Of a stretch of 64,000 nucleotides of DNA, positions 1 to 64,000 are shown piece after piece. The translations under genes and the position numbers were made by a program. Each line of letters starts with the position of its first letter. The first letter of the stretch is position 1. The stretch covers positions 496,001-560,000 of the forward strand of contig NZ_JAAOIE010000002.1 of NCBI RefSeq assembly GCF_011326755.1, read 5' to 3'. The notes below the pieces were generated by a model. It searched no databases, was not told where the DNA came from, and saw only the letters and a list, made by a program, of their open reading frames with translations. The DNA comes from Cochlodiniinecator piscidefendens (GTDB lineage: Bacteria > Pseudomonadota > Alphaproteobacteria > Rhodobacterales > Rhodobacteraceae).

Positions 1-187
1 TCAGAGCGCCGGGCTAATAATTCGTATAATGACGCGGACTAAATACATCATAAGCGCCTTATAGGCCGGGGTTCCAAAGAGGTCCAGATGTGTTTGCGCC
101 CCACCCACAACCTTATCTGCGGCAATTACAGCCCTTTTCATTTTTAGTCTGCAGGCGCATATCAAAGAGGCATAAGAAAGTAAGCCC

Positions 188-601
188 ATGCCAAATCCCC
201 TTAGACGTTTTGACCTCACCCAAGAGCAAATCAACGGCGTGATCACCGCCTTTTATGCCCGTGTCCGGATTGAGCCGACTCTCGGCCCCGTCTTCAACAC
301 TCATATAGAAGCGGACGAATGGCCTGCGCATGAAGCAAAGATCGCCGGGTTTTGGCAAAACGCAATTTTGCGCGACAAAACATATGACGGCAACCCAATG
401 GCCGTACATCGCGCGACGCCTGGCATCGAACCAGAGCATTTTGCGATATGGCTGGCGTTGTTTGACACGGTCCTTACCGAAAAGCTGCCTGCGCAAACAG
501 CGGCAGCATGGTCCGAACTCGCGCACCGGATTGGTCGCGGTTTACGACTGGGGATCGAAGGAGATCGCACACCGCCTGACGCCCCTCCGAAATTATTCTA
601 A
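188..601 (+). CDS. Group III truncated hemoglobin
   Basis: A 137-residue cytoplasmic single-domain heme protein of the truncated (2-over-2) globin family, group III. Seen: the B-helix motif FYARVRIEPTLGPVF at residues 22-36, HEAKIAGFW at 48-56, the stretch YDGNPMAVH whose His74 sits where the proximal heme ligand is expected, and a following HFAIWLALF. Length fits the family. Group III globins in other bacteria bind O2 and NO and have been linked to nitrosative stress or microaerobic growth; the role here is inferred. It is alone on the plus strand, converging on the ycjF-like gene with a 1-nt gap. Confidence 0.88.
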   Translation: MPNPLRRFDLTQEQINGVITAFYARVRIEPTLGPVFNTHIEADEWPAHEAKIAGFWQNAILRDKTYDGNPMAVHRATPGIEPEHFAIWLALFDTVLTEKLPAQTAAAWSELAHRIGRGLRLGIEGDRTPPDAPPKLF

Positions 602-602
602 G

Positions 603-1604
603 TCAGTTTTTTGATCGCCCAAACAACCCGGTTAGCGCACGTTGTACGATCCCAGTCACTGTTGGTTTCTTTTCCCGATGGAACGGCAGAGGGCGGCACA
701 CCTCGATTGCGGCAACGCCAACACGCGCGGTTAATGCGCCATTGATCACCCCTTCGCCAAAACGGCGCGAAATTTTCGACAGAACTCCGCCACCTGCAAT
801 GGACCCGATCAAATCGTCGCCGACTGCAACAGCCCCGGTCGCCACCAGATGCGCAAAAACCGACCGCGTCAAACGCCAATTGCCCAACGTTCCGGTGCGT
901 CCGCCGTAAAGCTCCGCAACACGTCGGATCATCCGCATATTCGCCAACAGCGCCGTAATGAGATCAGCCAAAGCCATTGGAACAATGGCTGTCACCGTTG
1001 CGACTTGGCGCGCAGCTGCCTCCACTTCGCGTCTTGCAGCCAAGTCAATTGGGGCTAAAATTTCAGCTTCGGTGATGCCTAATAATCCGTCTGCATCAAA
1101 AACTTCGCTGGCGCGGGTTTCAAATCTGTCTCGCCCCCATTTTAGATCATCGCGATCTTTATAAAGTTTGGCCAAACGCTGTGTCACATCCCGCGCCGCT
1201 CCGAGATCATCCTCGGCCAGAGCTTTCTCCGCTGCGGCTTGGAGACGATCCAAGCGGCGTAAGCGTGAAAACCCCGCCCATTCGCGTAAAATCAGGATCA
1301 ACATAACCAGCAACAACAACGCAACCAACACAGTCGCAATCCCACCAAGGATCTGATTGCGCAAAAGTAGCCCTGTCACAAAATCCCATGCCCAAAGTGA
1401 CACCGCAAAGCTGGCCAAAGCCCCAAGCAGCGCCCAAAATATTCGCCCAATCCAGGAGGGTTTTGCCGCCCCCAAACCAACAACAGCTTGCATCATAGCT
1501 GTTTGGGCGACATCTGCCACTTCAGGAACAGGCGGTGCTTCGGCAGGTGTAACCGGAGTATCGTCATCCACGTCAAATAAGATCGGGCGGTTTTTTTCGG
1601 TCAT
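603..1604 (-). CDS. ycjF: YcjF-like (TIGR01620/DUF697) membrane protein
   Basis: Inner-membrane protein of the YcjF family, about 333 residues, of unknown biochemical function. It has an acidic, proline-rich cytoplasmic N-terminus, two hydrophobic segments near residues 52-74 and 83-105, and a long C-terminal part with the DUF697-like stretch around IVPMALADLITALLANMRM. I place the start at the ATG that overlaps the stop of the upstream GNAT gene (ATGA); a second in-frame ATG lies 18 nt further upstream. YcjF is normally found next to the ATPase-like YcjX, as here, with one acetyltransferase gene between them. All three overlap and should be co-transcribed. Homologues in E. coli belong to the stress-induced psp regulon; no PspF-type regulator is seen here. 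Confidence 0.82.
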   Translation of the reverse strand: MTEKNRPILFDVDDDTPVTPAEAPPVPEVADVAQTAMMQAVVGLGAAKPSWIGRIFWALLGALASFAVSLWAWDFVTGLLLRNQILGGIATVLVALLLLVMLILILREWAGFSRLRRLDRLQAAAEKALAEDDLGAARDVTQRLAKLYKDRDDLKWGRDRFETRASEVFDADGLLGITEAEILAPIDLAARREVEAAARQVATVTAIVPMALADLITALLANMRMIRRVAELYGGRTGTLGNWRLTRSVFAHLVATGAVAVGDDLIGSIAGGGVLSKISRRFGEGVINGALTARVGVAAIEVCRPLPFHREKKPTVTGIVQRALTGLFGRSKN

Positions 1605-2044
1605 CTTTGCGCCCTTTGCCATGCGTATCGAATGTCTGGTAGTTTTTCATCGTTGCAACTGCCGTCTGATCGCAGCACCTCATCAAACCCTTGCGAAAGG
1701 TAGAATTTTTGGGCGTCAACGTTACGCTCAAACGTCCACAGATTAAGCACGTCAGAGCGTGCTTTTGCATGGCAGATCAAAGTCTGACCCATCCCACGAC
1801 GCGCAGCATGAGGGGCAATGTATAAAGCATGTATTTCGCTTTCATCCCGTGCAATGAACCCCACAACGTCCCCAGTATCAATGACAGACACCCAATCGCG
1901 ACCAATCATCATCTCAGCGAACTCTTCCGTTTCTTTCAGGCTATGCAGGTCGGGCAACCACGGGGTTTCACTATTCCATTCATGCAATATCCGGGCGACA
2001 GGTATGATGTCTTTTACATAAGCGTTGCGGATCACTTCGGTCAT
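1601..2044 (-). CDS. GNAT family N-acetyltransferase
   Basis: A 147-residue single-domain acetyltransferase of the GNAT superfamily. The acetyl-CoA binding loop is visible as ARRGMGQTL (fits Q/R-x-x-G-x-G/A) about residues 81-89, preceded by the beta-4 strand EIHALYIAP. The C-terminal motif FYLSQGFDEV is also typical. The substrate cannot be told from sequence. It overlaps both neighbours by 4 nt, in the order ycjX, this gene, ycjF, so its product may act on or with the YcjXF system; that link is only positional. Confidence 0.82.
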   Translation of the reverse strand: MTEVIRNAYVKDIIPVARILHEWNSETPWLPDLHSLKETEEFAEMMIGRDWVSVIDTGDVVGFIARDESEIHALYIAPHAARRGMGQTLICHAKARSDVLNLWTFERNVDAQKFYLSQGFDEVLRSDGSCNDEKLPDIRYAWQRAQR

Positions 2045-3453
2045 AGCACATCCCCCAATAGAAACTGTGCAGCTTTATCCAAGCGAATATGCGGCGGGCC
2101 TTCCCCCGGCAACAGATTGACTTGGGCTGGCGCAAATTTCATGAACTGATACTCGCCGTTTAACCAGTCTCGCGCGCCATTTTTCGCAGGCGCCGTTAAT
2201 GCAGCAGGATCAGTCGGTAATGCACCGGGATAGAAAGAAGCCTGTTTTCCTTCCAAGATTTGCCCACGCACACACCCCAGTTTTGCACCATCGTGATCGC
2301 GGAATTCTTCGACCGTGGCGCGCAGACTGGCGATTGACATCGCTGCAGTTGCAGCCCCGGCAAAATTGGCACGATCTTTGGCCCCTCGCAACATAGCCTC
2401 CATTATGGCTGTCAGTTGCGGGTGTTGGTCATGATGCAGGTGATCCGCCTTTGTCGCAGCGAACAAAATACGTTCGACCCGACGCCCCCGCAACAAGCGC
2501 GTCAAAAACGCATTTCGGCCCGGGCGAAACGCTGACAAAATCTGTTCCATACTGCGTTGCGTATTATAAAACGCCTCAGGCCCATCATGGATCGCACCAA
2601 GAGTATCCATCAGCACGACCTGACGATCAATACGCGCAAAATGATCCCGGAAGAACGGCTTTACGACGCGCGCCTTATAGGCGTCAAACCGGCGTTCCAT
2701 TTCACGCCATAGGCTACGCCGACCCGGCCTATCTGGACGCATCAAAGGCGCAAATGTCAAAACGGGAGAACCATCCAATTCACCTGGCAAGATAAAGCGT
2801 CCCGGTGTGCCATCGGCGAACCCAACAGAACGCGCGGCATGTAAATAACGCGTATAGCGCTTTGCCAGATTTTGCGCATCAGGCTCATCGTAGCGTTCAT
2901 TTGTATATAGATCGGCGGCTTCTGCCAGATAGGCTTGGGCGGATGATCGCGATTGTATCACACTCAGCACATGATCCGACCATTGTTCATACGACATGTC
3001 CATCATGCCGACATCCAACAACCATTCTCCGGGATAATCGATGATATCTAGATGAATAGTACGCGGCCCAGAAAGCCCCGACAAAAACCCCTGCGGCTGC
3101 ACACGAAGCGAGAGGCGCAATTGGCTAACAGCACGGGTGCTTTCAGGCCAATGTGGGGCGGGTCCCGTCATTGCTGCAAGATGTTTTTCGTACTCAAACC
3201 GCGGCACCGTATCGTCCGGCTGTGGTTGAAGATACGCCGCGCGGATACTCCCGTTTGACGCAGCCAAAAGCTGTGGCATACGCCCACGATCTAACAAATT
3301 TGCAATAAGGGAGGTGATAAAAACAGTTTTCCCTGCCCGCGCAAGCCCGGTTACCCCAATGCGCACCACCGTATCAGAAAATGCACTCGTTACCCCATCC
3401 GCCGCGGTTTCAACGCTGCGTGTAATATCTTCGACGATCCTAGAAAGACCCAA
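2041..3453 (-). CDS. ycjX: YcjX-like P-loop NTPase (DUF463)
   Basis: A 470-residue cytoplasmic protein of the YcjX family, nucleotide-binding proteins of the GTPase/ATPase class. The Walker A motif GLARAGKT is at residues 36-43, followed by FITSLIANLL. A family-typical segment IDYPGEWLLDVGMMDMSYEQW, matching the Walker B/switch region, lies near 137-157, and LMDTLGAIHDGPEAFYNTQ further on. The length is normal for the family. It is the first gene of a tightly overlapping operon with a GNAT gene and ycjF. It is divergent from the metC-like gene, so the 140-nt gap should carry both promoters. Confidence 0.88.
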   Translation of the reverse strand: MGLSRIVEDITRSVETAADGVTSAFSDTVVRIGVTGLARAGKTVFITSLIANLLDRGRMPQLLAASNGSIRAAYLQPQPDDTVPRFEYEKHLAAMTGPAPHWPESTRAVSQLRLSLRVQPQGFLSGLSGPRTIHLDIIDYPGEWLLDVGMMDMSYEQWSDHVLSVIQSRSSAQAYLAEAADLYTNERYDEPDAQNLAKRYTRYLHAARSVGFADGTPGRFILPGELDGSPVLTFAPLMRPDRPGRRSLWREMERRFDAYKARVVKPFFRDHFARIDRQVVLMDTLGAIHDGPEAFYNTQRSMEQILSAFRPGRNAFLTRLLRGRRVERILFAATKADHLHHDQHPQLTAIMEAMLRGAKDRANFAGAATAAMSIASLRATVEEFRDHDGAKLGCVRGQILEGKQASFYPGALPTDPAALTAPAKNGARDWLNGEYQFMKFAPAQVNLLPGEGPPHIRLDKAAQFLLGDVL

Positions 3454-3594
3454 CTCTACCGCCCTTTTGTCGTTTTCCTAAAGATAGTCATAGCTTGGAC
3501 GAAAAACCAGCCTCAGAACCAGATACACATATTCACGCTTGATCCCGACAGCATTTTCTTAAACAACAAAATGAACAGATAACCGGAGTAAGAC

Positions 3595-4737
3595 ATGACC
3601 ATGATAGATCAGAAAAAGGCCACCATCGCCGCGCAAGCCGCCGGTGCAATTGATCTGTCGACAGGTGGGGTCGTTCCGCCCATTCAGCCTTCTACAACCT
3701 ACGCCAGAGCACGTGACTACAGCCTACTGCAAGACGGAAATGTCTACGGGCGCGATAACAATGATGCCGTTCGACTGGCCGAAGAAATCTTGGCAAAACT
3801 CGAAGGTGCTGCAGAAGCGTTATTGTTTCCAACCGGCATGGCGGCAATTGCCGCTGTTTTTCGCACCATACCCAATGGCGGCACAGCGATTGTTCAATCC
3901 GGTATTTATTGGGGCACCACAAAATGGATACGTGATTTTTGCACCCGCCGCGATGTGACATTGCTTGAAGTGGATGCAAGCGATGCCGCGGCACTCGATG
4001 TGCTTTGTGCTGCGAATCCTGCCCATATCGTGTTTGTTGAAACCCCATCAAACCCGTGGCTTAAAACCGTTGATATCGCCAAAGCCGCCCAAAGCGCTCA
4101 TGCAGCAGGGGCGAAGCTTGTTGTAGACTCGACTGCGGCAACGCCAATCCTAATGCAGCCATTATCGATGGGCGCTGATATTGTCATGCATTCTGCAACC
4201 AAAGCGATTAACGGTCATTCAGATGTTTTGGGCGGCGTGTTGGCCACAAATAACGCAGACCAAACATGGCAAGACGTCGCTATTGATCGACACGATGCCG
4301 GGGCGGTCATAGGCCCATTTGAAGCATGGCTGCTGATCCGGGGAATGCGCACCCTACCCTTGCGTGTTGAGCGCATGTGCGAAAACGCGATGAAAGTCGC
4401 GCATTTCCTACAGGACCACCCGATAGTCGAGGGCGTCTTTTATCCCGGGCTACCAACCCACACAGGTTATGAGTTGGCGACACAGCAGATGGAAGGTGGA
4501 TATGGTTTCTTAATGTCTTTCCTCGTCAAAGGCGGGGCTGCTGATGCGCTTCAAGTCGCTGGTCGGTTAAACTTATTTCACCGCGCGACGTCACTTGGCG
4601 GGGTAGAAAGCCTTGTGGAACATCGCCATACAATTGAACCGCATACAGGTATCCCTGAAAATCTACTGCGTATTTCGGTTGGTATTGAAGACGCCCAAGA
4701 TTTGATCGATGATTTAGGTCAGGCGCTCGGGCAATGA
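3595..4737 (+). CDS. metC: Cys/Met-metabolism PLP enzyme (cystathionine beta-lyase-like)
   Basis: A 380-residue PLP-dependent enzyme of the Cys/Met metabolism family. It has the gatekeeping [10 protein letters not shown] segment (50-60), a PLP phosphate-binding loop FPTGMAAI (78-85), the substrate-pocket segment [12 protein letters not shown], and the PLP lysine in [12 protein letters not shown] (Lys203). In this family the enzymes cleave cystathionine or related thioethers, or perform gamma-replacement. The pocket residues here look most like the cystathionine beta-lyase/homologous aminotransferase branch of alphaproteobacteria, so the substrate is not certain. A good GGAG ribosome site lies just before the ATG. 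It is alone; truA follows after 46 nt and could be co-transcribed. Confidence 0.78.
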
Positions 4738-4783
4738 ACATGCGGGTGATTGCAAAGCCAAGCCCCGCGCGGTAAGCGAAGCC

Positions 4784-5572
4784 ATGGGACGTTATGCACT
4801 AAAAATCGAATATAACGGCGCGCCATTCCACGGCTGGCAGCGCCAAAAAGAACACGTATCTGTACAAGGTGCGATCGAGGATGCTCTGCGCAAACTTGAA
4901 CCTGATGTTCCGACGATTGTCGCCGCTGGCCGCACTGATGCCGGCGTTCATGGTACAGGCCAAGTGGCCCATGTGGATTTACAACGCCCATGGAAACCCT
5001 TCCGCCTGTCAGAGGCTTTGAATTTCCATCTAAAACCCAATCCAGTTTCGATTCTGGAGGCTGCAGAGGTTGGCGATGATTTCAGCGCGCGATTTTCAGC
5101 GATGGAGCGGCAATATCTATTTCGCCTCGTCAGCCGTCGTGCGCCTTTGTGTCATGATGCTGGGTTCGTGTGGCAGATTATGCACCCACTTGATCTTGAC
5201 GCCATGCGTGAAGGGGCAGCGCATTTAATTGGCCTGCACGATTTCACGACCTTCAGATCCGTTATTTGTCAGGCCAATTCTCCGGTCAAAACCATTGATG
5301 AAATTCGCATTGAACCCGTCGAAATTCCCTACGGGACTGAATATCGATTTCATGTGCGCGCCCGCAGCTTTTTGCATAATCAGGTTCGTAGTATTGTTGG
5401 CACACTCGCCCAAGTCGGTGCAGGACGTTGGATGCCTGATGATGTCAAAGATGCATTAGAAGCCCGAACGCGCAGTGCCTGTGGCACTGTAAGTCCCCCC
5501 CAAGGGCTGTACCTCGCACATGTTGTTTATCCTGAGGACCCATTCACAAATGGCGCGCACGAAAGGCACTGA
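4784..5572 (+). CDS. truA: tRNA pseudouridine synthase A
   Basis: TruA converts uridines 38-40 in the anticodon arm of tRNAs to pseudouridine. The 262-residue product has the family start [19 protein letters not shown], the catalytic motif [12 protein letters not shown] with nucleophile Asp52, and the C-terminal motif [13 protein letters not shown]. Length is standard. It follows the metC-like gene on the same strand. Its 3' end overlaps the converging tetR gene by 29 nt, so the two transcripts are antisense to each other there. Confidence 0.96.
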
Positions 5573-6155
5573 CCTCGTCTTGTGTTGGGGCTTTTCCGGT
5601 AAAGGTCTCGATGTAGGTCGGCATGCGTTCAACCCGTAAGGTTTTGGGTTCTTTCATCATCATCGCGATATATCCGACTTGGGTGTAATAGACTGTGGTC
5701 GCACGCGCAAATGCTTGGTCCCTGTCAAAACCATGTCGCACAAACATCTGAACAAGGGCGTCCATCCGCATTTGATCGACTTCGGTTAAGCGAGCCTTCA
5801 ACACATCTGATGTCTGAGCCCAATTGCGAATGGCAAAATCCAAACGCATATCGAACAAATCAACATCAAGCCAACAATCAAACAGATGAAAAATTGACTC
5901 TTCAATGGATTGCGACGGCTTTTGAGTTTGGACAACTAGGTTAGTCGTGTTTTTGCTTTCCCATCGGGCGATGAGGGCATCAAGGACGGCCTCTCGATGT
6001 TCAAAATGCCAATAGAAGCTTGGGCGTGACATACCAACAGCCTTTGCCAAGGCTTGAATCTTTACCGCTTCGACACCGCCACTGATCAACAAATCATAAG
6101 CTGCGTCCAACCACAAATCTGGGGAGCCGCGCCACCCTTTCGAATTTTGTTCCAT
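5544..6155 (-). CDS. TetR/AcrR family transcriptional regulator
   Basis: A 203-residue TetR-type repressor. The N-terminal helix-turn-helix is clear: [20 protein letters not shown] around residues 36-55. The C-terminal ligand-binding half ([20 protein letters not shown] and following) resembles other proteobacterial TetR proteins but names no ligand. It lies downstream of tauCBA on the same strand, separated by an intrinsic terminator, so it is probably a separate unit and not the taurine regulator (TauR is encoded elsewhere in the block). Its 3' end overlaps truA by 29 nt. Confidence 0.85.
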
Positions 6156-6217
6156 GCGCGTTGCCTATCACCACCAATCAGCTTTTCCAAGGGTAGACAC
6201 TTTTCCAAGGCCCAAAC

Positions 6218-6244
6218 AAAAAGGCGCTCCAAAGAGCGCCTTTT
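6218..6244 (-). terminator. Intrinsic terminator after tauC
   Basis: A 7-bp GC-rich stem, GGCGCTC/GAGCGCC with a 4-nt loop, is flanked by T-rich sequence when read on the minus strand (GGCGCTCTTTGGAGCGCC followed by TTTTTG). It sits 23 nt after the tauC stop. A run of T on the plus-strand side means it could act in both directions. Confidence 0.8.
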
Positions 6245-6266
6245 CAAATTCATACAATTGAAAAGA

Positions 6267-7547
6267 TCAACCGCGCCCTTTCCAAGGCACCAGGTATGCT
6301 TCCATTTTGCGCATCAGGATGTCGATGCCAAAACCGATGATACCAATCAGAACAATCCCCATGATAACAATATCTGTCAGCTGGAATTTTGATGCAGCAA
6401 CGATCATCTGACCTGCACCTTGTTCAGCCGCAACAAGTTCTGCCGCAACAACAGTACCCCAACAAACGCCCATCGCAACACGTGCACCAGTAAAGATTTC
6501 CGGTAGGGAGTTCGGGATAATGACATACCGCATGATCTGCCACTTAGAGGCACCCAAAGAATAGGCCGCGTGGATCTTAGTGATTTTCACACCAGACACA
6601 CCGGAGCGTGCAGCAATCGTCATAATCCATAGCGATGCAAGGAACAGCAAGAACAGCTTACCTTGTTCACCGATACCAAACCAAATGATCACAAGCGGGA
6701 TCAAAGCAAGCGGTGGCACAGGGCGCATAAATTCTACGATTGGATCGAACCAACCACGGAACCAGTTAGACAGACCCATTGCGTAACCCAATGGAATACC
6801 CACAATCGCCCCAAGTAGGAAACCAACGATAACCCGGAACAATGAGAACCCGAGATGCTCAGCCAAGGTAAAGCCACGATAGCCTTCAGCTGCAATCACG
6901 ATCAAACGGTTCCACACGTCTTCAGGAGCTGGAAGCCAGATTTTTTCCATCTGCCAGCCTGCTTCGGGTGAGAAACGAACAGTGCCACGACGTGACAATT
7001 CAACAAGCCCGGTGTCAGTCTGAACACCCGGTCCTTCAGGCTCAACAGCCTGGCCGTTGATTGCAACAACGCGGTAGCCATCCTGATCTTCGCCAACGTC
7101 GTTGTTGTTTGTACGAACAAGACCACCCCGGCCAGCACCCATTACGAATGAATCGTTTTGAGCAAAGCCTTCGCCACCGTCCACTTCTGGTGCTTCGATT
7201 TCTTGACCGATTGGATGCACAAGGATGCTAACAGTTGCATCGTCACGCTCACCTGCAGCGTTTTCAGCGGTATAGGTGAAAGAAGTGTCACCCAAGAACG
7301 GGCCGGGCGCGTGGAACGGTGTGATTTTGGAGCCCGTGAATGCCCCCCAAATCAAAAAGATAGCTACGATTGAAATAACCGACGCCGCACGGCTAGGTTT
7401 AACAGCACTTTCATCACCGAATGTCACTGTTTTAAGAGAGGTGTAATCGCTGCTTCCGTTTACAAAGCGCATTGCGATTTTCACCGCAAACATCCCGCCT
7501 ATGAAAATAGCTACATAGGTCAGAAAAATAATTATGCCGATGCTCAT
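6267..7547 (-). CDS. tauC: Taurine ABC transporter permease with periplasmic insert
   Basis: Inner-membrane permease of the taurine importer, about 426 residues, against about 275 for E. coli TauC. The C-terminal two thirds is an ordinary BPD permease: PAPEDVWNRLIVIAAEGYRG, then LGYAMGLSNWFRGWFDPIVE, and the EAA loop GASKWQIMRYVIIPNSLPEIF. The extra length is an N-terminal membrane segment, a second one near 55-72, and a periplasmic segment of about 115 residues. That segment contains FTYTAENAAGERDDATVSI, NDSFV, DGYRVVAINGQAVEPEG and GTVRFSPEAGW, which resemble cadherin-like/VCBS repeat strands. I start it at the ATG overlapping the tauB stop (ATGA). Function is supported by the tauABC-tpa-tauR-xsc context. 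Confidence 0.9.
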   Translation of the reverse strand: MSIGIIIFLTYVAIFIGGMFAVKIAMRFVNGSSDYTSLKTVTFGDESAVKPSRAASVISIVAIFLIWGAFTGSKITPFHAPGPFLGDTSFTYTAENAAGERDDATVSILVHPIGQEIEAPEVDGGEGFAQNDSFVMGAGRGGLVRTNNNDVGEDQDGYRVVAINGQAVEPEGPGVQTDTGLVELSRRGTVRFSPEAGWQMEKIWLPAPEDVWNRLIVIAAEGYRGFTLAEHLGFSLFRVIVGFLLGAIVGIPLGYAMGLSNWFRGWFDPIVEFMRPVPPLALIPLVIIWFGIGEQGKLFLLFLASLWIMTIAARSGVSGVKITKIHAAYSLGASKWQIMRYVIIPNSLPEIFTGARVAMGVCWGTVVAAELVAAEQGAGQMIVAASKFQLTDIVIMGIVLIGIIGFGIDILMRKMEAYLVPWKGRG

Positions 7548-8350
7548 GATGCGTCCTCCGTCCGGCCCATGATTTCCTCTTCCATATCCCAAATCATGCT
7601 GAGAATTTCATCGCGTGTTTCCGCAAAGCCGTCGGATTTTTTTACATCTCGCAGGTCCGCATCGACGCCACGTTCAGCAAATGGAAGACGGTATTCTTTA
7701 TGAACACGGCCCGGGCGTGGGGCCATAACCAAAAGACGTTCACCCAACAATAGCGCTTCTTCCACAGAGTGGGTAATCAGAATGATGGTTTTCCCGGTTT
7801 CTTTCCAAAGCTTCAGAACGAGGCTCTGCATTTTTTCCCGTGTCAGCGCATCAAGAGCACCAAGAGGTTCATCCATCAAGATCACATCAGGGTCGTTTGC
7901 CAAGCAACGTGCCAATGCAACCCGCTGTTGCATCCCGCCCGAAAGCTCATAAACAGCTTTTTCTTTGAAGTCCTGCAGACCAACGGTTTCTAACAAATGG
8001 TCAGTGATTTTATCGCGTTCGGCCTTTGGCATTCCCTTCATACGCGGGCCAAAGTCAACGTTCTCGCGAACACTCATCCATTCAAATAGCGCGCCTGCTT
8101 GGAAAACCATGCCGCGTTCAGCGTCAGGGCCTTCAACAAGGTGGCCATTTAATTCCATATTTCCTTCGGTTGGGGCCAAAAAGCCCGCAACAATGTTCAG
8201 AAGCGTTGTCTTACCGCAGCCCGATGGGCCAAGGATTGACAGAAGCTCCCCCTCTTTGATGTCCAATGACACGTCTTTCAACGCCTGAACGGAAGATCCG
8301 TTTGGCAGATCGAAGCGCATGGAAATACTGTTTAGTTTCAGCCCAGTCAC
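7544..8350 (-). CDS. tauB: Taurine ABC transporter ATP-binding protein
   Basis: The 268-residue ATPase of the taurine importer, working as a dimer on the cytoplasmic face of TauC. Walker A GPSGCGKT is at residues 41-48, signature LSGGMQQ at 136-142, Walker B VILMDEP at 156-162 and the switch histidine in ITHSVEEAL. It belongs to the nitrate/sulfonate/taurine ABC class. The start codon is GTG with an upstream AGGGG. It overlaps tauC by 4 nt and is separated from tauA by a 70-nt gap that contains a hairpin likely to reduce read-through. Confidence 0.93.
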   Translation of the reverse strand: MTGLKLNSISMRFDLPNGSSVQALKDVSLDIKEGELLSILGPSGCGKTTLLNIVAGFLAPTEGNMELNGHLVEGPDAERGMVFQAGALFEWMSVRENVDFGPRMKGMPKAERDKITDHLLETVGLQDFKEKAVYELSGGMQQRVALARCLANDPDVILMDEPLGALDALTREKMQSLVLKLWKETGKTIILITHSVEEALLLGERLLVMAPRPGRVHKEYRLPFAERGVDADLRDVKKSDGFAETRDEILSMIWDMEEEIMGRTEDAS

Positions 8351-8376
8351 AATGGGTACCCCTATGTTTCAGATAC

Positions 8377-8407
8377 AAAAAGGGCGGCATGTATCTGCAC
8401 GCCGCCC
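8377..8407 (-). terminator. Hairpin between tauA and tauB (partial terminator)
   Basis: On the minus strand the sequence forms GGGCGGC...GCCGCCC, a 7-bp GC stem with possible further pairs toward the loop, followed directly by TTTTT. It lies just after the tauA stop and before tauB. Such hairpins commonly let the binding-protein gene be expressed more than its permease and ATPase; that purpose is inferred. Confidence 0.7.
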
Positions 8408-8420
8408 AAATTGTAGTGGC

Positions 8421-9422
8421 TTACATATCTGATGCAGCAGAAAGTGCTGATGTATTTACAGCACCGTCATATGAAGAACGTGAGCCATCAATGTTCCCAG
8501 TTTCAACAAAGAAATCTGCAACTTCTTTAAGGAAGGTCTGAGTACCACCGCCAAGCCATGCTTCGCTCAATTGTGCTTCAACAGATGGGAATTCAAAACG
8601 TGCCAAAGTTGCCGCAGCATCTTCTTCGCTCATACCCGCGTCTTGTGCGATCACTGGCAGCATCTCTGCTGTATGTTCACCAGAGTTCCACATTGCGTTT
8701 GCATGTGCAGTGACAGCTAGGAAGTCTGCCAAAAGCTCAGGCTCTTCTTCGACAAAAGATGCAGAAGCTGATGTCACGTCAAAGACGTAGATGCCAAGTT
8801 CGGTTTTCTCAGCGCCGGTCAGCAATGTGTTGCCGTGCTCGGTCATGCGGCGCAGTGCACCACCCCAACCACACGCCATATCAAGCGAACCCTGTGCCAA
8901 AGCTGCCGCAGAATCCGCAGGCGCCATGTCAACAACTTCGAGTGTGGAAACGTCGATACCGAAGTGTTCCATTTGCTTCAAGAAACCGTAATGCGCCGCT
9001 GTACCGATTGGCACACCAATGCGGTGACCTTCGAGGTCTGCAACGCTGGCTGCGTCGATTTCGAGCGAAGAGTGCACAACGCAGTTATCGTTGTCTGCGT
9101 AGCTTACCGCAACATCAACAACCTGAAGGTCCTGACCCGCAGAAGCCGCGACAACGAATGGTGGAACACCTTGGCTTACAGCGATGTGAACATCACCTGA
9201 TGCCATCGCTGCAGACATTGCTGTGCCGGTGTCGAATGCACGCCAGTTTACGGTTACGCCGAGTTCTTCGTCGTAGGTGCCGTTGGCTTTTGCAAATTCA
9301 AATGGCATTGGCCATTCAAGAAAATAAGCAACCGTAATCTCGTCCAATGCCATTGCGCCGGTTGCCCCAGTGAGCATCGCTACGCCTGCAACTGTTCCGA
9401 AGATTTTGGATTTTACACTCAT
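8421..9422 (-). CDS. tauA: Taurine ABC transporter substrate-binding protein
   Basis: Periplasmic binding protein of the taurine importer, 333 residues. A signal peptide is clear: charged MSVKSK start, hydrophobic core, and cleavage likely after TGAMA. The mature start DEITVAYFLEWPMPFEFAK is typical of TauA proteins, and later segments (GVPPFVVAASAGQDLQVVD, GSLDMACGWGGALRRM) fit the taurine-binding branch of the NMT1/SsuA-like family. A good GGGAG ribosome site precedes the ATG. It is first in tauABC and divergent from tpa across a 535-bp regulatory gap. Confidence 0.93.
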   Translation of the reverse strand: MSVKSKIFGTVAGVAMLTGATGAMALDEITVAYFLEWPMPFEFAKANGTYDEELGVTVNWRAFDTGTAMSAAMASGDVHIAVSQGVPPFVVAASAGQDLQVVDVAVSYADNDNCVVHSSLEIDAASVADLEGHRIGVPIGTAAHYGFLKQMEHFGIDVSTLEVVDMAPADSAAALAQGSLDMACGWGGALRRMTEHGNTLLTGAEKTELGIYVFDVTSASASFVEEEPELLADFLAVTAHANAMWNSGEHTAEMLPVIAQDAGMSEEDAAATLARFEFPSVEAQLSEAWLGGGTQTFLKEVADFFVETGNIDGSRSSYDGAVNTSALSAASDM

Positions 9423-9957
9423 GTTTTTCTCCCGTGTTGGTGCCGTTTTCCGGCTTTGTATTCCCCTAATTATAGGGCAATGATTGATACGAAGTGATTT
9501 TTATCACTCCGAAATGCGTGCCCTTCGAATCTCTGTTCGAATTTTGCCCGCTGCATCCAAACCTAGATGTGCATAGTAAAATGCATATTAGGATCAGAGT
9601 AACTCGAATGTGCGTCGCTCCATAGTAAATTCACGACACCCAATGCTGAGCTTCATAAAACCGTAAGTGAAACGCGGTTTCAGTCAATGCTTTGATCACC
9701 AGTATATTGTGACCATCAATAAATTAATCTGCATCCTTTTGCGCTCAACTTTTATATATTATTCTTTTTTTTCAGAATATTAAAGATTTTAATTTTGCTC
9801 ATCGTTGTTTTCCTCACCACAATTCTGGACTTAACACCTTTCCACTCTGGCCCTAACGGTTCTGCTATCCATTCAACAAAGTTTCACAATAGAATATACG
9901 CGTAACTCTCAGCCTTCCGGGCCCAGCCCGCAAGACCTAACAAATGGAATCAGAACT
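9423..9957. other. Divergent tauA/tpa regulatory region
   Basis: A 535-bp gap without a credible gene. The half nearest tpa is strongly AT-rich (about 9700-9810, with a long T tract near 9765) and is followed by a pair of TauR operator repeats. The half nearest tauA holds the short direct repeat TTCGAAT (near 9524-9540). I did not find a second clear TauR repeat pair oriented toward tauA, so how tauABC is controlled is not visible here. Confidence 0.7.
9825..9856 (+). promoter_or_regulatory. TauR operator pair upstream of tpa
   Basis: Two direct repeats, CTGGACTTAA (9825-9834) and CTGGCCCTAA (9847-9856), start exactly 22 bp apart, i.e. about two helical turns. The first matches the published TauR-box consensus of Rhodobacter capsulatus, CTGGACYTAA, in all positions and the second differs at one. 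They end about 100 nt before the tpa start. The same arrangement recurs before xsc. Confidence 0.85.
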
Positions 9958-11340
9958 ATGGATACAGGTTTTCAAACCAACGATCTGACGGATGTCGTCG
10001 AAGCAGACCGCGCCCACGTTTGGCATCACTTGGTTCAGCATAAACCCTTTGAAACCAATGACCCACGCATCATTGTCGAAGGCAAGGGTATGCGCGTCTG
10101 GGATCAAAAAGGCACTGAGCTTTTGGATGCTGTTTCTGGTGGCGTCTGGACCGTCAACGTCGGCTATGGCCGCGAATCAATCGCCAATGCAGTGCGTGAT
10201 CAGATTCTCAAAATGAACTACTTCGCACAAACCGTTGGCTCTATTCCTGGTGCGAATTACGCGAAACGCCTGATCGAAAAGATGCCAGGCATGTCCCGCG
10301 TTTATTACAACAACTCTGGTTCTGAAGCGAACGAGAAAGCTTTCAAAATGGTTCGTCAGATCGCGCACAAGCGCTATGGCGGCGTAAAGCACAAAATTCT
10401 TTACCGTGAGCGCGACTACCACGGCACCACGATCACCACATTGTCTGCTGGCGGCCAACCAGAGCGCGGTGCGCAATACGGACCATACACTCCGGGTTTT
10501 GTATCCGTCCCCCATTGCCTTGAGTATCGCAACCAGTTCGACAGCCCAGAAGAATACGGCTTGAAAGCAGCGAACGCGATCGAAGAGGTCATCCTGCGCG
10601 AAGGCCCAGAAACTGTTGGCGCATTGTGCCTAGAGCCTATTACAGCAGGCGGCGGTGTTATCGTTCCACCAGAAGGCTACTGGGATCGTGTTCAGGAAAT
10701 CTGCAAGAAATACGATATCCTCCTGCACATCGACGAAGTTGTTTGCGGCGTAGGCCGGACCGGTACTTGGTTCGGATATCAGCACTACGGCATCAAACCT
10801 GACATGGTTACCATGGCAAAGGGTGTTGCATCTGGTTACGCTGCCATCGCATGTCTTGTGACCACTGAAGAAGTGTTCAACCAGTTCAAAGACGATGCTG
10901 CTGACCCAATGAGCTACTTCCGTGATGTATCTACCTTTGGTGGTTGTACCGCTGGACCTGCTGCTGCTCTCGAAAACATGAAGATCATCGAAGACGAGAA
11001 CCTGCTCGAGAACACCACAAACATGGGTGAATACATGCTTGGTTCGCTCGGTGAACTGATGGACAAACATCAGATCATTGGTGATGTGCGCGGCAAAGGT
11101 TTGTTCCTCGGCGCTGAGCTTGTTTCAGATCGTAGCACTAAAGAACCCGCAGCTGAAAAACTGGTTCAAGCTGTTGTCGCGAACTGTAATGCTCAGGGCG
11201 TTCTCATTGGCGCGACCAATCGTTCACTACCCGGGTTCAACAACACCTTGTGCTTCAGCCCTGCCTTGATCGCGACCAAAGACGATATCGATCAGATCGT
11301 TGGTGCGGTTGATAATGCTTTGACTACCGTCTTTGGCTAA
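9958..11340 (+). CDS. tpa: Taurine--pyruvate aminotransferase
   Basis: Transfers the amino group of taurine to pyruvate, giving sulfoacetaldehyde and alanine. The 460-residue protein is a class III PLP aminotransferase: AVSGGVWTVNVGYGRESIA near the N-terminus, YYNNSGSEANEKAFKM in the cofactor pocket, the Asp-containing LLHIDEVVCGVGRTG, and the PLP lysine in MAKGVASG (Lys288). Assignment to Tpa rather than another class III enzyme rests on its position beside tauABC, tauR and xsc. It is transcribed from the TauR-box promoter and ends at a strong terminator. Confidence 0.94.
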   Translation: MDTGFQTNDLTDVVEADRAHVWHHLVQHKPFETNDPRIIVEGKGMRVWDQKGTELLDAVSGGVWTVNVGYGRESIANAVRDQILKMNYFAQTVGSIPGANYAKRLIEKMPGMSRVYYNNSGSEANEKAFKMVRQIAHKRYGGVKHKILYRERDYHGTTITTLSAGGQPERGAQYGPYTPGFVSVPHCLEYRNQFDSPEEYGLKAANAIEEVILREGPETVGALCLEPITAGGGVIVPPEGYWDRVQEICKKYDILLHIDEVVCGVGRTGTWFGYQHYGIKPDMVTMAKGVASGYAAIACLVTTEEVFNQFKDDAADPMSYFRDVSTFGGCTAGPAAALENMKIIEDENLLENTTNMGEYMLGSLGELMDKHQIIGDVRGKGLFLGAELVSDRSTKEPAAEKLVQAVVANCNAQGVLIGATNRSLPGFNNTLCFSPALIATKDDIDQIVGAVDNALTTVFG

Positions 11341-11360
11341 GACCCCCACAAAATAACACT

Positions 11361-11388
11361 AAACGGCCACCGCTTTGGTGGCCGTTTT
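11361..11388 (+). terminator. Intrinsic terminator after tpa
   Basis: An 11-bp stem AAACGGCCACC/GGTGGCCGTTT with loop GCTTT runs into TTTT, 20 nt after the tpa stop. It separates tpa from tauR, which therefore seems to have its own promoter. Confidence 0.9.
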
Positions 11389-11430
11389 ACATTCTGGCCT
11401 TATGCCGACATATTCAATATATCCAGTCAT

Positions 11431-11440
11431 CCTAATTAGG
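11431..11440. promoter_or_regulatory. Palindrome just before tauR
   Basis: The perfect palindrome CCTAATTAGG ends 10 nt before the tauR ATG. Its half CCTAA equals the end of the TauR-box. It could be a site of autoregulation, or chance; there is no second repeat at 22-bp spacing here. Confidence 0.35.
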
Positions 11441-11450
11441 TGGATTTGTC

Positions 11451-12914
11451 ATGCCCATCTCTGAAGAAACGTTTTTTCTAGATCAGAAGTTCGAAGGCAC
11501 CCTGCAAAGTCAGATCCAGCAGATGGTGGCAGAAGGCATATTGTCAGGCCGATTTCGGCCCGGAGAAAAACTGCCCTCCTCCAGAAGACTGGCAAAGCAC
11601 CTTGGGATCAGCCGGATCACCATCACGCTTGCCTATACGGAATTGGTCGCGGATGATTACATCATTTCGCGTGGCCGTTCAGGATATTTTGTTTCAGAAA
11701 ATGCCCCGCAACCTCCGCGCTTTGATACGCTGCGCCCCCGTGAGGACGCTGTTGATTGGCAGCGGGCTATCGGGCAACGGTTCTCAGGGGCCACCAATTT
11801 AGAAAAGCCGCGGAATTGGAAAGATTTCACATATAACTTTATCTACGGACAGGCCGATCAAAGCCTATTCGACCATCAGAACTGGCGGCACTGCGCTTTA
11901 CGCGCCTTGGGCCAAAGGGACTTTGATGCGCTGACATCCGATTACTACGAACATGATGATCCCAAATTAATCGAATTCATCGCCCGTCACACCCTACCAC
12001 GGCGCGGGATTTTGGCCCGCCCAGAAGAAATTCTCGTCACGATGGGCGCACAAAACGCCTTATGGCTAGCCGCACAAGTTTTACTTACTCAACGTCGAAC
12101 TGCCGCGACAGAAGATCCTTGCTATCCCGGCCTTCGCGAAATTCTGCACCACACTCGCTGCCACGTCCATTCAGTACCGGTCGATCAAAATGGGCTTCCT
12201 CCGTCTGCGCTGCCAACTGACGTCGATGTGCTATTCTTAACGCCGAGCCATCATTGCCCAACATCATCCACAATGCCGGTTTCGCGCAGGCAAGAATTAT
12301 TAGCACGTGCTGAACGAGATGAATTTCTTATTGTTGAAGATGATTACGAATTCGAAATGTCTTTTCTCGAACCACCCTCCCCCTCTTTGAAGTCCCTCGA
12401 TCAAAGCGGGCGGGTGATCTATGTCGGCTCTTTTTCGAAATCCTTATTTCCAGGATTACGACTAGGATATTTGGTAGGCTCTGCCCCATTTATTCGTGAA
12501 GCCCGCGCTCTGCGTTCTGCGGTCTTACGCCACCCCCCTGGACATATCCAACGTACTGCGGCCTATTTTTTGTCTCACGGACATTATGATGCGTTGATTA
12601 GACGTATGGGGCAAGCTTACCACCAACGCCGCAATGTCATGGATCAGGCGATCCGAGAACATGGGCTTCATATCGCTGGCAAAGGTGTATTTGGTGGATC
12701 CAGTTTTTGGATGAAAGCTCCGCCCGGTGTAAATGCGGCCCTTCTGACTGCCCTGCTACGAAAGCGCGGCGTACTGATCGAAAACGGGCAGCCATTCTTT
12801 TCAAAGAATGAAACCAGCAGCGGATTCTACCGATTAGCGTACTCTTCTATTCCCGCAGAAAAAATTCCGGAAGGTATAGCGCATATCGCGGATGTCATGA
12901 AATCCCTTCAATAA
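11451..12914 (+). CDS. tauR: MocR/GabR-type regulator TauR
   Basis: Regulator of taurine catabolism, 487 residues. The N-terminal GntR-type winged helix (about residues 15-85; GRFRPGEKLPSSRRLAKHLG and GISRITITLAYTELVADDYI) is joined by a linker to an aminotransferase-like domain. This domain keeps the PLP lysine in YVGSFSKSLFPGLRLGYLVG (Lys330), as in other MocR proteins, where PLP and the amine ligand act as effectors. TauR activates tpa and xsc in R. capsulatus. Location between tpa and xsc, plus the two operator pairs, supports the name. The gene is convergent with none of its targets and has its own short promoter gap. Confidence 0.93.
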   Translation: MPISEETFFLDQKFEGTLQSQIQQMVAEGILSGRFRPGEKLPSSRRLAKHLGISRITITLAYTELVADDYIISRGRSGYFVSENAPQPPRFDTLRPREDAVDWQRAIGQRFSGATNLEKPRNWKDFTYNFIYGQADQSLFDHQNWRHCALRALGQRDFDALTSDYYEHDDPKLIEFIARHTLPRRGILARPEEILVTMGAQNALWLAAQVLLTQRRTAATEDPCYPGLREILHHTRCHVHSVPVDQNGLPPSALPTDVDVLFLTPSHHCPTSSTMPVSRRQELLARAERDEFLIVEDDYEFEMSFLEPPSPSLKSLDQSGRVIYVGSFSKSLFPGLRLGYLVGSAPFIREARALRSAVLRHPPGHIQRTAAYFLSHGHYDALIRRMGQAYHQRRNVMDQAIREHGLHIAGKGVFGGSSFWMKAPPGVNAALLTALLRKRGVLIENGQPFFSKNETSSGFYRLAYSSIPAEKIPEGIAHIADVMKSLQ

Positions 12915-13033
12915 CCGTCAAGACGCTGTCAGCTAGATATGCTCCTGTGGCGCGACTAACTTCAACCCACACCCATCACAGAATTTCTCTCTGCGCTAAC
13001 CAAGATTCAACTCAGAGCTACCAAACCGTCAAT

Positions 13034-13065
13034 CTGGACCTATCGACCAAATTGACTGGCCCTAT
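13034..13065 (+). promoter_or_regulatory. TauR operator pair upstream of xsc
   Basis: Direct repeats CTGGACCTAT (13034-13043) and CTGGCCCTAT (13056-13065) start 22 bp apart, the same spacing and order (A in the first, C in the second repeat) as the pair before tpa. Each has a T where the consensus has a final A. They lie 83 nt before the xsc start. Confidence 0.82.
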
Positions 13066-13147
13066 CGTTCAGTTTACTGCAACGGTAATTTCACTCCAAA
13101 TTGGGCCCTAGGCCCTCTCTGCATTTCTACTCAAGGGGACACACCTT

Positions 13148-14923
13148 ATGAAAATGACGACCGAAGAAGCCTTCGTCAAAGTGCTGCAAATGCACGGAAT
13201 TGAACATGCTTTTGGCATTATCGGTTCTGCAATGATGCCGATCTCCGACTTGTTCCCACAGGCGGGAATCAAATTCTGGGATAACGCCCACGAGTGCAAC
13301 GCAGGCATGATGTCAGACGGCTACACACGTTCAACCGGCAAGATGTCTATGATGGTTGCGCAGAACGGCCCCGGCATCACAAACTTTGTGACCCCAGTGA
13401 AAACCGCTTACTGGAACCACACACCATTGTTGCTCGTGACTCCACAGGCTGCAAACAAAACAATCGGTCAAGGTGGCTTCCAAGAAGTTGAACAGATGGC
13501 TTTGTTCAAAGACATGGTTGCTTATCAGGAAGAAGTTCGCGATCCGTCCCGTATCGCTGAAACCCTGAACCGTGTAATCGAAAACGCGTTCCGCGCTTCT
13601 GCGCCTGCTCAGATCAACATCCCACGTGACTTCTGGACACAGGTTATCGACATTGAACTGCCGAAAATCGTACGTCTTGAATTGCCAGCAGGTGGTGCAA
13701 CCGCAGTGTCCGAAGCTGCGAAATTGCTGTCAGATGCGAAATTCCCAGTCATTCTAAACGGCGCTGGTGTTATCCTTGCGGGTGCAATTGGTGACTCTGC
13801 AAAATTGGCGGAACGTCTCGACGCGCCAGTTTGCTCAGGCTACCAGCACAACGACGCCTTCCCGGGTTCACACCCATTGGCAGCAGGTCCTTTGGGCTAC
13901 AACGGTTCAAAAGCAGCGATGGAATTGATCGCACAGGCTGATGTTGTATTGGCACTTGGCACACGTTTGAACCCGTTCTCAACTTTGCCGGGTTACGGCA
14001 TTGATTACTGGCCACGTGATGCGAAAATCATCCAAGTTGATATCAACTCTGACCGTATCGGCCTGACCAAAGACGTCACCGTTGCGATCCAAGGTGATGC
14101 GAAACAAGTTGCGCAAAACATTCTCGCACAATTGTCTGACACAGCAGGCGACACAAACCGTGATGACCGCAAAGCCACAATCTCAAAAACCAAATCTGCT
14201 TGGGCTCAAGAATTGACCTCAATGGATCACGAAGACGATGATCCAGGCACAACTTGGAACGAACGTGCGCGTGACCGTGAGCCGGGCAAAATGTCGCCTC
14301 GTATGGCGTGGCGCGCAATCCAATCTGCATTGCCAAAAGAAGCAATCATTTCTTCTGACATCGGTAACAACTGCGCAATCGGTAACGCCTACCCCACGTT
14401 TGAAGAAGGCCGCAAATATCTGGCTCCGGGTCTGTTCGGCCCATGCGGATACGGCTTCCCAGCGATCTGTGGTGCAAAAGTTGGTCAGCCTGATGTTCCG
14501 GTTGTTGGCTTTGCAGGCGACGGCGCGTTTGGTATTTCCATGAACGAAATGGTTTCTGTTGGTCGTGACGATTGGCCAGCGATTACCATGGTTATCTTCC
14601 GCAACTATCAGTGGGGTGCTGAAAAGCGTAACACCACACTTTGGTTCGATGATAACTTCGTGGGTACCGAGCTGGATACAAACGTATCATACGCTGGTAT
14701 CGCTAAATCATGTGGCGTGAACGGCGTTGCAGTCACCACAATGGATGAGCTGACCGATGCGCTGAACACAGCGATCAAGGCACAGATGAACGACAACCAA
14801 ACTACGTTCATTGAAATCCTGCTGAACCAAGAGCTGGGCGAGCCTTTCCGTCGCGATGCGATGAAAAAGCCAGTTTCAGTTGCCGGCATCAATGCCGCTG
14901 ACATGAAACCACAGCAAGTTTAA
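13148..14923 (+). CDS. xsc: Sulfoacetaldehyde acetyltransferase
   Basis: Xsc cleaves sulfoacetaldehyde with phosphate to acetyl phosphate and sulfite, using ThDP and Mg2+. The 591-residue product has the three-part acetolactate-synthase-like layout: N-terminal pyrimidine-binding part (KMTTEEAFVKVLQMHGIEHA; the Glu-containing DNAHECNAGMMSDGYTR), central domain, and C-terminal ThDP motif beginning GDGAFGISMNEM and ending IFRNYQWGAEKRN around residues 456-500, where YQWGAEK is a hallmark of Xsc against other ThDP enzymes. A GGGGA ribosome site precedes the ATG. It forms an operon with pta, which starts 15 nt downstream. Confidence 0.97.
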   Translation: MKMTTEEAFVKVLQMHGIEHAFGIIGSAMMPISDLFPQAGIKFWDNAHECNAGMMSDGYTRSTGKMSMMVAQNGPGITNFVTPVKTAYWNHTPLLLVTPQAANKTIGQGGFQEVEQMALFKDMVAYQEEVRDPSRIAETLNRVIENAFRASAPAQINIPRDFWTQVIDIELPKIVRLELPAGGATAVSEAAKLLSDAKFPVILNGAGVILAGAIGDSAKLAERLDAPVCSGYQHNDAFPGSHPLAAGPLGYNGSKAAMELIAQADVVLALGTRLNPFSTLPGYGIDYWPRDAKIIQVDINSDRIGLTKDVTVAIQGDAKQVAQNILAQLSDTAGDTNRDDRKATISKTKSAWAQELTSMDHEDDDPGTTWNERARDREPGKMSPRMAWRAIQSALPKEAIISSDIGNNCAIGNAYPTFEEGRKYLAPGLFGPCGYGFPAICGAKVGQPDVPVVGFAGDGAFGISMNEMVSVGRDDWPAITMVIFRNYQWGAEKRNTTLWFDDNFVGTELDTNVSYAGIAKSCGVNGVAVTTMDELTDALNTAIKAQMNDNQTTFIEILLNQELGEPFRRDAMKKPVSVAGINAADMKPQQV

Positions 14924-14938
14924 GCAAAAGGCGGCGGA

Positions 14939-15946
14939 ATGACCCTGACTCCCATTGAACTTCTGAAGTCTCTGGACTCAGTCACCCGCCCCACCATTGC
15001 TTTAAGCGAAGGGAGTGATCCCCGCATCATCGCGGGGGCCCTCACCGCCCATTCTGAAGGGGTCGCAAATGTGATCCTCGTAGGCAACATCGATGACATC
15101 ACCACAGAGCTGTCAGCCCAAAATGCTGCGCCCGGTGAAGGCATTGAAATACATGATCCGGCGTCTTCCGCCCTGATCGACGAATTTACCAACGCGTTTT
15201 ATGAACTTCGCCGCCATAAAGGTGTAGACGAAGCCAAAGCACGTATCGCTGTTTCTAACCCCATAACTTACGCCGCCATGTTGGTACGATTGGGGTATGC
15301 AACAGGAACCGTTGGTGGTGCTATTGCAACCACGTCTGACATTGTGCGCGCCGCCATCCAAGTAATTGGCAAAGCGCCCGACGCCGCAATGGTTTCCAGC
15401 TTTTTCTTAATGTATCCGCCCACTGATGATGGGCGTGCGATGCTGTATTCAGACTGCGGCCTGGTGATCGATCCAAGCTCAGAAGAATTGGTCGCAATCG
15501 CGGCAGCTTCAGCAAAATCATGCGAAGCTCTCCTACGACAAACCGCGAAAATCGCTATGCTGTCCTTTTCCACCAAAGGAAGCGCGCGCCACCCCGCCGT
15601 ATCCAAGGTCGAAGCAGCGACCAACCTACTGCATGAACAATTTCCAAATCTATCGGTCGACGGGGAGCTTCAGTTTGACTCTGCTTTTGTTCCGTCTGTT
15701 GGCCAACGCAAAGCGCCGAGCTCCGATGTTGCGGGCAACGCCAATGTGATGATTTTCCCCAATCTGGACGCCGGCAATATTGGTTACAAAATCACCCAAC
15801 GTTTGGGCGGATACAGCGCGATCGGTCCGATCATGCAAGGCCTTTCCAAACCTGCAAATGACCTTTCACGTGGGTGCGTGGCCGAAGATGTAACCCAGAT
15901 GATTGCTGTAACAGCCCTTCAAGCATTGGGAAATTCTTCCGAATAA
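14939..15946 (+). CDS. pta: Phosphate acetyltransferase
   Basis: Converts the acetyl phosphate made by Xsc to acetyl-CoA. The 335-residue single-domain product is the short Pta type usual in Rhodobacterales. Visible family segments are TIALSEGSDPRIIAGAL near the N-terminus, VRLGYATGTVGGA in the middle, MLSFSTKGSARHP, GELQFDSAFVPSVGQRKAP and the C-terminal NVMIFPNLDAGNIGYKITQR. It follows xsc at once and completes the carbon branch of taurine breakdown. Confidence 0.95.
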   Translation: MTLTPIELLKSLDSVTRPTIALSEGSDPRIIAGALTAHSEGVANVILVGNIDDITTELSAQNAAPGEGIEIHDPASSALIDEFTNAFYELRRHKGVDEAKARIAVSNPITYAAMLVRLGYATGTVGGAIATTSDIVRAAIQVIGKAPDAAMVSSFFLMYPPTDDGRAMLYSDCGLVIDPSSEELVAIAAASAKSCEALLRQTAKIAMLSFSTKGSARHPAVSKVEAATNLLHEQFPNLSVDGELQFDSAFVPSVGQRKAPSSDVAGNANVMIFPNLDAGNIGYKITQRLGGYSAIGPIMQGLSKPANDLSRGCVAEDVTQMIAVTALQALGNSSE

Positions 15947-16056
15947 CCCCCAGCAACCAGAACATCACTCCACTCAGAACAAAAAGATCAAGAAAACGAG
16001 TCGCCTTTCAAGCATAATAGCATTATGTATGCACAAAACAGCCAACGGGACCGCCA

Positions 16057-18855
16057 ATGACCCACCAGCAACCGATTATCGACACCTCTCCAAAGGTGTC
16101 AGACGAAATCCGCAAAACGACCTGCTATATGTGTGCCTGTCGCTGCGGTATTAACGTGCATATGAAAAGCGGCAAAGTCGCCTATATCGAAGGCAACCGT
16201 GACCACCCGGTAAACAAGGGTGTGCTATGTGCCAAGGGATCCGCAGGGATCATGCAGATCAACGCCCCGTCGCGTCTTCGTGCCCCTCTGAAACGGGTTG
16301 GGCCACGCGGGTCTGGCGCCTTTGAAGAAATCAGCTGGGAAGAGGCGATGGATATCGCCGTTGGCCACCTGAAACCCATCCGTGAAAACGATCCGACCAA
16401 ATTGGCGTTCTTTACCGGGCGTGATCAGTCACAATCGTTTACTGGTCTCTGGGCACAAAACTACGGCACGCCAAACTTTGCAGCCCACGGCGGATTCTGT
16501 TCCGTCAACATGGCAGCCGGCGGCATCTACACCATGGGCGGCGCGTTTTGGGAATTTGGTCAACCTGATTGGGACCGCACAAAATTGTTCATGCTGTTTG
16601 GCGTTGCCGAAGATCACGACAGCAACCCGATCAAGATGGGTCTGTCCAAAATCAAAGGCAACGGCGGTAAGATCATTGGCGTCAATCCAATTCGCTCTGG
16701 CTATAATGCGATTGCGGATGAATGGGTTGGCATCACGCCGGGCACTGATGGCCTACTGATCCTGTCTTTGATCCATGAGCTGTTCAAAGCGGGTAAAATT
16801 GACCTCGAATATCTTTCTCGCTTTACCAACGCCCCAGTTCTGATTGATGCAGACACCGGCCTGTTGATGCGCGATGCTGACGGCAAAGAATTGGTCATTG
16901 ATCGCAACACTGGCAATCTGGTGGCGTTCAACACCAAAGGCATCATGCCCGACCTTGCGGCAACGCATGAGGGCAACCGCACAGTGTTTCAACTGATGGC
17001 GGAAAAATACCTCGAGCCACAATATGCGCCAGATGCTGTGGCCGAAGAATGTGGAATTTCCGCAGGCCGCATTCGCAAAATCGCGCATGAGTTGGGCCGT
17101 GTAGCGTTCGATGAGGAAATCGTTCTTGATCAAGAATGGACAGATTTCCGCGGCGACAAGCACGACAAAATGGTAGGCCGCCCTGTTTCGTTCCACTCTA
17201 TGCGCGGTGTCTCTGCCCACTCAAACGGATTCCAAACTTGCCGCGCGCTGCACACCTTGCAGATCGTTCTTGGCACGGTTGAGGTCCCCGGCGGCTTCCG
17301 CTTTAAGCCGCCCTATCCAAAACCTGCGACAGCGCACCCAAAACCGCATTGCAAAGTGACACCCGGCAAGCCGCTTGATGGTCCGCACTTGGGCTATGTC
17401 CAAGGCCCCGACGATCTATGCTTGCATGACGACGGCAGCCCCGTTCGCATCGACAAAGCCTACACTTGGGAAAACCCAATGTCGGCGCATGGTCTGATGC
17501 ATATGGTGATCTCAAACGCACATGCGGGTGACCCCTATAAAATCGACACGCTGTTTATGTATATGGCGAATATGTCGTGGAACTCGTCCATGAACACCCG
17601 CGGCGTGATGGAGATGCTGACAGACAAAGATGAAAATGGCGATTACGTGATCCCCAACATCATCTATTCAGATGCCTATTCTTCCGAAATGGTCGCCTAT
17701 GCTGACCTTGTCTTGCCTGACACGACATACCTTGAACGTCACGACTGTATTTCCCTGCTTGATCGCCCTATTTGCGAAGCAGACGCTGCTGCAGACGCCA
17801 TTCGTTGGCCCGTGATTGAACCGGACCGCGATGTGCGCGGGTTCCAATCTGTGCTGGTTGACCTTGGCGCGCGCCTTGGCATGCCTGCATTTGTGAATGA
17901 AGACGGCTCCGCCAAATACAAAGACTACGCCGACTACATCGTAAACCACGAACGCAAACCCGGTATCGGGCCATTGTCAGGCTTCCGTGGTGAAAACGGT
18001 GACCAGTTCGGGCGCGGCGCACCGAACCCAGACCAATTGAATCGCTATATTGAAAACGGCGGTTTTGCCGTGCATCACATCCCCGAGGGGTCTGACTACT
18101 ACAAACCATGGAACATGGCCTACCAAGATTGGGCCGTGGGTATTGGGCTTTATGATAAACCCGAACCCTACCTGTTCCAACTCTACGCAGAACCCCTGCG
18201 TAAATTTCAACGCGCAGCCGAAGGCCATGGCGACCGCCAGCCCCCAGAACATCTGCGCGAACGGATCAAAGAAACCATGGATCCGCTGCCCACATGGTAT
18301 GCCCCGTTTGAGGACAGCAATGTCGATACCACAGAGTTCACCGTTCATGCGCTAACTCAGCGCCCAATGGCGATGTACCACTCTTGGGGGACGCAAAACG
18401 CATGGCTGCGCCAAATCCACGGCCGCAACCCGCTTTATGTCCCGACCAAACTGTGGGAACAGCACGGCTTTGCCGAGGGTGATTGGGCGCGCGTCACATC
18501 TGCGCACGGCTCCATCACAGTGCCTGTTGCCCACCACGGCGGTCTAAACGACAGCACCGTCTGGACATGGAACGCCATCGGCAAACGCAAAGGCGCGTGG
18601 GCCTTGGACGAAAAGGCGCCAGAGGCCACCAAAGGCTTCTTGCTCAATCACTTGATCCACGAACTCCAGCCCGAAAAAGGCGACGGTTTGAGATGGGCCA
18701 ACTCTGACCCTGTCACCGGCCAAGCCGCATGGTTTGACCTGCGTGTCAAAATCGAAAAAACCACCGCCCCTGAGGAATGCGATCCCGCGTTTGACGCGAT
18801 CAAATCCCCCGTGGGCCAAGGTCCAAAAGACCTCGCATGGAAGGTAGGCAAATGA
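16057..18855 (+). CDS. soeA: Sulfite-oxidizing enzyme SoeA, molybdopterin subunit
   Basis: Catalytic subunit of a cytoplasmic, membrane-attached sulfite dehydrogenase, 932 residues. It belongs to the DMSO-reductase superfamily: an N-terminal [4Fe-4S] motif with Cys23, Cys26, Cys30 and Cys58 (CYMCACRCG ... GVLCAKG), followed by the bis-MGD domains (FTGRDQSQSFTGLWAQNYGT, GVNPIRSGYNAIADEWVGI) and a C-terminal molydopterin dinucleotide-binding domain. There is no Tat signal, so it acts in the cytoplasm, as described for SoeA. The assignment over other family members rests on this, on the SoeB/SoeC partners and on position 110 nt after pta. It would oxidise the sulfite released by Xsc. Confidence 0.88.
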   Translation: MTHQQPIIDTSPKVSDEIRKTTCYMCACRCGINVHMKSGKVAYIEGNRDHPVNKGVLCAKGSAGIMQINAPSRLRAPLKRVGPRGSGAFEEISWEEAMDIAVGHLKPIRENDPTKLAFFTGRDQSQSFTGLWAQNYGTPNFAAHGGFCSVNMAAGGIYTMGGAFWEFGQPDWDRTKLFMLFGVAEDHDSNPIKMGLSKIKGNGGKIIGVNPIRSGYNAIADEWVGITPGTDGLLILSLIHELFKAGKIDLEYLSRFTNAPVLIDADTGLLMRDADGKELVIDRNTGNLVAFNTKGIMPDLAATHEGNRTVFQLMAEKYLEPQYAPDAVAEECGISAGRIRKIAHELGRVAFDEEIVLDQEWTDFRGDKHDKMVGRPVSFHSMRGVSAHSNGFQTCRALHTLQIVLGTVEVPGGFRFKPPYPKPATAHPKPHCKVTPGKPLDGPHLGYVQGPDDLCLHDDGSPVRIDKAYTWENPMSAHGLMHMVISNAHAGDPYKIDTLFMYMANMSWNSSMNTRGVMEMLTDKDENGDYVIPNIIYSDAYSSEMVAYADLVLPDTTYLERHDCISLLDRPICEADAAADAIRWPVIEPDRDVRGFQSVLVDLGARLGMPAFVNEDGSAKYKDYADYIVNHERKPGIGPLSGFRGENGDQFGRGAPNPDQLNRYIENGGFAVHHIPEGSDYYKPWNMAYQDWAVGIGLYDKPEPYLFQLYAEPLRKFQRAAEGHGDRQPPEHLRERIKETMDPLPTWYAPFEDSNVDTTEFTVHALTQRPMAMYHSWGTQNAWLRQIHGRNPLYVPTKLWEQHGFAEGDWARVTSAHGSITVPVAHHGGLNDSTVWTWNAIGKRKGAWALDEKAPEATKGFLLNHLIHELQPEKGDGLRWANSDPVTGQAAWFDLRVKIEKTTAPEECDPAFDAIKSPVGQGPKDLAWKVGK

Positions 18856-19598
18856 CCACGCTACCCACCCAAACCCAGAAAAAGCTCGGCCTTGTCATCG
18901 ACTTGGACACCTGCGTTGGCTGCCATGCCTGCGTTGTGTCTTGCAAAGGCTGGAACACCGAAAACTACGGCGCGCCTTTGTCTGACAAAGACGCCTATGG
19001 CGCTGAACCCATGGGCACTTTCCTTAACCGCGTTCACGCGTTTGAAGTGAAACCAGAGGTCGGCCCAGCCCAAACCGTACACTTCCCAAAATCTTGCCTG
19101 CACTGCGAGGACGCACCCTGCGTCACCGTTTGCCCAACCGGCGCGAGCTATAAGCGCGTCGAAGACGGTATCGTCTTGGTCAACGAAAGCGATTGCATCG
19201 GTTGTGGCCTCTGTGCGTGGTCCTGCCCTTATGGCGCGCGTGAACTTGATCAGGTCGAAGGTGTGATGAAGAAATGCACCCTTTGCGTAGATCGGATTTA
19301 TAACGAAAACCTGCCCGAAATTGACCGCGAACCCTCCTGTGTGCGCACCTGCCCGGCCAATGCCCGTCACTTCGGTGACTTTGCTGACCCGGACAGCAAC
19401 GTGTCCCGCCTGACAGCGGAACGCGGCGGCATGGATTTGATGGCCGAAATGGGCACCAAACCCGTCAATAAATATCTGCCCCCACGTCCCAAAGACGAAA
19501 TGGGCGAAATCGACATCCTCGCGCCACTTCTGGCCCCTGTCGCTGCGGATCCCAAAGGGTTCCTTGGTTGGCTTGACAAAGCTCTGGAGAAACTCTGA
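18852..19598 (+). CDS. soeB: Sulfite-oxidizing enzyme SoeB, iron-sulfur subunit
   Basis: Electron-transfer subunit with four cysteine clusters (248 residues): CVGCHACVVSCKGWN, CLHCEDAPCVTVCPTGA, CIGCGLCAWSCPYGA and the split CTLC ... CVRTCP. This is the DmsB/PsrB pattern for four [4Fe-4S] centres. It passes electrons from SoeA to SoeC. I start it at the ATG that overlaps the soeA stop (ATGA), preceded by GGAAGG; a longer start 15 nt upstream exists. Confidence 0.9.
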   Translation: MTTLPTQTQKKLGLVIDLDTCVGCHACVVSCKGWNTENYGAPLSDKDAYGAEPMGTFLNRVHAFEVKPEVGPAQTVHFPKSCLHCEDAPCVTVCPTGASYKRVEDGIVLVNESDCIGCGLCAWSCPYGARELDQVEGVMKKCTLCVDRIYNENLPEIDREPSCVRTCPANARHFGDFADPDSNVSRLTAERGGMDLMAEMGTKPVNKYLPPRPKDEMGEIDILAPLLAPVAADPKGFLGWLDKALEKL

Positions 19599-20473
19599 TG
19601 CATCCAGCACCCTCCGTCATCGTTTTCACCGTCTTTTCCGGCCTCGGCTTTGGCTTACTGGCGTTCTTAGGCCTCGGCATTCCAAATGTCGGACCATGGG
19701 CCAGCTTTGCGTTTTTCTTTATCGCCTTTGCTTGCGCGGTTGGTGGCCTATTGGCCTCGACCTTCCACCTTGGCCACCCCGAACGCGCGATCAAAGCGTT
19801 CAGCCAATGGCGCTCTAGTTGGCTTTCACGCGAAGGCTGCTTGGCCGTTGCGGCACTGCTGGTTATGGGGCTTTATGCGTTTTTGGTCATCTTCTTTGAC
19901 ACACGCATTGGGCTGTTGGGCTACATCGGTGCCGCGCTGTCCATCGCGACTATCTATGCGACCTCAATGATCTACGCACAGCTGAAAACTGTGCCGCGCT
20001 GGAACACAGCACTAACGCCGGTTTACTTCCTTGTGTTGTCCATCGGCGGCGGCGCGCTTTTGGCCGGTCAGGTTCATCTTGCGGGTCTTATGTTGGCACT
20101 TGCTGGCGCCGTACAAGTCATCACCTGGATGAAAGGCGACACCCGTTTTGAAGAACGCGGTCATACGCTTGAAACAGCAACCGGCCTTGGCTTTATGGGT
20201 AAGGTCCGTTTGTTTGAAGGCCCCCACACCTCAGCCAACTACCTGATGAAGGAAATGGTTCACGTGGTCGGCCGCAAACACAGCCAAAAACTGCGCGTGA
20301 TTGCATTGGTGTTCATGAGCCTCGTGCCCAGCATCATCCTGCTCGCCCTGCCCGCAGGTCATTTTCTCGCGCTTGTCGCCGTGGTCTCACACATCGCCGG
20401 CACCATCGCATCGCGCTGGTTGTTCTTCGCAGAAGCCGAACACGCTGTCGGCCTCTACTACGATAAACGCTGA
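19598..20473 (+). CDS. soeC: Sulfite-oxidizing enzyme SoeC, membrane anchor
   Basis: A 291-residue integral membrane protein of the DmsC type with about eight hydrophobic segments, starting VIVFTVFSGLGFGLLAFLGL. A conserved feature of the family is STFHLGHPERAIKAFSQWRSSWLSREG after the second segment. It anchors SoeAB and should deliver electrons to quinone. Its ATG overlaps the soeB stop (TGATG), and a terminator follows, so soeABC is one unit. Confidence 0.9.
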   Translation: MHPAPSVIVFTVFSGLGFGLLAFLGLGIPNVGPWASFAFFFIAFACAVGGLLASTFHLGHPERAIKAFSQWRSSWLSREGCLAVAALLVMGLYAFLVIFFDTRIGLLGYIGAALSIATIYATSMIYAQLKTVPRWNTALTPVYFLVLSIGGGALLAGQVHLAGLMLALAGAVQVITWMKGDTRFEERGHTLETATGLGFMGKVRLFEGPHTSANYLMKEMVHVVGRKHSQKLRVIALVFMSLVPSIILLALPAGHFLALVAVVSHIAGTIASRWLFFAEAEHAVGLYYDKR

Positions 20474-20492
20474 TAGACACGACATACCAAAG

Positions 20493-20524
20493 AAAAACCG
20501 GCGCTCATCCCGCCGGTTTTTTTT
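20493..20524 (+). terminator. Intrinsic terminator after soeC
   Basis: An 11-bp stem AAAAACCGGCG/CGCCGGTTTTT with a 7-nt loop runs into eight or more T. It lies 20 nt after the soeC stop. Confidence 0.92.
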
Positions 20525-20781
20525 GTTTCTTCAACAACGATCTTTCTTCGGTATGCACGAGATAGAATGTACAGCAGGAAATCCAATTTGTGGCGATGTC
20601 GGCTACGCCGGACTTTGCGGTCGTTCGCCTTTACACTTTGAATGGTTGCGTTTAAATTTTGCATTTGATCGTCAATTGACAAAGGCTTCGTGGAGCAGCG
20701 CAAATTCACTATGTACTCATGCGGTTGTCGATATCGTTTCTCCGAAGGCTCCTTCAACAGATTGACGCAATTGCCCAATTT
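20525..20781. other. Gene-free gap at the left edge of the tct island
   Basis: Between the soeC terminator and the universal stress gene I see no start with a ribosome site and no codon-like pattern. Composition is intermediate between the taurine block and the GC-rich island. It is a plausible island junction, but no att-like repeat or insertion-sequence end was found. Confidence 0.5.
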
Positions 20782-21603
20782 TCAATGCGCCAATAGCACA
20801 GGCACCTGCGTTTCCCTCAGAACATCCGTCGTAGCGCCACCAACAATGTCGTGGGAAAACTTACTGTGTTCAAAGGCGCCCATAACGATCAGGTTGACCT
20901 CTTTGGACTTGGAATAGGCCAAGACCGTTTCCGCGACACTGCCGTTCTGATCAACCGTGACAGCCGTCGCCACGACCCTATGCTTAGACAGGGTCTGCAC
21001 CAGCCAATCCGTATTGCGGGGTGTTCGGGACACCGATAGCAGAGCTACTTTCGCGCCCTGCTTTAAGATCGGCATGGCCGCAGCAACCGCGCATGTTGCG
21101 GCACGTTTCCCGTCCCAGGCGACAAGAACGTCGGCGACAGAGGACTCCGGTACTTCATGCCTTTCTGGAACAACGAGGACCGGTCGGCCACTGCGCAAAG
21201 CGATCAGATCGGGATTGGATGCGTAGTCATCTTCATAGACCGCACCTAGATGATGACCGATCACGACCAGGTCGAAGGTCCGAGCGAAGGAAGCAATAGG
21301 ACCGTTTGCCTTTGGGTCAAGCTCGACGAATTCGGCGCGATCTCCCAAGCCTTCTTCAACCGCCATTTCCAGAAACCGCGCCTTTGTATCTGCCATGGTT
21401 TTTTGGCCATTTGCGTCGAGCTGCGCGATGACCTGTCCAGGGAGATGCGCGGGTAGTTGACGATGGAGAAACCCGATGCCACCTCTTTTGGCGACGCCTG
21501 TCAGATGTGCGCCGTGGCGTTTGGCAAGCCGGCCAGCATGGCGCAGACCGCTGCCTTTGGACGGATCGCCACTATAGGCGCACAGGATGGACTTGATGCT
21601 CAT
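20782..21603 (-). CDS. Universal stress protein, two UspA domains
   Basis: A 273-residue cytoplasmic protein with two tandem Usp folds. The first begins IKSILCAYSGDPSKGSGLRH and the second ADVLVAWDGKRAATCAVAAA. The end of the second carries the ATP-binding style motif VMGAFEHSKFSHDIVGGATT. The start is the ATG preceded by GGGAGC; a 13-residue longer reading has no ribosome site. It is the last gene of the minus-strand tctC-tctAB-prpF-dehydrogenase run, with a 51-nt gap, so it may belong to that operon. Its role is unknown. Confidence 0.87.
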   Translation of the reverse strand: MSIKSILCAYSGDPSKGSGLRHAGRLAKRHGAHLTGVAKRGGIGFLHRQLPAHLPGQVIAQLDANGQKTMADTKARFLEMAVEEGLGDRAEFVELDPKANGPIASFARTFDLVVIGHHLGAVYEDDYASNPDLIALRSGRPVLVVPERHEVPESSVADVLVAWDGKRAATCAVAAAMPILKQGAKVALLSVSRTPRNTDWLVQTLSKHRVVATAVTVDQNGSVAETVLAYSKSKEVNLIVMGAFEHSKFSHDIVGGATTDVLRETQVPVLLAH

Positions 21604-21654
21604 TGGTTGCTCCCTGCATTTTGGGCCGGAGGTTCGTGGCAAGCCAAGGAAGGC

Positions 21655-22605
21655 CTATGGGCGCCAGACTTCCGGGTTGATCATGTGGATAGGATTGCCG
21701 CTCGCATAGGCGTTGATCTGGTCGAATATGTCACTGAATTGTAGGTCAAATTCGTCTTTGGTTACGTAACCCAGATGTGGAGTCGGCAAGACCTGCGGGT
21801 GCGAAATGTCTGTCAGCGGCTCTTGATCGAATACGTCAACAGCCACAAAAATACGCCATTTGGCGATTTCCTCCTCGAGCGCACCCGGTGCGATCAGCCC
21901 CGCCCTTGAGGTGTTCACAAGCAGGCTTCGCGGCGCCATTTGGGCGAGGTCATCGGCAGTAACGATTCCACGGGTCTCTGGCTTCAACCGAACATGAAGA
22001 CTGACGATATCAGAGCTGGCAAAAAACACCGCTCGGTCCTTTGCGAGGCACGCACCATCCGCTCGAACGCGCGCACGGCCGGCCTCGAAAGCCCACCATT
22101 GCACATGCAGCCCAAGTGCTTCGGCATAGCCCGCAACGGCTTTTGCAATGCGACCATATCCGTAGAGACCAAGCGTCCGACCCCGCATTGTTCTTCCAAC
22201 CCCAGCCTGCCATTTCCCGACCCGGATCGACGCCACCTGCTTAGGGATCTGCCGGTAGCTGGCGAGCATCAGGGCCAGGGTCATCTCAGCGGCTGCGTAG
22301 GAGGGTGTGTCGCTATGCATGTTCGAGCATAGGAGCACGCCGTGTTCGCTGCAGGCCGCCACGTCGACATGCGGATAGACACTGCGCTGCGAAATCAGGC
22401 GCAGGTTCGGAAGCTTTTCAAGAAGATTTCTCGATATGGCGGTCCTCTCCCGAAACAGCACAAGGCACTCCGCCACCCGCGTGGCGAGTTTCGCCGAGTT
22501 CGGCACATGATCGGACCAGATCGTAACCTCATGCGATGCCAGCTTTGAAAAGCAAGGCAGGCCGCGCAGCGTATCGAACCAGTCATCAAGGATATGAACC
22601 TTCAT
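21655..22605 (-). CDS. D-2-hydroxyacid dehydrogenase family protein
   Basis: A 316-residue NAD-dependent dehydrogenase of the phosphoglycerate/2-hydroxyacid family. The Rossmann motif TLGLYGYGRIAKAVAGYAEALG is near 144-166. The catalytic trio appears as Arg in NTSRAGL, Glu in DVFDQEPL and His in TPHLGYV. It would interconvert a 2-hydroxyacid and 2-oxoacid. The substrate is unknown; the neighbours (tricarboxylate uptake, PrpF/GalD-type isomerase) suggest a polycarboxylate. GC content is clearly higher than in the taurine block. Confidence 0.85.
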   Translation of the reverse strand: MKVHILDDWFDTLRGLPCFSKLASHEVTIWSDHVPNSAKLATRVAECLVLFRERTAISRNLLEKLPNLRLISQRSVYPHVDVAACSEHGVLLCSNMHSDTPSYAAAEMTLALMLASYRQIPKQVASIRVGKWQAGVGRTMRGRTLGLYGYGRIAKAVAGYAEALGLHVQWWAFEAGRARVRADGACLAKDRAVFFASSDIVSLHVRLKPETRGIVTADDLAQMAPRSLLVNTSRAGLIAPGALEEEIAKWRIFVAVDVFDQEPLTDISHPQVLPTPHLGYVTKDEFDLQFSDIFDQINAYASGNPIHMINPEVWRP

Positions 22606-22669
22606 TGGGTTTCATTGCCTTTCCAGATTAAGCGCGCAGCACGTATTCGGTCTGAATGGCGAACGTTGA

Positions 22670-23752
22670 TCAAATCACACCGGGTGGGATCATGACGTCG
22701 CCCCGCGCCAGAAGGCGGGCGGTGCGCACCAGCCCGGCGGACCGGATGGTGATATCCCCCCCGTTTCGCTCGAAATCCACAACCACATCGATGGATCCGC
22801 TCGGGTGCTCCAATACGATCGGCGCAGGGCTTTCTGACGGAGCCGTACAAAGGCCTTCAGCCACCGTCCCAGGGGTCAGCACACAGGATGCGAGGCATTG
22901 AGCGCCGGTCACGGCCATGGTCGGGTGGGCCGCCCATGGCATGAAATAACGAGTCGCGATTGTACCACCAGCACGTGGGCGGGCCAGAAGACCGAATTTC
23001 GGAGTGACCGACCGAGAAACGTCACCCATGCCCATCGCCCGCCCCGCGAGGCGCCGAACTGCTTCCATCCGTGAAAAGAGAGCTTTGTTTTCGTTCAACT
23101 CGCTGACTGTTTCATATCCGGTCACGCCAATATCTTCCGCCCGTGCGATCACCATCGGCATGGCAACATCCATGCAGGTCGCTTCGACGCTGTCGAATAT
23201 GTCGATGCGATTGCCCGTGGGTAGAAACGCTCCAGTGGCTCCGCCAACCGTCCCCATGAATTGCAAGCCAACAGGCGCGGCGTTTCCGGGCACGCCGTCA
23301 ATTTTTGTAGTGCCATCGTATCGCACACCACCATCCGGCGTTTGCACTTTGGCTTCGACCTGCGCACCAGTATTTACTGCGCGGATACGAATCGCCGTCG
23401 TCTCACCAGTTGGCTCAACCAGGCCCATCTCGATGGCCGCCGGACCAACGCCGGACAGGATGTTTCCGCAGGTCGGCTTGAAATCGACCTGACCATCCTC
23501 AACGCCAACCTGTGCAAAGAAGTAGTCAACATCTGCGTTACTGTCCTCCGAGCGTGACAGCATCGCAACCTTGGTCGTGACCGCGTTGCCGCCGCCGATC
23601 CCGTCGATATTCAGAGGATGGCCCGAGCCGATAGTGGCAACCAGCACGCGCGCCAGGGTTTCAAGATCATCAGGAAGATCACTGCGCTTGAAATACGGTC
23701 CGCGAGACGTACCTCCGCGCATGAACCAGAAGGGAATGTCCGTTTGTGTCAT
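22670..23752 (-). CDS. PrpF/GalD-type isomerase (4-oxalomesaconate tautomerase-like)
   Basis: A 360-residue protein of the PrpF family, with two diaminopimelate-epimerase-like halves. Seen: the family start FWFMRGGTSRGPYF, then IDGIGGGNAVTTKVAML, and PTCGNILSGVGPAAIEMG. Family members shift a double bond in unsaturated tricarboxylates (PrpF: aconitate isomers) or tautomerise 4-oxalomesaconate (GalD, gallate route). The sequence resembles GalD most, but no other gallate gene is present here, so the substrate is left open. It overlaps the tctAB stop by 4 nt, which ties it to the transporter. Confidence 0.85.
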   Translation of the reverse strand: MTQTDIPFWFMRGGTSRGPYFKRSDLPDDLETLARVLVATIGSGHPLNIDGIGGGNAVTTKVAMLSRSEDSNADVDYFFAQVGVEDGQVDFKPTCGNILSGVGPAAIEMGLVEPTGETTAIRIRAVNTGAQVEAKVQTPDGGVRYDGTTKIDGVPGNAAPVGLQFMGTVGGATGAFLPTGNRIDIFDSVEATCMDVAMPMVIARAEDIGVTGYETVSELNENKALFSRMEAVRRLAGRAMGMGDVSRSVTPKFGLLARPRAGGTIATRYFMPWAAHPTMAVTGAQCLASCVLTPGTVAEGLCTAPSESPAPIVLEHPSGSIDVVVDFERNGGDITIRSAGLVRTARLLARGDVMIPPGVI

Positions 23753-25776
23753 GTCAGCGGCCAGGGAAGATCAAAGTAGGATTGCAGCACGCCCGGCGGG
23801 AAGTCGCGGTTGAGCGTCGCAGCCATCGCGCAAATGAAAGCGATCCCGGCACCGGTGTAGAGCGTTGCATATCCCCAGGATTTACCCGCGCGATAGCGGA
23901 TGAAGCAGAGCAGGAATACCGCCAGCGCCAGGATGAAGCCAAGAATCGCCGTCAGGATGAGAAGCCCGCCAAACCAGGCCAGCGTCGCCCAAAGGCCGTA
24001 GGCATTGCTGTCACGATCCTCGACCTCCCGATCGGCAAAAAGCGGGTCAGTTTCGGGCTTCAGCCGCATCTTTAGCAGCAAAAGCGCGCAGCCGATCAAT
24101 CCGATGGTCGCAACGAAGACAGGGAAAACCCGGTCAGTTCGCGCGTAGTCGGGGATCATCGAGGCATCGGTATAGGCAATGGCAATATAAGCCGTGATCG
24201 CCAACAGAAATACTAACGGTGCACGCTTGCCACCTGAATTCACATCGCCCTCAGCCTGGATATTTTTCGCCTGTCGCAGGCCAAGGATGACTGAAAGCAA
24301 CGTGATGATGATCAGGACGATCACAATCGGGCTGAAGACATAGTCGAGCCCTTCTTCGAAGCTCCTGCGAAAGCGCGAGCTTGCGATCTGATAGGCCTGG
24401 TTCGTGTAGCGCTCGGCGGGTGCCGACAGCACGAAGCCGATCAGGAAAGCGGGGCGCGACCAGTCGAACCGGCGCATGAGAATACCGAGAAGCCCTATGC
24501 CGAAGAGGGCGACAAGATCCCAGATCGATTGGCGCGACTGGAAGGCTGCGAAGGCGATGATCATGAACAGGAACGGGGCCAGCAGCGCGAAGCGGATGTT
24601 CGTGAGCCGTGCAATTCCGCCTGCCGCACCGATGCAAATCAGCGTTCCGACGACATTGGCCAGCGCCAGAAGCCAGACGATGGCATAGGTGAAGTTGAGG
24701 TTGTTGTTGATCATCGAGGGGCCAACCTCGATCTGGCCGGTTCCAAGAAGTGCAACACCAGAGATGAAGATCGCCATCGAACCGGAGCCGGGAATACCGA
24801 AGAGGAGCGTCGGGACCAGACCGCCGCCTTCTTTGGCATTGTTGGAGCTTTCGGGGCCTACAATGCCCCGGATATCTCCGGATCCGAATTGAGATTTGTC
24901 TTTGGAGGTTTGCACCGCGTGGCCATAGGCGATCCAGTCCACCACGGAGCCACCGAGCCCAGGGATCACGCCAACGGCCACACCAATCAGGGAACAGCGT
25001 ACCGAAAGCCATTTATTAGCCCACCAATCCTGCACGCCGGTCAGCCAGCCGCCACCCAAAACCTGGCGATCCGAAATCGCTTTGTCCTGCCGCAGGAGCG
25101 CAATGATTTCCGGCACAGCGAATATCGCCAGGCCGACGATCACCAATTTGAACCCGTCCACTAGATAAGGCAGATCGTAGGAGGCCATACGCAGCTCTCC
25201 CGAGGCTGCGCCTTCGCCGATGGTTCCGATCAGAAGACCTAGACAGGCGGCAACAATTCCCTTGATGGCGACCCGACCGGCCAGAATGCCCACCATGGAG
25301 AGCCCGAAAATCGTGACCATCAGCAGCTCCGGCGTCTGAAACGCGAGCACGATGGGCCGGGCCGCCAGAATGAAAAATGTCAGAAAGGTAGCGCCGAGAA
25401 GCCCGCCAAATAGCGATGAGGAGAAGGCCGCTGACAAAGCTCGGGCGGCCTGGCCTTTTTTGGCCAGCGGGAAACCGTCAAGCACGGTTGCCTGGCTTGC
25501 CGATGACCCGGGTATGCCCATCAGCACGCTGGCAAAGGTGTCAGATGTTGGCACCACCGCCACCATGCCGACCATCAACGCGAGCCCCAAAAGGGGCTCC
25601 ATCCCGTACATAAACGGTAACAAAAGCGACAGGCCCGCAATCCCGCCGAGACCGGGGAAAACTCCGATACAAAGCCCCATCACGACGCCGAGCACCAGAT
25701 AACCTAAAACAATGGGGTTTAGGATCATGCCGAATGCGTCGCCAAGCGCAGGCATAGCGGTAGCGAAGAGTTCCAT
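23749..25776 (-). CDS. tctA: Fused TctA-TctB permease of a tripartite tricarboxylate transporter
   Basis: A 675-residue integral membrane protein. Residues 1 to about 500 are TctA, with the family motifs VLGVVMGLCIGVFPGLGGIA, MGIPGSSASQATVLDGFPLA and GIPGSGSMAIFISGVALLG and about 12 membrane segments. After a polar linker, the last 150 residues (LVFLLAITAYIAIAYTDASM onward, with FPVFVATIGLIGCALLLL) form the four-helix TctB-type small subunit, normally a separate gene. I start it at the ATG preceded by AGGAG. It needs the periplasmic TctC protein, whose gene lies just upstream but is frameshifted. Confidence 0.9.
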   Translation of the reverse strand: MELFATAMPALGDAFGMILNPIVLGYLVLGVVMGLCIGVFPGLGGIAGLSLLLPFMYGMEPLLGLALMVGMVAVVPTSDTFASVLMGIPGSSASQATVLDGFPLAKKGQAARALSAAFSSSLFGGLLGATFLTFFILAARPIVLAFQTPELLMVTIFGLSMVGILAGRVAIKGIVAACLGLLIGTIGEGAASGELRMASYDLPYLVDGFKLVIVGLAIFAVPEIIALLRQDKAISDRQVLGGGWLTGVQDWWANKWLSVRCSLIGVAVGVIPGLGGSVVDWIAYGHAVQTSKDKSQFGSGDIRGIVGPESSNNAKEGGGLVPTLLFGIPGSGSMAIFISGVALLGTGQIEVGPSMINNNLNFTYAIVWLLALANVVGTLICIGAAGGIARLTNIRFALLAPFLFMIIAFAAFQSRQSIWDLVALFGIGLLGILMRRFDWSRPAFLIGFVLSAPAERYTNQAYQIASSRFRRSFEEGLDYVFSPIVIVLIIITLLSVILGLRQAKNIQAEGDVNSGGKRAPLVFLLAITAYIAIAYTDASMIPDYARTDRVFPVFVATIGLIGCALLLLKMRLKPETDPLFADREVEDRDSNAYGLWATLAWFGGLLILTAILGFILALAVFLLCFIRYRAGKSWGYATLYTGAGIAFICAMAATLNRDFPPGVLQSYFDLPWPLT

Positions 25777-25851
25777 GACGGACTCCTGTCTTTCAGAATT
25801 TATTGGGCAAATTGCCCCCACAGCCCGAGGCCGCAGGGGGAGGAGAGGAGA

Positions 25852-26953
25852 TTACTGCAGCACGACGCCGTAGCGATCTGCGAGCCACTCGATCACATAT
25901 GTTTGCGCCTCTTCCGGCACATTGGTGGCGCCTTCCAGCGCGACCTGGGCTGCCTCGCTTGTCATCTGAGGATAGACGCCCAGGCGGGCCTGAGAGATCT
26001 CTGCGAAATCATCCCGTTCGGTGATGGCCCGGAAGGCAGCAGAATAAGTGTCGATCGCTTCCTGTGGTGCGCCTGCAGGCAAGAACACCATCTTCTGGGC
26101 TGGGAAGCCAGCCGTGAAGAAGGCGACCCAAGCATCCCAGGCCGGTCCGCTCGTCTCACAGCTCGGCGCGGCCTCGCACACTTCCGCGAAGCTCGGCATA
26201 TCCGGGAATGTGGGATCGCGAACGAGGTTGCCATCGGCATCTAGCGCTCCGAAGGAGAACCACGGAACGGCCGTTCCGGCTTCGACAAGTGGCGCCACGC
26301 CGGACAAGTATGAGGACGAGGTCTGGTAATCGATATTCGCTTCGCCGCGTTCGAACATCAGGCGCCCATCGCCCCGGCCTTCGATGCCGAAGACAGGCTC
26401 CACGTTGAGGCCCAGCAACTCCCACGCAAGAAGTGGCACAAGATCAAGCCGGGTTGCGCCCTGGCTTCCGTAAATGAAATTCTCCTCCAACAGCGCTTCC
26501 ACGCCTCCAGCCTCAAGCGCTGCCGCAAGATCGGCTGGAAGATAGGCTACGCCGCCAGTGCCGGAGGCCAAAACCACGTTCCAGTCCCCGTATTCATAGC
26601 GCACCCTCGGGTCATTCAGCAGGTATGGGAACTGGGTGGAGCCGGAAGATCCGAAGATCGTGGTTCCGTCATCATATTCCACCCCCTGGAAGTGGTTGGC
26701 CCCCCCGAGTGGATCCCGCGCCAGGCATGAAGGTCACGACAACGGTCGGGTTGCCGGGCAATGCTTCGCTCAAAAGTGGTGCGTAGAAATTGGCCCAACG
26801 CGCCGAGCCACCGGTTTCCGAGAATGGAATGATCCACTCTACGGTTTCCCCGGAAAGATCGAGACCATGGTCGTCCGCCAAAGCGGGCGATGCAAGACCA
26901 ATGGTCGAAACAGTGGCGAGAAGCGCTGCTGAGCGCTTGCAGAATATGTTCAT
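25852..26953 (-). pseudogene. tctC: Frameshifted tctC (TTT substrate-binding protein)
   Basis: The periplasmic tricarboxylate-binding protein is split over two frames. The first part starts at an ATG with AGGAAAA, has a signal peptide ending SPALADD, then VEWIIPFSETGGSARWANF and MPGAGSTRG. The second continues with NHFQGVEYDDGTTIFG through to GVVLQ. The break is a run of seven C (plus strand, 26700-26706); removing one base joins the frames into the family sequence STRGANHFQG. It is either a real mutation, a slippery tract, or a sequencing error. If real, the transporter lacks its binding protein unless another copy serves. Confidence 0.85.
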
Positions 26954-27081
26954 GTTTTCCTCCCAGAAAACAGGGTCTCCCAACCCTGCGTGTCTTTCAC
27001 TATCAGCCCAACAGAGCCGACTTGATACGGGCAACATTCAGTGCCATTCTTTCATGAACCTTTCATCGGAAAAAAAACTTC
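26954..27081. promoter_or_regulatory. Divergent tctC/tctD promoter region
   Basis: A 128-nt gap between the outward-facing tctC and response-regulator genes. It should hold both promoters and the regulator's binding site. No clear repeat pair stands out by eye. Confidence 0.45.
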
Positions 27082-27753
27082 ATGCGCATCGTCATAATAG
27101 AGGACAATGTTTCGGTCGCGAAAGGCATCGCTTACCGTCTTCAGGACGAAGGGCATGCTGTCGACCTTATTCATGACGGAACTGAGGCTGATCTCTTCCT
27201 GCGTGACGATGGTGGTGACCTCGTTATTCTCGACATCAAACTTCCGGGGCTAAGCGGGCTTGAGGTTTTGGCAGCCATGCGCGCCAGAGGAGACAACCGC
27301 CCGGTTCTGATGCTCACGGCGCAGTCTGAAATCAGCGACAAAGTGGTTGGCCTTGATGCAGGCGCTGATGACTACATCTCAAAACCGTTTGAATTGGATG
27401 AACTTAGCGCACGCATTCGCGCCCTGAGCCGACGACCGCAATGGGTAGACCCGGGTTTGCTGAGCATCGGGCCGCTCAAGTTCGATCCGGTTGCGCGTGC
27501 CCTTTTTGGCCCTGATGGTGATCTTTCTGTACCACGTAGAGAGGTTTCGCTGTTCGAGACGCTGCTAACGGCAAATGGCCGCTTCGTGTCAAAACAGGCG
27601 TTGCTTGACGCCTTGTACGGAACCGGCAGCGATGTCGACGAGTCGGTTGTGGAGGTTTATGTTTCTCGCCTGCGCAAACGGCTCAAGGCTTTCGACGTGG
27701 ATATCTCCGTGCGACGCGGCATTGGCTATGCAATGTCAGAGTCTGACCGATGA
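27082..27753 (+). CDS. tctD: OmpR-family response regulator (TctD-like)
   Basis: A 223-residue response regulator. The receiver domain has the acidic pair in IIEDN, phosphorylation site Asp51 in LVILDIKLPG, the Thr in MLTAQSE and the conserved Lys in ISKPFE. The C-terminal OmpR/PhoB winged helix ends VVEVYVSRLRKRLKAF ... VRRGIGYAM. It is divergent from the tct operon and overlaps the sensor gene by 4 nt, so it most likely activates tctC-tctAB expression, as TctD does for tricarboxylate uptake in enterobacteria. Confidence 0.9.
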   Translation: MRIVIIEDNVSVAKGIAYRLQDEGHAVDLIHDGTEADLFLRDDGGDLVILDIKLPGLSGLEVLAAMRARGDNRPVLMLTAQSEISDKVVGLDAGADDYISKPFELDELSARIRALSRRPQWVDPGLLSIGPLKFDPVARALFGPDGDLSVPRREVSLFETLLTANGRFVSKQALLDALYGTGSDVDESVVEVYVSRLRKRLKAFDVDISVRRGIGYAMSESDR

Positions 27754-29117
27754 CACGGGGCTTTTCGCTTCGCCTGCGGCTCACAATCATCATTCTCATC
27801 CCGCTTCTGCTGATCTCGGCCGCCGTTGCATTTTGGGCGGCCAATGATGCCCAGGCCCGTGCTGCCGACCGGTTTGACCGATCCCTGCTGGTCACCGCCC
27901 TGAGTATTTCCCGTGACACCGCCATCAGCGGCGGCGACGCTCTGAGCCAGGAAACGCGTGATCTGCTACGTAATACCTCGGGCGGGCCGGTTTTCTACCA
28001 TGTCTATGCCCCCGATGGTGTTTTCGTCACAGGTTACGCGACACCGCCTGTTCCCCCCGGAGATCTCGGAGCCGAGGCTTATATATACTTCGACGCACGG
28101 TATCTCGGGCATTCGGTGAGAGCGGTCCGGTATTCAGAACACCTGGAAATTGACGGGCTGGCGGGCCAATTCACCTTCACTGTTTGGCAAAACCTGTCAT
28201 TGCGGGATGGATTTGTTCAAAGCCTGTCGCAACGCACTTATGCCGTCATGGCCACTCTTGTCGCCGCAGTTGCCTTCATCGTCTGGTTCGGCGTGCGGGT
28301 CGGGCTTCGCCCACTGTTGGACCTTGAGCGTGCCATCGAACGCCGTTCTGCGCAGGATCTGACCACGATCAAGCGGGCGATCCCCGAAGAGGTCAAAGGC
28401 GTCGTTGGCCGACTTAACGAGTTGCTGTCGGAAATGTCAGCGACAATCCGCGCTAAAGACAGCTTCATTTCTGATGCCGCTCATCAATTGCGCAACCCTA
28501 TCGCGGGTGTGCTGGCCCTGTCAGAAGCTGTCGCAACTTCAAAAACGGAGGCGGATTTCAAAACCCGAAGTGCCGATCTTGTCGAAGCTGCCTCACATGC
28601 TGCCAAGCTGTCCGAAGACCTTTTGGCCTTTGAACGAGCGCGCTCTGCCCCTTCCTTCGAAAACCTGCCGGTTGTGAACATAACTTCGACACTGGCTAGC
28701 ATCGTCACACGTTTGCAGCGCGAAGCTACGATCCGCGATGTACGGTTGCAGCAAATGACAGATCCCGGCCCGGCCTTTGTGCGTGCCGATGCGCTGCTAC
28801 TTGAGCAAGCCATCGAAAACCTCGTGACAAACGCTTTTTCCCATGGCGGAGGGCAGCTGACGGAAGTCCGTGTGCAACTTAAAGCGGAAAGCCACCATGC
28901 CATCATTACTGTCTGCGATGATGGCAAAGGCGTTGAGGCAAAGGAATTCGAAACAGCGCTGTCTCGGTTCGGTCAGGCCATCCCCGGCTCTGGCAGCGGT
29001 CTGGGTTTGCCCATCGCAAATGCTGTCGCAGAGGCTCACGGTGGGCGTTTGGATCTTTCAAATTGCAATCCGGGTCTCTTGGTACGGATTATTTTGCCGA
29101 TGGCGAGCTCATGCTAG
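27750..29117 (+). CDS. tctE: Sensor histidine kinase (TctE-like)
   Basis: A 455-residue membrane sensor kinase. It has an N-terminal membrane segment (LRLTIIILIPLLLISAAVAF), a periplasmic domain of about 130 residues of the TctE type (FYHVYAPDGVFVTGYATPP), a second membrane segment near 165-185, and HAMP-like sequence. Then come the HisKA box SDAAHQLRNP with His245 and the ATPase motifs NLVTNAFSHGG, CDDGKGVE and GSGLGLPIANAVAEAHGG. It should sense the substrate of the neighbouring transporter and phosphorylate TctD. Confidence 0.9.
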   Translation: MTRGFSLRLRLTIIILIPLLLISAAVAFWAANDAQARAADRFDRSLLVTALSISRDTAISGGDALSQETRDLLRNTSGGPVFYHVYAPDGVFVTGYATPPVPPGDLGAEAYIYFDARYLGHSVRAVRYSEHLEIDGLAGQFTFTVWQNLSLRDGFVQSLSQRTYAVMATLVAAVAFIVWFGVRVGLRPLLDLERAIERRSAQDLTTIKRAIPEEVKGVVGRLNELLSEMSATIRAKDSFISDAAHQLRNPIAGVLALSEAVATSKTEADFKTRSADLVEAASHAAKLSEDLLAFERARSAPSFENLPVVNITSTLASIVTRLQREATIRDVRLQQMTDPGPAFVRADALLLEQAIENLVTNAFSHGGGQLTEVRVQLKAESHHAIITVCDDGKGVEAKEFETALSRFGQAIPGSGSGLGLPIANAVAEAHGGRLDLSNCNPGLLVRIILPMASSC

Positions 29118-29236
29118 CACCCGGCACAGACAAATCTCTGCCGAAATGATCTCTCTCGATTCCTCAGACACTTTTTTCCGAAAGCTGCCATTTGTGCACA
29201 ACGCAGCATTTATCGAGGTGGGCTCAAACCAGCCAT

Positions 29237-30016
29237 TCACCGCCGCCACATCAAACTCAGCACAAACAGCACTCCACCAGCCACCACAATGCTCGGCCCG
29301 GCCGGGGTGTCGAACTGCAATGAGGCATGGAGCCCAAGGATTGATGCCAGCGCTCCAATCCCCACAGCACCTATTGCCATAACCTCAGGCGTGCGGGAAA
29401 AACTGCGTGCGGTGACGGCGGGGATGATCAGCAGCGCTGCGATTAACAACGCCCCCACCACTTTGATCGCCAGTGCCACAACCACCGCGAGGGCGAGCGT
29501 CAAAACCAGCGCTTCGCGTTTTGGGTTGATCCCGGAGGCATGGGCCAAATCCACGTTCAGCGTCACCGTGATCAGCGCCGACCACCGCCATGCCAGCAAA
29601 GCACAGATCAACGCGGCCCCACCCCAGATCACCAGCAGATCAGATTTCCCCACCGCCAGAATATCGCCAAACAAAAACGCCGATAAATCAACGCGCACAC
29701 CGGGGACAAAGCTGATCGCAACCAAGCCCAGCGCCAAGGCCCCGTGTGCCAATACACCCAAAACGGAATCCATCGCGTGGCCGCGTTCGGTCAGCGCGCT
29801 CACCACCAATCCCATCGCCAGTGCAGTGATCAATGTCCCAAGCGCAATCGGCAGATTGCTGGCGATCGCCAGCGCAACGCCCAAAATCGCCGCATGGGCC
29901 ACCGCATCACCAAAATAAGCCATGCGCCGCCAAACGACAAAGCTCCCCAATGGGCCGGTCGCACAGGCAACCCCCACACCCGCCAGTAGCGCGCGCACAA
30001 AGAAATCATCAAGCAT
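29237..30016 (-). CDS. znuB: Zinc ABC transporter permease
   Basis: Membrane subunit of the ZnuABC high-affinity zinc importer, 259 residues with about eight hydrophobic segments. Family features: WRRMAYFGDAVAHAAILGVA near residue 35 and the central KVVGALLIAALLIIPAVTARSF. The start is the ATG that overlaps the end of znuC by 8 nt; the open frame continues further upstream inside znuC without meaning. Confidence 0.93.
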   Translation of the reverse strand: MLDDFFVRALLAGVGVACATGPLGSFVVWRRMAYFGDAVAHAAILGVALAIASNLPIALGTLITALAMGLVVSALTERGHAMDSVLGVLAHGALALGLVAISFVPGVRVDLSAFLFGDILAVGKSDLLVIWGGAALICALLAWRWSALITVTLNVDLAHASGINPKREALVLTLALAVVVALAIKVVGALLIAALLIIPAVTARSFSRTPEVMAIGAVGIGALASILGLHASLQFDTPAGPSIVVAGGVLFVLSLMWRR

Positions 30017-30785
30017 CGGTGGTTTCCTTTTGGGCGTGATGCGCGTGGTCATGAGAATGATCATGCGTGCACCCTTCGTCGTGATTGTGGTCGTGCGCGT
30101 GTTGATAAAGCGCAAACGCGCCCCGCGTCCCCATACCAAACAATGCCCGGTATTCTGGGGCAGCTGACACAACCGTTGGCGTGCCTTCGCAACAAATATG
30201 GCCATTCAGGCAAATCACCCGATCCGACGTCGCCATCACAACATGCAGATCATGGCTGACCATCAACACACCACATCCAATATCGTCGCGGACCTCTTCT
30301 ATAAGGCGATAAAATCCAGCGACACCGGGCTGATCCAACCCTTGCGTTGGTTCATCCAACACCAAAAGCTGCGGATCACTTAGCAAAGCCCGCGCCAATA
30401 AAACCCGTTGGAACTGCCCACCCGACAAAGCTGACAGTTGTTGTTTGGCGACATGTGGTACCCCAACACGTTCCAACACATCTGCCTGACGCTGCGCTGA
30501 CTGCCGTTTAGGAAGCGATAAAAACCGCCCAACGCTCATTGGCATCGTTGCATCAATTGCCAGCTTTTGCGGCACATATCCGATACGTAGCCCCGGTGTT
30601 CGCTTCACCTGCCCCTTGCTTGGAATCAATCCGCCAAGCAACGCACGAATAAGCGTCGATTTCCCAGACCCATTTGGTCCAACAATCGTAACGATTTCGT
30701 TCGTATCAATGGCAAAATTTACATTTCGCAAAACCGCATCGCCACCATAGCCAACACTCAGGTCTTGCGCCGCGATTAAGCTCAC
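30009..30785 (-). CDS. znuC: Zinc ABC transporter ATP-binding protein
   Basis: ATPase subunit of ZnuABC, 258 residues. Walker A is GPNGSGKST, signature LSGGQFQ, Walker B LLVLDEPTQGLD and switch MVSHDLHVV. The last 30 residues are His- and Asp-rich (HAHDHNHDEG, HDHSHDHAHH), probably binding zinc on the cytoplasmic side. The start is a GTG that overlaps the zur stop (GTGA) and has AAGGAG 8 nt upstream; an ATG 27 nt earlier lacks such a site. Confidence 0.92.
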   Translation of the reverse strand: MSLIAAQDLSVGYGGDAVLRNVNFAIDTNEIVTIVGPNGSGKSTLIRALLGGLIPSKGQVKRTPGLRIGYVPQKLAIDATMPMSVGRFLSLPKRQSAQRQADVLERVGVPHVAKQQLSALSGGQFQRVLLARALLSDPQLLVLDEPTQGLDQPGVAGFYRLIEEVRDDIGCGVLMVSHDLHVVMATSDRVICLNGHICCEGTPTVVSAAPEYRALFGMGTRGAFALYQHAHDHNHDEGCTHDHSHDHAHHAQKETTDA

Positions 30786-31273
30786 GCAGTGGCTCCTTGG
30801 CAACTCGGACAAGTTCCGAGAACCTCTAAGTTCATCCGTTCCACAACGAACCCTAGCTTGCCAGCTTCTTTGGAAACAGAATCCTGCACTGCGACTTCCA
30901 TGCTTTCAGCAACAGTCGAACACGACCCACATATGAAAAAAACAGGCCGATGCGCGTGATCTGGATGCATGCAAGCAGCAAACGCATTTAACCGTCTGAT
31001 CCGGTGGGCAAATCCATGTTCGACCAAAAATTCCAATGCGCGATATGCAACTGGCGGCTGGCTGCCAAAGCCATCCTCCTTCAATCGATCCAGAACCTCA
31101 TAGGCCCCCAGCGCTTTGTGGGCTTCTAGCAGCAATTCAAGCGCACGACGACGTACCGGTGTCAGACGCAGTCCTTTTTGCGCAGCAACGTTTTCTGCGT
31201 TGCGCATTGCCCCAGCAACACATGTGCCGTGATCGTGACGCGAAAAGGCTGACATCTGCTTTGGCTCTGACAT
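30782..31273 (-). CDS. zur: Zinc uptake regulator (Fur family)
   Basis: A 163-residue Fur-family repressor. Residues RRRALELLLEAHKALGAYEV form the winged-helix part, and the metal sites are visible as HPDHAHRPVFFICGSC and the C-terminal CPSCQG, i.e. two CxxC pairs for the structural zinc. Placement as the first gene of zur-znuC-znuB, divergent from znuA, identifies it as Zur rather than Fur or Mur. It should repress both directions through the site in the shared gap when zinc is plentiful. Confidence 0.93.
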   Translation of the reverse strand: MSEPKQMSAFSRHDHGTCVAGAMRNAENVAAQKGLRLTPVRRRALELLLEAHKALGAYEVLDRLKEDGFGSQPPVAYRALEFLVEHGFAHRIRRLNAFAACMHPDHAHRPVFFICGSCSTVAESMEVAVQDSVSKEAGKLGFVVERMNLEVLGTCPSCQGATA

Positions 31274-31304
31274 TTGTGATTTCCGGTATTGTTATATTAT
31301 CACG

Positions 31305-31325
31305 TGTAATGTTATATCATTTGCA
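31305..31325. promoter_or_regulatory. Candidate Zur box between zur and znuA
   Basis: The imperfect palindrome TGTAATG-TTATATC-ATTTGCA lies in the 73-nt divergent gap, 21 nt before the znuA start. A related stretch, TGTTATATTATCAC, overlaps just upstream (about 31289-31303). AT-rich palindromes with TTATA at the centre are typical for Zur sites; the exact borders are my estimate. Confidence 0.65.
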
Positions 31326-31346
31326 ACTCAGCTACAAGGACTCCTC

Positions 31347-32339
31347 ATGACACTGCGCAACTTTGTTTTCCCGCTTTTTTGCGGCCTGCCTGCCGCCTTC
31401 CCCGCTGCAGCACAAGTGCCACATGTCGTCACAGACATAGCCCCAATCCATTCACTGGTCAGTCAAGTCATGGGTGATCTGGGAACCCCAGAGCTATTGC
31501 TGGACCAAGGCGCAGATCCCCACAGCTTTCAACTGCGCCCCTCACAAGCCCAAGACCTGCAATCCGCTGATCTGATCGTATGGGTTGGCCCCGCACTCAC
31601 CCCATGGCTGGATCAGGCGATTGACCGGATTGGCACGGGTGAACATTTCGCGTTGCTTGGCGATGCTCACGAAGAAGAGCATTCCGAAACAGAAGATCAT
31701 CACGACGAAGGTCATCACGATGAAGAAGATGGGCACGACGAGCATGCCGAAGGACACAATGATGAGCACAGCGATCATGAAGACGAAGATCATCATGAAG
31801 CAGCGGACGCAGGTGGCCATCACCACCACGATGGCGAAGACCCCCATGCTTGGCTTGATCCAGCCGAAGCTGTTGAATGGCTCCCGCTGATTGCTGACCG
31901 TATCAGCGCGCTAGACCCAGCCAACAGCGCGACCTACACACAGAATGCCGAAACCGCAGTCGCTGAGCTCAATCAACTGATTTTGGACATCGGTCAATTC
32001 CCGGATACCCCAATCATCGTGCAGCACGATGCCTTTGGTCATTTTGCAGACCGCTTTGGCGTTCATATCGCGGGTGCTGTTGCTGAGGGCGATGCAGCAC
32101 GCCCCGGGGCGGCGCATATTGCCGAGCTCCAAGCCTTGATTGCCGCAGAAAACATCACCTGTGCCTTTGCGGAACCACAGCACGACCCAAGCCTATTGGA
32201 AACTGTATTCGAAGGCCAACCCGTCACCATCGGTACGCTAGACCCGACCGGTGCATTGATCCCTGCGGGCCCGGAACTCTACACAACCTTGATCCGCAAC
32301 ATAGCTGACACAATCCAGACTTGCACAGCGCAAAACTGA
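31347..32339 (+). CDS. znuA: Zinc ABC transporter substrate-binding protein
   Basis: Periplasmic zinc-binding protein, 330 residues. A signal peptide precedes AAAQVPHVVTDIAPIHSLV. Zinc ligand regions are ADPHSFQLRPSQ, EDPHAWLDP and VQHDAFGHFADRFG. Between the first two lies a very long acidic/His loop (about residues 108-166, with HHDEGHHDEED and GGHHHHDGEDPH), typical of ZnuA but on the long side. It is divergent from zur-znuCB and controlled by the same gap. Confidence 0.95.
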   Translation: MTLRNFVFPLFCGLPAAFPAAAQVPHVVTDIAPIHSLVSQVMGDLGTPELLLDQGADPHSFQLRPSQAQDLQSADLIVWVGPALTPWLDQAIDRIGTGEHFALLGDAHEEEHSETEDHHDEGHHDEEDGHDEHAEGHNDEHSDHEDEDHHEAADAGGHHHHDGEDPHAWLDPAEAVEWLPLIADRISALDPANSATYTQNAETAVAELNQLILDIGQFPDTPIIVQHDAFGHFADRFGVHIAGAVAEGDAARPGAAHIAELQALIAAENITCAFAEPQHDPSLLETVFEGQPVTIGTLDPTGALIPAGPELYTTLIRNIADTIQTCTAQN

Positions 32340-32379
32340 ACGCCATAAATCCTTTGACTTCATAACCAAAGGTGCCCCC

Positions 32380-32859
32380 ATGACCGTTCTCATTCGCCAA
32401 GCAACCGCCAAAGATGCCGCAGCAATGATGCGCATTTTGAATGAGATCATCGAAATTGGGGGCACCACCGCCTTTAAGACCCCATTTGATGAAGCAGGCA
32501 TAATGACCCGCTTTGTCGCGCTTAAAACTAAAATCAGCTGTGTGGTGGCCGAAGTGGACGGAACCGTTATCGGATTTCAATCGCTTGAGTGGAGCGATCC
32601 AGACGCCACCAGCGCTGACACGCTCCCGCTCGATTGGGCCATCATCGCAACATTTGTCGCACCAAACACCCATAAATCCGGGATCGGTCGTAAAATGTTT
32701 GCCGTGACCAACGATATGGCCAAGCAAGCAAGCGTCACCACCATCGACGCAACCATCCGTCTGGAAAACACCCTAGGCCAAGGATACTATAGCGCCCTCG
32801 GTTTCACCGATTACAACACTACAGACATCGCTGTTTCAAAGCGGTTCGAGCCTATCTAG
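32380..32859 (+). CDS. GNAT family N-acetyltransferase
   Basis: A 159-residue acetyltransferase with the phosphinothricin-acetyltransferase-like layout: N-terminal IRQATAKDAAAMMRILNEII, TTAFKTPFDEAGI, and FVAPNTHKSGIGRKMF carrying the acetyl-CoA loop. YSALGFTDYN is near the end. It follows znuA by 40 nt on the same strand and may be read from the same promoter; no link to zinc is evident. Confidence 0.8.
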   Translation: MTVLIRQATAKDAAAMMRILNEIIEIGGTTAFKTPFDEAGIMTRFVALKTKISCVVAEVDGTVIGFQSLEWSDPDATSADTLPLDWAIIATFVAPNTHKSGIGRKMFAVTNDMAKQASVTTIDATIRLENTLGQGYYSALGFTDYNTTDIAVSKRFEPI

Positions 32860-32866
32860 CCGTCAA

Positions 32867-33370
32867 CTACGGCAACGAAACATCAGCCTGACGGGCGCGA
32901 TGGAAAAGCATAGCCATACTTGACCCCAACGCCATAAATTCACAGAATCGAAGTTCAAACCCAGCAAAATTTGCACAATAAGAAAGATCTGAGAAGACTT
33001 CGTCAACAGCCGCCACGCCTCTTGGGTACCAGAGCGGCCCAAAACCCGTACCTTCTATTTGCTCAGGTAACAGCGGTCGCAGCTGAGAGTAATAGTCGCG
33101 TAACCCCATGCTCATTTCCGCCAAACATGCTCCGCTACTTTCAAGCGTCTCATCAGGTCTGTCACAGCTGTTCGCCGCAATAGCCAAACACTGCGTTTGC
33201 AGGTGCGAACGATATGTAAGATTCAGTGGTTCAATTGCCTTCAGACAATCGATAGGATTCAGCATCTCGCGCTCGTCTTGCGCCATTGCAGGTCTATTTG
33301 ATGGCCCGACTATTAGCATGCCCAACCCAACGGTCAAAACAAATACTAAATCACCCAAAACCTTACTCAC
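32867..33370 (-). CDS. Exported Cys-rich protein of unknown function
   Basis: A 167-residue hypothetical protein. The N-terminus is a likely signal peptide (hydrophobic VFVLTVGLGMLIVGP, cleavage likely after AMA). The mature part has six cysteines, with CLKAIEPLNLTYRSHLQTQC and EFRFCEF-like spacing that recalls the LprI/DUF1311 group of small periplasmic proteins; that resemblance is weak. It starts 3 nt after the hemC stop and so is probably co-transcribed with it. Confidence 0.7.
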   Translation of the reverse strand: MSKVLGDLVFVLTVGLGMLIVGPSNRPAMAQDEREMLNPIDCLKAIEPLNLTYRSHLQTQCLAIAANSCDRPDETLESSGACLAEMSMGLRDYYSQLRPLLPEQIEGTGFGPLWYPRGVAAVDEVFSDLSYCANFAGFELRFCEFMALGSSMAMLFHRARQADVSLP

Positions 33371-33373
33371 ACT

Positions 33374-34321
33374 CTACCCTCGCCAGTCAAAAAACCCTTC
33401 AGGGGCAATCGCTTGTAGCCGCTCACCTAATTCACGCCCCAAAACTGCACCATCGGCAATCGGGCAGGAAATCGCGTCTGCGATGGCCTCGGACCCATCA
33501 GGGCGTAGGATTTCACCGCGCAGATGAATTTGATCACCGTCCAACATCGCAAGCCCGGCAATCGGTGTTTCGCATGATCCGTCAAGCGCACGCAAAAACG
33601 CCCGCTCTGCCGCGAGCCGTTGACCCGTTTCAACGTGGTGAATGGCCGATAGCATTTCAGCCATCCGCGCATCATCCGCGCGTCGTTCAATCCCGATAGC
33701 GCCCTGCGCCACGGCGGGCAGCATGTCATCTTCAGACACCGGCGTTTTCGGCACATCCGCCATCGCTAAGCGGTTTAGCCCCGCCATCGCCAAAAACGTC
33801 GCCACTGCCACGCCTTCGTTTAATTTGCGCAAACGGGTCTGCACATTGCCGCGAAATTCGACAACTTCCAAATCAGGGCGGCGATATTTCAACTGCGCGC
33901 GGCGGCGCAGGCTAGATGTGCCAACAACAGACCCCGGCGCAAGCCCCGCCAGGCCATCCACTGCAAAAGACACAAACGCATCGCGCACATCTTCGCGCGG
34001 CAGATAACAGTCCAACAGCAGACCCTCAGGCTGATCTACAGGCATGTCCTTCATCGAATGCACCGCAATATCAATCGCGCCCGACAGCAGGTCTTCCTCA
34101 ATCTCTTTGGTGAACAGACCTTTTCCGCCGATTTCCTTAAGCGGACGATCCAAAACCCGGTCGCCCGTGGTTTTGATCACCTTAATCGCAAAGGCGTCCT
34201 GCGGCAGATCAAACGCCGCCGCCAAACGATCACGCGTTTCATACGCCTGCGCCAAAGCGAGCGGTGAGCCGCGCGTGCCAATCTTAAGAGGTTCGGTCGG
34301 GGTCGGAAGGTTCAATGTCAT
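33374..34321 (-). CDS. hemC: Hydroxymethylbilane synthase
   Basis: Condenses four porphobilinogen molecules to hydroxymethylbilane in tetrapyrrole synthesis. The 315-residue protein shows KIGTRGSPLALAQAYE, SMKDMP, GTSSLRRRAQL, and the dipyrromethane cofactor cysteine in DGSCETPIAG. I chose the ATG giving MTLNLP; the longer frame runs into the hemE promoter. It is divergent from hemE across about 108 nt, so the two heme genes may share control. Confidence 0.96.
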   Translation of the reverse strand: MTLNLPTPTEPLKIGTRGSPLALAQAYETRDRLAAAFDLPQDAFAIKVIKTTGDRVLDRPLKEIGGKGLFTKEIEEDLLSGAIDIAVHSMKDMPVDQPEGLLLDCYLPREDVRDAFVSFAVDGLAGLAPGSVVGTSSLRRRAQLKYRRPDLEVVEFRGNVQTRLRKLNEGVAVATFLAMAGLNRLAMADVPKTPVSEDDMLPAVAQGAIGIERRADDARMAEMLSAIHHVETGQRLAAERAFLRALDGSCETPIAGLAMLDGDQIHLRGEILRPDGSEAIADAISCPIADGAVLGRELGERLQAIAPEGFFDWRG

Positions 34322-34429
34322 ACCCCGTATTACGCGTGGCAATTCGCCCTGACAACGCCCATTTTGCACAGGTCACCTTGACATCGCGCCGCACTCTTGG
34401 GACGAACACCCCAAAGCAAAGGAACGCCC

Positions 34430-35479
34430 GTGACAAAACCTGTGACCAATCCCGCATCCAAAACCATCCTCAAGGCCCTCGCAGGTGAAAAACAGGCGGT
34501 GCCCCCGGTGTGGATGATGCGTCAGGCGGGGCGCTATTTGCCAGAATACCGCGCCACACGTGCCAAAGCGGGCGATTTCCTATCGCTGTGCTACAATCCA
34601 GACCTCGCCGCCGAAGTCACGCTGCAACCGATCCGCCGCTATAATTTCGACGCTGCGATTCTCTTTGCGGATATTTTGCTGATCCCACAGGCGCTTGGGG
34701 CGGACCTTTGGTTTGTCACTGGCGAAGGGCCGCGCCTTTCGACCATCACCACCCCCGACGACCTAAAGGCGCTCAAACCCGTGGACACCATCCACGAAAC
34801 CCTGAACCCGATTTATGAGACCGTGAAAATCCTCGCCTCTGAATTGCCGCGTGAAACCACGCTCATCGGCTTTGCCGGGGCCCCCTGGACCGTGGCCACC
34901 TATATGATTGCCGGGCGCGGCACCCCGGACCAAGGCCCAGCGCACGCCCTACGCGAAGCCGACCCCGCAACATTTGAGGCCCTGCTAGACCTCATCACCG
35001 CCGCCACCATTGATTACCTGTCAATGCAGATCGAAGCCGGCGCAGAGGTCGTAAAAATCTTTGACAGCTGGGCAGGTTCGCTGAAGGGCGACGATTTCAC
35101 CAAATACGCGCTAAAACCCGCCAAAAAAATCATCACCGCCCTAAAGGCCAAACACCCAAACACCCCTGTCATCGCCTTCCCACGCGAGGCCGGGAATGGC
35201 TACATCGGCTTTGCCAAAGCGACGGGCGCGGACTGTGTGGCGCTTGATAACTCTATCTCACCAGAATGGGGTGCGGCAAATGTTCAGGTGGATGGCTGCG
35301 TTCAGGGCAACCTCGCCTCGCGCCATATGGTGACTGGCGGCCAAGAGCTGCGCGACGAAACCAAAGCCATCGTCAAAGCGTTTGAGAACGGCCCCCACAT
35401 CTTTAACCTCGGCCACGGCATCACCCCCGATGCCGATCCCGACAATGTGCACGTGATGCTAGAGGCGATCCGGGGCTAA
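34430..35479 (+). CDS. hemE: Uroporphyrinogen decarboxylase
   Basis: Decarboxylates uroporphyrinogen III to coproporphyrinogen III. The 349-residue product has the signature [15 protein letters not shown], the catalytic-pocket segment [15 protein letters not shown], and [14 protein letters not shown]. The start is a GTG with AAAGGA 7 nt before it; this gives the usual family length. It is divergent from hemC. The stop overlaps the ATG of the next small membrane protein (TAATG). Confidence 0.96.
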
Positions 35480-35853
35480 TGCGCCCGGAGCCTTCTACAA
35501 AAAACGGGCTTTTCGCGCTTCTGACCTGCGGCATCTGCCTTTGCTTGTCCTATTTTTTTAGTGCAAGCGATTTTCAGAAAACCGAACGCGCACTGGAATT
35601 GGCACGCGCGCTTGAAACCTATATTCACACGATAGATCCAAGCACCGCAGAGGACCACAATGCCAGACAAGACGCACGCGCCCTCCTCTCAACCCTATCC
35701 TCCCAAAAACACACATTCCTAGCCTTTGCAGCGATGTTCTTCGGCATGCAAGCCTTTGGTGAATTCCTATCGTCCAAAGCAGGCCGCCCCCTGCGCAAAT
35801 TTGGCAAATCCGCAAAAGAAAAATTCATCTACTATTGGACATGGCGGCCTTAA
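35479..35853 (+). CDS. Small membrane protein after hemE
   Basis: A 124-residue protein I do not recognise. It has a hydrophobic segment near residues 11-29 (FALLTCGICLCLSYFF), a polar middle with likely helix (ALELARALETYIHTI), a second hydrophobic stretch at about 76-92 (HTFLAFAAMFFGMQAFGEF) and a basic C-terminus. Start is fixed by the TAATG overlap with hemE, implying translational coupling. No function can be stated. Confidence 0.65.
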   Translation: MRPEPSTKNGLFALLTCGICLCLSYFFSASDFQKTERALELARALETYIHTIDPSTAEDHNARQDARALLSTLSSQKHTFLAFAAMFFGMQAFGEFLSSKAGRPLRKFGKSAKEKFIYYWTWRP

Positions 35854-36328
35854 TCCGTTTCAACACGAACCAATTTGGACGATTATTCTCAGCCCTAAGC
35901 TGCCATTCTAGAAGGAGAGTTCAGTCACCCGATCTCCCCTAACTAGGCCTTAATGGAAAGCGCATCATCTCAGGGTCACGGAGTATATTGACGCGGGCAA
36001 AGCGGGCTTTCTCATTGGGCGCTCAAATGACAATATTCGAAAAATCACTTGTAGCGAATTCAGCAGATTCAATTCTATTTTGTGGTTGGATAATCGTGTG
36101 GGCATTAGCGAATGCGCATGGCACAAATAGCGGCGACCACTGTTTAGGATATTGTCCTGAGACAGACAACCAAGATGCCATTCTTTCTTTGTTCTCTTTT
36201 GGGGGACTGTCTTGCAGGGTGAACACAAATTCTTTGAAGAAGATTACATGCCGAACGATCAATAGCTTGTTCGACCGTCTGGATTACGTCTCGAAACGTG
36301 AGTTTAACTGCTACTTTAAGTCACGACA
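35854..36328. other. Gene-poor AT-rich stretch
   Basis: No convincing gene in 475 bp between the hemE unit and the HxlR regulator. Base composition is lower in GC than both flanking core genes. Open frames on both strands lack ribosome sites and codon pattern. It looks like a decayed or foreign segment marking the left border of the 36-40 kb accessory group. Confidence 0.5.
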
Positions 36329-36682
36329 TCAGTTCACCTTCTTAAGCTCCAAACTTGACTGGTATTTGTTCGCCCAAGTTTCCAACGCGTCCAAAACTGG
36401 GAGCAAGGACTGTCCCAAAGGTGTCAATGAATATTCGGTGTGTGGCGGCACTGAGGCAAAAACATCTCTGTGTACAACTCCATTTTCTTCGAGCTGGCGT
36501 AGCTTTTGTGTTAACACACGCTGAGATATCTCAGGGATGTGCCGACGTAAGGCACCAAACCGTTTTGTACCAGTGGCCAGATAACTTAAGATGTGGCATT
36601 TCCATTTGCCTCCAATAATTTCGATAGCGAATTCAACTGGGCAACCTGTGGAGTCTTCAGCAGGGGATGCGTTTTTCGTCAT
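36329..36682 (-). CDS. HxlR family transcriptional regulator
   Basis: A 117-residue winged-helix regulator of the HxlR family. Seen: GCPVEFAIEIIGGKWKCHIL (residues 13-32), RFGALRRHIPEISQRVLTQ (recognition helix) and the wing YSLTPLGQSLLPVLDALE. Cys14 and Cys23 flank the first helix; in YodB/QorR-type members an N-terminal cysteine senses quinones or diamide, so a similar role is possible. I use the ATG with GAGG 8 nt upstream. Downstream of and co-oriented with the glutathionyl-hydroquinone reductase gene. Confidence 0.88.
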   Translation of the reverse strand: MTKNASPAEDSTGCPVEFAIEIIGGKWKCHILSYLATGTKRFGALRRHIPEISQRVLTQKLRQLEENGVVHRDVFASVPPHTEYSLTPLGQSLLPVLDALETWANKYQSSLELKKVN

Positions 36683-36814
36683 ATGTGCCTCGATTTTCTC
36701 CAACCTGAGGTTGACAATACAGGTTTCCAAATGGATTGGCCACAATAGCCAATCACCTTTTGCAATTCGCAACCGCCCCCCCGGATGTGGCGTGCGATTT
36801 ATTCAAGAACGCGC

Positions 36815-37798
36815 TTAGAAGAAGACAATCCGGCCGTGTGCTTCCGTATAGTCAATAGTTGGACCGGAAGGTACGATTCCAGACGGATTTAGTGCAGTGT
36901 GACTGCCATAGTAGTGTTGTTTAATATGAAAAAAGTTCACCGTTTCAGCTACACCCGGTTTACTATAAAGGTCGCGCACGTAGCCCCAAAGCATAACGTA
37001 GTCTCGAATACGGCGCAGATTGCATTTGAAATGACCGACATAGACCGGGTCAAACCGTACAAGTGTTGTGAAGAGCCGCCAATCCGCTTCTGTAATCTGG
37101 CTGTTGCCAAATAAATAACGCTGAGTGCTCAGGCGTTCTTCCAGCCAATCAAGAGTCTCAAACAACGGGGTAATAGCCTCTTCGTAGGCTTCCTGGGTAC
37201 CTGCGAAACCGGCTTTGTAAACACCGTTATTGACCGTATCGTAGATCCGAGTATTCACGGCATCTATATCTTCACGCAATTCTTCAGGATAATAGTCGCC
37301 TTCCTTGGCCCCAATTTCATCAAATTCAGAGTTGAACATACGGATGATGTCAGCAGACTCGTTTGACACGATAGAATTGGTCTTCTTATCCCAAAGCACA
37401 GGTACTGAGACGCGACCAGAATAGCCACCCTCAGCGGTAGTATAGACCTGATACAGAAACTCCGATCTGTTTATGCTATCAGGGACCACTCCTTCGCCGG
37501 GCGCAAAAGTCCAGCCGTTTTCCCCCATATGCCAGTGCACCACCGAGGTGGTAATCATGTCTTTTAGACCCTTTAATGCTCTGAAAATCAGAGTCCTGTG
37601 GGCCCAAGGACAGGCATATGATACATAAAGATGATATCGCTCAGCTTCTGCTTTGAAGCCTGCGTTTCCCGTCGGGCCCGCTTCGCCGTCTTTGGTGATC
37701 CAGTTGCGAAAATCGGTTTCCTTCCGCACAAACCTGCCTTTTGTAGCACTGGTGTCGATCCATTGATCAACCCATTTTCCGTCCTGTAACATACCCAT
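36815..37798 (-). CDS. Glutathionyl-hydroquinone reductase (Xi-class GST)
   Basis: A 327-residue cytoplasmic enzyme of the YqjG/PcpF family, which uses glutathione to reduce glutathionyl-hydroquinones. The active-site motif CPWAHRTLI is near residue 63, with YHLYVSYA before it, VPVLWDKKTNSIVSNESADI in the glutathione-binding part and the C-terminal GST domain (RYLFGNSQITEADWRLFTTL). The ATG has GAGGA 8 nt upstream. It is flanked by the HxlR regulator and a SnoaL-like gene on the same strand. Confidence 0.93.
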   Translation of the reverse strand: MGMLQDGKWVDQWIDTSATKGRFVRKETDFRNWITKDGEAGPTGNAGFKAEAERYHLYVSYACPWAHRTLIFRALKGLKDMITTSVVHWHMGENGWTFAPGEGVVPDSINRSEFLYQVYTTAEGGYSGRVSVPVLWDKKTNSIVSNESADIIRMFNSEFDEIGAKEGDYYPEELREDIDAVNTRIYDTVNNGVYKAGFAGTQEAYEEAITPLFETLDWLEERLSTQRYLFGNSQITEADWRLFTTLVRFDPVYVGHFKCNLRRIRDYVMLWGYVRDLYSKPGVAETVNFFHIKQHYYGSHTALNPSGIVPSGPTIDYTEAHGRIVFF

Positions 37799-37855
37799 TT
37801 TAAGTTCCTCTTACTCTTTAGCCGTTCGGCTGGCTTGCCAAACTGTTTAGTCAGA

Positions 37856-38311
37856 TCATTTGCGATAGCTCAGGGAAGTGACAGTTCCACTACGGGCTGC
37901 ATTAGTTTCCATACCCTGAACAACATCGGTGTTTTGAGCAGTCAGGATGTGCCAGCCGTCATTCTGGCGTTGAACGACAAAGACCATGATGGCTATTCGT
38001 GGATCCAACGTTTGCCCTTGCTTGTCAATTTGCCCAATCAGCTTGCATCGCGCGTGTACGACGGCAATTCCATCGGTGATCTGCCGGACTTTGGTGCGCC
38101 GGACCTCAACTGTGGAATGCCGAAAAAATGTGCCTAACCCGTAGTCGTGCGCCTTTTCGATGTCAGTCCGGTTATTCCACCAAAGCCCGACGACGTTTAC
38201 AAAGTCGGCATCTTCTACAAACAAAGATGCTAGGCCGGCTGCGTTCCGAGCATTCCAATAGGCAACAAAGGCGCGTGGGACATTTTCAGGTAAATCAGGA
38301 ATAGGCATCAA
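37856..38311 (-). CDS. SnoaL-like/DUF4440 protein
   Basis: A 151-residue protein of the NTF2-like fold (SgcJ/EcaC group). Typical stretches are AYWNARNAAGLASLFVEDADFVNV near the N-terminus, ITDGIAVVHARCKLIG in the middle and GWHILTAQNTDV at the end. Members are small enzymes or ligand-binding proteins with varied roles, so no activity is assigned. Its start overlaps the stop of the hemerythrin-like gene by about 17 nt. An ATG one codon in would also serve. Confidence 0.8.
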   Translation of the reverse strand: MMPIPDLPENVPRAFVAYWNARNAAGLASLFVEDADFVNVVGLWWNNRTDIEKAHDYGLGTFFRHSTVEVRRTKVRQITDGIAVVHARCKLIGQIDKQGQTLDPRIAIMVFVVQRQNDGWHILTAQNTDVVQGMETNAARSGTVTSLSYRK

Positions 38312-38876
38312 GCACCGCCGGTATCAGGACGTCTTCTTCGTCTTCTGTGTGAAGAGTAAGAATTCTAGAGAGAATTTTTGCCTGTTCTAAAGCCTTGTCA
38401 ATTTGCATCTTACCCGCGCCTTTGCGTCGGAGTTGGGCAAAAACAACTTCGGATTGGTACAACGTATCATTTAGAAAAACGTGGTCTTTTTCCAAGAGAT
38501 CAATTGCATTAGTCAGCTGCGGGAAGCGGGCCATAAAGCCGGGGAGCACATTCACATCCTCATAATTGTGGTGGTGGTGTACATGAGCCACCAAATCAAG
38601 ACCAAGCTGAGCCATGCCCGAGTTGGCAATTAGGTATTCCGAACCGCTTTCAGATCCATCCAAAATACGCTCAAAACCTTTGATAAGTCGATTGCACGCA
38701 TCAGAAATGACGCGGTGCAAGCGCAACACATGCATCGGCCATTCTTGAAAATGTCGGTAGTTGCCCCATTCGCTTCGTTCAATGGGAAACAAACCATCAA
38801 TCAGGTCAGCATTAATACGACCGCGCGATAACAGGTGAAATTTAGGATCTTGGTAGTCAATGTCAGTCATGGCCAT
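38295..38876 (-). CDS. Hemerythrin-like domain protein
   Basis: A 193-residue helical protein whose His/Glu residues fit a hemerythrin-type metal site: HVLRLHRVISDACNRL, VAHVHHHHNYEDVNVLPGF, LLEKDHVFLND and LTLHTEDEEDVLIPAVL. Such domains bind di-iron and can sense or carry O2, NO or iron. The spacing is not that of a classical hemerythrin, so binding of metal is inferred. First gene in a run with the SnoaL-like gene. Confidence 0.82.
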   Translation of the reverse strand: MAMTDIDYQDPKFHLLSRGRINADLIDGLFPIERSEWGNYRHFQEWPMHVLRLHRVISDACNRLIKGFERILDGSESGSEYLIANSGMAQLGLDLVAHVHHHHNYEDVNVLPGFMARFPQLTNAIDLLEKDHVFLNDTLYQSEVVFAQLRRKGAGKMQIDKALEQAKILSRILTLHTEDEEDVLIPAVLDAYS

Positions 38877-38937
38877 CCCAGTTCAAACACTTCGTCAAAG
38901 CAGTAAGCATCTTGGCAAAACATTTGACGACAACAAA

Positions 38938-38961
38938 ACCCGCCCCGAGGTTGGGGCGGGT
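38938..38961 (-). terminator. Intrinsic terminator after the hydrolase gene
   Basis: A 9-bp stem ACCCGCCCC/GGGGCGGGT with a 6-nt loop; on the minus strand it runs into TTTGTTG. It ends transcription of the Tat-exported hydrolase before the hemerythrin-like operon. Confidence 0.88.
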
Positions 38962-38982
38962 CTTTCCGCTAGCAAACTCGCA

Positions 38983-39921
38983 TCATGCGTTTGCGATCAG
39001 AATTTCCGCTAGTTCCTTTGGCTTTGAGAACATTACTTCGTGTGAAGAAACAATATCGACCATGTTGGTTGGAGAGTTCGGCCAGGTCGCGTTCATGTCA
39101 TCAACGATTGCTGCGCCAACTTCTGGCACAACGGCAAAGTCCTCGGTACAACGCACATAGGTTTTCTTGATGTTTGAGAAACCTTCGGCAAATTCGGGCA
39201 CGTGGTTGTGCTTTGACGCTGGGGAGTCTGGTGTTAACAGATTTCTGACGGAGCTCAGCAGGTCGTCATCAACGTCGGCCGCAAGAGCTGCCTTGAAGGT
39301 TGCCAGGTACTCTGGATCAGTTGAACGCGGGTCTACGCGAAATGCGCCAACTGTTGCAGGATCTGCCAAAATAAGTGGCCACAGCTTCGCTTTTTCTTGC
39401 TGAGCAGGCAGAGCAAAATATGCACCAGACGGCTTTTCACCAACTGGCGCGACCGCCGCAACGTAGTGCAGACCTTGGAATTTTTCAGGTTCCTTTGCCG
39501 CAGCAAAGGTGATAGGCACACCGCCCGAAGAGTGACCCACTGCAATCACTTTGGTTGCGCCCATTGCAATCGCACGATTGGCCCCCTCGACGACGGCATC
39601 AGCGTATTCGTCTGCCTCAATAGACGCAAACTTTGAAACTTCAGTAGCAAAAGCTACCGGATCCAGCGGTCGTTGTTCGAAACTTCTTGGAATACCGGCG
39701 TCCAAACCGTTGCCGGGAAGGTCGATAGACACTGTCATGTGCCCCGCATCGTTCAAGTGTTTTGCAACCAACTCCCAACTCCAGCCACCATGCCACGAAC
39801 CGTGAACCAGCACGAAGGCGGTTACTTCGTTTCCAGAATCTTGCTGAGCTTGGGCAGCTTGACCTGACGCTGCTGCTATTGCCGAAACTCCGGCGAATCT
39901 CAAAAATGATCTACGTTCCAT
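38983..39921 (-). CDS. Tat-exported alpha/beta hydrolase
   Basis: A 312-residue secreted hydrolase. The N-terminus MERRSFLRFAGVSAIAAASG is a twin-arginine-type signal (RRSFLRF). The mature protein has the oxyanion segment FVLVHGSWHGGWSW, the nucleophile elbow GHSSGG and the final catalytic histidine in SSHEVMFSKP, as in the EstC/methylesterase-like branch of the alpha/beta hydrolases. Substrate unknown. I use the second ATG because AAGGA then has proper spacing (6 nt). It is alone between a terminator and the SemiSWEET gene. Confidence 0.85.
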   Translation of the reverse strand: MERRSFLRFAGVSAIAAASGQAAQAQQDSGNEVTAFVLVHGSWHGGWSWELVAKHLNDAGHMTVSIDLPGNGLDAGIPRSFEQRPLDPVAFATEVSKFASIEADEYADAVVEGANRAIAMGATKVIAVGHSSGGVPITFAAAKEPEKFQGLHYVAAVAPVGEKPSGAYFALPAQQEKAKLWPLILADPATVGAFRVDPRSTDPEYLATFKAALAADVDDDLLSSVRNLLTPDSPASKHNHVPEFAEGFSNIKKTYVRCTEDFAVVPEVGAAIVDDMNATWPNSPTNMVDIVSSHEVMFSKPKELAEILIANA

Positions 39922-40177
39922 TTTCATTCCTTAGTATGTGCGGTCATCGTTTCTCAAACATTTCGAACCGATTTCATGTCAAACTAGGTAGTCCGGTTGC
40001 TGAAAGGAAGTAGGCACTATTTTGATACTAAGGAACCATTGGCGCGAATGATTAACGGGGCAAATAATTTAGCTATTGCCCAATCTTACGTAACATGTGC
40101 TTGTATTCAGAAGAGTCGGATTTTTCCTCGCATGGTCAGGAGTAAGCACGATTATTATTCGGCATAGGATTTGCAAC

Positions 40178-40441
40178 ATGCATGCACTACCTGACATCGT
40201 TGGATATTTGGCCGCAATTATTGGTACAATTTGCTGGATTCCACAGACTATTAAGGCTTGGACGACGAAGGAGACCAAAGACCTTTCGATCTGGGCAAAT
40301 ATACTGGTGCTTTTGACGATTACGCTGTGGTTCATCTACGGTATTTTGATCGGGTCAATACCACTAATTTTAGGGAACTTGATCTCTATCTGCGCTGTCG
40401 GCGCGATTGTAATCGCAATTTTCCGATTTCGCTCTCAATAG
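40178..40441 (+). CDS. SemiSWEET (MtN3/PQ-loop) transporter
   Basis: An 87-residue protein with three hydrophobic segments and the PQ-loop motif: IVGYLAAIIGTICWIPQTIK, then TKETKDLSIWANILVLLTIT, and IPLILGNLISICAVGAIVIA. This is the size and layout of bacterial SemiSWEETs, which form dimers and move sugars across the membrane. The start ATG has AGGAT 8 nt before it; the frame is open further upstream but without a site. It is a lone gene with gene-free sequence on both sides. Confidence 0.87.
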   Translation: MHALPDIVGYLAAIIGTICWIPQTIKAWTTKETKDLSIWANILVLLTITLWFIYGILIGSIPLILGNLISICAVGAIVIAIFRFRSQ

Positions 40442-40964
40442 GATTTGGTGCGGAGGACGATGTAATCACAATTGCGATGACTTAAAAAGGTCTACTGAGA
40501 TAAGCAGTATGCGTCGATAGAGTGCGGACGGATTGTACGTCTAGTTATTCCGAGTAACACAGATGTTATGCCTCAAGGGCATCGGGACCTCCTAAAGAAA
40601 CACCAGACTGTAGCATACAACACCGGTTAACTTCCACTTTGGGCTGAACGCGCGACTTTGCAAAGATCACTATCTGCCCAAAGCTGCCGACGACGGCTGT
40701 CAGCCCAAAGTAACCATGGCGCAGCGTTTGCAAATTCGAATACTGCAGATGCATTAAGTTTGTCTCGATTTCCCTTGAGCGGACATTCAAGTTATCACAA
40801 ACAGGCTTTAGCCATTAACGGCGGGTTAGAGCAGGAAAATGACATTTGAAAAGTTACTTGGACGGCCCAAAGCTCCCGTTGGTGGACTAAGGCTTCGGCG
40901 TTATGCCATTCTCTCAAGGCAGCCGTTCGATTATCTTTAAAGTCTTTTCAGGGGATCATTAATC
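40442..40964. other. Gene-free stretch before mdeB
   Basis: A 523-bp gap with no supported gene. Short frames on both strands lack ribosome sites. It contains patches such as AAAGCTGCC (near 40680) that also occur in the gap before znuB (near 29186), hinting at degenerate dispersed sequence. No terminator of mdeB is obvious. Confidence 0.5.
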
Positions 40965-43343
40965 TTAGTCAGCAACGGCAGTGTTGCGAGAAAATTTGCG
41001 GCCATATGACAATTCGCTGGCAGATTGTGTGAGGGCCTCAGCATCGATACGGAAATGACGATATAGATCGGCAATCGATCCGGTTTGACCAAAGTGTTCA
41101 ACCCCATGCGAAACGGTTTTATGTCCGTGAACAGAGCCAAGCCAAGACAGGGTCGCCGGGTGGCCATCAATCACTGTGATCACGATGCAGTGAGCTGGCA
41201 GGTCTTCCAGCAAGGTTTCGATGTGGGCCTGAGCTTCAATCACACCATTGGCACGCGCCCGCTGTGCAGCGGTCCAGCCTGCGTTCAAGCGATCTGCGGA
41301 TGTGACAGCCAAAACACCTACATCGCGACGGCCTTGTGCAATTGCTCCGGCCGCTTTGATCGCCTCAGATCCAACAGCCCCCTGATAGGCAATCACAACT
41401 TCACAATTTGGGCCAGGCTTGCGCAACCAATAAGCGCCATCAATGGCCCCCTGACGAAAGTCATCATCCACGCGCTTTCCCGGTTGTTCAATCGGGTTGG
41501 TTGTCAGACGCAGATAAACAGAGCCGCCGGTTTCATCCCGCAACCAGGTGCGTTCATCCGGATCACCTTCGCCGTCCTTTTGCATGTGCCTGAACCCCCA
41601 TTCCATGATGACCGCTAGCTCATCCACAAAAGCCGGCTCAAACGACGCAAGCCCATCCTGTGCCATACCAATGAGAGGGGCGTTGATGGATTGATGCGCG
41701 CCGCCTTCCGGGGCAAGTGTCACGCCGGATGGCGTTCCCACGATCATAAAGCGCGCATCCTGATAGCAGGCATAGTTCAGCGCATCGAGACCGCGGGCAA
41801 CAAAGGGATCATAAACCGTGCCGATGGGGATCAGGCGCTTGCCAAATAGAGAATGGGACAGGCCCGCAGCTGCGAGCAGCAGGAACAGGTTCATCTCAGC
41901 GATGCCCAACTCAATATGCTGACCTTCCGGGGCGAATTCCCATTTCGCCGTGGACGGGATGTTTTCCGCCTTGAATGTGTCCGCCTGATGGGCGCGCGCA
42001 AACAGTTTGCGACGATTGACCCAAGGCCCCAGATTAGTTGTGCCGGTTACATCAGGGGATGTGGTCACGATGCGTTCGGCAAGCAGGCTGTCGCCTTTGG
42101 ACAGGTCATCCAATATCTTACCAAAGGCCATCTGCGTGGACATTTCGCGGTCCGCTGTCAGCGACAGTTCTGGCACATCAATCACATCGTCAGAATAACG
42201 TCGTGTGCCTTTGGAAAAGAACTGGGCATTCCTTAGGGTATTGTCGAAAGCATCACGGTCCGTGATGGTCGCGTATTTGTCCCATTCCTTCCCTTCAGCC
42301 ACGCCCATATGTTTTTGCCAGGCAGCCATCTGCGTCTTGTTCATCAACCCGCCATGATTGTCTTTATGGCCTGCAATCGGTGTACCCCAACCCTTAACGG
42401 TATAAGCCAGAAAACAAACGGGGCGGTCGTGATCAATCGCGGCGAATGTATCCGCCATCGTGCTTACGCAATTGCCGCCAAGGTTTTCCATCAAAGCAGC
42501 CAGTTCCGCGTCACTGCGCTTTGCGATCAACGCGGTGACATCCCCCTGGTCCCCCAATGTATCCATCAGCCGTTCGCGCCAGACCGCACCCCCCATAAAG
42601 GTCAGGGCTGAATACAGCTGGTTGGGGCAGTTATCGATCCAGTCGCGCAGCTTGTCACCGCCGGGTTCTTCAAAGGCCGCACGTTGCAAGGCGCCATATT
42701 TGACGCGGACAACATCCCAGCCAAAGGCATCAAAGATCTTTTCAACACGCTGAAACAAGCCTTCGCGCACAACACCATCCAGGGACTGGCGGTTGTAATC
42801 AATGACCCACCAGCAATTGCGCAGGTCGTTTTTCCAGCCCTCTTGCAAGGCCTCGTAAATGTTGCCTTCGTCCAGTTCCGCATCACCGACCAGAGCGATC
42901 ATGCGACCCATATCCTGATCCTTGCCCCAGGATTTCGCCTGAACATAATCCTGAACAATGGAAGCAAATGACGTGATCGCAACGCCAAGACCAACGGACC
43001 CGGTTGAGAAATCCACATCATCGATATCTTTGGTGCGTGACGGATAGCTTTGCACACCGCCAAGCCCGCGAAAGTTTTCCATTTTCTCGCGGGTTTGATT
43101 CCCCATAAGGTATTGAATTGCGTGAAATATCGGTGACGCATGGGGTTTCACAGCAACCCGATCTTCCGAGCGCAATGTGTGAAAATACAGCGCGGTCATG
43201 ATCGAAACCATAGAGGCTGAAGATGCCTGATGTCCGCCCACCTTGATGCCATCTGCTTTCGGGCGAATGTGGTTTGCGTTGTGGATCATCCAATGGGACA
43301 GCCACAGCAAACGTTGCTCAATGGTTTTCAGATCATCATGCAT
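40965..43343 (-). CDS. mdeB: AceE-like 2-oxoacid dehydrogenase E1 (MdeB-like)
   Basis: A 792-residue ThDP enzyme of the homodimeric pyruvate-dehydrogenase E1 (AceE)/transketolase type. Seen: GGHQASSASMVSIMTALYFH near residue 37, the ThDP motif ALVGDAELDEGNIYEAL ... WWVIDYNRQSLDGVV (about 149-192), and the second half with GQHIELGIAEMNLFLLLAAAG. In Pseudomonas putida the mdeA-mdeB pair couples methionine gamma-lyase with an E1 acting on 2-oxobutyrate; the same gene order here supports that substrate. No E2 or E3 gene is near, so it would use those of another complex. A clear AAGGAG site lies 11 nt after mdeA. Confidence 0.85.
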   Translation of the reverse strand: MHDDLKTIEQRLLWLSHWMIHNANHIRPKADGIKVGGHQASSASMVSIMTALYFHTLRSEDRVAVKPHASPIFHAIQYLMGNQTREKMENFRGLGGVQSYPSRTKDIDDVDFSTGSVGLGVAITSFASIVQDYVQAKSWGKDQDMGRMIALVGDAELDEGNIYEALQEGWKNDLRNCWWVIDYNRQSLDGVVREGLFQRVEKIFDAFGWDVVRVKYGALQRAAFEEPGGDKLRDWIDNCPNQLYSALTFMGGAVWRERLMDTLGDQGDVTALIAKRSDAELAALMENLGGNCVSTMADTFAAIDHDRPVCFLAYTVKGWGTPIAGHKDNHGGLMNKTQMAAWQKHMGVAEGKEWDKYATITDRDAFDNTLRNAQFFSKGTRRYSDDVIDVPELSLTADREMSTQMAFGKILDDLSKGDSLLAERIVTTSPDVTGTTNLGPWVNRRKLFARAHQADTFKAENIPSTAKWEFAPEGQHIELGIAEMNLFLLLAAAGLSHSLFGKRLIPIGTVYDPFVARGLDALNYACYQDARFMIVGTPSGVTLAPEGGAHQSINAPLIGMAQDGLASFEPAFVDELAVIMEWGFRHMQKDGEGDPDERTWLRDETGGSVYLRLTTNPIEQPGKRVDDDFRQGAIDGAYWLRKPGPNCEVVIAYQGAVGSEAIKAAGAIAQGRRDVGVLAVTSADRLNAGWTAAQRARANGVIEAQAHIETLLEDLPAHCIVITVIDGHPATLSWLGSVHGHKTVSHGVEHFGQTGSIADLYRHFRIDAEALTQSASELSYGRKFSRNTAVAD

Positions 43344-43354
43344 GGTTGCGCTCC

Positions 43355-44560
43355 TTAGGCTGCTTTGCTTACGGATGGTTTTGGCAGTGCTTGCACGATA
43401 TCGGCGATCACATCATCGACGCCTTCAAGCCCAATGGAGAGACGTACAAGCCCTTCGCTGATCCCATGCAACGCGCGTTCTTCGGGGGTATAGGTCGAAT
43501 GAGTCATGCTGGCGGGGTGTTGCACCAGTGTTTCCGCATCGCCCAAAGACACAGCACGCGTGATCATCTTCAGCTTGTTCATCATGGCGCAACCAGCTTC
43601 ATACCCGCCTTCCAGTTCAAAGGCAATCATGCCCCCGAACTGCAACATCTGACGCCGGGCCACATCACGCTGTTCAAAACTCTCCAGCCCCGGATACCAG
43701 ACCTTTTGCACGCCATGAGACTGTTCCAACGTCACGGCCACAGTGGCGGCGCTGGAACAATGGCGATCCATGCGCAGCTCTAGTGTTTTCAACCCCCGCA
43801 GGATCAGCATCGCATTGAAAGGCGCCATCACGGCCCCAGTCATATCTTTCATACCGTACAGGCGGATTTGAGTGACCAGTTCTTCGGATCCCGCAAGAAG
43901 CCCGGCAACAACATCACCATGCCCGCCAAGGTATTTGGTGGCGGAATGCAGAACGATGTCCGCACCATGGGTGATCGGCTGTGTCAGATAGGGCGTCGCA
44001 TACGTATTATCGACAACCACATAGGCGTTATTGGCGTGTGCAATGCCTGAAACGGCCTGAATATCGACCAAACGCATATTGGGATTGGCGGGGGTCTCAA
44101 AATACACGACTTTTGTTTTATCACTGATCGCGGCCGTCAGATTTTCAGGATTGGTCAAGTCCACATGCGTGACAGTCACGCCAAATTTGGCTAGCCCATG
44201 CTGCATGAAAGAGAATGTGCAGCCATATAGCGTTTTATCAAGAATGATCTCATCATCTGGCGCAAGAAGTGTCCACATGGTTGCCGTGATCGCCCCCATG
44301 CCTGAAGCGAGGGCAAGACCTGCCTCCGCACCTTCCAGAACCGCTATGCGTTTTTCAAGCAGAGTGCAGGTTGGATTGGAAATGCGCGAATAGATGTGTC
44401 CAGCACGTTCACCTGCAAACATCTCACCACCGGCTTCGGCGGTTTCAAAAGCGAAAGTCGACGTCAGGTGCAGTGGAGGTGTCAAAGCGCCCTCATTCTC
44501 CATCGGATCATATCCGTAGTGGATTGCTCGGGTGGAAAAGCTTTCAGGGTGATTGCGCAT
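43355..44560 (-). CDS. mdeA: Methionine gamma-lyase
   Basis: Splits methionine to methanethiol, ammonia and 2-oxobutyrate. The 401-residue PLP enzyme of the Cys/Met family has the PLP lysine in SATKYLGGHGD (Lys209) and the motif LYGCTFSF with Tyr112 and Cys114. These match Tyr114 and Cys116 of P. putida MGL; the cysteine is a marker of true methionine gamma-lyases and is lacking in most cystathionine lyases. It is divergent from the Lrp-type gene and 11 nt ahead of mdeB. Confidence 0.92.
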   Translation of the reverse strand: MRNHPESFSTRAIHYGYDPMENEGALTPPLHLTSTFAFETAEAGGEMFAGERAGHIYSRISNPTCTLLEKRIAVLEGAEAGLALASGMGAITATMWTLLAPDDEIILDKTLYGCTFSFMQHGLAKFGVTVTHVDLTNPENLTAAISDKTKVVYFETPANPNMRLVDIQAVSGIAHANNAYVVVDNTYATPYLTQPITHGADIVLHSATKYLGGHGDVVAGLLAGSEELVTQIRLYGMKDMTGAVMAPFNAMLILRGLKTLELRMDRHCSSAATVAVTLEQSHGVQKVWYPGLESFEQRDVARRQMLQFGGMIAFELEGGYEAGCAMMNKLKMITRAVSLGDAETLVQHPASMTHSTYTPEERALHGISEGLVRLSIGLEGVDDVIADIVQALPKPSVSKAA

Positions 44561-44638
44561 GCTACGGCTCCATTGGTCAATAAGAACATGATAAGTGCCC
44601 AGATCAATTGAGTGTTGCTAAAATTGTCTTATTACTGC

Positions 44639-44658
44639 CTAATATTAGCATAATATGC
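44639..44658. promoter_or_regulatory. Tandem palindromes between mdeA and mdeR
   Basis: Two perfect inverted repeats touch each other: CTAATATTAG (44639-44648) and GCATAATATGC (44648-44658). They lie in the 114-nt divergent gap, ending 16 nt before the mdeR GTG. They are good candidates for the binding site of the Lrp-type regulator. Confidence 0.6.
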
Positions 44659-44674
44659 CATAGAAAGGGCAAAA

Positions 44675-45136
44675 GTGGATAATAAAGACCAACGCATCAT
44701 ACGCGCTCTTCAACGTGAAGGCCGCATGACAAATCAGGATCTGGCCGCTGAGGTGAATCTTTCGCCATCCCCCTGTCTCCGGCGGGTAAAGCTGCTGGAG
44801 CAAAGTGGCGTCATCAGGGGCTATAGCGCTGATATCGATGCAGAGGCCTATGGGTTGGGCGTCACAGTATTTGTGCGCGTAAGCCTTGCCGATCATACCG
44901 AAGCAACGGTGAAACAGTTCGAAAGTGATATCGAACGCGTGGATCAAGTCCTTGAATGCTATGTGATGACAGGATCCTCAGACTATCTCTTAAGGGTTGT
45001 TGTTGCGGACCTTGCGGACTACGAAAAATTCGTACGCCAAAAACTTCATCCCATCGGTGGCGTCGCCTCTTTGGACAGTAGTTTCGTCTATGGAGTGGTC
45101 AAAAAAACCAACGTCCTTCCGATGTTAATTGAATGA
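44675..45136 (+). CDS. mdeR: Lrp/AsnC-family regulator (MdeR-like)
   Basis: A 153-residue Lrp-type regulator. N-terminal helix-turn-helix GRMTNQDLAAEVNLSPSPCLRRVKLLE, then the RAM effector domain with VFVRVSLADHTEATVKQFES and VMTGSSDYLLRVVVADLADYE. The start is a GTG with AAAGGG before it. Divergent from mdeA, as mdeR is in P. putida, so it is likely to activate methionine catabolism in response to methionine or a related amino acid. Confidence 0.88.
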   Translation: MDNKDQRIIRALQREGRMTNQDLAAEVNLSPSPCLRRVKLLEQSGVIRGYSADIDAEAYGLGVTVFVRVSLADHTEATVKQFESDIERVDQVLECYVMTGSSDYLLRVVVADLADYEKFVRQKLHPIGGVASLDSSFVYGVVKKTNVLPMLIE

Positions 45137-45390
45137 TCTCATCGCACATCATCCTTTTACCAAGGAACATCGATTGGCCAGACAGGCATATGTTTACTGT
45201 CCGCATGCAATGTCTAGGCGAACAGAAGCACGCAGTCGTTATGCCGCTCATCCATGAGCCAGAACATGAATAAATGCAGTCCAGCCTGTTTCGTCGGAGA
45301 AACGACCCAAATGCAGCAATCAGATTTGCTTCCTATGGTATTCCTGCCATGTATGTCCGCAATGACAGATGATATCTTTAGCCCTCGTGC

Positions 45391-45606
45391 ATGCTGTTCG
45401 TGCAGGCAGCACAGGTCATCATGATGCGGCTAAAGAATTGGCATAAGTTCAGTTTTGGCGCGTGGTTGGAGGCTGCGGCGACGCGCATGCAGCACAACAA
45501 ATTGGGTGTGGCGTTGGCCAACAAGCTGGCCCGCATAGCTTGGAGCGTTCTCAACTCAGGCAAATACTTTGATTGGAAAGAAAAGGAATTTGCGACCGCG
45601 ATTTGA
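45391..45606 (+). pseudogene. IS110-family transposase remnant (C-terminal end)
   Basis: Codes about 70 residues that match the tail of IS110/IS1111-type transposases: LFVQAAQVIMMRLKNWHKFS, FGAWLEAAATRM and HNKLGVALANKLARIAWSVL. The rest of the transposase (about 250-330 residues, with the DEDD catalytic part) is missing upstream. No terminal repeats are seen. It marks an old insertion beside the mde cluster. Confidence 0.72.
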
Positions 45607-46024
45607 TCACAGTCGCCCACGATGTTCGTAAACCTCAACTGCATGGAACGGAATAAGGCGCACCCCATTGACCGGAAGGGCATGTTCGCATGTTCGAGAG
45701 GGGAAGCCTGAGAGCCCAAATGGTCATCAAAGATCTTAGTAGTAATGTGACAGCGGCGCGTGCGTACTCCCTACAGGGCCACGGCAGAACATTAAAGCCG
45801 ATCCAAAGGCCGGATACATATCAGCGACTTTCAGAAGACGTGCAATTGAACACTTGCGAACGGCAGCCGATACATACATGGGCTCGAAACGGTCATTTGA
45901 CAAATTTAGTCGAACAAATTGATGCCTTCTTGATCTGGATGTCGGCTGAGCGGGACAAAGCACCATTTCGTTGCACAAAAGCACCAATTCGCTGCGTTTG
46001 CACCAAGGTCTGCAATCTCGAGTA

Positions 46025-46048
46025 ACCGGCCACACGTGTGAGGCCGGT
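46025..46048 (+). terminator. Strong stem-loop in the gene-poor stretch
   Basis: Stem ACCGGCC/GGCCGGT encloses the self-complementary ACACGTGT, followed on the plus strand by CTTTCGATTTT. It has the form of a terminator for a plus-strand gene that is no longer present. Confidence 0.45.
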
Positions 46049-46113
46049 CTTTCGATTTTACCGATCTCTGAGGAGATTATTAGGTTGGTTCCGCTTCACT
46101 GGGGGGGGGACGC

Positions 46114-47292
46114 TCAGCCGGTTTCACCAAATCCTTTCGGTACTGGCAGATCAGGCAAGGTTGCCGCACGTTTTTGCAGGGCCCGGCCAATAACCACGCG
46201 GCTGATTTCCGTTGTCCCGTCCACGATCCGCAGCATCTGTGCGAGCCGTGAAAGACGATCCAATCCGTAAGGCTGCAAAAGGCCCATACCGCCCAAGACC
46301 TGTGTGCAGATATTTGCAGCCTTCACAGCGGCATCTGGCACAAACCGTTTGGCATGAGCGGCCATCAGAGGGCCTTCGGGTGTGCCAAGGGATTCTGCCG
46401 CCTTTCGATAAAGCAGCTTGGAGGCTTCAAGATCGGTTGCAACCTCGCCCAGCATCCACTGAATCCCGTCCAGATCGAGGTTCTTGCCACCAAACATCTT
46501 GCGGTTCTTGGAATAGGACAGTGCCGTGTCCAATGCGGCTTGCATCAATCCACAGCATCCTGACGCAATCGACACACGGGCGATATCGATCGCCATGAGC
46601 GAGCCTTGCAAGCCCTGACCGATCGGCAGGATGATGTTGTCTTCGCTCACCACCACCTGGGCCATGTACATCTCGGCCAGAGGCAGGAAGTTGTAAGATG
46701 GGGTATCGTAGAGCGGACCAAAGCTGAGGCCCGGGGTGTCGGCCGGGATGGCGATCATCGCCATATCCTTGTGGCCGGGTGCGTCACTGGTTTTGACCAC
46801 GGTGAAATAGATATCAGCCTCGGTCGCCAAGCTGACCCATGCTTTCGCACCGCTGATCGTCCAAGTGCCGTCATCATTGATCACGGCCCGCGAATACATG
46901 TTTGTTGCGTCCGATCCCGATTGCGGTTCAGTCAGTGCAAAATTCGCCAGCTTGCGGCCCGAGGTCAGATCCCGCGCCCATTTTTCCTTGAAGGTATCTG
47001 TGCCATAGCCGCAGCCCGCGAAGGTACAGATGTTATGCATCGACAGGGCAAAGGCATAAGCGCCGTCCCCCAGCCCCAGTTGTTCATAGACCTGAATGCC
47101 CTCTGCCAGCGGCAAGCCCTGACCACCAAACTCTTCGGGGGCGTAGAGCCCCGTCAGGCCAGCGGCCCCGGCCTTGTCAGACGCATCACGGGGCCACTTC
47201 TTTGCGGCGTTCCATGCGTCCACATTGGGCAGGATGACCTGCTCGGTGTGGTCGCGTGCGGCCTGGAGTATGGTTGCGAGTTTGTCTGACAT
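46114..47292 (-). CDS. Acyl-CoA dehydrogenase family protein
   Basis: A 392-residue flavoprotein of the acyl-CoA dehydrogenase fold: N-terminal helical part, [20 protein letters not shown] (FAD/substrate loop, about 117-136), the mid beta domain, and C-terminal helices with [17 protein letters not shown] and [18 protein letters not shown]. In the last motif Asp stands where most short- and medium-chain enzymes have the catalytic Glu (EGT), so the base may differ or lie elsewhere. The substrate is unknown. It sits upstream of an AraC regulator and a broken thiolase on the same strand, as in a fatty- or branched-acid oxidation cluster. Confidence 0.88.
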
Positions 47293-47485
47293 TGGCGGAT
47301 CCTTTCAAGGGCGATTATTCTCATATGACGCCACGGCCCGGCAATCGCGGATGGTCGGATTGATGAGCTATGAAGGCGAAACTTCAGATGAAAATGCTTC
47401 TCGCAGAAAGATTTAGCGAGTTGGCCCTCTGAGAACTATCTCGTGCGATGACAGATCATTGTCCAAAAATGACAAAACGGATGTC

Positions 47486-48505
47486 TCAAATGCTCGCCTT
47501 TCGGTACGAGCTGGGGGTGCTGCCGGTCCAGCGTTGAAAGGCCCGGTGAAAATTGGCAGCAGAGGAAAAGCCGACATCATGTGCGATGGCCTCGACGCTT
47601 TTGCGTCCCGCCTGCAGGTCGCGGATCGCGATGTCGCGCCGCAGGGCATCCTTGATCGCCTGAAACGAGGTCCCATCCGCGTGCAACCTGCGGATCAGGG
47701 TGCGCGGGGTCATGTGCATCGCGGATGCTGTCTGGGTCAGGGTGGCCGCCACCCAGCCCGTTTGGCCCAGATATGTGCGCACCCGTAGCGATTGGGTATG
47801 CTCGCGCGAAGAGGTGAAGATCCAGTCCCGGGGCGCGTTTTGCAAAAACCGGTCAAGATCAGATGTGCTACGCGCTTGCACAGGGCCCAGAGCGTTCGGG
47901 CAGAAGGAGATCGCAGTGGCGGGTTGGCCAAATTGAAAGGGTGCCGGAAAGATGATCGCGTAATCCTGATCAAACTCCGGGCGCTCAAACGCGAAATCAA
48001 CGGCCATAACCGGAACCTCATGCCCTGCCAGCCAAGACATGAGCCCGTGGGCAAGTTTGAGGATCAGCATATGCCCAAACCGCTGAACCTGCGCGTTACC
48101 TTGTGGTTTCAGCGTCAGCACCAACGCGCCTTCGGCGTCATCGAGATCAAACTGGTAGTCATCCAGCAGCAAATTCCAGAAGGTCGAAAACCGGTAGAGT
48201 GCTGATGCAAGAGACGTGGCCTCTCTGACAGTCGTTAAAAGATGCTGCAGGGCCCTTGGCCGGACGGGCCTGCTCCAAAGCCCCATCATCTCATCACCGG
48301 TCTCAACTGCGGCAAGTTGATAGAGACATACGATCTGATCCAGCGTGACGCGACCATTCGGCGCGCGCGTCTCCGCGTTCAGACCGGACCGGTTTAGCAG
48401 CGACGCCATCTGCGCCTCTGGGCACAGGTCACGCAGCGCCGCCAGCCAGTCATCGACAAACTGGTTGGAAACCGTGGACAGGATCGTTGGCGTGACATTG
48501 GTCAT
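47486..48505 (-). CDS. AraC-family transcriptional regulator
   Basis: A 339-residue regulator with a long N-terminal AraC-type ligand domain of the OruR/ArgR-like class (TGDEMMGLWSRPVRPRALQH) and a C-terminal double helix-turn-helix: VAATLTQTASAMHMTPRTLI and the signature region SVEAIAHDVGFSSAANFHRA followed by FQRWTGSTPSSYR. Start ATG has GAGG 6 nt upstream. It lies between the acyl-CoA dehydrogenase and the truncated thiolase genes and probably controls them. Confidence 0.88.
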   Translation of the reverse strand: MTNVTPTILSTVSNQFVDDWLAALRDLCPEAQMASLLNRSGLNAETRAPNGRVTLDQIVCLYQLAAVETGDEMMGLWSRPVRPRALQHLLTTVREATSLASALYRFSTFWNLLLDDYQFDLDDAEGALVLTLKPQGNAQVQRFGHMLILKLAHGLMSWLAGHEVPVMAVDFAFERPEFDQDYAIIFPAPFQFGQPATAISFCPNALGPVQARSTSDLDRFLQNAPRDWIFTSSREHTQSLRVRTYLGQTGWVAATLTQTASAMHMTPRTLIRRLHADGTSFQAIKDALRRDIAIRDLQAGRKSVEAIAHDVGFSSAANFHRAFQRWTGSTPSSYRKASI

Positions 48506-48634
48506 AACACCTCAGGAGGTATCACCAATTCCGGTCAACATGAAATACGGCACATGCAGATGGCGACCTTCGCAGATGACAGAATGTCAATGTCTCAACC
48601 AGACAACGCTCTGCTTGAACCCGTTTCAGTGGGG

Positions 48635-49345
48635 TCAGGCAACTTCAAACAGTGCTGCGGCCCCCATGCCTCCGCCAACACACATGGAGGTCACCACGTA
48701 TTTTACGCCACGACGCCTTCCCTCAAGCAGAGCGTGCCCGACTTGTCTCGCACCTGTCATACCGTAGGGGTGGCCAATCGATATTGCACCGCCGTTCACA
48801 TTGTAGGTTTCGGGATCGATTCCAAGATGGTCACGGCAATAAAGAACCTGGCAGGCGAATGCTTCGTTAAGTTCCCAAAGGCCAATGTCGCTCATGCGAA
48901 GACCTGCAATCTTCAGCAGCTTTGGAATGGCATAGATCGGGCCGACACCCATTTCTTCCGGTGCGTTTCCTGCAACAGCCATGCCGCGATAGATACCTAG
49001 CGGTGTGAGGCCCTGTTGCTCAGCCATTTTGCTTTCCATGAGCACACAGGCCGAGGCCCCGTCAGAAAGCTGGCTTGCGTTTCCGGCCGTGATCACGCCG
49101 CCTTCGACAACCGGGTTCAATGCCCCGAGTGTTTCGGCCGTCGTGCCCGGCCGGTTGCCTTCGTCTTTTGACAAGGTCACTTCTTCCAGGGTTTCCTCCC
49201 CAGTTTCGCGGTTTTTGACCCGCTTTATCGCAGTGATCGGGACGATCTCGTCTTCAAAGGCGCCAGCTGCCTGAGCCCGGGCCGTCCGACCTTGGGAAAA
49301 GCCATATAAAAGCTGCATAGTTTCTGCATAGAAACCATACACCAC
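48635..49345 (-). pseudogene. Thiolase lacking its N-terminal half
   Basis: Encodes the C-terminal part of an acetyl-CoA acetyltransferase: from SQGRTARAQAAGAFEDEIVP through LGALNPVVEGGVITAGNASQ, LWELNEAFACQVLYC, NVNGGAISIGHPYG and CVGGGMGAAALFE. The catalytic His and second Cys are kept, but the N-terminal half with the nucleophile Cys (about 150-160 residues) is absent. The first 16 codons are unrelated sequence from the hemF 3' flank. Family length is about 390; here 236. The break near 49300 is 55 nt from the hemF stop, so a deletion or insertion joined the two. Very likely inactive. Confidence 0.85.
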
Positions 49346-49355
49346 TTTGGGGTGG

Positions 49356-50243
49356 TTAAACCCACTTCGCCATCGGCGGTAAACTCATCAAAACGGCGTT
49401 GGCGTCATGGCCTGTTTCCAGCCCGAATTTAGTACCCCGATCATAGACCAGATTGTACTCCGCATACAGCCCGCGATGTACCAGTTGTGCGTCCTTCTCC
49501 ACATCCCCCCATGGTTGGTTGCGGTGGCGTTCTGTGATCGGCACAAACGCAGGCAGGAAGGCACGACCAACATCTTGAATAAATTGAAAATCTTTTTCCC
49601 AATCACCTGTGTTGTGATCGTCTAAAAATATCCCTCCAACACCCCGCGCACGCCCCCGGTGTGGGACATAAAAATACTCATCCGCCCACTCTTTGAACCG
49701 CGGATAATAGGTCGGGTCATGGCGGTCACAATGCGCCTTCTGTACCGCGTGAAAATCCGCCGTATCCTTAGAAAATTCAAGGCAAGGATTCAAATCAGAT
49801 CCCCCCCCAAACCACCACCCATGCGGCGTCCAAAACATCCGTGTGTTCATATGCACCGCCGGACAAAACGGGTTCTGCATATGCGCCACGAGCGAGATGC
49901 CAGATGCCCAAAAACGGGGGTCCTCAGCCATGCCAGAAAGGCCTTTGCGCGCCGCCATTGCTTTTTGCGCGCGCTCACCCAAAGTGCCGTAAACCGTAGA
50001 AATATTTACACCAACTTTTTCAAAAACGCGTCCGCCACGCATAACGCTCATCAAACCACCGCCTGCGTCAGAGCCATCTTCAGACTTCCTGGAGGTTTCA
50101 GTAATTTCAAATCTACCAGCCGGCGTATCATCTGCCGTAATTTGCGTATCTTCTAGCCCTTCAAAGGCGGCAACGATGTCATCCCGCAAACTGCGAAACC
50201 AAGCACTGGCGCGGTTTTTTTCATCGTTCATCTGCTCGGTCAT
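49356..50243 (-). CDS. hemF: Oxygen-dependent coproporphyrinogen III oxidase
   Basis: Oxidative decarboxylation of coproporphyrinogen III to protoporphyrinogen IX in heme synthesis. The 295-residue protein carries the family signature FWTPHGWWFGGGSDLNPCLE, with AVHMNTRMF before it and GRARGVGGIFLDDHNTGDWE later; the C-terminus VLMSLPPMAKW is intact. The start is the ATG with AGGAG 9 nt upstream; the frame extends further without a site. Its downstream flank is the site of the thiolase truncation. Confidence 0.95.
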   Translation of the reverse strand: MTEQMNDEKNRASAWFRSLRDDIVAAFEGLEDTQITADDTPAGRFEITETSRKSEDGSDAGGGLMSVMRGGRVFEKVGVNISTVYGTLGERAQKAMAARKGLSGMAEDPRFWASGISLVAHMQNPFCPAVHMNTRMFWTPHGWWFGGGSDLNPCLEFSKDTADFHAVQKAHCDRHDPTYYPRFKEWADEYFYVPHRGRARGVGGIFLDDHNTGDWEKDFQFIQDVGRAFLPAFVPITERHRNQPWGDVEKDAQLVHRGLYAEYNLVYDRGTKFGLETGHDANAVLMSLPPMAKWV

Positions 50244-50347
50244 AATGGCTCTCCTTTGATCGTTTGTTCCATAGCTGGAAATTGCCGACCAGACCAGTTC
50301 TTCCCGCCATAGATTGCAAAAAGCCGCAGCCAAGCTATCTTTGATCT

Positions 50348-50722
50348 ATGCGTTACATCTTCATTATCCCAGTCTTAGCCCTCGCTGCATGCGCCACTCC
50401 ACGTGAGCAATGCATCCAGAATGCGACCCAAGATCTGCGTGTATTGGACACCCTTATTGAACAAACAGAACTAAATATCGAACGCGGGTACGGTGTCGAA
50501 ACGAGATTGGAAACCAATTACCGTTTTGAATATTGCGCCTCTCCAGCGCGTGGATATCGCTTTTGCAACCGCCCGGTTTTAGAACGGGTCGAACACCCTA
50601 TCGCGTTGAATTTAGATGAAGAACGTCAAAAGCTACATCCAATGCAGCAAAGCAGACGTACCTTAGAAGAACGCAGCCGGACTGCGATTGCGACATGTAA
50701 CACCAGCTATCCTGAAGGTTAA
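50348..50722 (+). CDS. Putative lipoprotein of unknown function
   Basis: A 124-residue small lipoprotein. The signal peptide MRYIFIIPVLALAACATP has the lipobox LAAC, Cys15 being the lipid-bearing residue. The mature part has six further cysteines and charged segments (EERQKLHPMQQSRRTLEERSR, likely helical). Not recognised beyond that. It is divergent from hemF and its stop overlaps the stop of the converging SDR gene by 4 nt. Confidence 0.75.
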   Translation: MRYIFIIPVLALAACATPREQCIQNATQDLRVLDTLIEQTELNIERGYGVETRLETNYRFEYCASPARGYRFCNRPVLERVEHPIALNLDEERQKLHPMQQSRRTLEERSRTAIATCNTSYPEG

Positions 50723-51528
50723 TGCGCAGGTGCTGCGACCGGATCAAGCAAAGTACGCCCACCATCCACGGTCATAATTTGACCTGTCATAAAAGACGCG
50801 CTTTCGCAGGCTAAAAATTGGACGGCCTCAGCCACCTCAGCTGGACCTGCAATGCGCGCCATTGGTGTATGTGCAATAATCTCTTCGCGATATCCAGCGT
50901 GTGATTTGAGCTCGGATTTCAAACTCGCGCTCATAACACTACCAAAGGCCACAGCGTTCACACGAATGCGTTTGTCCGCCAGAGCAACCGCCAAAGATCG
51001 GGTCATCTGCTCCATCGCTGCTGCACTCACTGAAAGGGCAAGCAAATCCGGATGAGAAAAACGCGCCGCAATCGTTGATAGATTTACAATTGACCCAATT
51101 GTTCCGCCCTCTGATCCATCCTCTTCGGCCTGTTGAATCATCCTGCGTGCTATAGATTGGCTAAGGCGCAAACTGGTCATAAGGTTTTGATCTAACAGTG
51201 TTTCGATCACACCATCCTGCTCAGGGTCCAGCGGATCACATGTCGCCACTTGGCGGCTTGCATTTACCAAAATGTCGACGCGATCAAAGGCATCCAATGT
51301 CGCAGACAGCAAGTTTGCAACTGCCAACTTCTGACGCAAATCACCCGCAAAAAAACGAATATTGGAGGTTTCGTCGATTTCTCCGATTTCGTGTTTTAGC
51401 CCTTCTTCGTCCATGTCAGCAAACATCACGTTTGCCCCTTGCTCTACAAAATGGCGTGCAATTGCCAACCCCACACCATTTGCGGCGCCGGTGACGATTG
51501 CGGTTTTTCCAGAGATCGAAAATGACAT
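50719..51528 (-). CDS. SDR-fold protein lacking catalytic Tyr and Lys
   Basis: A 269-residue short-chain dehydrogenase/reductase fold. The nucleotide motif TGAANGVG is at residues 13-20, NAS stands for the NNAG-type motif at 89-91, and the catalytic Ser region is NLSTIAA (Ser151). Where the family has YxxxK (usually YSASKAA), this protein has LSVSAAA at 165-171, so both Tyr and Lys are gone. The C-terminal half is otherwise normal, ending FMTGQIMTVDGGRTLL. It is either a non-catalytic relative or uses another chemistry. Downstream of the rsmC-like gene on the same strand. Confidence 0.88.
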   Translation of the reverse strand: MSFSISGKTAIVTGAANGVGLAIARHFVEQGANVMFADMDEEGLKHEIGEIDETSNIRFFAGDLRQKLAVANLLSATLDAFDRVDILVNASRQVATCDPLDPEQDGVIETLLDQNLMTSLRLSQSIARRMIQQAEEDGSEGGTIGSIVNLSTIAARFSHPDLLALSVSAAAMEQMTRSLAVALADKRIRVNAVAFGSVMSASLKSELKSHAGYREEIIAHTPMARIAGPAEVAEAVQFLACESASFMTGQIMTVDGGRTLLDPVAAPAH

Positions 51529-51580
51529 GTGATGTCCTTGATGGTAGCGATATCAAATTGCACCCTAGGGGAAAATTCCT

Positions 51581-52570
51581 CTAAGCGCGAGGCCCACGTT
51601 TTACATGTCGCGATTGCAGCAATTTAAAGCCACTGTCGCCGCCTATTTCCTGCACATCGCGAAAAAATTCCGACAATGTATTTTCGTAAGGCAAATGTCG
51701 ATTTGCCACCATTAACAACGTTCCACTTGGTTTCAATAGCCGTGCCGCAGCCTGGATAAACCCTTGCCCTAACGCGGGTTCTGCTGCGCGTGAGGTGTGA
51801 AACGGCGGGTTCATAACGACAGTATCCACGGGAGTTTTAAGCGAAAAAGAACGCGCATCATCCCAATGGAACGCTGCCCTAGCATCTTGAACATTCAGCT
51901 TGGCGCAAGTCAGCGCCTTTTCCTCTGCTTCAACTAGATGCAGTATTTCAACCCCTGCATTCTTTAGGATAGCGGATGAGAGATACCCCCACCCTGCACC
52001 CAGATCGACAACGACCCGCCCCAGTTTTTCCGGCAACGCATTCGCAAGCAGAAGTGATCCCCGATCAATCTTATCCGCAGAATAAACGCCCGAAATCGTG
52101 GCAAAACTCTCAGGTCCCAATGTTGGGCCGTCCTCGTGCCATTCTACAAATGCATTGGCTGGTACGAAGGAAAATAACTTCCCATGGGCCTTTGAATATG
52201 CCGAAGACGTCGACGTCATTTTACGGCACGCTTTGTATAGGCTGTCGATGCCGCTTGTTTTCAAACCATCAACAACGACGCGCTCTGCCGTGCAGGCCTC
52301 GGCCTCCGCAATCAGCGCGCGCGCTTCGGATTTTGACCGAGGTACGCAAATGATCGACAGACTGGCTGTGCCTTCAGCGCGTGTTGCAACTTTATAGCCA
52401 CGCTCCAACCATGCCGCATGATCTGGGTAAAAGCTTTGGATAATAACCACGCGCTCTTTCGGGAGCGCAGAAAGGTCTTGATCTGCGATTGGCCGAAAAA
52501 CGAAAATGGTACCTTCATCAGGGATCGCTAAATCCCCGCCGTCCACAGCGAGATTAATACGAGACGTCAT
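51581..52570 (-). CDS. rsmC: RsmC-like 16S rRNA (guanine-N2) methyltransferase
   Basis: A 329-residue class I SAM-dependent methyltransferase. The SAM-binding motif VVDLGAGWGYLSSAIL is at about 193-208 and the base-flipping/catalytic motif NPPFHTSRA near 254, which is the N2-guanine methyltransferase type (RsmC/RlmG). The N-terminal half is the degenerate non-binding domain of that class. It would modify G1207 of 16S rRNA. It is transcribed with clpS upstream, 12 nt away. Confidence 0.86.
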   Translation of the reverse strand: MTSRINLAVDGGDLAIPDEGTIFVFRPIADQDLSALPKERVVIIQSFYPDHAAWLERGYKVATRAEGTASLSIICVPRSKSEARALIAEAEACTAERVVVDGLKTSGIDSLYKACRKMTSTSSAYSKAHGKLFSFVPANAFVEWHEDGPTLGPESFATISGVYSADKIDRGSLLLANALPEKLGRVVVDLGAGWGYLSSAILKNAGVEILHLVEAEEKALTCAKLNVQDARAAFHWDDARSFSLKTPVDTVVMNPPFHTSRAAEPALGQGFIQAAARLLKPSGTLLMVANRHLPYENTLSEFFRDVQEIGGDSGFKLLQSRHVKRGPRA

Positions 52571-52582
52571 AATAAAATCGCC

Positions 52583-52951
52583 CTATTCGCGTTCCATAGT
52601 GCATTGCAGCGGGTGTTCATTTTGGCGCGCCGCGTCCATAACCTGAGCCACTTTAGTTTCAGCAATTTCATGACTAAATATCCCAACGACAGCCAAACCC
52701 TTTTTATGAACCGTCAGCATAATCTCAAACGCTTGGGCATGGTTCAGGCCAAAAAATCGTTCCAGCACATGAACAACAAATTCCATCGGTGTGAAATCAT
52801 CGTTGAGCAACATCACTTTGTACAGCGGAGGCCGTGCGGTCCGCGTGCGGGTTTTGGTCATCACACCCGTGTCATCATCGCCGTAATCCGACATCATAAC
52901 TGTCTGGGTCATCATGTTGTGTTTCAAAGGAAGTTCCATCCGTCGCTGCAT
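52583..52951 (-). CDS. clpS: ClpS adaptor of the ClpAP protease
   Basis: Adaptor that delivers N-degron substrates to ClpAP, up to 122 residues. The core motif [20 protein letters not shown] is intact, with [18 protein letters not shown] and [20 protein letters not shown] forming the substrate and ClpA faces. The true start is unclear: several ATGs (52951, 52939, 52915, 52894) lie in frame, none with a good ribosome site. Homologues in related bacteria begin about where the later ones lie. Confidence 0.93.
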
Positions 52952-52999
52952 AATGATTATATAGCGGCCTGACGCGCAGTGAAAAGGGCAGGATGACGC

Positions 53000-53710
53000 A
53001 TGAATGCAGGTTCAATGCAAAAAGTGACAACAATTGGCTTCGATGCGGATGATACGCTCTGGCATAATGAAAAATTCTTCCGAATTTCGCAGGAACGATT
53101 CGCAGAACTGCTCGGCGAATTTGCAGACAAAGATCACCTGGAACAACGCCTGTTAGACGCAGAACGACGCAACCTTGGGCACTATGGGTATGGGGTCAAA
53201 GGGTTTGTATTATCGATGATCGAAACCGCTCTGGATGTAACAGAAGAACGTGTTCCCGGCAGCGTCATTCGAGAATTGATCGACGCAGGGCAAGAAATGC
53301 TATCGCATCCAATTGATCTACTGCCCTACGTTTGTGAAACGCTCAATACCTTGTCGGAACACCACAAAGTTATTCTCATCACAAAGGGGGATTTGTTAGA
53401 TCAGGAACGCAAATTGGCCCAATCTGGCTTGGGGGATCTTTTTGACGGAGTTGAAATCGTATCTGATAAAACACCTCAGATATATCATGACATTTTCACA
53501 CGTCACGGGGATGGCCCAACTCGCGCTATGATGGTTGGAAACTCAATGAAATCAGATGTCATTCCCGCCATAAAAGCGGGCGCATGGGGGGTGTATGTTC
53601 CGCATGGTCTCATTTGGGAGCTTGAGCGCGCGGACGCACCTAAAAATGAATCACGTTTTAGACATCTTAAAGATCTCGGCGCGCTTCCCGCATGTATTGC
53701 GGCCCTTTGA
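53000..53710 (+). CDS. HAD-superfamily hydrolase
   Basis: A 236-residue phosphatase-like protein of the haloacid dehalogenase superfamily. Motif [12 protein letters not shown] (nucleophile Asp), motif II ILITKGD, Lys in LAQSG region, and motif [20 protein letters not shown] are all present, with an inserted helical cap. The substrate is not known. It is divergent from clpS and precedes the D,D-carboxypeptidase gene by almost 200 nt. Confidence 0.88.
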
Positions 53711-53906
53711 GGGCGCATATATTGTTACCCGGACCGCATCAAACCACTAAACTTAGACCATTTCGTTCATCTGTTGCGTCAAAACCCGACCAGAAACTCT
53801 TGAAAAACAATTGTTTTCGCATCTGCCTTGCTATGTTATCGTAACATTAATCAATAAGAGCTGACCGAAAAATCGGCAGCCAGAGGCAGAAAAGGCAGGC
53901 GACGTG

Positions 53907-55460
53907 ATGATGCGTCTTGGGCAGGGTTTTCGGACTTGGTGGACAGTTGCACTATGTGCGATCGCGGCAATCTTTGTGCCGCTTTATTCAATTGCGGCAC
54001 CTTATGCGGCAATGGTTATTGATGCACGCAACGGTGAAGTTTTGCATTCGCGAAATGCAGACACACGGTTACACCCGGCGTCGCTCACCAAAATGATGAC
54101 GCTTTATATTGCATTTGAAGCTGTCGAAAATGGCGAAATTTCGTTGGATACCGAGGTGCGCATCTCTCGTAACGCAGCGGCCGAACCCCCGTCTGAACTC
54201 GGTTTGCAAACTGGCCAACGTATCGCGTTGCGCTACCTGATCCGCGCAGCTGCTGTGAAATCCGCCAACGATGCGGCGACTGCCATCGGCGAAGCCATTG
54301 AAGGCAGCGAAGCCGCTTTCGCTCGTCGTATGAACCGCACCGCCCAAGCCCTAGGTATGTCGCGCACAACATTTCGCAACGCCAACGGACTTACGGAAGA
54401 AGGTCACCTTTCTACTGCTAGGGATATGACGACGCTTGGGCGTCATTTGTTCTATGACTACCCCCAATACTACAATATCTTTTCGCGCCGTTCGACCGAC
54501 GCTGGCCTTCGGGTGGTCAACAACACCAACCGCCGGCTTCTCAACGCCTATAATGGTGCTGATGGTATCAAAACCGGATATACACGGGCTGCTGGATTTA
54601 ATCTTGTTGCTTCAGCCGAACGTAACGGTGAACGTATTATCGCAACTGTTTTTGGCGGACGCAGCACTGCCACACGTAATGCCCGTGTCGCTGAATTGCT
54701 TGACCTTGGGTTTTCTCGTGCGCCGCGTAATGTTGCCATTAACCGCCCCGCGCGCCCCAATTATGGTACGACAACCCAGTCTGGTTCTCAGGTCATTGCC
54801 CGAAGTTTGCGCCCGACTCCGCGCCCAGACCGCGCGCCCTCTCAGGATTTAATGCTCGCGTTGGAAAATGAAATCCAACAAGCGCTGGAAGAAGCTCAAG
54901 AGGCTGCTGCAACAGAGTCCATTGATCTATCAGAAGCTGAAGAAATCCCACAAGAAGAACCAATCGTAGCCGAGATTATTGAGGATCCGATTGAAGAGCC
55001 CGAAGTAATTGAAGTGGCGGAAATTCCAGAAGTTGCCGAACCCGTTGTTGAAGAAATAGTGGTGGCAGAAGACATTCCCGAAGCTTCAGAATCTTCACAA
55101 GCGGAACCCCAAACCGATCCAGAAGTGATTTTGGCTTCCTTACAATCAAATACCATTTTGATTGAACCCGAACCAAGCTTCCAGCCACAGGCACCGATCA
55201 TAGTAACCCGTACGGAAAATACCGGTGCTCGGGATTGGGGGGTTTCGATTGGCTATTTCAATTCGCAATACCACGCCGAGCGCGCGCTCATGCGGACCGC
55301 GTTAAACGAAATGACAACTCTGGACGCCACTGTACGGCGTGTTCATCGACGCTCGCGCGGATTTCAGGCGACATTTGTTGGCTTGACTGAAGGCGGGGCT
55401 GCATTGGCCTGTCGTCGATTGCAGGCACGTGGCACCGAATGCGAGACAGTCACACCGTAG
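53907..55460 (+). CDS. dacC: D-alanyl-D-alanine carboxypeptidase with SPOR domain
   Basis: Periplasmic penicillin-binding protein of the PBP5/6 type that trims peptidoglycan stem peptides, about 517 residues. Signal peptide at the N-terminus, then the active-site motifs SLTK, SAN and KTG (ASLTKMM, KSANDAA, GIKTGYTRAAG). After residue 300 comes a long Glu/Pro-rich linker (EVIEVAEIPEVAEPVVEEIV and neighbours) and a C-terminal SPOR domain (DWGVSIGYFNSQYHAERALM) that binds denuded glycan at the septum. A GTG directly before the ATG is an alternative start. Confidence 0.92.
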   Translation: MMRLGQGFRTWWTVALCAIAAIFVPLYSIAAPYAAMVIDARNGEVLHSRNADTRLHPASLTKMMTLYIAFEAVENGEISLDTEVRISRNAAAEPPSELGLQTGQRIALRYLIRAAAVKSANDAATAIGEAIEGSEAAFARRMNRTAQALGMSRTTFRNANGLTEEGHLSTARDMTTLGRHLFYDYPQYYNIFSRRSTDAGLRVVNNTNRRLLNAYNGADGIKTGYTRAAGFNLVASAERNGERIIATVFGGRSTATRNARVAELLDLGFSRAPRNVAINRPARPNYGTTTQSGSQVIARSLRPTPRPDRAPSQDLMLALENEIQQALEEAQEAAATESIDLSEAEEIPQEEPIVAEIIEDPIEEPEVIEVAEIPEVAEPVVEEIVVAEDIPEASESSQAEPQTDPEVILASLQSNTILIEPEPSFQPQAPIIVTRTENTGARDWGVSIGYFNSQYHAERALMRTALNEMTTLDATVRRVHRRSRGFQATFVGLTEGGAALACRRLQARGTECETVTP

Positions 55461-55494
55461 ATATCTGGTCCCCAGACCGTAACCGGAGTAAGCC

Positions 55495-56190
55495 ATGACA
55501 CAGTTTGTAGTTCCGTCAGTCGAAGTGTCTTCTGTCGCAATTTTTGGCAGTAATCTTCGCTTTCCGGTGCGGCGCATTTTTTGTGTTGGGCGTAATTATG
55601 CAGAGCATGCTCGAGAAATGGGGAATGATCCTGACCGCGAACCACCGTTTTTCTTTACCAAGCCTGCTGATGCGATTGTGGATGATGCGGCAATACTTCC
55701 CTTTCCGTCACAAACCGAAAACCTGCATCACGAAGCGGAACTGGTCGTTGCGATTGATACAGGAGGCACAGACATAACGCCGAATGATGCATTGGCGCAT
55801 GTTTGGGGCTATGGTGTTGGAAACGACTTGACTCGACGCGATATGCAGGCCGCCGCTAAAGCGGCACGGCGCCCATGGGACATGGCAAAAGGATTTGATA
55901 ATTCGGCGGTTTGTGGCCCCCTGCACCCCGTAGCTGAATCAGGGCACATCGAAAGCGGCGCGATTACAGCGCACGTCAATGGCAATTGCCGCCAAACTGG
56001 GGATGTCGCAGACATGATCTGGTCCATTTCGGACATTGTCGCAACACTATCGGGTTTGGTAACTTTAGCACCCGGAGACTTGATCTATACGGGCACCCCT
56101 GCTGGCGTCGGACCGATCAAACCGGGCGATAGCTGCACTATCGCAATTAATGGGCTAGGGTCAGTCACAACAACATTCGCAGCCAATTAA
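55495..56190 (+). CDS. Fumarylacetoacetate hydrolase family protein
   Basis: A 231-residue enzyme of the FAH family (YcgM-like). Seen: RRIFCVGRNYAEHAREMGND, the metal ligands in HHEAELVVAIDTGG, TRRDMQAAAKAARRPWDMAKG and LIYTGTPAGVGPI. Such enzymes cleave C-C bonds of acylpyruvates or act as 2-oxoacid decarboxylases; the substrate is not known. The GGAG ribosome site is good. Its last 4 nt overlap the end of ccoS on the other strand. Confidence 0.9.
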   Translation: MTQFVVPSVEVSSVAIFGSNLRFPVRRIFCVGRNYAEHAREMGNDPDREPPFFFTKPADAIVDDAAILPFPSQTENLHHEAELVVAIDTGGTDITPNDALAHVWGYGVGNDLTRRDMQAAAKAARRPWDMAKGFDNSAVCGPLHPVAESGHIESGAITAHVNGNCRQTGDVADMIWSISDIVATLSGLVTLAPGDLIYTGTPAGVGPIKPGDSCTIAINGLGSVTTTFAAN

Positions 56191-56345
56191 GGCCGCGGTG
56201 CATCGTCCCATTCATCCGACAAAATGCGCTGACTATCCCCATCCGGGTCTTCGTATTGACGCGACTTCACTGTCCAAAAAAACGCGAGCAATCCCACTCC
56301 GCCCAAAAACAGAGATATCGGAATGAGATAGGCCAGCATTTCCAT
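56187..56345 (-). CDS. ccoS: cbb3 oxidase assembly protein CcoS
   Basis: A 52-residue membrane protein. It has one N-terminal membrane helix (LAYLIPISLFLGGVGLLAFF) followed by TVKSRQYEDPDGDSQRIL and an acidic tail. This is the pattern of CcoS/FixS, needed to insert heme and copper into the oxidase. It begins one nt after the ccoI stop and overlaps the converging FAH gene by 4 nt. It is too short for many gene callers. Confidence 0.93.
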   Translation of the reverse strand: MEMLAYLIPISLFLGGVGLLAFFWTVKSRQYEDPDGDSQRILSDEWDDAPRP

Positions 56346-56346
56346 T

Positions 56347-58527
56347 TTATCTTAACCTCAGTGCATTCAATGACACAGTAATCGAAGAAAGCGACATCGC
56401 CAAGGCTGCCGCCAACGGCGTTGCCAAACCAATCAAAGCAATTGGAACCGCAATCAAATTGTAAAGTGCCGCAATTCCGAAATTCTCTTTGATCCGGCGC
56501 GTCGCCTTTTGCGCTGTATGCAGGGCTTCGGCAATAGGTTCCAAATCTTCGCCCAGCAATACAATATCAGATGCGACCCGTGCAGCATCTAAAGCGGTTG
56601 CTGGCGACATAGAAACATGCGCTGCGGTAAGGGCCGCAGTGTCGTTCAATCCGTCCCCTACCATTAAAACCTTTGCCCCGGACGCCGTGAGGCTGTTGAT
56701 GGCTTCGGCTTTTTCTTGCGGAACGGTTTCCGCCATCCAAGTGCCCACCCCGAGCTTAGCTGCCAAGGAGGCAACAGCGGCTTCGCTATCACCAGAAATG
56801 ATCTGCACCGATTTACCTTGTGTGCGCAAAGCCTCGACAGCCGATTGTGCGCCGAGACGCAGGTTATCCTCAAACAGGAATGATAACGGTTCTGCGTCAC
56901 CAGTTTTGAGATGGCTTGCGGTGGTTGAAGTGGCGTCGCCCCCGACCCAGGCTGCACGCCCCAAACGCACAGCTTGCCCATTGACCATCCCCTCCATTCC
57001 GTACCCCGGAACTTCACGCAGGTTGGCAACTTCGATATCGCAAACACCACGATCGGACAGTGCAGAGGCAATCGCTTTCGCTAAGGGATGCGCAGACCCT
57101 TTACTCAGCGCTTTGGCGATTTGTTGTGCCTCTGCGGAAAAACTCTCGGCGTTGATTAAAACAGGCTTGCCTTCGGTCAAAGTACCCGTTTTGTCAAAAA
57201 CGACCGTATCCACCTCCGCCAACCGCTCAAGAGCGGTGCCGTGTTTAATCAACATTCCCTTACGAAATAAGCGCCCCGATGCCGCAGTAGTCACAGCTGG
57301 CACTGCCAAACCAAGGGCGCAGGGACACGTAATGATCAAAACAGCCACAGCGATATTCAAGGCGAACCGAACATCGCCACCGGTTATGAACAACCATGCA
57401 ATAAAGGCGATCAACGCCAACAGATGCACACCCGGCGCATAAATCTGCGCGGCTTTGTCCGCCAACGACGTGTATTTATTACGTGCAGATTCTGCCATCG
57501 CCACCAAATCGGCCATACGGTGAAGCGAACTGTCCTCCCCCGCTGCAGTCACACGTAACGTGAGCGGTCCGGTCAAGTTGACCTCACCTGCACTGATGTC
57601 TTGCCCGGGTTTGGCGAAAACCGGTATCGTTTCACCCGTCAGCAATGATCTATCTATTTCACTGTGGCCTGAAACAACCACCCCATCAACTGGCATCCGA
57701 CCACCCGGTTTTACCAAAACCAAATCACCAACAGCCAAAGATGCAATTGCGGTCACCACCTCAACATCATCCACGAGCTTAGTGGCGCGTGGAACTTCAA
57801 GTGCTGCCAATTCTTCAGCAGCAGAACGGGCCACTGCCCGTGTTCTGTGGTCCAGATACCGTCCGGCAAGCAGAAAGAATGTTAGTGACAATGCCGCGTC
57901 AAAATACGCCTGTTCGCCAGAATGAAACGTTTCAAACAGCGACATTCCACCCGCGAGTAAAATCGCCAATGAAATCGGAACATCCATATTTAACCGTCGA
58001 GCGGAAAGCGCAATCCAAGCATTCCGGAAAAAGGGTTGGGCTGAAAAGGCAATGGTTGGCAGGGCAATTGCCGCAGATATCCAGTGAAACAAATCACGTG
58101 TTGCGGCCTCTGCGCCCGACCAGACGGCGATGGACAGCATCATGACATTCATCATCGCGAAACCAGAAACGGCCAACCGTGTTAAGATTTCACGGCCCGC
58201 TTTGTCTGTTGCGGTAGCAGATATCGTTCCCGCATCCAGTTCATGCGCTTCATAACCTGCCTCACTTAAAACAGCGATCAATTCGCTTGTGTCTACCTCA
58301 GGGTATGTTTCGATATTTACGCGTTTCAGGGTCAAGTTCACCCGCGCGCCTACAACCCCGCTATGACGCAACAATGCCCGTTCCACCCCTGCTATGCAGC
58401 CTGCACAATGAATGGTCGGCAGTGATAACACTACGTTGACGTCTTGTGGCAATGCGGCCTTGGCCAGCGCTTCGGCAGAGGGAGCAGCAGAACAGGCTGG
58501 ACACGCAGAGATGGCAGCGGCACTCAT
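56347..58527 (-). CDS. ccoI: Copper-translocating P-type ATPase CcoI
   Basis: A 726-residue P1B-type ATPase that exports copper for the CuB centre of the cbb3 oxidase. The N-terminus has CPAC and then a heavy-metal domain with CAGC; the membrane motif is TCPCALGLA. Phosphorylation is at DKTGTLTEG, with the HP motif in SAHPLA and GDGLNDTAAL for Mg2+ binding. Position between ccoH and ccoS makes it CcoI/FixI rather than a CopA detoxifier. Confidence 0.96.
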   Translation of the reverse strand: MSAAAISACPACSAAPSAEALAKAALPQDVNVVLSLPTIHCAGCIAGVERALLRHSGVVGARVNLTLKRVNIETYPEVDTSELIAVLSEAGYEAHELDAGTISATATDKAGREILTRLAVSGFAMMNVMMLSIAVWSGAEAATRDLFHWISAAIALPTIAFSAQPFFRNAWIALSARRLNMDVPISLAILLAGGMSLFETFHSGEQAYFDAALSLTFFLLAGRYLDHRTRAVARSAAEELAALEVPRATKLVDDVEVVTAIASLAVGDLVLVKPGGRMPVDGVVVSGHSEIDRSLLTGETIPVFAKPGQDISAGEVNLTGPLTLRVTAAGEDSSLHRMADLVAMAESARNKYTSLADKAAQIYAPGVHLLALIAFIAWLFITGGDVRFALNIAVAVLIITCPCALGLAVPAVTTAASGRLFRKGMLIKHGTALERLAEVDTVVFDKTGTLTEGKPVLINAESFSAEAQQIAKALSKGSAHPLAKAIASALSDRGVCDIEVANLREVPGYGMEGMVNGQAVRLGRAAWVGGDATSTTASHLKTGDAEPLSFLFEDNLRLGAQSAVEALRTQGKSVQIISGDSEAAVASLAAKLGVGTWMAETVPQEKAEAINSLTASGAKVLMVGDGLNDTAALTAAHVSMSPATALDAARVASDIVLLGEDLEPIAEALHTAQKATRRIKENFGIAALYNLIAVPIALIGLATPLAAALAMSLSSITVSLNALRLR

Positions 58528-58530
58528 ATT

Positions 58531-58992
58531 CTATCCTCTCACATATAAGACGAGACGTTGACGAAATTCGGTCCCATCGCTGGCCACAGCGGTAAAGCGT
58601 AAGTTCCAATTGCCACCGCCCAAACTGACAGCAGGTGCACGGTAAACTCCGTTTTCAAACTGAAACATCGGTGCGAAATCATCGCGCACATGGGTAGATC
58701 GCCCGAGGATGGCGCTCAAACTGTCCACTTCGACAGGCGCCCCATCGTCATCAGTGATCTCAAGCACCAGGTGATTGTCCACATAGCGTAACTCCGCAGA
58801 CCAACCCAGCCCTTCCTGCGCAGCGCGATCAGCGTCAAAGCTTTGGCTTGCGACATAGGAATTACCAACTTCAAGACCTGGAAAGGTACTAACTGCACTC
58901 CAGGCCATGAAAAAATTAACGCCGATGATTACTGCAAACGCGCTCGCAGTAATTGCAAATACCTTACGGCCAGTGAGCGGTTTAGATGTCAT
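58531..58992 (-). CDS. ccoH: cbb3 oxidase accessory protein CcoH
   Basis: A 153-residue protein of the FixH family. An N-terminal membrane helix (VFAITASAFAVIIGVNFFMA) anchors a periplasmic beta domain with VGNSYVASQSFDADRAAQEG and the end GTEFRQRLVLYV. It takes part in cbb3 assembly. It overlaps ccoG by 4 nt and is 3 nt from ccoI. Confidence 0.93.
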   Translation of the reverse strand: MTSKPLTGRKVFAITASAFAVIIGVNFFMAWSAVSTFPGLEVGNSYVASQSFDADRAAQEGLGWSAELRYVDNHLVLEITDDDGAPVEVDSLSAILGRSTHVRDDFAPMFQFENGVYRAPAVSLGGGNWNLRFTAVASDGTEFRQRLVLYVRG

Positions 58993-60419
58993 TGGTCATT
59001 CCCATTAAAAACAGTGTCCACATAAGCACGTTCCCCGTTGGTCAAATCTTCGACCCATAGACGTAAATCTGTTCGTGCTGCTTGGGCCGCCAAAGTACCC
59101 GAGGGTGCCAGGACATAAACCCGTTGCATATAAGTATCATCCGCCGGTACCGGCACCGTCAAATCACTGTTCCCTTCAAGCGATATCACCAAAAGCTCTG
59201 GCGATGTCAGGGAGATGTGAAATTGGCGGTCTTCCCCATGTTTATTTCGCAAACGAACTTCGTAGGTGTTGCGAATAGATCCGTCCGACATGGTCACAAA
59301 GGTAGGATTGCGCACAGGCGAAACATTCATGTCGATCTCCGACCGGATGAACAACGCAAAGACCAACCCAAATCCGACCAATGACCACAAAGATGTATAG
59401 AGAATCGTACGGGGGCGCAAAATGTGTTTCCATACAGATTTTGGTGCTTCGCCCGCTCTTTCGGCAGCTTCGTCTTTAAGTGCCATGTAATCAATCAACC
59501 CACGAGGCTTACCAATTTTAACCATGACGTCATCACACGCATCAATACAGAGCGCGCATGTGATACATTCCAACTGCTGACCGTCACGAATATCGATCCC
59601 CACCGGACACACATTCACGCAGGCCATGCAATCAATACAGTCCCCTGTGTTTTCTTCACCTACGTTCTTTTTATTCAACTTACCACGAGGTTCACCGCGC
59701 CAATCGCGGTATGCAACAACCAGTGTATCTTCGTCCATCATGGCGGCCTGAATGCGTGGCCATGGGCACATGTAAATGCAAACTTGTTCCCGGGCCAATC
59801 CACCAAATACAAACGTTGTAGCCGTCAACACAGCGACAGTTGTATAGGCGACCATTGGCGCGTTCAGTGTAAACAAACTCACCAATAGCGTCGGGGCGTC
59901 CGCAAAATAAAACACCCAAGCGCCGCCGGTTGCCATCGCAATGATAATCCATGCGACCCACTTAGTGATCCGCAAACGTACTTTGCGCAGGTCCCATTTT
60001 TTCTGACGGTGTAGGCGCAGGCGGGCGTTGCGGTCACCTTCGATCCAACGTTCGACAAGAATAAACAAGTCGGTCCAAACTGTCTGTGGACAGGTATAGC
60101 CACACCAAACGCGGCCCAGTGCAGAGGTGAATAAAAACAAACCCAACCCAGCCATAATTAACAGCCCGGCTATAAAGTAAAATTCATCTGGCCAAATTTC
60201 GATCCAAAAGAAAAAGAACCGCCGGTTTGCCAAATCAAGCAAGACAGCCTGATCGGGTAAATTCACCCCGCGATCCCAACGGATCCATGGCGTTAGATAA
60301 TATATCCCCAAGGTGACAACCATAATCACCCATTTGAGGTTACGAAATTTGCCTGACACTCTGCGAGGGAAAATAGGTTCCCGTGCCGCATAGAGGGTTG
60401 GGGGTGTCTCGTTGTTCAA
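58989..60419 (-). CDS. ccoG: Ferredoxin-like membrane protein CcoG
   Basis: A membrane-bound iron-sulfur protein of the FixG/RdxA family, about 476 residues. It has several membrane segments, the NapH-like VWCGYTCPQTVWTD, two [4Fe-4S] motifs (CIDCMACVNVCPVG and CITCALCIDACD), and a C-terminal Ig-like FixG domain. CcoG reduces copper for oxidase assembly. I place the start at a TTG preceded by GGAGAG; an ATG 48 nt upstream lacks a site. The Fnr-type box is about 65 nt upstream. Confidence 0.93.
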   Translation of the reverse strand: MNNETPPTLYAAREPIFPRRVSGKFRNLKWVIMVVTLGIYYLTPWIRWDRGVNLPDQAVLLDLANRRFFFFWIEIWPDEFYFIAGLLIMAGLGLFLFTSALGRVWCGYTCPQTVWTDLFILVERWIEGDRNARLRLHRQKKWDLRKVRLRITKWVAWIIIAMATGGAWVFYFADAPTLLVSLFTLNAPMVAYTTVAVLTATTFVFGGLAREQVCIYMCPWPRIQAAMMDEDTLVVAYRDWRGEPRGKLNKKNVGEENTGDCIDCMACVNVCPVGIDIRDGQQLECITCALCIDACDDVMVKIGKPRGLIDYMALKDEAAERAGEAPKSVWKHILRPRTILYTSLWSLVGFGLVFALFIRSEIDMNVSPVRNPTFVTMSDGSIRNTYEVRLRNKHGEDRQFHISLTSPELLVISLEGNSDLTVPVPADDTYMQRVYVLAPSGTLAAQAARTDLRLWVEDLTNGERAYVDTVFNGNDQ

Positions 60420-60483
60420 GGAATCTCTCCGATGTCCTGTGCGCGTAATAGCGCTCTTGTCACACATGCCTGCATGAATAACT

Positions 60484-60497
60484 TTGACCTACGTCAA
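60484..60497. promoter_or_regulatory. Fnr/FixK-type box upstream of ccoGHIS
   Basis: The sequence TTGAC-CTAC-GTCAA is a perfect inverted repeat with 4-nt spacer and matches the Fnr/FixK consensus TTGAT-N4-ATCAA with the C/G change common in alphaproteobacteria. Located about 65 nt before the ccoG start, it fits oxygen-responsive activation by FnrL or FixK. Confidence 0.9.
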
Positions 60498-60593
60498 ACT
60501 TTATACCCGCGCGAGGCATAGGTTTGTCACATGTGACAGTCTGTCCTTTCGTTCGAAATATTACCTGATTTTCCTCAAATTTTCTTCCGAAAT

Positions 60594-60622
60594 AAAAAGG
60601 GAGGGTAAACACCCCCCTCTTT
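60594..60622 (-). terminator. Intrinsic terminator after ccoP
   Basis: An A-rich side AAAAAGGGAGGGT pairs with ACCCCCCTCTTT over a short loop; on the minus strand it ends in TTTTTATTT. It lies about 105 nt after the ccoP stop and splits ccoNOQP from ccoGHIS. Confidence 0.75.
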
Positions 60623-60727
60623 AAATTTACTCAAATAACTGGTTAATGTAGGCATCGGCCCCCAGGAAACGCGCGAACAGGACGGGCGCCGATGCCGGTT
60701 CCAGAGGCGCGAACCTCTGGAATTCTG

Positions 60728-61588
60728 TTATTCACCACCACCAAGCTGGTGAACATAAATTGACACTGCGCGAACATCTGCTTCGCTCAAGCGGCCGCCC
60801 CAACTTGGCATCACGCCAAAGCGGGCGTTGGTCACAGTTTCTCTAAGGGCTTCGGCATTTCCACCATATAGCCAGATCGCGTCAGTCAGATTTGGTGCAC
60901 CTTGAAACCGATCACCTGTGCCGTCATCCGCGTGACAGCTTGCACAGTTATCAAGGAACAAATCAGAACCAGCCGCAGCCAACACAGGGTCCGACTCCTG
61001 ACCTGAAATTGCCATTACGTGATTGACGATTTGGTCGACCTCGGTGTCCTCAAGGAAATCACCAAAGGCCGGCATTTGCGAAAACCGCGCATCCAGATCT
61101 TCTTCGTTGCGGATCCCGTGGTTTACAGTTGCGTAGATCTCATCAATTGAACCACCCCAGAGCCAATCGTTATCCAAAAGATTTGGATAACCTGTTGCAC
61201 CAGCTGCACCTGAGCCGTGACATTGCGCACACCATGTCCGAAACACGGAACCACCTGCATTGATTGCAAAGCGATTTAGATTTTCGTCCTCAGGAACAGC
61301 GTCAAGCGGTGTCGCAACAAGGGTCGCCTCAATTTCTGCATTTCTGGCATCAAAAGCTTCGATCTCAGTTTGGACTTCGGCCCGTGTGGAATAGCCCAAC
61401 AAGCCCGGTGTCGCCCCGTTGATCAATGGCCATGCCGGATAGGCGATCATGTACCCAATACCCCAAACGATGCAGGCGTATAGCGTATAAAGCCACCAGC
61501 GCGGCAGAGGGTTATTGAACTCTTCGATCCCATCCCAGGAGTGACCTGTGGTTTCTGGATCTTGTTGTTCTACGGGTTTCTTACTCAT
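60728..61588 (-). CDS. ccoP: cbb3 cytochrome c oxidase subunit CcoP (diheme)
   Basis: Membrane-anchored diheme cytochrome c subunit, 286 residues. A membrane helix at about 33-53 ([20 protein letters not shown]) is followed by two heme c sites, WCAQCHG and NCASCHA. It passes electrons from soluble cytochromes to CcoO and CcoN. Its start overlaps the ccoQ stop by 4 nt. Confidence 0.97.
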
Positions 61589-61785
61589 TGCCGCGCCTCC
61601 ATAGCTTGTGCCTCAGCATCGCTGGCGGGTTCATTTTCATGACGAAAGGGGATGTCTGCGGTATCTGTGTAAGTCTTGGTGCTGCCTGGACGAAATGCCC
61701 AGACAATGACACCTAAGAAAAAACAGAAAAGAAACAAAAGCCCCCAACTGTCCGCGAATTCACGCATAAAGGAATAGGTATCCAT
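61585..61785 (-). CDS. ccoQ: cbb3 oxidase subunit CcoQ
   Basis: A 66-residue single-helix protein ([20 protein letters not shown]) with the motif [20 protein letters not shown] after the helix, as in CcoQ/FixQ. It stabilises the CcoP interaction. Gene order O-Q-P is normal. Confidence 0.93.
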
Positions 61786-61796
61786 AACGCCCTCCT

Positions 61797-62522
61797 CTAT
61801 CGGCTTGCGTCAGGTGTGAAGGTCGAAAAATCAACCAACGTGCCTAACATCTGCAAATACGCGATCATGGCATCCATTTCCGAAACGCCAGGTTGGCCAT
61901 CAAAGTTACGGACTTGTGCTCCCGGATACCGTTCAACTGTCGCATCCCAATCGCTATCGGGATCAGCCTGCGCCATAAAGTCAAACGCCGCGTTTTCAAC
62001 CATATCGTCGGTGTAAGGCACACCAACAAACCTATGAGTGCTAACCAACTCTTGGATGTGAGTAGGCTCAATCAGGTTATTTTCTAAAAACGCGTAGGAT
62101 GGCATGATGGATTCTGGCACCACAGATTGCGGATCCCGCAAGTGATCAAGATGCCATTCATCAGAATAACGCCCACCAACACGCGCGAGATCAGGACCAG
62201 TACGCTTTGATCCCCATTGGTGTGGGTGGTCATACATTGACTCAGCCGCCAATGAATAATTCCCGTACCTTTCAACCTCGTCACGCATGGGACGGATCAT
62301 TTGCGAGTGGCACGTATAGCACCCCTCACGAATGTAAACGTCGCGCCCTGTCAGCTCGAGCGGGGAATAAGGGCGCATGCCCTCCACTTCCTCAATTGTG
62401 TTTTCGAGGTAGAACAGAGGTGCAATTTCAACAATCCCACCAATCGACACCACAAGAAGCGATCCAACAAGAAGCAACGTTGCATTCTTTTCCAGTACCG
62501 CGTGTTTATCAAGAATTCCCAT
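61797..62522 (-). CDS. ccoO: cbb3 cytochrome c oxidase subunit CcoO (monoheme)
   Basis: A 241-residue membrane-anchored monoheme cytochrome. The N-terminal helix [20 protein letters not shown] is followed by [20 protein letters not shown] with the heme c site CYTCH, then [16 protein letters not shown]. It carries electrons between CcoP and CcoN. It begins 14 nt after ccoN. Confidence 0.97.
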
Positions 62523-62536
62523 TTTTCGGTCCTTCC

Positions 62537-64000
62537 TTATTCAGCGGGCGCTGCGGCAGCGGCAGGGGCTTTCGCCTCGCCTTTTGCTACAGTCATCCAA
62601 AGGTTATAGGCCATGATCAGCGCACCACCGAGGTACATAACGCCCCCCAATCCGCGAACCACATTCATCGGGAACTTCGCCGCGACGGAGTCAACAAATG
62701 CGTTTACAAGGAAACCATTTGCATCAACTTCACGCCACATCAGCCCCTCCATAATACCGCTGACCCACATGGATGCCGCATAAAGAACGATACCGATCGT
62801 CGCGAGCCAAAAGTGCCAATTCACGAGTTTGAGGCTATAAAGGCCTGTTTTGTTCCACAGCTTCGGGAAGAGGTAGTAAAGCGCCCCAAAGGTAATCATC
62901 CCGTTCCAACCCAAAGCACCAGAATGCACGTGGCCAATGGTCCAGTCGGTATAGTGGCTCAGAGAGTTCACAGCACGGATCGACATCATCGGTCCTTCGA
63001 ATGTGGACATCCCGTAGAACCCGATAGAAATCACCATCATACGAATGATTGGATCGGTGCGCAGCTTGTCCCAAGCGCCTGAAAGCGTCATCAGACCGTT
63101 GATCATACCACCCCAGCTTGGCATCCATAGAATGATTGAGAAAACCATACCCAGTGTACCTGCCCAGTCCGGCAAAGCAGTATAGTGCAGGTGGTGTGGA
63201 CCAGCCCAGATGTATAGGAAGATCAGCGCCCAGAAGTGGATGATTGACAGTTTGTAGGAGAAAACCGGACGCTCAGCCTGCTTTGGCACAAAGTAATACA
63301 TCATGCCCAAGAAACCAGCAGTCAAGAAAAACCCAACCGCATTGTGGCCGTACCACCATTGAGTCATCGCATCTTGAACACCAGCGAAAATCTGAACTGA
63401 TTTAGACCCAAAGATGGATACCGGGATCGAAATGTTATTCACAACATGCAGCATCGCAACGGTGATAATGAAAGACAGATAAAACCAGTTCGCCACATAA
63501 ATATGAGGTTCTTTACGTTTGATAATGGTTCCCATAAACACCGCAAGATACGCAAGCCACACGACGGTCAACCAAATATCAACGTACCATTCAGGTTCTG
63601 CGTATTCCTTGGATTGTGTTGAGCCCAACAAATACCCAGTCGCAGCAAGCACGATAAACAGCTGATAGCCCCAAAACACAAACCATGCGAGGTTTCCACC
63701 CCAAAGCCGCGCCGCAGATGTACGCTGCACCACATAAAAAGAAGTACAGATCAGCGCGTTCCCACCAAAAGCGAAAATAACCGCTGAAGTGTGTAACGGG
63801 CGCAAACGACCAAAATTGGTGAACCCTTCGGCCCAATCAAAATTCAGCACCGGAAAGGCAAGCTGAAAGGCAATGAATGTCCCAGCTAAAAAGCCAACGA
63901 CGCCCCAAAAAGTTGTCGCAATAGCGCCTGCACGAACAACATCGTCCATGTAACCCGTTTCAGGTGCCGGTTTTGTTTCATGCGTATTTCGCAACGTCCA
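62537..64000 (-). CDS. ccoN: cbb3 cytochrome c oxidase catalytic subunit CcoN (partial)
   Basis: The heme-copper catalytic subunit, reaching the right edge of the window with its N-terminus missing. About 487 residues are visible of about 530. The frame is open to the last base (WTLRNTHE is already in frame at the edge), so no start lies in the window. Visible features are the low-spin heme region [17 protein letters not shown], the copper region [20 protein letters not shown], and [20 protein letters not shown] with the CuB histidines. It reduces O2 to water with high affinity and heads ccoNOQP. Confidence 0.97.

Follow-up and report, generated by a model that had tools for sequence, protein, structure and literature searches.

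The present analysis shows that the seven genes grouped around a TTT-type transporter in the window, that is, in the whole 64-kb stretch of DNA that was analysed, constitute a horizontally acquired block inserted between dmsC and znuB. The block could be a catabolic module for the uptake and isomerisation of a tricarboxylate of the aconitate/tricarballylate class, in which case it would be the TTT counterpart of tarRAB; we favour this function tentatively, with a little less than even confidence. No description of this gene set was found in the open-access PubMed Central literature, as represented mostly by titles and the beginnings of abstracts.

Layout, insertion and conservation of the block

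The block occupies positions 20474-29236, between the end of dmsC (20473) and the 3' end of znuB (29237, minus strand). On the minus strand it carries tctC, which codes for a periplasmic Bug-type binding protein and is frame-shifted (25852-26953), a gene for a fused TctA-TctB protein, the TTT membrane component (23749-25776), a gene for a YbhH-like isomerase of the PrpF family (22670-23752), hadh for a D-2-hydroxyacid dehydrogenase (21655-22605; PF02826 and PF00389) and, as the final gene of the unit, usp for a universal stress protein (20785-21606; Pfam Usp PF00582, 56.9 bits). TctA was recognised by PF01970 at 368.6 bits (cut-off 28.9), whereas the putative TctB at the C-terminal end of the fusion gave 24.9 bits with PF07331, which is under the cut-off of 29.1; the open reading frame begins at 25821 and the conserved start is at 25776. 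The plus strand carries genes for a TctD-like response regulator (27082-27753; PF00072 and PF00486), for which the best NCBIfam model, NF012023, gave 196.6 bits, under its cut-off of 337, and for a TctE-like sensor histidine kinase (27750-29117; PF08521 2CSK_N, PF00512 and PF02518). The divergent intergenic region of 128 nt between tctC and tctD (26954-27081) is presumed to be regulatory. Spacing is operon-like, with an overlap of 4 nt between prpF and tctAB and remaining gaps of about 48-75 nt, and the genes, strands and coordinates agree with the sequence-only reading, in which the minus-strand genes and the divergent TctDE pair had been taken as one unit.

The higher GC content noted there was also confirmed. 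Mean GC is 58.1% in the seven cluster genes and 53.4% in the 34 other genes of the window (Mann-Whitney p = 0.0003), and mean GC3 is 63.3% against 53.7% (p = 0.001). Codon usage, which had been proposed as a further check, showed no clear deviation and was rejected as proof of foreign origin, as the distances of the cluster genes (4.5-8.3) overlap those of the other genes (5.96, s.d. 1.08).

It was found that dmsC and znuB are adjacent, with a gap of less than 100 bp, in three genomes (G036, G003 and G142), which represent the empty site. In addition, dS to Nioella ostreopsis is 0.53-0.97 for the cluster genes and ranges from 1.36 to saturated for the flanks. On these two grounds the block is an insertion, and the word island, used earlier for the cluster, holds in its strict sense. 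In a further genome (G126) dmsC and znuB are separated by about 7 kb which contain no cluster gene. There is no tRNA gene in the 64-kb window, no integrase among the cluster ORFs and no long direct repeat at the borders of the block, where only short pairs, mostly of low identity, were seen. The formate dehydrogenase operon was considered as part of the transferred block and ruled out by contig placement and dS: Nioella fdhA lies on a 330-kb contig and the Nioella cluster on a separate 138-kb contig, and the dS values to Nioella of fdhAB (1.66-2.49) and of dmsC (1.74) resemble those of the other flank.

Conservation was counted in a set of 80 loci from Rhodobacterales, with the evaluable loci as denominators. 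For several high-GC loci, which calling by ORF length misread, a GC3-scored caller and tblastn were used. The prpF neighbourhood contains tctAB in 74/75 loci and the binding protein in 71/72, so that the cluster, which was to be looked for elsewhere, is conserved and not scattered. The window tctAB is 97% identical to that of Nioella ostreopsis (L002) and the window usp 79%, usp being present in only 19/75 loci. Among 22 further loci from the same phylum, 20 combine prpF with tctAB and the gene for the binding protein. The arrangement is reduced to LysR / prpF-tctC-tctAB in seven loci (L146-L151 and L154), and this minimal form extends to other classes of the phylum. Six of the seven are without hadh, and L147, the remaining one, has only a distant match to it (30%) at another place in the locus.

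The binding protein and the state of the window copy

The sequence-only reading overlooked a frame shift of tctC in the assembly. The gene consists of two ORFs, 26672-27037 and 25852-26682, and the reading frame changes between them at seven consecutive G (26700-26706). In a tctC-type profile search of 398 genomes two pieces were found in this genome (G000) and one piece in each of the 13 other matching genomes, and tctC is intact in 71 relatives. A programmed frameshift was ruled out, because the G run is missing from four related loci (L002, L003, L035 and L053).

The window binding protein alone matched no Pfam or NCBIfam model, and therefore its label needed the support of a family profile and of fold. 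The Nioella homologue matched no Pfam model either and is thus divergent. A structure model of this homologue (pLDDT 88.9) has Bug/TctC-type chains, by title, as its top 17 fold matches; the family profile finds BugD at 2e-8, and PF03401 is matched by 17 of 28 family members at E values up to 10. Judged on the Nioella homologue, the binding protein belongs to the Bug/TctC fold class.

Since tctC is frame-shifted in the assembly, uptake in this genome may be lost. There is a real possibility, though somewhat short of an even one, that the acquired copy in the window is dead or dying, with transport gone and hadh starting to drift; this would concern the state of the copy and not its function. 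A second binding protein of the tctC type was not found in G000, and in an alignment of 13 sequences the window hadh has lineage-specific deletions of 2 and about 5 residues and is altered at invariant positions, neither of which is seen in the 12 relatives. However, dN/dS to Nioella is low in every cluster gene (0.026-0.127), which rules out long-standing pseudogene decay across the block. As purifying selection is still visible in both tctC halves (0.088 and 0.044), the lesion is either recent or an assembly error, and a one-base homopolymer error would give the same picture.

Proposed function and its alternatives

In the function that we favour, TctC would capture the acid in the periplasm and TctE would sense loaded TctC, or possibly the acid itself, upon which TctD would switch on the divergent promoter. 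The fused TctAB would bring the acid into the cell, where the YbhH-like PrpF enzyme would move the double bond by means of Lys61 and Cys95, most likely from trans- to cis-aconitate, and cis-aconitate could then enter the TCA cycle through aconitase. The relatives would also make cis-aconitate from tricarballylate, the saturated acid, by oxidation with TcuA and TcuB, which are encoded next to the same transporter. TcuA is cited as the converter of tricarballylate to cis-aconitate in PMC10468695. In 49/63 loci of relatives the 9 kb downstream of the cluster include a TcuA-type gene, and two such neighbouring genes scored 532.8 and 679.4 bits with the TcuA model NF006130 (cut-off 369). TcuA was not found near the cluster in 14/63 loci, and the same holds for 14 loci among the 22 further ones. 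The window block itself has neither TcuA nor TcuB; a TcuA homologue (76%) is present in this genome at C12:659841-661211 with TcuB adjoining (the pair at about C12:658.7-661.2 kb), some 134 kb from the cluster.

The aconitate/tricarballylate function is supported by the linkage of prpF to the transporter, the nearby TcuA-type genes, the analogy with TarA, the retained Lys and Cys and, in relatives, neighbours of the PrpD type (L112) and of the isocitrate/isopropylmalate dehydrogenase type (L126 and L153). Against it stand the name carried by NF033377, the oxalomesaconate context of one locus (L152), the absence of TcuA from the window block and from the vicinity of part of the other loci, a dehydrogenase without a clear place in the route and the varied ligands of TctC-type proteins, which, according to PMC13390454 and structure titles, can bind dicarboxylates, aromatic acids and alginate oligosaccharides.

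The dehydrogenase, whose closest solved chain is 3gg9, probably converts between an isocitrate-like 2-hydroxy acid and the corresponding 2-oxo acid. The sequence-only reading had proposed a three-step route, of which uptake of a polycarboxylate and double-bond shift stand as the best reading and the dehydrogenase step as a candidate. The full three-step route is a guess, because hadh is lacking in 8/75 loci of relatives and isocitrate/isopropylmalate-type dehydrogenases lie beside prpF in two loci: in L126 between tctAB and prpF, and in L153, which is without hadh, following prpF. Another polycarboxylate could also be the substrate, such as an isocitrate isomer or an aconitate carrying a methyl or hydroxy group, with the dehydrogenase at the centre of a sequence of isomerisation, hydration and oxidation of a 2-hydroxy acid. 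The presence of hadh in 67/75 loci, the two alternative dehydrogenases and a PrpD-type neighbour in L112 agree with such a scheme, but hadh is lacking in the remaining loci and in most of the minimal LysR loci, and a dedicated hydratase is not conserved; we consider it rather unlikely.

The isomerase (PF04303, 333.6 bits) scores above the NCBIfam equivalog for 4-oxalomesaconate tautomerase, NF033377 (463.1 bits, cut-off 440). It could therefore be supposed that the module feeds a 4-oxalomesaconate route with a GalD-type tautomerase, the transporter importing an aromatic acid, pyrone dicarboxylate or a ring-cleavage product. One locus, L152 (G425), does have the transporter (69% and 66% identity) inside an oxalomesaconate cluster. 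Its neighbours there are a GalD-like tautomerase (532 bits), a 4-carboxy-4-hydroxy-2-oxoadipate aldolase (372 bits, cut-off 304.5), a glyoxalase/ring-cleavage-type dioxygenase and a PIG-L protein. In L123 the surroundings of the cluster include a second PrpF protein, which is of GalD type. However, the window enzyme is closer to YbhH (6otv, 352 bits) than to GalD (6p3j, 286 bits), whereas the order is reversed for the L152 enzyme (GalD 544, YbhH 321 bits), and in the tree the window isomerase falls outside a clade (100/99) that unites GalD with the L152 enzyme and the second L123 enzyme. The aldolase model TIGR02798 exceeded its cut-off in one of eight genomes tested and gave 29.3 bits in G000. 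As this genome lacks the aldolase, the final enzyme of that route, and its isomerase is YbhH-like, the tautomerisation of 4-oxalomesaconate suggested earlier is unsupported here, and such a route is improbable. The automatic name 4-oxalomesaconate tautomerase spans at least two separate PrpF subfamilies, and therefore a pathway predicted from that name can be misleading.

Both Lys61 and Cys95 are retained in the window isomerase. They sit in motifs corresponding, by motif and not by structure, to Lys73 and Cys107 of Shewanella PrpF, which are described as needed in vivo in an enzyme that isomerises trans-aconitate (PMC5690661).

Comparison with known systems

GalD is likewise a PrpF-family protein with Lys and Cys motifs; it falls in a separate clade, and its partner aldolase is missing from this genome. 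The closest solved relative of the isomerase is E. coli YbhH, which is paired with a putative carboxylate transporter, YbhI (PMC9068703). According to the same source, YbhI resembles the 2-oxoglutarate/malate translocator, unlike the TTT transporter of the window. The cluster places the YbhH branch, which is uncharacterised, in a genomic context. With the TTT systems TctCBA and BctCBA, the latter with BctE (PMC9602780), the block shares TctA, a putative TctB, a TctC of Bug type and the divergently encoded TctDE, but its TctA and TctB parts are fused and its binding protein is strongly divergent. The tcu operon of Salmonella (tcuA, tcuB and tcuC; PMC10468695) has homologues of TcuA and partly of TcuB adjoining the cluster in relatives, and the proposed substrate class is the same; the window block differs in having an isomerase and no TcuA or TcuB.

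A system similar in plan is tarRAB of Bacillus velezensis, which serves the assimilation of trans-aconitate. TarA, of the PrpF superfamily, is reported to be an aconitate isomerase by assay and has an importer and a LysR activator as partners (PMC11495376). The block has the same arrangement of a PrpF-superfamily isomerase beside a dedicated importer and regulator, and the minimal loci L146-L151 and L154 carry a LysR gene, as does tarRAB with TarR. In contrast, the window importer is of the TTT type with a periplasmic binding protein where TarB belongs to the MFS, regulation is assigned to TctDE and not to a LysR protein, a dehydrogenase and usp are added, and the substrate is putative. The specific version, in which marine Rhodobacterales have horizontally spread a TTT counterpart of tarRAB for binding-protein-dependent uptake and isomerisation of trans-aconitate/tricarballylate, with a YbhH-like aconitate isomerase and hadh carrying out an undescribed step, is doubtful when taken as a whole; if true, it would assign a function to YbhH enzymes. 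The authors of the tarRAB study call for further trans-aconitate transporters (PMC11495376, Discussion). The cluster, which is conserved and brings a binding protein of its own, is a concrete candidate open to simple ligand screens.

Gene content and insertion of the cluster

The window is part of a 3.7-Mb genome, and ORFs together with family matches bear out the gene list of the sequence-only reading: five genes on the minus strand, coding for Usp, a D-2-hydroxyacid dehydrogenase (hadh), a PrpF-family protein, a fused TctA-TctB and TctC, with a TctD/TctE pair divergent on the opposite strand. The GC excess claimed there also held on calculation, as the cluster genes have 58.1% GC and 63.3% GC3 versus 53.4% and 53.7% in the 34 other window genes.

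In a family survey of 120 genomes, znuB was matched at E <= 1e-60 in 110 and dmsC at E <= 1e-40 in 90; comparison of the two match lists by reading gave both genes in 83 genomes, Cochlodiniinecator piscidefendens included. In three of these 83 (G036, G003 and G142) dmsC and znuB adjoin with a gap of <100 bp, and in G036 several genes on either flank are collinear with the window. In C. piscidefendens the two are separated by 8.76 kb, filled by the cluster, and neither adjoins the cluster in any of 80 relative loci (best 80 of 262). Against Nioella ostreopsis the cluster genes have dS values of 0.53-0.97, and the six flanking genes tested have values of 1.36 up to saturation. The empty site in three genomes and the lower dS of the cluster than of its flanks make it most likely that the block was gained as one unit. 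Its spread is patchy, the binding protein being present in 12 of 61 genomes including this one (60-genome relatives search). A tRNA scan of the window, the family matches of the cluster ORFs and a repeat search at the block borders revealed no tRNA, integrase or border repeat. In Nioella, a transposase-like ORF recognised by eye (L002:2132-2989) lies about 0.6 kb past the tctE end of the cluster and could possibly be the means of its movement.

State of tctC and of the dehydrogenase

The sequence-only reading implied one intact tctC, which did not stand: its reading frame breaks at seven consecutive G (26700-26706), leaving two pieces in different frames. In the best 80 of 262 loci, each of the 71 homologues recovered is uninterrupted and 358-370 residues long; when 398 genomes were searched with a profile, the two-piece form occurred in C. 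piscidefendens alone among the 14 genomes matched at E <= 1e-30. A search of its genome for a second protein of TctC type found none. Against the Nioella locus, dN/dS values are 0.026 (tctAB), 0.044 and 0.088 (the tctC halves), 0.073 (prpF), 0.081 (hadh), 0.085 (tctD) and 0.118-0.127 (tctE and usp). Given the low values in both halves, tctC stayed under selection until very recently, so that the frame shift is a fresh loss or else an error of one base. The window hadh carries lineage-specific deletions, and substitutions at sites invariant in 12 relatives, which weakly hint at real relaxation.

The Nioella TctC homologue matched no Pfam or NCBIfam model. A profile built from 28 relatives found BugD (2e-8) and other TctC proteins in PDB, and 17 of the 28 matched PF03401 at E up to 10. 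The predicted structure of the Nioella homologue (pLDDT 88.9) has a fold matching Bug proteins, namely the periplasmic transporter 2dvz, a terephthalate-binding protein, MatC with malate, and BugD; because these bind different acids, the ligand is not readable from the fold.

Conservation of the arrangement

The relative set comprises the best 80 of 262 encoding loci, which are not independent because they were picked by similarity; each count covers those long enough to judge at that position. The same cluster, which the sequence-only reading proposed to look for elsewhere, is indeed conserved in this set: upstream of prpF lie tctAB (74/75), the binding protein (71/72), tctD (67/70) and tctE (65/68), and downstream hadh (67/75), usp (19/75), an AbrB-type membrane protein (47/63), GntR (48/63), a TcuA-type gene (49/63) and TcuB (21/61). 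In 27 of 75 evaluable loci of the set, prpF and hadh are separated by a conserved ORF of 85-97 residues that overlaps the start of hadh (for example L053:10088-10381 and L017:10120-10377); it has no Pfam or NCBIfam match and is missing in the window.

Of 22 further loci, 10 came from a phylum search and cover 10 of its 13 matching genomes besides C. piscidefendens. The isomerase, binding protein and tctAB occur together in 20 of the 22, the exceptions being L112 and L113; in L113:4143-9751 (genome G047) at least three tandem binding-protein-type copies lie directly upstream of a single tctAB. A minimal form, LysR | prpF-tctC-tctAB, is seen in six loci from another class of the phylum (L146-L151) and in L154, from the same family. 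In L079, on a contig labelled as a Desulfobulbaceae metagenome bin, prpF, the binding protein and tctAB are 64-68% identical, through distant transfer or else through mis-binning of the contig.

Isomerase type and putative substrate

The window isomerase scores 463 bits with the NCBIfam model for 4-oxalomesaconate tautomerase (NF033377; cut-off 440), but among solved structures it comes nearest to E. coli YbhH (352 bits; GalD 286). The order is reversed for the isomerase of L152, a locus of genome G425 (GalD 544, YbhH 321). In a tree of 34 proteins, where the forks joining the groups are not all supported, GalD forms a clade with the L152 enzyme and the second L123 enzyme (100/99), YbhH groups with L150 and L151 (97/95), and the window isomerase with Rhodobacteraceae enzymes (100/100). 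Enzymes of the GalD clade and YbhH-like ones are both captured by NF033377 (window 22670-23752, L152:7020-8075, L123:17538-18593), so that the tautomerase name over-predicts. Lys61 and Cys95 are retained, and are read as sitting in the same motifs as Lys73 and Cys107, reported as essential in the Shewanella PrpF, which isomerises trans-aconitate (PMC5690661).

We favour a putative role in which the transporter would import an aconitate/tricarballylate-class acid, the isomerase would shift its double bond to give cis-aconitate, and this would enter the TCA cycle. Several lines together favour it: the frequent TcuA-type neighbour, Salmonella TcuA converting tricarballylate to cis-aconitate according to a title cited in PMC10468695; TarA of Bacillus velezensis, a PrpF-superfamily aconitate isomerase reported with its own importer (PMC11495376); tripartite tricarboxylate transporters, for which transport of citrate, isocitrate and cis-aconitate is reported (PMC13390454); and BctC-BctE, a reported example of a sensor kinase that its TctC-type protein, once loaded, can switch on (PMC9602780). 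The genome has its own TcuA (C12:659841-661211) with TcuB adjoining, about 134 kb from the block. Their surroundings (C12 ~658.7-662.9 kb; L099:8749-12875) differ from the context in relatives and contain, judging by eye, a gene for a thiamine-pyrophosphate enzyme and genes resembling those of amidases and oxidoreductases. An isocitrate/isopropylmalate-type dehydrogenase adjoins prpF in L153, which has no hadh, and in L126, whose hadh is a distant match (34%), and L112 has a PrpD-type protein; we take this as a hint that hadh may act on an isocitrate-like 2-hydroxy acid.

That the cluster instead feeds a 4-oxalomesaconate route is an explanation still alive in relatives. In L152 a transporter of the cluster type (69% and 66% identity) lies within an oxalomesaconate cluster (L152:4657-12388) with a ring-cleavage-type dioxygenase, a PIG-L protein, 4-carboxy-4-hydroxy-2-oxoadipate aldolase and a GalD-like tautomerase, making it a candidate transporter for that route, and in L123 a GalD-type gene is close to the cluster. 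In C. piscidefendens, where the aldolase alone served to test the pathway, this enzyme is absent as judged by the curated model, which scores 29 bits (cut-off 304.5); one of eight genomes tested exceeded the cut-off.

The gene set was not found described in the open-access literature. The parts of the cluster are of known kinds, combined in a new way, and its aconitate/tricarballylate-class substrate is putative. The TarA system, which combines a PrpF-superfamily isomerase with an importer and a LysR regulator, resembles the minimal form of L146-L151 and L154.
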